Shown: piece by piece, positions 1 through 9,290 of the stretch
Layout: the number at the start of each line of letters is the position of its first letter
Numbering within the stretch: position 1 is the first letter of the stretch
Assembly (NCBI GenBank): GCA_029863735.1
Contig: JAOTUT010000041.1
Location: 1-9,290 of the forward strand
Direction of reading: 5' to 3'
DNA from: Ignavibacteria bacterium
GTDB lineage: Bacteria; Bacteroidota; Ignavibacteria; Ignavibacteriales; Ignavibacteriaceae
DNA: 9,290 bases
The notes under the pieces: model-generated
Seen by the model: only the letters and a program-made list of their open reading frames with translations
Databases searched by the model: none
Told to the model about the DNA's origin: nothing
Position numbers and translations under genes: made by a program

Positions 1-896
1 TATTTTGCGCCAGCTTTTCTCAGTTCATCAACTCTCTGTGCAAAACCTTCTTCGCTAACCATACCAAGTCTTGAGTGTCGTTCAAATTCTTTGAATGCAC
101 CTTTCTCAAAAGCTTTAATGACATGTGGCTCTGTTGGATTTGGTAGAACAATATATCCACGTTCGTACAACATCTGAGCTTTTTTGAGTTCCCTTATTTT
201 TACTTCTCCTCCTATATCCTTAGCACCCTGTCCCCATTTCAATTCAACAACCTCGACTCCAAGCTTATCGATGGCGTATTCCTGTACACCGAGTCGTGTA
301 TCTTCAACATTTGCCTGCACTACTATTGCTCCATATCCGTTACGCTGATAATCTTTGTAAAGCTTTACTCTTCTTTTCAAATCAATTGTATCGAATACTT
401 TTCCCCTATTAATTATTGATTCTACATCCATACCGGTTACATTTTCGCCAATCGTTAACCCTGTACCTGCAAGTGCAGAGCCAATTGCTAATCCTTCCCA
501 GTTATTTTTAGCAATATTGGTTGATCCGATTCCCGGAATTATCCACGGATAGCGAAAGTGTAATCCCTTATCGTGACCGAAAGTAACATCGATTCTAACA
601 TTGGGGAAAATGGCCTTATCGCTGTCGGCTTCAACACCGTATGCACCGACTGCAGTTCCCATTATATTAAAATGCGAGTAATCAACCGGATAGTTTTTTT
701 CTGAGGCGGTTGTTATTACACCGAAAGGTTGAGGATAAATTACCTCGTGTCCGCGGTAAGCTGATTTTCCGATTTCACACATACCAATACAGCCATCCAC
801 ACAGGTGACGCACATTCCTGACGATGGTGTTATTGAACCCTCTGTCCGGTTCTTTGTTAAAGTTGCTGCGGAAGAATTAACTCTTGAGTATAACAT
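1..896 (-). CDS. FMN-binding glutamate synthase family protein, C-terminus cut by the window edge
   Basis: The first 298 residues are visible; the reading frame is open at the left edge. The protein resembles the FMN-binding (synthase) domain of glutamate synthase large subunits. Visible family features are the GENVTGMD segment (about 150-157), the VQANVED strand (193-199), ELKWGQGAK (218-226) followed by IGGEVK, and FERHSRLGM (271-279). The rest of the FMN barrel, and any [3Fe-4S] Cys motif after it, would lie outside the window. Before the barrel is a compact four-Cys motif, C29-x2-C32-x3-C36-x3-C40, a likely Fe-S site. No amidotransferase (glutaminase) domain precedes it, unlike bacterial GltB. 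In glutamate synthases this domain turns 2-oxoglutarate plus ammonia into glutamate using reduced FMN. Here the electrons would come from the Fe-S subunits encoded just upstream, which is inference. The start is ATG at 896, 18 bases after the previous stop, with a strong AAAGGAGAT site. Family assignment is confident; the true substrate is not known. Confidence 0.85.
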   Translation of the reverse strand, partial: MLYSRVNSSAATLTKNRTEGSITPSSGMCVTCVDGCIGMCEIGKSAYRGHEVIYPQPFGVITTASEKNYPVDYSHFNIMGTAVGAYGVEADSDKAIFPNVRIDVTFGHDKGLHFRYPWIIPGIGSTNIAKNNWEGLAIGSALAGTGLTIGENVTGMDVESIINRGKVFDTIDLKRRVKLYKDYQRNGYGAIVVQANVEDTRLGVQEYAIDKLGVEVVELKWGQGAKDIGGEVKIRELKKAQMLYERGYIVLPNPTEPHVIKAFEKGAFKEFERHSRLGMVSEEGFAQRVDELRKAGAK

Positions 897-901
897 TTTT
901 T

Positions 902-910
902 ATCTCCTTT
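902..910 (-). promoter_or_regulatory. Ribosome binding site of the glutamate-synthase-like gene
   Basis: AAAGGAGAT lies five bases before the ATG at 896, inside the short gap after the upstream stop codon at 915. It is one of the strongest Shine-Dalgarno matches in the window and fixes this start. Confidence 0.8.
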
Positions 911-914
911 ATCT

Positions 915-1592
915 CTACTTAGGTTTAATTTCACATGCTACACAGGGATCCATGTAACACATCATATTATCAAAATTTTCTTTTTCTAAACAGGGCGGGG
1001 TCAGGTTCATACAACCGCCGCATATTGCTTTATCATGTTCAGTATAAGTACATCTTAACTGACAGGCAGGACAAACGTAAATACAGCCACCACACAAACG
1101 GCATACTTCAGATTTTATGTCGAAAGGAGTACCAATGCTGCGATGATCACCGCGTCCACGGAAACCAATTGCTTTTGCCATCATCTGTTCTTCACACATT
1201 CTTACACAGAGTCCGCACATAATGCAATCTTCGTGTTCTTGTCTGAATCTTTGCTGTCGTACTCCCAATTCTGACGCAATATCCTGGATCACTTTTGATT
1301 GTGGACAGGTTGCAAGCAGAAGTTCAACAATCATCTTTCTTGATTGTACGACACGGTTGGATGCCGTTCTGACATTCATACCTTCCTGAACCAAGGAGGT
1401 GCAAGATGTAACAAGTTTTGATCTTACTCCTTCACCAACTTCTACAACGCAAAGCCGGCAGGCACCATATGGTAAAAGTCCTTCCATATGACATAAGGTT
1501 GGAATAGGAAAACCCATAAACTGGGCCGCTTCTAGAATTGTTGTTCCTTCTTCTACGGATATTATTAATCCATTCAATTTAAGATTAACCAT
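915..1592 (-). CDS. HoxU/NuoG-N-terminus-like ferredoxin subunit (2Fe-2S plus two 4Fe-4S) with Cys-rich tail
   Basis: This 225-residue electron-transfer subunit resembles the small ferredoxin subunit (HoxU) of NAD-linked hydrogenases and the N-terminus of NuoG/HydA. Residues 1-75 form a plant-type ferredoxin fold with [2Fe-2S] ligands C34, C45, C48 and C64. Two [4Fe-4S] motifs follow: C123-x2-C126-x2-C129-x3-C133 and C164-x2-C167-x2-C170-x3-C174. The His-Cys3 cluster that NuoG and HoxU usually carry between these regions is not recognisable; only C96 lies there. The last 50 residues add eight Cys (C177, 181, 191, 194, 201, 212, 217, 220) with two CxxC pairs, perhaps a further cluster or a zinc site. 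The start is set at ATG 1592 rather than GTG 1607, because GAGGAGA lies six bases before the ATG and includes bases of the longer form. It overlaps the upstream gene by 8 bases, implying translational coupling. Likely role: pass electrons between the NuoEF/GltD-like subunits and the glutamate-synthase-like subunit. Confidence 0.88.
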   Translation of the reverse strand: MVNLKLNGLIISVEEGTTILEAAQFMGFPIPTLCHMEGLLPYGACRLCVVEVGEGVRSKLVTSCTSLVQEGMNVRTASNRVVQSRKMIVELLLATCPQSKVIQDIASELGVRQQRFRQEHEDCIMCGLCVRMCEEQMMAKAIGFRGRGDHRSIGTPFDIKSEVCRLCGGCIYVCPACQLRCTYTEHDKAICGGCMNLTPPCLEKENFDNMMCYMDPCVACEIKPK

Positions 1593-4500
1593 GATAAATC
1601 TCCTCACTTTCGATGAGTTCTAATTTCTTATCATCTCTTTGTTCGTGGATAAATTCAAGGTCACACCTCATACATCTGTGTGCTTCATATTTTGCTTGTT
1701 CAGCTGACAAAGTCAGTTCCACCTCATTTAAACTGGATTTTCGTTCTTCTACAGGAATTGTCGGAAGAGAAACTCTCTTAGTTTCTTCTTCAATTACCTC
1801 AACCGGGGGAACATATACTTTTGGCAGCCGTATTTCAGGTGGCTGCTTCAATTCTTCTATCATTAAGTATCTATCTATCATCACTGCCACCTTCTTCCCT
1901 GCTGCAATTGCATCTACAACTGTGTTTGGACCTGTGACAACATCTCCTCCGGCAAAAACTCCATCACAGTTGGTTTGAAGAGTATCTTCATCAACAATCA
2001 AAGTTCCCCATTTATTTACATTGATGTTCATGGATGAGATATAATCGACATCCGGAGTATCGCCAATGGTAATAATCAAAGTATCAAAAAATATAAATTC
2101 TTCTGAACCAGGAATTGGAACCGGGTTTCTTCGTCCACTTGAATCAACATCACCCAATTTATTTTTAATAAATTGAACTCCTGATAGCTGGTTATTTTCG
2201 GAGTGAATTTTTATTGGGGATACTAAGGTTACTAAGTTGACTCCTTCTTCAATTGCAGCATCTATTTCGTGCTGAAGTGCGGGCATTTCCTGTCGGGTTC
2301 GGCGGTATAGTAAAGTTACACTTTTAACATCTTTCTGGCGAAGTGAAACACGCGCAGCATCAATTGCTGAATCGCCACCACCAATTACACCAACACGTCC
2401 TTTAGCAAGATTTTTATTATGCAAGTTGAACTCTTTAAGAAATTCAATTGCCGGGAAAACACCTTTAAGGTCTTCTCCCTCAATATTAAGCAATTTACTT
2501 TTATGAGCTCCCATTGCTAGGAATACAGAATTGTATCCTTGCTCAAATAACTCATCAATAGTAAAATCTCTACCAAGAACTGAATTGGTTTTCAGTGTAA
2601 TATTTTTATCAATCAATGCATCAATTTCTTTTCTTATAACTTCCCGCGGAAGTCTGTATGACGGAATACCGCTGGTAAGCATTCCACCTGGGGTTTCATC
2701 TTTTTCGAATACGGTTATCTTATAACCTTTCAGTGAAAGATAATGTGCAGCAGTTAATCCTGCAGGACCTGAACCAATGATCGCAACTTTAAATTTTGAT
2801 TTTTTGCTGTCTTTATCTCTGACCGGTTTATATGTTGAAGGCTCAATCCGGTCGGTTATAAATCGTTTGAGCGCACGGATTGCAATTGGTTGTCCGCCGC
2901 TAGTTCCCGATCTGCACATATATTCGCAAGGATGACTGCATACTCTTGCACATACAGATGGGAACGGATTTGCTTCCCGGATCGCAAAGTAAGCTTTTTC
3001 GTATTCGCCGACGGCAATATGAGCAATATATCTCCACGCTTCGGTACCTATCGGGCAAGCTGTCTGACACGGAGCGCCAACAAGATCTCTGCATACTCCT
3101 GCCCGGCATTTTTTATTGTTAATATGTTCGAGGTATTCGATTCTATAATATTTAATGGTTGATAAAACCGGGTTGGCTGCAGTCTGACCCAAACCACACA
3201 TTGAAGTGTCTTTGACAACGTGCGCAAGTTCTTCAAGCAGATCTAGTTTCTCAATCGTTCCAAGACCCATCGATATATCTTCGAGCAATTCATGCATTCG
3301 TTGAGTTCCTTTTCTACAAACGAAACACTTCCCGCACGATTCATCCTTTAAGAAATTAGTAAAGTATTTGGCTAAGTCAACCATGCAGGTTCTTTCATCC
3401 ATAACAATCATTCCACCCGAACCCATAATAGAACCCGCAGCTGAGAGACTGTCGTAATCAATAGGCAAATTAAATTTTTCAATTGGAATGCATCCACCCG
3501 AAGGTCCGCCAGTTTGAACAGCTTTAATTTTTGCACTGCCCTGAGCGCCTCCACCCATATCGAAGATAATTTCTTTTATTGAGATACCCATTGGAACTTC
3601 GACTAACCCGGTGTTCTTAACTTTTCCAACTAGACTGAAGATTTTCGTTCCGGAATTTTTTGATGTTCCGATTTTTGAATATTCCTTAGAACCAAGTTTC
3701 AGGATGATAGGAATGTTAGCCCATGTTTCTACATTATTGATGGCAGTCGGTTTGCCGTAAATTCCTTTTTCAATTGGGTAGGGCGGACGCTGCCTCGGTT
3801 CTCCCATTTTACCTTCCACAGATCTGATGAGTGCTGTTTCTTCACCGCAAACAAAAGCACCTGCACCCCTTACAATATTTATATCAAACGAAAAACCTGT
3901 TCCTAAAATATTTTCACCGAGCAGTCCATATTCGTGTGCAAGCCTTAATGCAATTATTAAATGTTTGATTGCCAGAGGATATTCATTTCGAACGTAAATA
4001 ATTCCATCTGTTGTACCGGTTGCATAAGCACCAATTAACATACCTTCTATTATGCTATGCGGGTTACCCTCTAAAAGACTTCTATCCATATATGCACCCG
4101 GGTCACCTTCGTCGGCATTACAAACCAGGTATTTTTCTTTTCCGTTTTTTTGTGCAGCTAACATTTCCCATTTTGTCCCGGTTGAAAATCCTCCACCTCC
4201 ACGACCACGTAAGCCTGAATGTTTTACTTCGTTAACAACCCAATGTGGATCCGATGAATCTATTGCTTTGATAAATGAATCATAACCTCCAACTTCAAGG
4301 TAATTGAACAAACGTATAGGGTCAATTTTTTCATTTATTGAGAGAAGTGTTCGTTTTTGATTTTTGTAAAAAGGAATATCATCCTGTCTTATAATTGGTT
4401 TTCCGGATTCAGGATCATTGAAGAGCAGATCTTCTAAGATTTCTTCCCGGTAAATAGATTTTATGATCCTGCTCATATTTTCTATTGTTACCTTTGGGTA

Positions 4501-4758
4501 GAAAATTCGCGAAGGTTCGATTAATACAGAGGGCTCCATCTCACAGAATCCATGACATCCGGTAATGCGAAGGTGTATTCGATTAGTTAATCCGTTTGCA
4601 ATTAATTCACGTTTGGTTATACGGATAAGATCATTTGCACCGCTTGCTTGTCCGCAAGTCCCGGCAGAGATGACTATAGTTGGAATACTGGTATCATGAT
4701 CAGCAATTATTCTACTTTTTAGTTCTTTTAATTCGTTGATAGATTTTAACTTTGGCAT
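1585..4758 (-). CDS. HydB/NuoF-like NADH dehydrogenase module fused to GltD/NfnB-like NAD(P)H oxidoreductase
   Basis: A 1057-residue fusion. Residues 25-105 are a thioredoxin-like ferredoxin domain with only C35, C68 and C72. Residues 150-360 are the NuoF-type NADH/FMN domain: GLRGRGGGGFSTGTKW (182-197), CNADEGDPGAYMDR (213-226) and GAGAFVCGEETAL (298-310). An SLBB-type domain follows (about 373-425), then a [4Fe-4S] site at C475, C478, C481 and C521. Residues 551-630 form the GltD-type Fe-S domain (C564, C568, C603, C607, C611, C615). The FAD site is GSGPAG (662-667) with E685. The second nucleotide site is GGGDSAIDAAR (793-803), and the GGD motif near 937 closes the FAD fold. A C1029-x2-C1032 pair lies near the end. 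It should therefore hold two flavins and two pyridine-nucleotide sites. The start at ATG 4758 has GGGGG seven bases upstream. The 42-base gap to the NuoE-like gene and the 8-base overlap with the next gene mark an operon. Domain assignments are confident; electron bifurcation is inference. Confidence 0.92.
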   Translation of the reverse strand: MPKLKSINELKELKSRIIADHDTSIPTIVISAGTCGQASGANDLIRITKRELIANGLTNRIHLRITGCHGFCEMEPSVLIEPSRIFYPKVTIENMSRIIKSIYREEILEDLLFNDPESGKPIIRQDDIPFYKNQKRTLLSINEKIDPIRLFNYLEVGGYDSFIKAIDSSDPHWVVNEVKHSGLRGRGGGGFSTGTKWEMLAAQKNGKEKYLVCNADEGDPGAYMDRSLLEGNPHSIIEGMLIGAYATGTTDGIIYVRNEYPLAIKHLIIALRLAHEYGLLGENILGTGFSFDINIVRGAGAFVCGEETALIRSVEGKMGEPRQRPPYPIEKGIYGKPTAINNVETWANIPIILKLGSKEYSKIGTSKNSGTKIFSLVGKVKNTGLVEVPMGISIKEIIFDMGGGAQGSAKIKAVQTGGPSGGCIPIEKFNLPIDYDSLSAAGSIMGSGGMIVMDERTCMVDLAKYFTNFLKDESCGKCFVCRKGTQRMHELLEDISMGLGTIEKLDLLEELAHVVKDTSMCGLGQTAANPVLSTIKYYRIEYLEHINNKKCRAGVCRDLVGAPCQTACPIGTEAWRYIAHIAVGEYEKAYFAIREANPFPSVCARVCSHPCEYMCRSGTSGGQPIAIRALKRFITDRIEPSTYKPVRDKDSKKSKFKVAIIGSGPAGLTAAHYLSLKGYKITVFEKDETPGGMLTSGIPSYRLPREVIRKEIDALIDKNITLKTNSVLGRDFTIDELFEQGYNSVFLAMGAHKSKLLNIEGEDLKGVFPAIEFLKEFNLHNKNLAKGRVGVIGGGDSAIDAARVSLRQKDVKSVTLLYRRTRQEMPALQHEIDAAIEEGVNLVTLVSPIKIHSENNQLSGVQFIKNKLGDVDSSGRRNPVPIPGSEEFIFFDTLIITIGDTPDVDYISSMNINVNKWGTLIVDEDTLQTNCDGVFAGGDVVTGPNTVVDAIAAGKKVAVMIDRYLMIEELKQPPEIRLPKVYVPPVEVIEEETKRVSLPTIPVEERKSSLNEVELTLSAEQAKYEAHRCMRCDLEFIHEQRDDKKLELIESEEIYHG
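1599..1605 (-). promoter_or_regulatory. Ribosome binding site deciding the start of the HoxU-like gene
   Basis: GAGGAGA, six bases before the ATG at 1592, lies inside the 3' end of the upstream fusion gene. It makes the ATG at 1592 much more likely than the in-frame GTG at 1607, which would place this site within the coding region. Confidence 0.8.
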
Positions 4759-4800
4759 AACGTTTCCCCCATTGAAGTTTCACAAACTGAATAATGTAAC

Positions 4801-5649
4801 TTATCCATAAATTCCTCCTGAGAGGTCCAGCATATGTCCTTTACAGCCTCTTTTTGAACATATCTGAATTACTCCGCCGCCTTTAACAATCATCGGAATC
4901 ATAGGTGAACCGCATTCGACACAATTTGCTGCACCTCTTAATTCAGTGTGGCAGTGCGGACAGAAAAAGTTCACAACTATATTTTCGGGAATTTCATATT
5001 CGGATTCGATGTTATAGCTGCCATACAGACTTGATAACCTTAACCAGCCGTGTTTTCTTTCGAAAGAAATTGTAACACGTATTGAAGGATGATAATCAAC
5101 TAAATGATCAGGATCCATAAGGCTGTGGTTACAACGAGCGCAGCTGATTTCAACAGGAAATATTCTTTGATCAGTTTTGATTTCTACTTTGTCTAATCCT
5201 TCGCGTGTTTTATCTAAGATTTGTTTTACTTTAGGTGTGATGACCTTGGAGAAGTAATGACCGTCTGCAACTACGATTGGTCCTAACGCACAAGCACCCA
5301 GGCATGCTACAGTTTCTAAAGTGAATTCCTTATCCTTTGTAGTTTCGCCCGGCCTGACATCAAGACGATGTTCAAACTCTTTTTCGATTGTTGGCCCACC
5401 TCGCACATGACAGGCAGTTCCAAGGCATACGGAAACTAAATGTTTGCCACGAGGTTTCAGGCTAAAAGATCTATAGAATGTTGCAACTCCATAAATATCA
5501 ACAAGAGATTTTCCTGTTTCTTCAGCGACATTTCTAAGTTCTTTTTCAGGAAGATAACCAAACCTTGCCTGGATGTTTTCAAGAATAGAAATTATTCCTT
5601 CCCGAATTTTTATTTTTTCCTTTTCTGGTGTAATTGTAAGAGTGGTCAT
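4801..5649 (-). CDS. NuoE/HydC-like [2Fe-2S] subunit with an eight-Cys zinc-ribbon-like C-terminal extension
   Basis: A 282-residue protein. Residues 1-155 match the 24-kDa NADH dehydrogenase (NuoE) family: a helical N-terminus with FGYLPEKEL, the GVATFYRSF segment (54-63), and a thioredoxin-like [2Fe-2S] site with C75-x4-C80 and C116-x3-C120. NuoE and HydC proteins are usually about 150-180 residues, so the rest is an extension. That extension has four Cys pairs: C170-x2-C173, C230-x2-C233, C243-x2-C246 and C264-x4-C269. The pairs resemble rubredoxin or zinc-ribbon knuckles, and a stretch rich in beta-type residues (190-228) separates the first from the second. The extension may bind zinc or another Fe-S centre and tether a partner subunit; its function is unknown. 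It is the first gene of the four-gene operon and partners the NuoF module encoded next. The ATG at 5649 has only a weak GGGG site seven bases upstream and follows a 320-bp spacer that probably holds the promoter. Confidence 0.88.
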   Translation of the reverse strand: MTTLTITPEKEKIKIREGIISILENIQARFGYLPEKELRNVAEETGKSLVDIYGVATFYRSFSLKPRGKHLVSVCLGTACHVRGGPTIEKEFEHRLDVRPGETTKDKEFTLETVACLGACALGPIVVADGHYFSKVITPKVKQILDKTREGLDKVEIKTDQRIFPVEISCARCNHSLMDPDHLVDYHPSIRVTISFERKHGWLRLSSLYGSYNIESEYEIPENIVVNFFCPHCHTELRGAANCVECGSPMIPMIVKGGGVIQICSKRGCKGHMLDLSGGIYG

Positions 5650-5777
5650 ATCTTTGCCCCAAAGAGTTGTGAGAGGATTCGATTAACGCAAGAAGTATTC
5701 ATCAAAAAAAACCGAATTTGTTACACTCAAACCTCGCAAAAAAATGAATGAATAGAAATAGCAACTTCATTTATTGT

Positions 5778-5807
5778 TACGATTTTAGAAATTCATATAA
5801 AATCGTA
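5778..5807. repeat. Perfect 10-bp inverted repeat with 10-bp spacer (candidate operator)
   Basis: The arms TACGATTTTA (5778-5787) and TAAAATCGTA (5798-5807) are exact reverse complements separated by 10 bases. The arm centres are 20 bp apart, about two helical turns, as expected for a dimeric regulator binding one DNA face. It is AT-rich and not followed by a T-run in either direction, so a binding site is more likely than a terminator. The regulator cannot be named from the sequence. Confidence 0.55.
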
Positions 5808-5811
5808 CCAA
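5782..5811 (-). promoter_or_regulatory. Possible sigma-70-type promoter for the NuoE-like operon
   Basis: On the minus strand TTGGTA (5806-5811) and TAAAAT (5782-5787) are separated by 18 bases, resembling -35 and -10 boxes (4/6 and 5/6 matches). Both overlap the inverted repeat, which would suit repression by a protein bound there. In DNA this AT-rich, matches of this quality arise easily by chance, so this is only a candidate. Confidence 0.3.
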
Positions 5812-5969
5812 AGTGAAAATTACTTGTGGGCTCAATCTTGCTAGTAGAGAAAATGTAGGGATTTGTAGGTAAAAGAGATAAAAATCATAAATATTATTCG
5901 AAGATTATTTTTCCACGAAATCCAGAATTCAAAGTTCCTGCCTGCAAGCAACAGGCGAAATTTATTATT

Positions 5970-7217
5970 TTACACCCAACCTCTTAATTGGCAGGCTTGC
6001 GCCACACGCGCAACTCCAACCAGCATTCCGGCAAGTCTTGGGTGAACTTTTTTCTCCCTGATTGCTTCCTGAACTCGTTTATAAGCAAGAGTTAATTTTT
6101 TATCGAGCTGTTTGTGTACTTCTTCTTCTTCCCAAAAGAACAAAGATTTGTCCTGAACCATTTCGAAGTACGAAACAGTTACTCCTCCTGCACTGGCGAG
6201 AATATCCGGTATGACGTGAACATTGTTTTTAAAGAGAATTAAATCAGCTTCGGGAGTGGTTGGTCCATTTGCGAGCTCACAAACTACACGTGCTTTAATG
6301 TTCTTTGCATTTTTAATGTTGATTGCATTTTCTAATGCTGCAGGGTATAGAATTTCTACATCAAGTTCAAGAAGCTGTTCGTGAGGAATTTCTTTGCTTC
6401 CGGGGAAATTCATTACTGTCCCGGTTTTAAGTTTATGATGAACAAGCTCTTCAGGATCTAATCCGCTCTTGTTAATTATGGCTCCGCGTGAATCACTAGC
6501 AGCAATTAGTTTTCCTCCGCCTAACATTTCTTTATGAAGTAATGCTGCTCGTTGTCCTGCATCACCAAATCCCTGTATTGCAAATTCTTTTGTCGGATCG
6601 AATCCGTATGTTTTGCAAGCTTCGCGAACAGTAATAATTCCTCCTCTTGCTGTTGCATCTCTTCTTCCTTCGGTACCTCCCACCTGCAAGGGTTTATCGG
6701 TAAATACACCTGGGCTGTGCCGCTTGGTAATTGTTTCATACTCATCCATCATCCATGACATAGTCTGAGGATTTGTATAAACATCTGTTGCTGGTACATC
6801 AATATCTACTCCAAGCAGTGGTGATATTCCGCGAATGTATTCCCTTGATAGTCTTTCAAGTTCCGTTTCAGATAATTTTTTTGGATTACATCTTACCCCC
6901 CCTTTGCTTCCTCCAAGAGGTAAATCAACAACTGCAGTTTTCCATGTCATCCAGCAGGCAAGTGCACGAATTGTGTCAACTGTTTCTTCAGGATGAAAAC
7001 GTATTCCACCTTTGGCGGGACCTCTGGCATGATTGTATTGAATTCTGAAAGCCTGAAATATTTTTGTCACTCCGGAATCCATTTTAACCGGTATAGTGAA
7101 ATTAACTTCTATTTGAGGTGTGCTTAAAAATTCTGTTGTTGCATCGTCAAGGTTAAGCAGCTTTGCTGCTTCCAAAACCTGCTGACGCGCTACTTTGAAT
7201 GAATTGTATGATTCCAT
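5970..7217 (-). CDS. Glutamate dehydrogenase (Glu/Leu/Phe/Val dehydrogenase family)
   Basis: A complete 415-residue protein of normal length for hexameric glutamate dehydrogenases. It catalyses reversible reductive amination of 2-oxoglutarate to glutamate in the cytoplasm. Family motifs are GPAKGGIRFHP (66-76, with K69), MTWKTAVVDLPLGGSKGG (90-107, with K93 and the catalytic lysine K105), and VPATDVYTNPQTMSWM (141-156, with D145). The dinucleotide-binding loop GFGDAG (216-221) is followed by D242 after the second strand, and SAGGVTVSYFEMVQ (342-355) lies in the C-terminal part. All catalytic residues appear intact. NAD or NADP preference cannot be decided safely by eye. The ATG at 7217 overlaps the TGA of the upstream ribbon gene by one base (TGATG), with AAAGG nine bases before it, so translation is probably coupled. 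It stands immediately upstream of the operon carrying a glutamate-synthase-like subunit, which suggests a shared role in glutamate and redox balance. Confidence 0.96.
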   Translation of the reverse strand: MESYNSFKVARQQVLEAAKLLNLDDATTEFLSTPQIEVNFTIPVKMDSGVTKIFQAFRIQYNHARGPAKGGIRFHPEETVDTIRALACWMTWKTAVVDLPLGGSKGGVRCNPKKLSETELERLSREYIRGISPLLGVDIDVPATDVYTNPQTMSWMMDEYETITKRHSPGVFTDKPLQVGGTEGRRDATARGGIITVREACKTYGFDPTKEFAIQGFGDAGQRAALLHKEMLGGGKLIAASDSRGAIINKSGLDPEELVHHKLKTGTVMNFPGSKEIPHEQLLELDVEILYPAALENAINIKNAKNIKARVVCELANGPTTPEADLILFKNNVHVIPDILASAGGVTVSYFEMVQDKSLFFWEEEEVHKQLDKKLTLAYKRVQEAIREKKVHPRLAGMLVGVARVAQACQLRGWV

Positions 7218-7423
7218 CAGTTTGAACCTTTATTCTTTGATTTTTCTGAATCTGTTTTCTTTGTGGATGGTATTACATCCAGAATAATCCTGTACCAACA
7301 GCTCTTGCAAACAAGCGCTCTGTCAGTTGCAAGAAGAACTTGCTGCCATGGTGACAGTTTATTACCACAGTGTGGGCATGCACTTGGTACTTCCTCTCTA
7401 TTTGATTTAATTTCTTCGGCCAA
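7217..7423 (-). CDS. Small two-CxxC zinc-ribbon protein coupled to glutamate dehydrogenase
   Basis: This 68-residue protein has C16-x2-C19 (within ACPHCGNKL) and C39-x2-C42 (within VCKSCWYRI), the spacing of a single zinc ribbon. The C-terminal tail is charged and rich in Lys, Ser and Asp and is probably disordered. There is no signal peptide or membrane segment. The start is TTG at 7423, the only plausible start in the frame: the protein contains no internal Met, an in-frame stop lies just upstream, and GGAG sits eight bases before the TTG. The stop overlaps the ATG of glutamate dehydrogenase by one base, so the two are probably made in a fixed ratio. It could be a regulator or binding partner of the dehydrogenase, or a general nucleic-acid-binding ribbon. 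No family function is recognised. Confidence 0.72.
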   Translation of the reverse strand: MAEEIKSNREEVPSACPHCGNKLSPWQQVLLATDRALVCKSCWYRIILDVIPSTKKTDSEKSKNKGSN

Positions 7424-7431
7424 AATTATTA

Positions 7432-7435
7432 CTCC
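7432..7435 (-). promoter_or_regulatory. Ribosome binding site supporting the TTG start of the zinc-ribbon gene
   Basis: GGAG lies eight bases before the TTG at 7423. No ATG or GTG occurs in frame between the preceding stop and this point, so this site is the main support for the unusual start codon. Confidence 0.6.
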
Positions 7436-7464
7436 GGTTTATCCGCCATCAGGCGGGTTTATCC
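7436..7464. repeat. GC-rich hairpin flanked by 9-bp direct repeats in the gap before the zinc-ribbon gene
   Basis: CCGCC (7443-7447) and GGCGG (7452-7456) form a perfect 5-bp stem with a 4-base loop. The 9-mer GGTTTATCC occurs at 7436-7444 and again at 7456-7464, exactly 20 bases apart, overlapping the stem edges. The element fills most of the gap after the PEP/pyruvate-binding gene and ends next to the GGAG site of the ribbon gene. No T-run follows on the minus strand, so it may be an RNA processing or stability element, or one copy of a genome-wide palindromic repeat, rather than a terminator. Confidence 0.5.
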
Positions 7465-7468
7465 AATC

Positions 7469-9290
7469 TTAAGTGGGTTTTAAAATTATACCTTTGTTTT
7501 CATGCCCATTCATTTTAATTATGATCGGTTTTTTAAATCTAATATGTTTTGTGTAAACCATACTTTCGACTGATCCCTGCTCAAGAAGCCAATCCCAATC
7601 AACAAATCCATTATTCTGAATTGTGTTTACAGTAAAATAACCTACCATAAACGAAGTAATATTCTGAAAAAAGTGTGAACCCTGAGATGGTTCAACGGCC
7701 ATATCTTTAAAAGAAGTTTCAACAATGGCTTTTGCACCAGCTATCTGTTCCCAGGTTACAGGAATTCCAAGCCATGGATCCAATGATCCCCATCTTCCGA
7801 CACCTACAAGCAAATACGGTTTCCCTTCTGAAATCAATTTATTATTAAGCGCGGAAATCTCCGCAGCTACTTCCCTGCTTTTTGCACGATCAAATAAATG
7901 AAAATCAACAACAACTGCATCATAAACATCTTGAATAATTCCATTGCCGAGTACCTGGTTGCTCTGGCAGATTAGTTTATCAGGCTCAATATCTTCAATT
8001 CTAAGTTCTTCAAATTCGTGGCTTACTACAAGTGGTCTCATTTGAAGCAACCCGAACTCTTTCTTCTTACCAGATGGTTTTGAAATATTTACGGCAAATT
8101 CAATTTCGACAGGTGTTCCCATTCCCCAGTTACCCATTTCTAGTAATAGCTCAAGAACATTAGCAAGCGGGAAAAGCTTATTTCTGAGTGTGGGTGCGAA
8201 GGTTACTAAACGTGTTCCGCTTCTTCCAAGTCCGTCAGAAATAGCATCGTTCTCAGGAAGATATGTTGAGCCAACAAATCTTAACGGCCCATCTTTTTCA
8301 GCAATGCTTAACGGAAATGTTTTTACCAGTTTGTCGTATGTAATATTTCCAAAGTCTGTTTTTTCATCAAGCTGCAAAGCAAAGAATTCCATCTGGCTGC
8401 TGTTAAGAGATTCTTTAACTGAATGAAACTGCAGCAAGTCAGTTGAATACTTCGGACAAAATCTTACTGTATTTCCGCCTTCAACAACCCATTTGCCTAA
8501 ACCGAGAGCAGCAGATACAATTCCGTCGGTTGATTTTTGAGGAGGCAATGGATAAAAGTTATATGATTTTGCCACACCGGAAAAATCTGGATAAAATCTG
8601 TTCTCATGATTATTGCCTACCACCTTCTGAATTATCACAGCCATCTTTTCTTCTTCAGAACGGTAAGAGGTAATTCTAATGTAGTTTTTTGCATTCTGAT
8701 AGAATGTTGATGCATAAACTCTTTTAATAGTCGTGAGAAGGTCATTTAGTCTGATGAGAGAATTCGCATTATCGTTTGGAATCATATAGGTCTGATAAAC
8801 ACCTGCAAAGGGATGATACTGAGAATCTTCAAGCAAACTCGATGACCTGACGGCAAGGGGACTTTTGATAATATTGAGGAAGGCTGCAAGTTCGCCCAGA
8901 ATTTCTTCGGGGAATTTTGATGCTTCCAAAAATCTTTGCGTTATTTCTTCATCATCCTCACATTGTAGTGCAAAACTTCGAAGATTATTCATTTCAAGAA
9001 AATCATCAAATACATTTGTTCCAAGTACAATAGCTGGCGGGACATGAATTAACACATCTTCAAACTGATTGCGAAGCTGGTAATCGTTTATAAGTGTGTT
9101 AACAAAACCAAGACCTCTTGCTTTACCACCGAGTGAACCGCCTCCGATTCTTGCAAAGCTACTATCCGGGTCGAAAGTTTCTTTGTTGAAGTCAGTTATT
9201 ATTCCACGCTGGCGTACCATCCGGTAATCATGAACAGAATGAACAAGATGTTCTCTTAATGCTTCTCCTGTTACGTAATCTGAAACTTTT
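7469..9290 (-). CDS. PEP/pyruvate-binding (PPDK N-terminal, ATP-grasp type) domain protein, 5' end beyond the window
   Basis: The frame stays open from ATG 9220 to the right edge. The extra 23 residues (about KVSDYVTGEALREHLVHS onward) read as genuine protein and no Shine-Dalgarno site precedes 9220, so the gene starts outside the window. About 606 residues are visible. Counting from the Met at 9220, the nucleotide-binding domain shows IGGGSLGGKARGLGF (25-39), PLAVRSSSLLED (121-132) with FAGVYQTY (138-145), SGVAKSYNFYP (214-224), ALGLGKWVVEGG (238-249) and LLQMRP (391-396), all typical of the ATP-binding part of pyruvate phosphate dikinase and PEP synthase. A further conserved-looking region is GVGRWGSLDPWLGIPVTW (473-490) and EPSQGSHFFQN (510-520). 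The phosphohistidine domain and the PEP-binding barrel are absent before the stop, so it cannot be a complete PEP synthase or PPDK. Its reaction is unknown. It lies 45 bases upstream of the ribbon gene and is probably co-transcribed with it. Confidence 0.85.
   Translation of the reverse strand, partial: KVSDYVTGEALREHLVHSVHDYRMVRQRGIITDFNKETFDPDSSFARIGGGSLGGKARGLGFVNTLINDYQLRNQFEDVLIHVPPAIVLGTNVFDDFLEMNNLRSFALQCEDDEEITQRFLEASKFPEEILGELAAFLNIIKSPLAVRSSSLLEDSQYHPFAGVYQTYMIPNDNANSLIRLNDLLTTIKRVYASTFYQNAKNYIRITSYRSEEEKMAVIIQKVVGNNHENRFYPDFSGVAKSYNFYPLPPQKSTDGIVSAALGLGKWVVEGGNTVRFCPKYSTDLLQFHSVKESLNSSQMEFFALQLDEKTDFGNITYDKLVKTFPLSIAEKDGPLRFVGSTYLPENDAISDGLGRSGTRLVTFAPTLRNKLFPLANVLELLLEMGNWGMGTPVEIEFAVNISKPSGKKKEFGLLQMRPLVVSHEFEELRIEDIEPDKLICQSNQVLGNGIIQDVYDAVVVDFHLFDRAKSREVAAEISALNNKLISEGKPYLLVGVGRWGSLDPWLGIPVTWEQIAGAKAIVETSFKDMAVEPSQGSHFFQNITSFMVGYFTVNTIQNNGFVDWDWLLEQGSVESMVYTKHIRFKKPIIIKMNGHENKGIILKPT

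What the first reader, a model, noticed from the sequence alone, without database searches (positions are those of the whole stretch)
1..5649. Four-gene operon predicting a multi-flavin complex: NuoE + NuoF-GltD + HoxU-like + glutamate-synthase FMN subunit
The sequence shows tightly packed genes (42-base gap, 8-base overlap, 18-base gap). They combine the NADH-oxidising module of bifurcating hydrogenases (HydB/HydC), the FAD oxidoreductase of NfnB/GltD and a glutamate-synthase FMN domain. No hydrogenase H-cluster domain is present. From family knowledge, NfnAB and the Sporomusa-type Stn transhydrogenase use related flavin modules for electron bifurcation. The presence of a GltS-like subunit as the apparent terminal acceptor is the unusual part. 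The inference is either a bifurcating or confurcating NAD(H)/NADP(H)/ferredoxin enzyme or a glutamate synthase driven by a NuoEF diaphorase.
Basis: partly seen in the sequence, partly recalled or inferred. Interest (0 to 1): 0.75.

Follow-up and report, generated by a model that had tools for sequence, protein, structure and literature searches.

The report
Four-part enzyme linking NAD(P)H and glutamate
Many little-known bacteria carry a conserved four-gene set that appears to wire a glutamate-synthase-like enzyme to an energy-coupling NADH module, and in this version the usual ferredoxin port of that module is replaced by an NADPH port; this may be a new, energy-coupled way of handling ammonia and glutamate.

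Summary
In detail: four minus-strand genes (NuoE, NuoF-GltD fusion, HoxU-like, GltS-like FMN protein cut by the left edge) with the stated gaps. The set is conserved: of 143 classified loci, all 56 GltS-like genes at least 65% identical to the reference with readable upstream have the HoxU-like gene directly upstream; none of 78 more distant ones does. NuoF keeps the B1 and His-containing B2 ligands of the BfuABC/HydABC bifurcating family, but its C-terminal ferredoxin domain is absent and a GltD (FAD, NADP(H), two [4Fe-4S]) stands there. Sister operons with the same GltS-like subunit keep the ferredoxin domain; the alternation needs 8 changes on the GltS-like tree. The GltS-like subunit keeps core glutamate-synthase motifs but lacks [3Fe-4S] ligands (0 of 139), and 35 of 43 operon genomes have no GXGXG match. 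Stand-alone relatives lie near glutamine synthetase in 15 of 42 loci. Best reading: a Bfu-derived complex coupling NAD(H), NADP(H) and a GltS-type reaction, probably ammonia + 2-oxoglutarate to glutamate. Complex formation, substrate, direction and coupling are inferred.

The parts
4801..5649 (-). NuoE/BfuC-like subunit, 282 aa: thioredoxin-like [2Fe-2S] domain (C1 cluster) and a C-terminal zinc-ribbon-like tail (from about residue 165)
   Evidence: PF01257 E 3e-43; best PDB match HydC 8a6t_C E 3e-39; similar tail in L001-L006 and L040, absent in L045 and L050
3112..4758 (-). NuoF/BfuB part of the fusion (residues 1-549): thioredoxin-like N-terminus, FMN/NADH domain, B1 [4Fe-4S] site (C475,C478,C481,C521), B2 site (C458,S496,H545; its C551 and C556 lie just beyond)
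   Evidence: Best PDB match NiFe-HydB 7t2r_B E 1e-193, residues 28-560, constant offset 20 over the B2 stretch; ligands conserved in 7 of 7 operon fusions and 120 of 120 listed homologues
1585..3111 (-). GltD part of the fusion (residues 550-1057): Fer4_20, FAD and NADP(H) Rossmann domains, eight Cys for two [4Fe-4S] clusters; stands where BfuB has its ferredoxin domain
   Evidence: PF14691, PF07992; Cys564,568,603,607,611,615,1029,1032 invariant in 7 of 7 and 120 of 120; GGGDSA motif of the GxGxxA type
915..1592 (-). HoxU/BfuA-like subunit, 225 aa: Cys for one [2Fe-2S] and two [4Fe-4S] sites, no NADH-G_4Fe-4S_3 (His-Cys3) domain, plus a C-terminal tail with extra Cys (about residues 177-220)
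   Evidence: PF13510, PF12838, no PF10588; matches 9mqx_A E 8e-35 and HydA 8a6t_A; each tail Cys kept in 42 of 42 GltD-type operons
1..896 (-). GltS-like FMN-barrel subunit, first 298 aa of about 527 (gene cut by the window edge): N-terminal CxxCxxxCxxxC, KxGQGAKxIGGE motif; no [3Fe-4S] ligands in full-length relatives
   Evidence: 80-86% identical to orthologues in L001-L005; PF01645 on full-length orthologues; motif counts; hhalign to split GltB 93.9% E 1.6e-7

Best explanation
The four genes encode one iron-sulfur flavoenzyme derived from the BfuABC (HydABC-type) electron-bifurcating core. NuoE (BfuC) and NuoF (BfuB) form the NAD(H)-FMN-FeS coupling site. The HoxU-like protein (BfuA) carries electrons between the B1 cluster and a new third-substrate subunit, the GltS-like FMN protein, through an added Cys-rich tail and the N-terminal Cys cluster of the GltS-like protein. 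The ferredoxin domain of BfuB is replaced by a GltD module, so the low-potential branch exchanges electrons with NADP(H) through two [4Fe-4S] clusters and FAD. The GltS-like FMN most likely interconverts 2-oxoglutarate + NH3 and glutamate without a GXGXG partner. Likely direction: NADH and NADPH (ferredoxin in sister operons) jointly drive reductive assimilation of free ammonia when ammonia is low; the reverse, or bifurcation from NADH, is possible at other concentrations. Shown by sequence: gene set, conservation, cofactor-ligand patterns, domain alternation. Inferred: complex formation, substrate, direction, energetic coupling.
For: Order: 56 of 56 GltS-like genes of >=65% identity with readable upstream are preceded by HoxU (42 GltD-fused B, 12 ferredoxin-type B, 2 cut by a contig end), 0 of 78 more distant ones; operon and stand-alone rows are separated by one change. 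Core: B2 His and Cys kept, the residues that PMC9304861 section 6 ties to bifurcation. Slot: ferredoxin domain and GltD alternate beside the same GltS-like subunit, 8 changes; in the sampled BfuB at large 16 changes. Wiring: extra Cys tail of HoxU, each Cys 42 of 42 in GltD-type operons, lacking in 16 of 18 short BfuA reads of loci without the GltS-like gene. Chemistry: KxGQGAKxIGGE 138 of 139 and CxxCxxxCxxxC 138 of 139; profile match to split GltB; within four genes of the GltS-like gene, a glutamine synthetase in 15 of 42 loci and a split Glu_synthase gene in 5 of 42 (41 of these 42 are without the operon), with GATase_2, Glu_synthase, GXGXG, ANTAR and GlnA confirmed by Pfam in L149. Energetics: with a recalled -121 mV, the glutamate couple falls to about -278 mV at 1 mM and -337 mV at 10 uM ammonium, so it can lie between NADH and ferredoxin.
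Against: The sequence evidence that the barrel works on glutamate is family-level: PF01645 matches mainly about 120 residues; the predicted model is weak (pLDDT 62) and its best solved matches are alpha-hydroxyacid oxidases, IDI-2 and IMPDH. The [3Fe-4S] cluster that links GltD to FMN in glutamate synthase is absent (0 of 139). The four-Cys N-terminal B5 site is altered in most members. A GDH-family gene is present in 39 of 43 operon genomes, so these organisms can probably make glutamate otherwise. Loss of canonical GltB is not clearly linked to the operon (phylum of G002: 1 of 19 with the operon vs 3 of 20 without; phylum of G010: 1 of 10 vs 12 of 20). Neighbourhood evidence comes from stand-alone relatives of about 64% identity or less, not from the operon subunit itself. 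I found no biochemistry for any member.
Confidence: 0.48

Rival explanations
1. An uncoupled, dual-nucleotide glutamate synthase: NuoEF (NADH) and GltD (NADPH) are simply alternative electron inputs to the GltS-like FMN, with no bifurcation.
For: GltD is the natural partner of GltS; the ferredoxin domain is absent; NADH to glutamate is downhill at high ammonia.
Against: 12 of 54 resolved operons have a ferredoxin domain in place of GltD, yet keep HoxU and the GltS-like subunit, so GltD is not the obligate partner. The B2 His, which PMC9304861 says non-bifurcating homologues lack, is kept in 7 of 7 and 120 of 120. The [3Fe-4S] relay is missing.
Confidence: 0.2
2. A Bfu-type coupling enzyme whose GltS-like subunit acts on something other than glutamate, for example another 2-oxo acid, imine or small-molecule substrate.
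For: Partial PF01645 match; [3Fe-4S] ligands and, in most operon genomes, GXGXG absent; closest solved folds listed are other FMN barrels; some stand-alone relatives lie beside IclR regulators rather than nitrogen genes.
Against: KxGQGAKxIGGE and GGTG motifs resemble glutamate synthase; GlnA, ANTAR, split GOGAT or GDH near many stand-alone relatives; GDH beside the operon in the window and in L154.
Confidence: 0.22
3. Two enzymes in one operon: an Stn-like NADH/NADPH transhydrogenase (NuoE, NuoF-GltD, HoxU) and an independent GltS-like enzyme.
For: GltD plus NuoEF resembles StnABC; GltS-like proteins without HoxU upstream exist in many genomes.
Against: All 56 closest GltS-like genes with readable upstream are preceded by HoxU; the HoxU tail with extra Cys is kept with the GltS-like partner and lacking in most other BfuA sampled; L045 and L050 keep the set without GltD in NuoF.
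Confidence: 0.08

Closest known systems
BfuABC (HydABC-type) electron-bifurcating family, Type 2 (PMC9304861)
   Same: NuoE/NuoF core with FMN, B1 and the His-containing B2 site; BfuA without the A3-type motif; extra catalytic subunit for the third substrate
   Different: B3/B4 ferredoxin domain replaced by GltD in this variant; N-terminal B5 Cys altered; third-substrate subunit is GltS-like, not named in that paper's main text ('glutamate' 0 hits; supplement not read)
Stn / Nfn-Bfu transhydrogenase (StnABC, PMC10482914; PMC7483475)
   Same: NuoE + NuoF core coupled to a GltD-type NADP(H)-FAD module
   Different: In Stn GltD is fused to the NuoG-like StnC and StnB keeps its ferredoxin domain; here GltD is fused to the NuoF subunit itself and a GltS-like subunit is added
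Glutamate synthase (GOGAT, GltBD; split GltB genes)
   Same: GltD module and a Glu_synthase-type FMN barrel with KxGQGAK and GGTG motifs
   Different: No [3Fe-4S] ligands, no glutaminase or GXGXG in the set; NADH-oxidising NuoEF and HoxU added; N-terminal CxxCxxxCxxxC
NuoF-GltD fusion beside an [FeFe]-hydrogenase subunit (Moorella thermoacetica L015)
   Same: NuoE, NuoF-GltD fusion and a NuoG-type iron-sulfur subunit
   Different: Third subunit is a full H-cluster hydrogenase (Fe_hyd_lg_C) instead of HoxU + GltS-like; I did not look up whether this Moorella cluster is characterised

Membership tests
BfuABC family | BfuC: thioredoxin-like [2Fe-2S] subunit beside BfuB | tested here: met
   PF01257 and HydC match
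BfuABC family | BfuB FMN/NADH domain and B1 [4Fe-4S] site | tested here: met
   PF01512, PF10589; CCCC in 7 of 7 operon fusions, 120 of 120 listed homologues
BfuABC family | B2 [2Fe-2S] site with the diagnostic His | tested here: met
   C458, S496, H545, C551, C556 by constant offset to NiFe-BfuB; His 7 of 7 and 120 of 120; role from PMC9304861
BfuABC family | C-terminal ferredoxin domain of BfuB with B3 and B4 (IPR017896) | tested here: not met
   Window NuoF match to 7t2r_B ends at residue 560 and GltD follows; a ferredoxin domain is there in sister operons L040, L045, L050
BfuABC family | N-terminal B5 [2Fe-2S] site with four Cys | tested here: not met
   Window has S31,C35,G36,C68,C72 where 7t2r_B has Cys at the first and third of these; StnB also lacks two of four
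BfuABC family | BfuA with Fer2 and Fer4-type domains | tested here: met
   PF13510, PF12838; A3-type domain PF10588 not found, as expected for Type 2
BfuABC family | Demonstrated bifurcation or confurcation | not testable with these tools
   needs purified enzyme
Stn transhydrogenase | GltD fused to a NuoG-like subunit (StnC) | tested here: not met
   GltD is fused to NuoF; StnC architecture from PMC10482914
Glutamate synthase (GOGAT) | Glu_synthase FMN domain | tested here: met
   PF01645 over cut-off on three full-length orthologues, partial coverage; hhalign 93.9%; the window's own cut piece alone gives no hit
Glutamate synthase (GOGAT) | [3Fe-4S] cluster ligands | tested here: not met
   0 of 139 GltS-like rows have a Cys within 3 columns of any of the four canonical Cys columns; the window's own copy is cut before this region
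Glutamate synthase (GOGAT) | GXGXG domain or gene | tested here: not met
   next downstream gene in L002, L003, L005 is none; over cut-off in 7 of 43 operon genomes only; the window's own flank beyond base 1 cannot be read
Glutamate synthase (GOGAT) | glutaminase (GATase) domain or gene | tested here: inconclusive
   not in the four genes nor the next downstream gene in L002, L003, L005; genomes were not searched for it
HydABC [FeFe]-hydrogenase | H-cluster domain | tested here: not met
   absent from the four proteins
NfnAB | NfnA (NAD/FAD, [2Fe-2S]) subunit | tested here: not met
   no such Pfam domain in the four proteins

The most novel reading that the evidence does not exclude
An energy-coupled glutamate synthase: a Bfu-derived complex that assimilates free ammonia by drawing electrons jointly from NADH and a lower-potential carrier, NADPH in this variant and ferredoxin in sister operons, paying for low-ammonia uptake with redox energy instead of the ATP of glutamine synthetase. 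The lineage repeatedly exchanged the ferredoxin port of the coupling module and an NADPH port, showing that the bifurcating core is modular at both ends.
Probability: 0.33. Interest if true: 0.86.

Novelty: new variant of a known kind. Interest (0 to 1): 0.63.

Why it matters
Electron bifurcation is a main energy-saving device of anaerobes. The Bfu family is proposed to accept many third substrates, but amino-nitrogen metabolism is not among those named in the parts of the family paper that I read. A conserved Bfu-GltS set in uncultured phyla (in the phylum of L002, titled Zixiibacteriota, 57 of 118 sampled genomes have the GltS-like gene, and all 30 whose upstream I read have HoxU before it) would link redox coupling to ammonia assimilation or glutamate catabolism. 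The natural alternation of ferredoxin and GltD domains at one slot bears on where the low-potential branch leaves the coupling site and offers a direct test by domain exchange.

Tried and rejected
Own genome: none is held for the window, so the missing 3' part of the GltS-like gene was read from orthologues, not from this organism. Rejected: a hydrogenase (no H-cluster); a plain GOGAT (no [3Fe-4S] ligands, no GXGXG in the set); a chance neighbourhood (56 of 56).

L040: I first noted it as a frameshifted fusion (note); it is a ferredoxin-type BfuB (616 aa) in the same operon.

Replacement of GOGAT by the operon: canonical Glu_synthase (E<=1e-50) in 11 of 43 operon genomes; controls without the operon 3 of 20 (phylum of G002) and 12 of 20 (phylum of G010) at E<=1e-20. 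Fisher P 0.60 and 0.017, uncorrected and blind to kinship; not used as evidence. The 40 controls were the non-matching genomes that the listings happened to print. Completeness of the genomes is not given.

Structure: the GltS-like model is weak (pLDDT 62, residues 1-99 under 50), so I attempted no active-site mapping; glutamate synthase is not among the 50 rows printed by each fold search, which excludes nothing. The fusion model (pLDDT 77, pTM 0.57) was not used further. PDB sequence searches with the GltS-like protein or its profile gave nothing convincing (best E 0.51 and 0.046). Rfam: no match in the window (E<=0.1) nor in 8 of the loci around stand-alone genes at gathering score. Two motif tests used poor patterns and were replaced. 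Sigma-54-like sites: good scores in L004, L006 and L154; none fitting in the window, L005 or L045; unremarkable in L002, L003, L040 and L050.

Limits of the sampling: locus lists are capped, so upstream genes were read for 30 of 57 matching genomes in the phylum of G002, for 21 loci in the phylum of G008 (88 of 249 genomes matched) and 31 in the phylum of G011 (76 of 148 matched). HoxU was sought by tblastn with the window's HoxU at E<=1e-4, so a very divergent one could be missed. Two loci counted among the 78 (L259, L285) hold broken or very short reads of the gene; 9 more loci have no readable upstream and are in neither count. In the protein searches only the best 120 of 8000 scored candidates are shown.

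Literature: searches, in the open-licence library only. 'bifurcating glutamate', 'bifurcating glutamine' and 'glutamate synthase bifurcat' gave 0 papers, 'FMN-binding glutamate synthase' with 'NuoF' 0. PMC9304861: abstract, passages, sections 4 (part 1), 5 (parts 1-2), 6 (part 1). PMC10482914, PMC7483475, PMC8097209, PMC5037454: passages. PMC11406978: abstract and outline; none of six terms found. Other papers: listings only. Recalled, from no call: the potential of the glutamate couple (-121 mV), the cell concentrations used, the sigma-54 consensus, and the view that KxGQGAK and GGTG are catalytic or flavin-binding motifs of glutamate synthase. NAD, NADP and ferredoxin potentials are from PMC9304861 and PMC8097209 passages.


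Full report
Observation. The window carries, on the minus strand, NuoE-like 5649..4801, a NuoF-GltD fusion 4758..1585, a HoxU-like gene 1592..915 and the first 298 codons of a GltS-like gene 896..1. Domain calls agree. Upstream, beyond a 320-base gap, lie a glutamate dehydrogenase (7217..5970), a small zinc-ribbon-like ORF and a PPDK_N protein.

The set is conserved. A scan of species genomes with an alignment of the fusion gave 80 loci, the best of 589 or more. The same order, with fusion, is in L001-L005; L006 ends before the HoxU gene; L040, L045 and L050 have the same order with an unfused NuoF that keeps the ferredoxin domain. Titles of these records name Bacteroidetes, Zixiibacteriota, an unassigned Lac Pavin bacterium, Planctomycetota, Spirochaetales, Riflebacteria and Zymogenaceae. 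Of the GltS-like, fusion and HoxU proteins, the GltS-like one is the most conserved: the window's piece is 80-86% identical to L001-L005, against 58-73% for the fusion and 73-76% for HoxU. L007-L080 other than L040, L045 and L050 carry fused or unfused NuoF with other partners and no GltS-like hit in the stretch held.

Searching whole genomes with the GltS-like alignment A2: matches in 11 of 12 chosen genomes; 46 of 247 at E<=0.001 in the phylum of G001, of which only 2 are full-length and strong; 88 of 249 at E<=0.001 in the phylum of G008; 23 of 199, 57 of 118, 2 of 6, 76 of 148 and 27 of 120 at E<=1e-30 in the phyla of G010, G002, G012, G011 and G005. Of the 143 loci that I classified by upstream genes, 57 are at least 65% identical to the reference (L001's protein): 42 have HoxU with GltD upstream, 12 HoxU with a ferredoxin domain, 2 HoxU with a contig end beyond, 1 has no readable upstream. 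The other 86 are under 65%: 78 have no HoxU, 8 have no readable upstream (recount). On a FastTree of 141 rows, operon and stand-alone rows are separated by one change (support 96), while GltD and ferredoxin types among operon rows need 8 changes; well-supported branches alone force at least 5 for either label against all other rows. Exchange of single genes between lineages could contribute. In a BfuB tree of 91 rows, fused and unfused forms need 16 changes; the main GltS-operon clade (19 rows, support 100) contains the unfused L040, while L045 and L050 fall outside it, so the GltS-like/HoxU pair appears with more than one BfuB lineage.

Cofactor sites. The NuoF part aligns to NiFe-HydB 7t2r_B at E 1e-193 with a constant offset of 20 over the relevant stretch, so the B2 ligands given in PMC9304861 (C438, C476, H525, C531, C536) map to C458, S496, H545, C551 and C556. 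B1 Cys are kept in 7 of 7 operon fusions and 120 of 120 listed homologues; the B2 His and three Cys likewise; the fifth position is Ser or Thr in 7 of 7 and in 117 of 120. The paper reports the His missing in 8 of 1558 BfuB and not present in non-bifurcating homologues, and Thr at the fifth position in about two thirds of BfuB. But the His is also kept in the fusions and unfused BfuB of other operons in my set, so it marks the Bfu core, not this enzyme. The N-terminal B5 site is altered in the window and in most relatives (all four canonical Cys in 2 of 7 operon fusions and 23 of 120 homologues); StnB, of an active complex, also lacks two of its four Cys (PMC7483475), so this does not exclude function. 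Eight GltD Cys are invariant in the operon fusions. The second glycine motif of GltD is GGGDSA, of the GxGxxA type that PMC7483475 associates with NADP(H).

HoxU has Cys for one [2Fe-2S] and two [4Fe-4S] clusters, no PF10588 match, and a tail of extra Cys, each kept in 42 of 42 GltD-type operons and in 7 to 11 of 12 ferredoxin-type rows, one of which was truncated in my reading. Short BfuA reads of loci without the GltS-like gene have 0-6 Cys in the last 60 residues in 16 of 18 cases (exceptions L068 with 9 and the cut L027 with 9), against 11-12 in six of seven operon reads; the seventh, L004, has 6 because its frame runs on past the tail.

The GltS-like subunit. Three full-length orthologues score above the PF01645 cut-off, but mainly over about 120 residues; the family aligns to split GltB by profile (93.9%, E 1.6e-7). 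In 139 rows: CxxCxxxCxxxC 138, KxGQGAKxIGGE 138, a DGxxGGTG-type motif 138, Cys at or within three columns of the canonical [3Fe-4S] positions 0. Foldseek and VIA place the weak model among FMN barrels such as alpha-hydroxyacid oxidases, IDI-2 and IMPDH. So it is an FMN-barrel protein related to glutamate synthase with its own N-terminal Cys cluster, not a canonical GltB.

Context of stand-alone relatives. Of 42 loci read around GltS-like genes (one of them, L154, is of operon type), 15 have a protein of the glutamine synthetase cluster, 21 one of a response-regulator cluster that includes ANTAR proteins, and 5 one of the split Glu_synthase cluster within four genes (clusters by BLASTP, named from members scanned with Pfam). 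The loci in none of these three clusters give no support. L149 reads GATase_2 - Glu_synthase - GXGXG - ANTAR - an unscanned 377-aa ORF - GltS-like - GlnA; L153 has GDH next to it. A branch of about 41% identity (Moorella and others) lies between IclR-type regulators. In operon loci L002-L005 a sigma-54-dependent NtrC-type response regulator lies upstream of NuoE (4 of 4 scanned); good sigma-54-like sites were found upstream in L004, L006 and L154, not in the window. These facts favour nitrogen metabolism but do not identify the substrate.

Genome-level checks. In 43 operon genomes: GDH-family gene 39, canonical Glu_synthase at E<=1e-50 11, GXGXG over cut-off 7. As most of these genomes, as assembled, have no GXGXG match, the complex probably does not rely on a GOGAT partner. 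Control genomes without the GltS-like gene also often lack canonical GltB (17 of 20 in one phylum, 8 of 20 in another), so I do not claim replacement.

Mechanism. By homology with Bfu enzymes, NAD(H) reacts at the NuoF FMN; B1 leads to HoxU and the third substrate; B2 leads, in normal enzymes, to the ferredoxin domain. Here that exit is GltD, hence NADP(H). With the recalled -121 mV for 2-oxoglutarate + NH4+/glutamate, 100 mM glutamate and 0.5 mM 2-oxoglutarate, the couple is -278 mV at 1 mM and -337 mV at 10 uM ammonium. It can therefore lie between NADH (-280 mV) and NADPH (-370) or ferredoxin (-500), the place of mid-potential third substrates in known Bfu enzymes. This makes confurcating ammonia assimilation at low ammonia the most economical proposal. 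With the standard value for glutamate, NADH-driven bifurcation to NADP+ would be feasible (-13 kJ) and to ferredoxin not (+12 kJ). None of this is measured.

Verdict. A real, widespread arrangement for which I found no description: Bfu-derived, with two departures from the published definition (GltD for the ferredoxin domain, altered B5), so I file it as a new variant rather than a member. The statement about print rests and on the parts of PMC9304861 that I read; its supplement was not read, and some of its unassigned clades may be the ferredoxin-type sisters.

Noticed in passing
window 5970-7217 (-): Archaeal-type glutamate dehydrogenase (ELFV) 320 bases upstream of the NuoE gene; a GDH and a PPDK_N protein also lie next to the operon, in another arrangement, in L154. 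BLASTP with the window's GDH gave no hit in L001-L006, L040, L045 or L050.
   Followed up: partly
window 7217-7423 (-): Short ORF (68 aa from TTG) with a weak, below-cut-off zinc-ribbon match, its stop overlapping the GDH start codon.
   Followed up: partly
window 7469-9289 (-): Protein with a PPDK_N (ATP-binding) domain, cut by the window's edge; its relative in L154 is 999 aa with a weak response-regulator match near the N-terminus.
   Followed up: partly
L015:8969-15150 (Moorella thermoacetica); fusions also in most of L007-L043: NuoF-GltD fusion next to NuoE and, in L015, a full [FeFe]-hydrogenase subunit: possibly an NADP(H)-linked bifurcating hydrogenase with the same loss of the ferredoxin domain. 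Partners in the other loci were not scanned with Pfam.
   Followed up: partly
L002:5981-7393, L003:6927-8288, L004:3-1361, L005:1933-3288: Sigma-54-dependent NtrC-type response regulator upstream of the operon in 4 of 4 loci scanned, with a GAF histidine kinase in L003; sigma-54-like sites upstream of NuoE in L004, L006 and L154 only.
   Followed up: partly
L142, L149, L153: Stand-alone GltS-like gene inside nitrogen-assimilation clusters with glutamine synthetase genes, ANTAR-type regulator and split glutamate synthase genes (Pfam in L149, by similarity in L142 and L153); function of this paralogue is unknown.
   Followed up: partly
L132, L166, L168, L169, L170: Distant stand-alone GltS-like gene (about 41% identity) with IclR-type regulators on both sides (the downstream one apparently split in L169) and a phosphate propanoyltransferase nearby.
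   Followed up: no
window 4804-5157 (-), NuoE tail: Zinc-ribbon-like C-terminal extension of NuoE with several CxxC pairs, seen in L001-L006 and L040 but not in L045 and L050; role unknown.
   Followed up: partly
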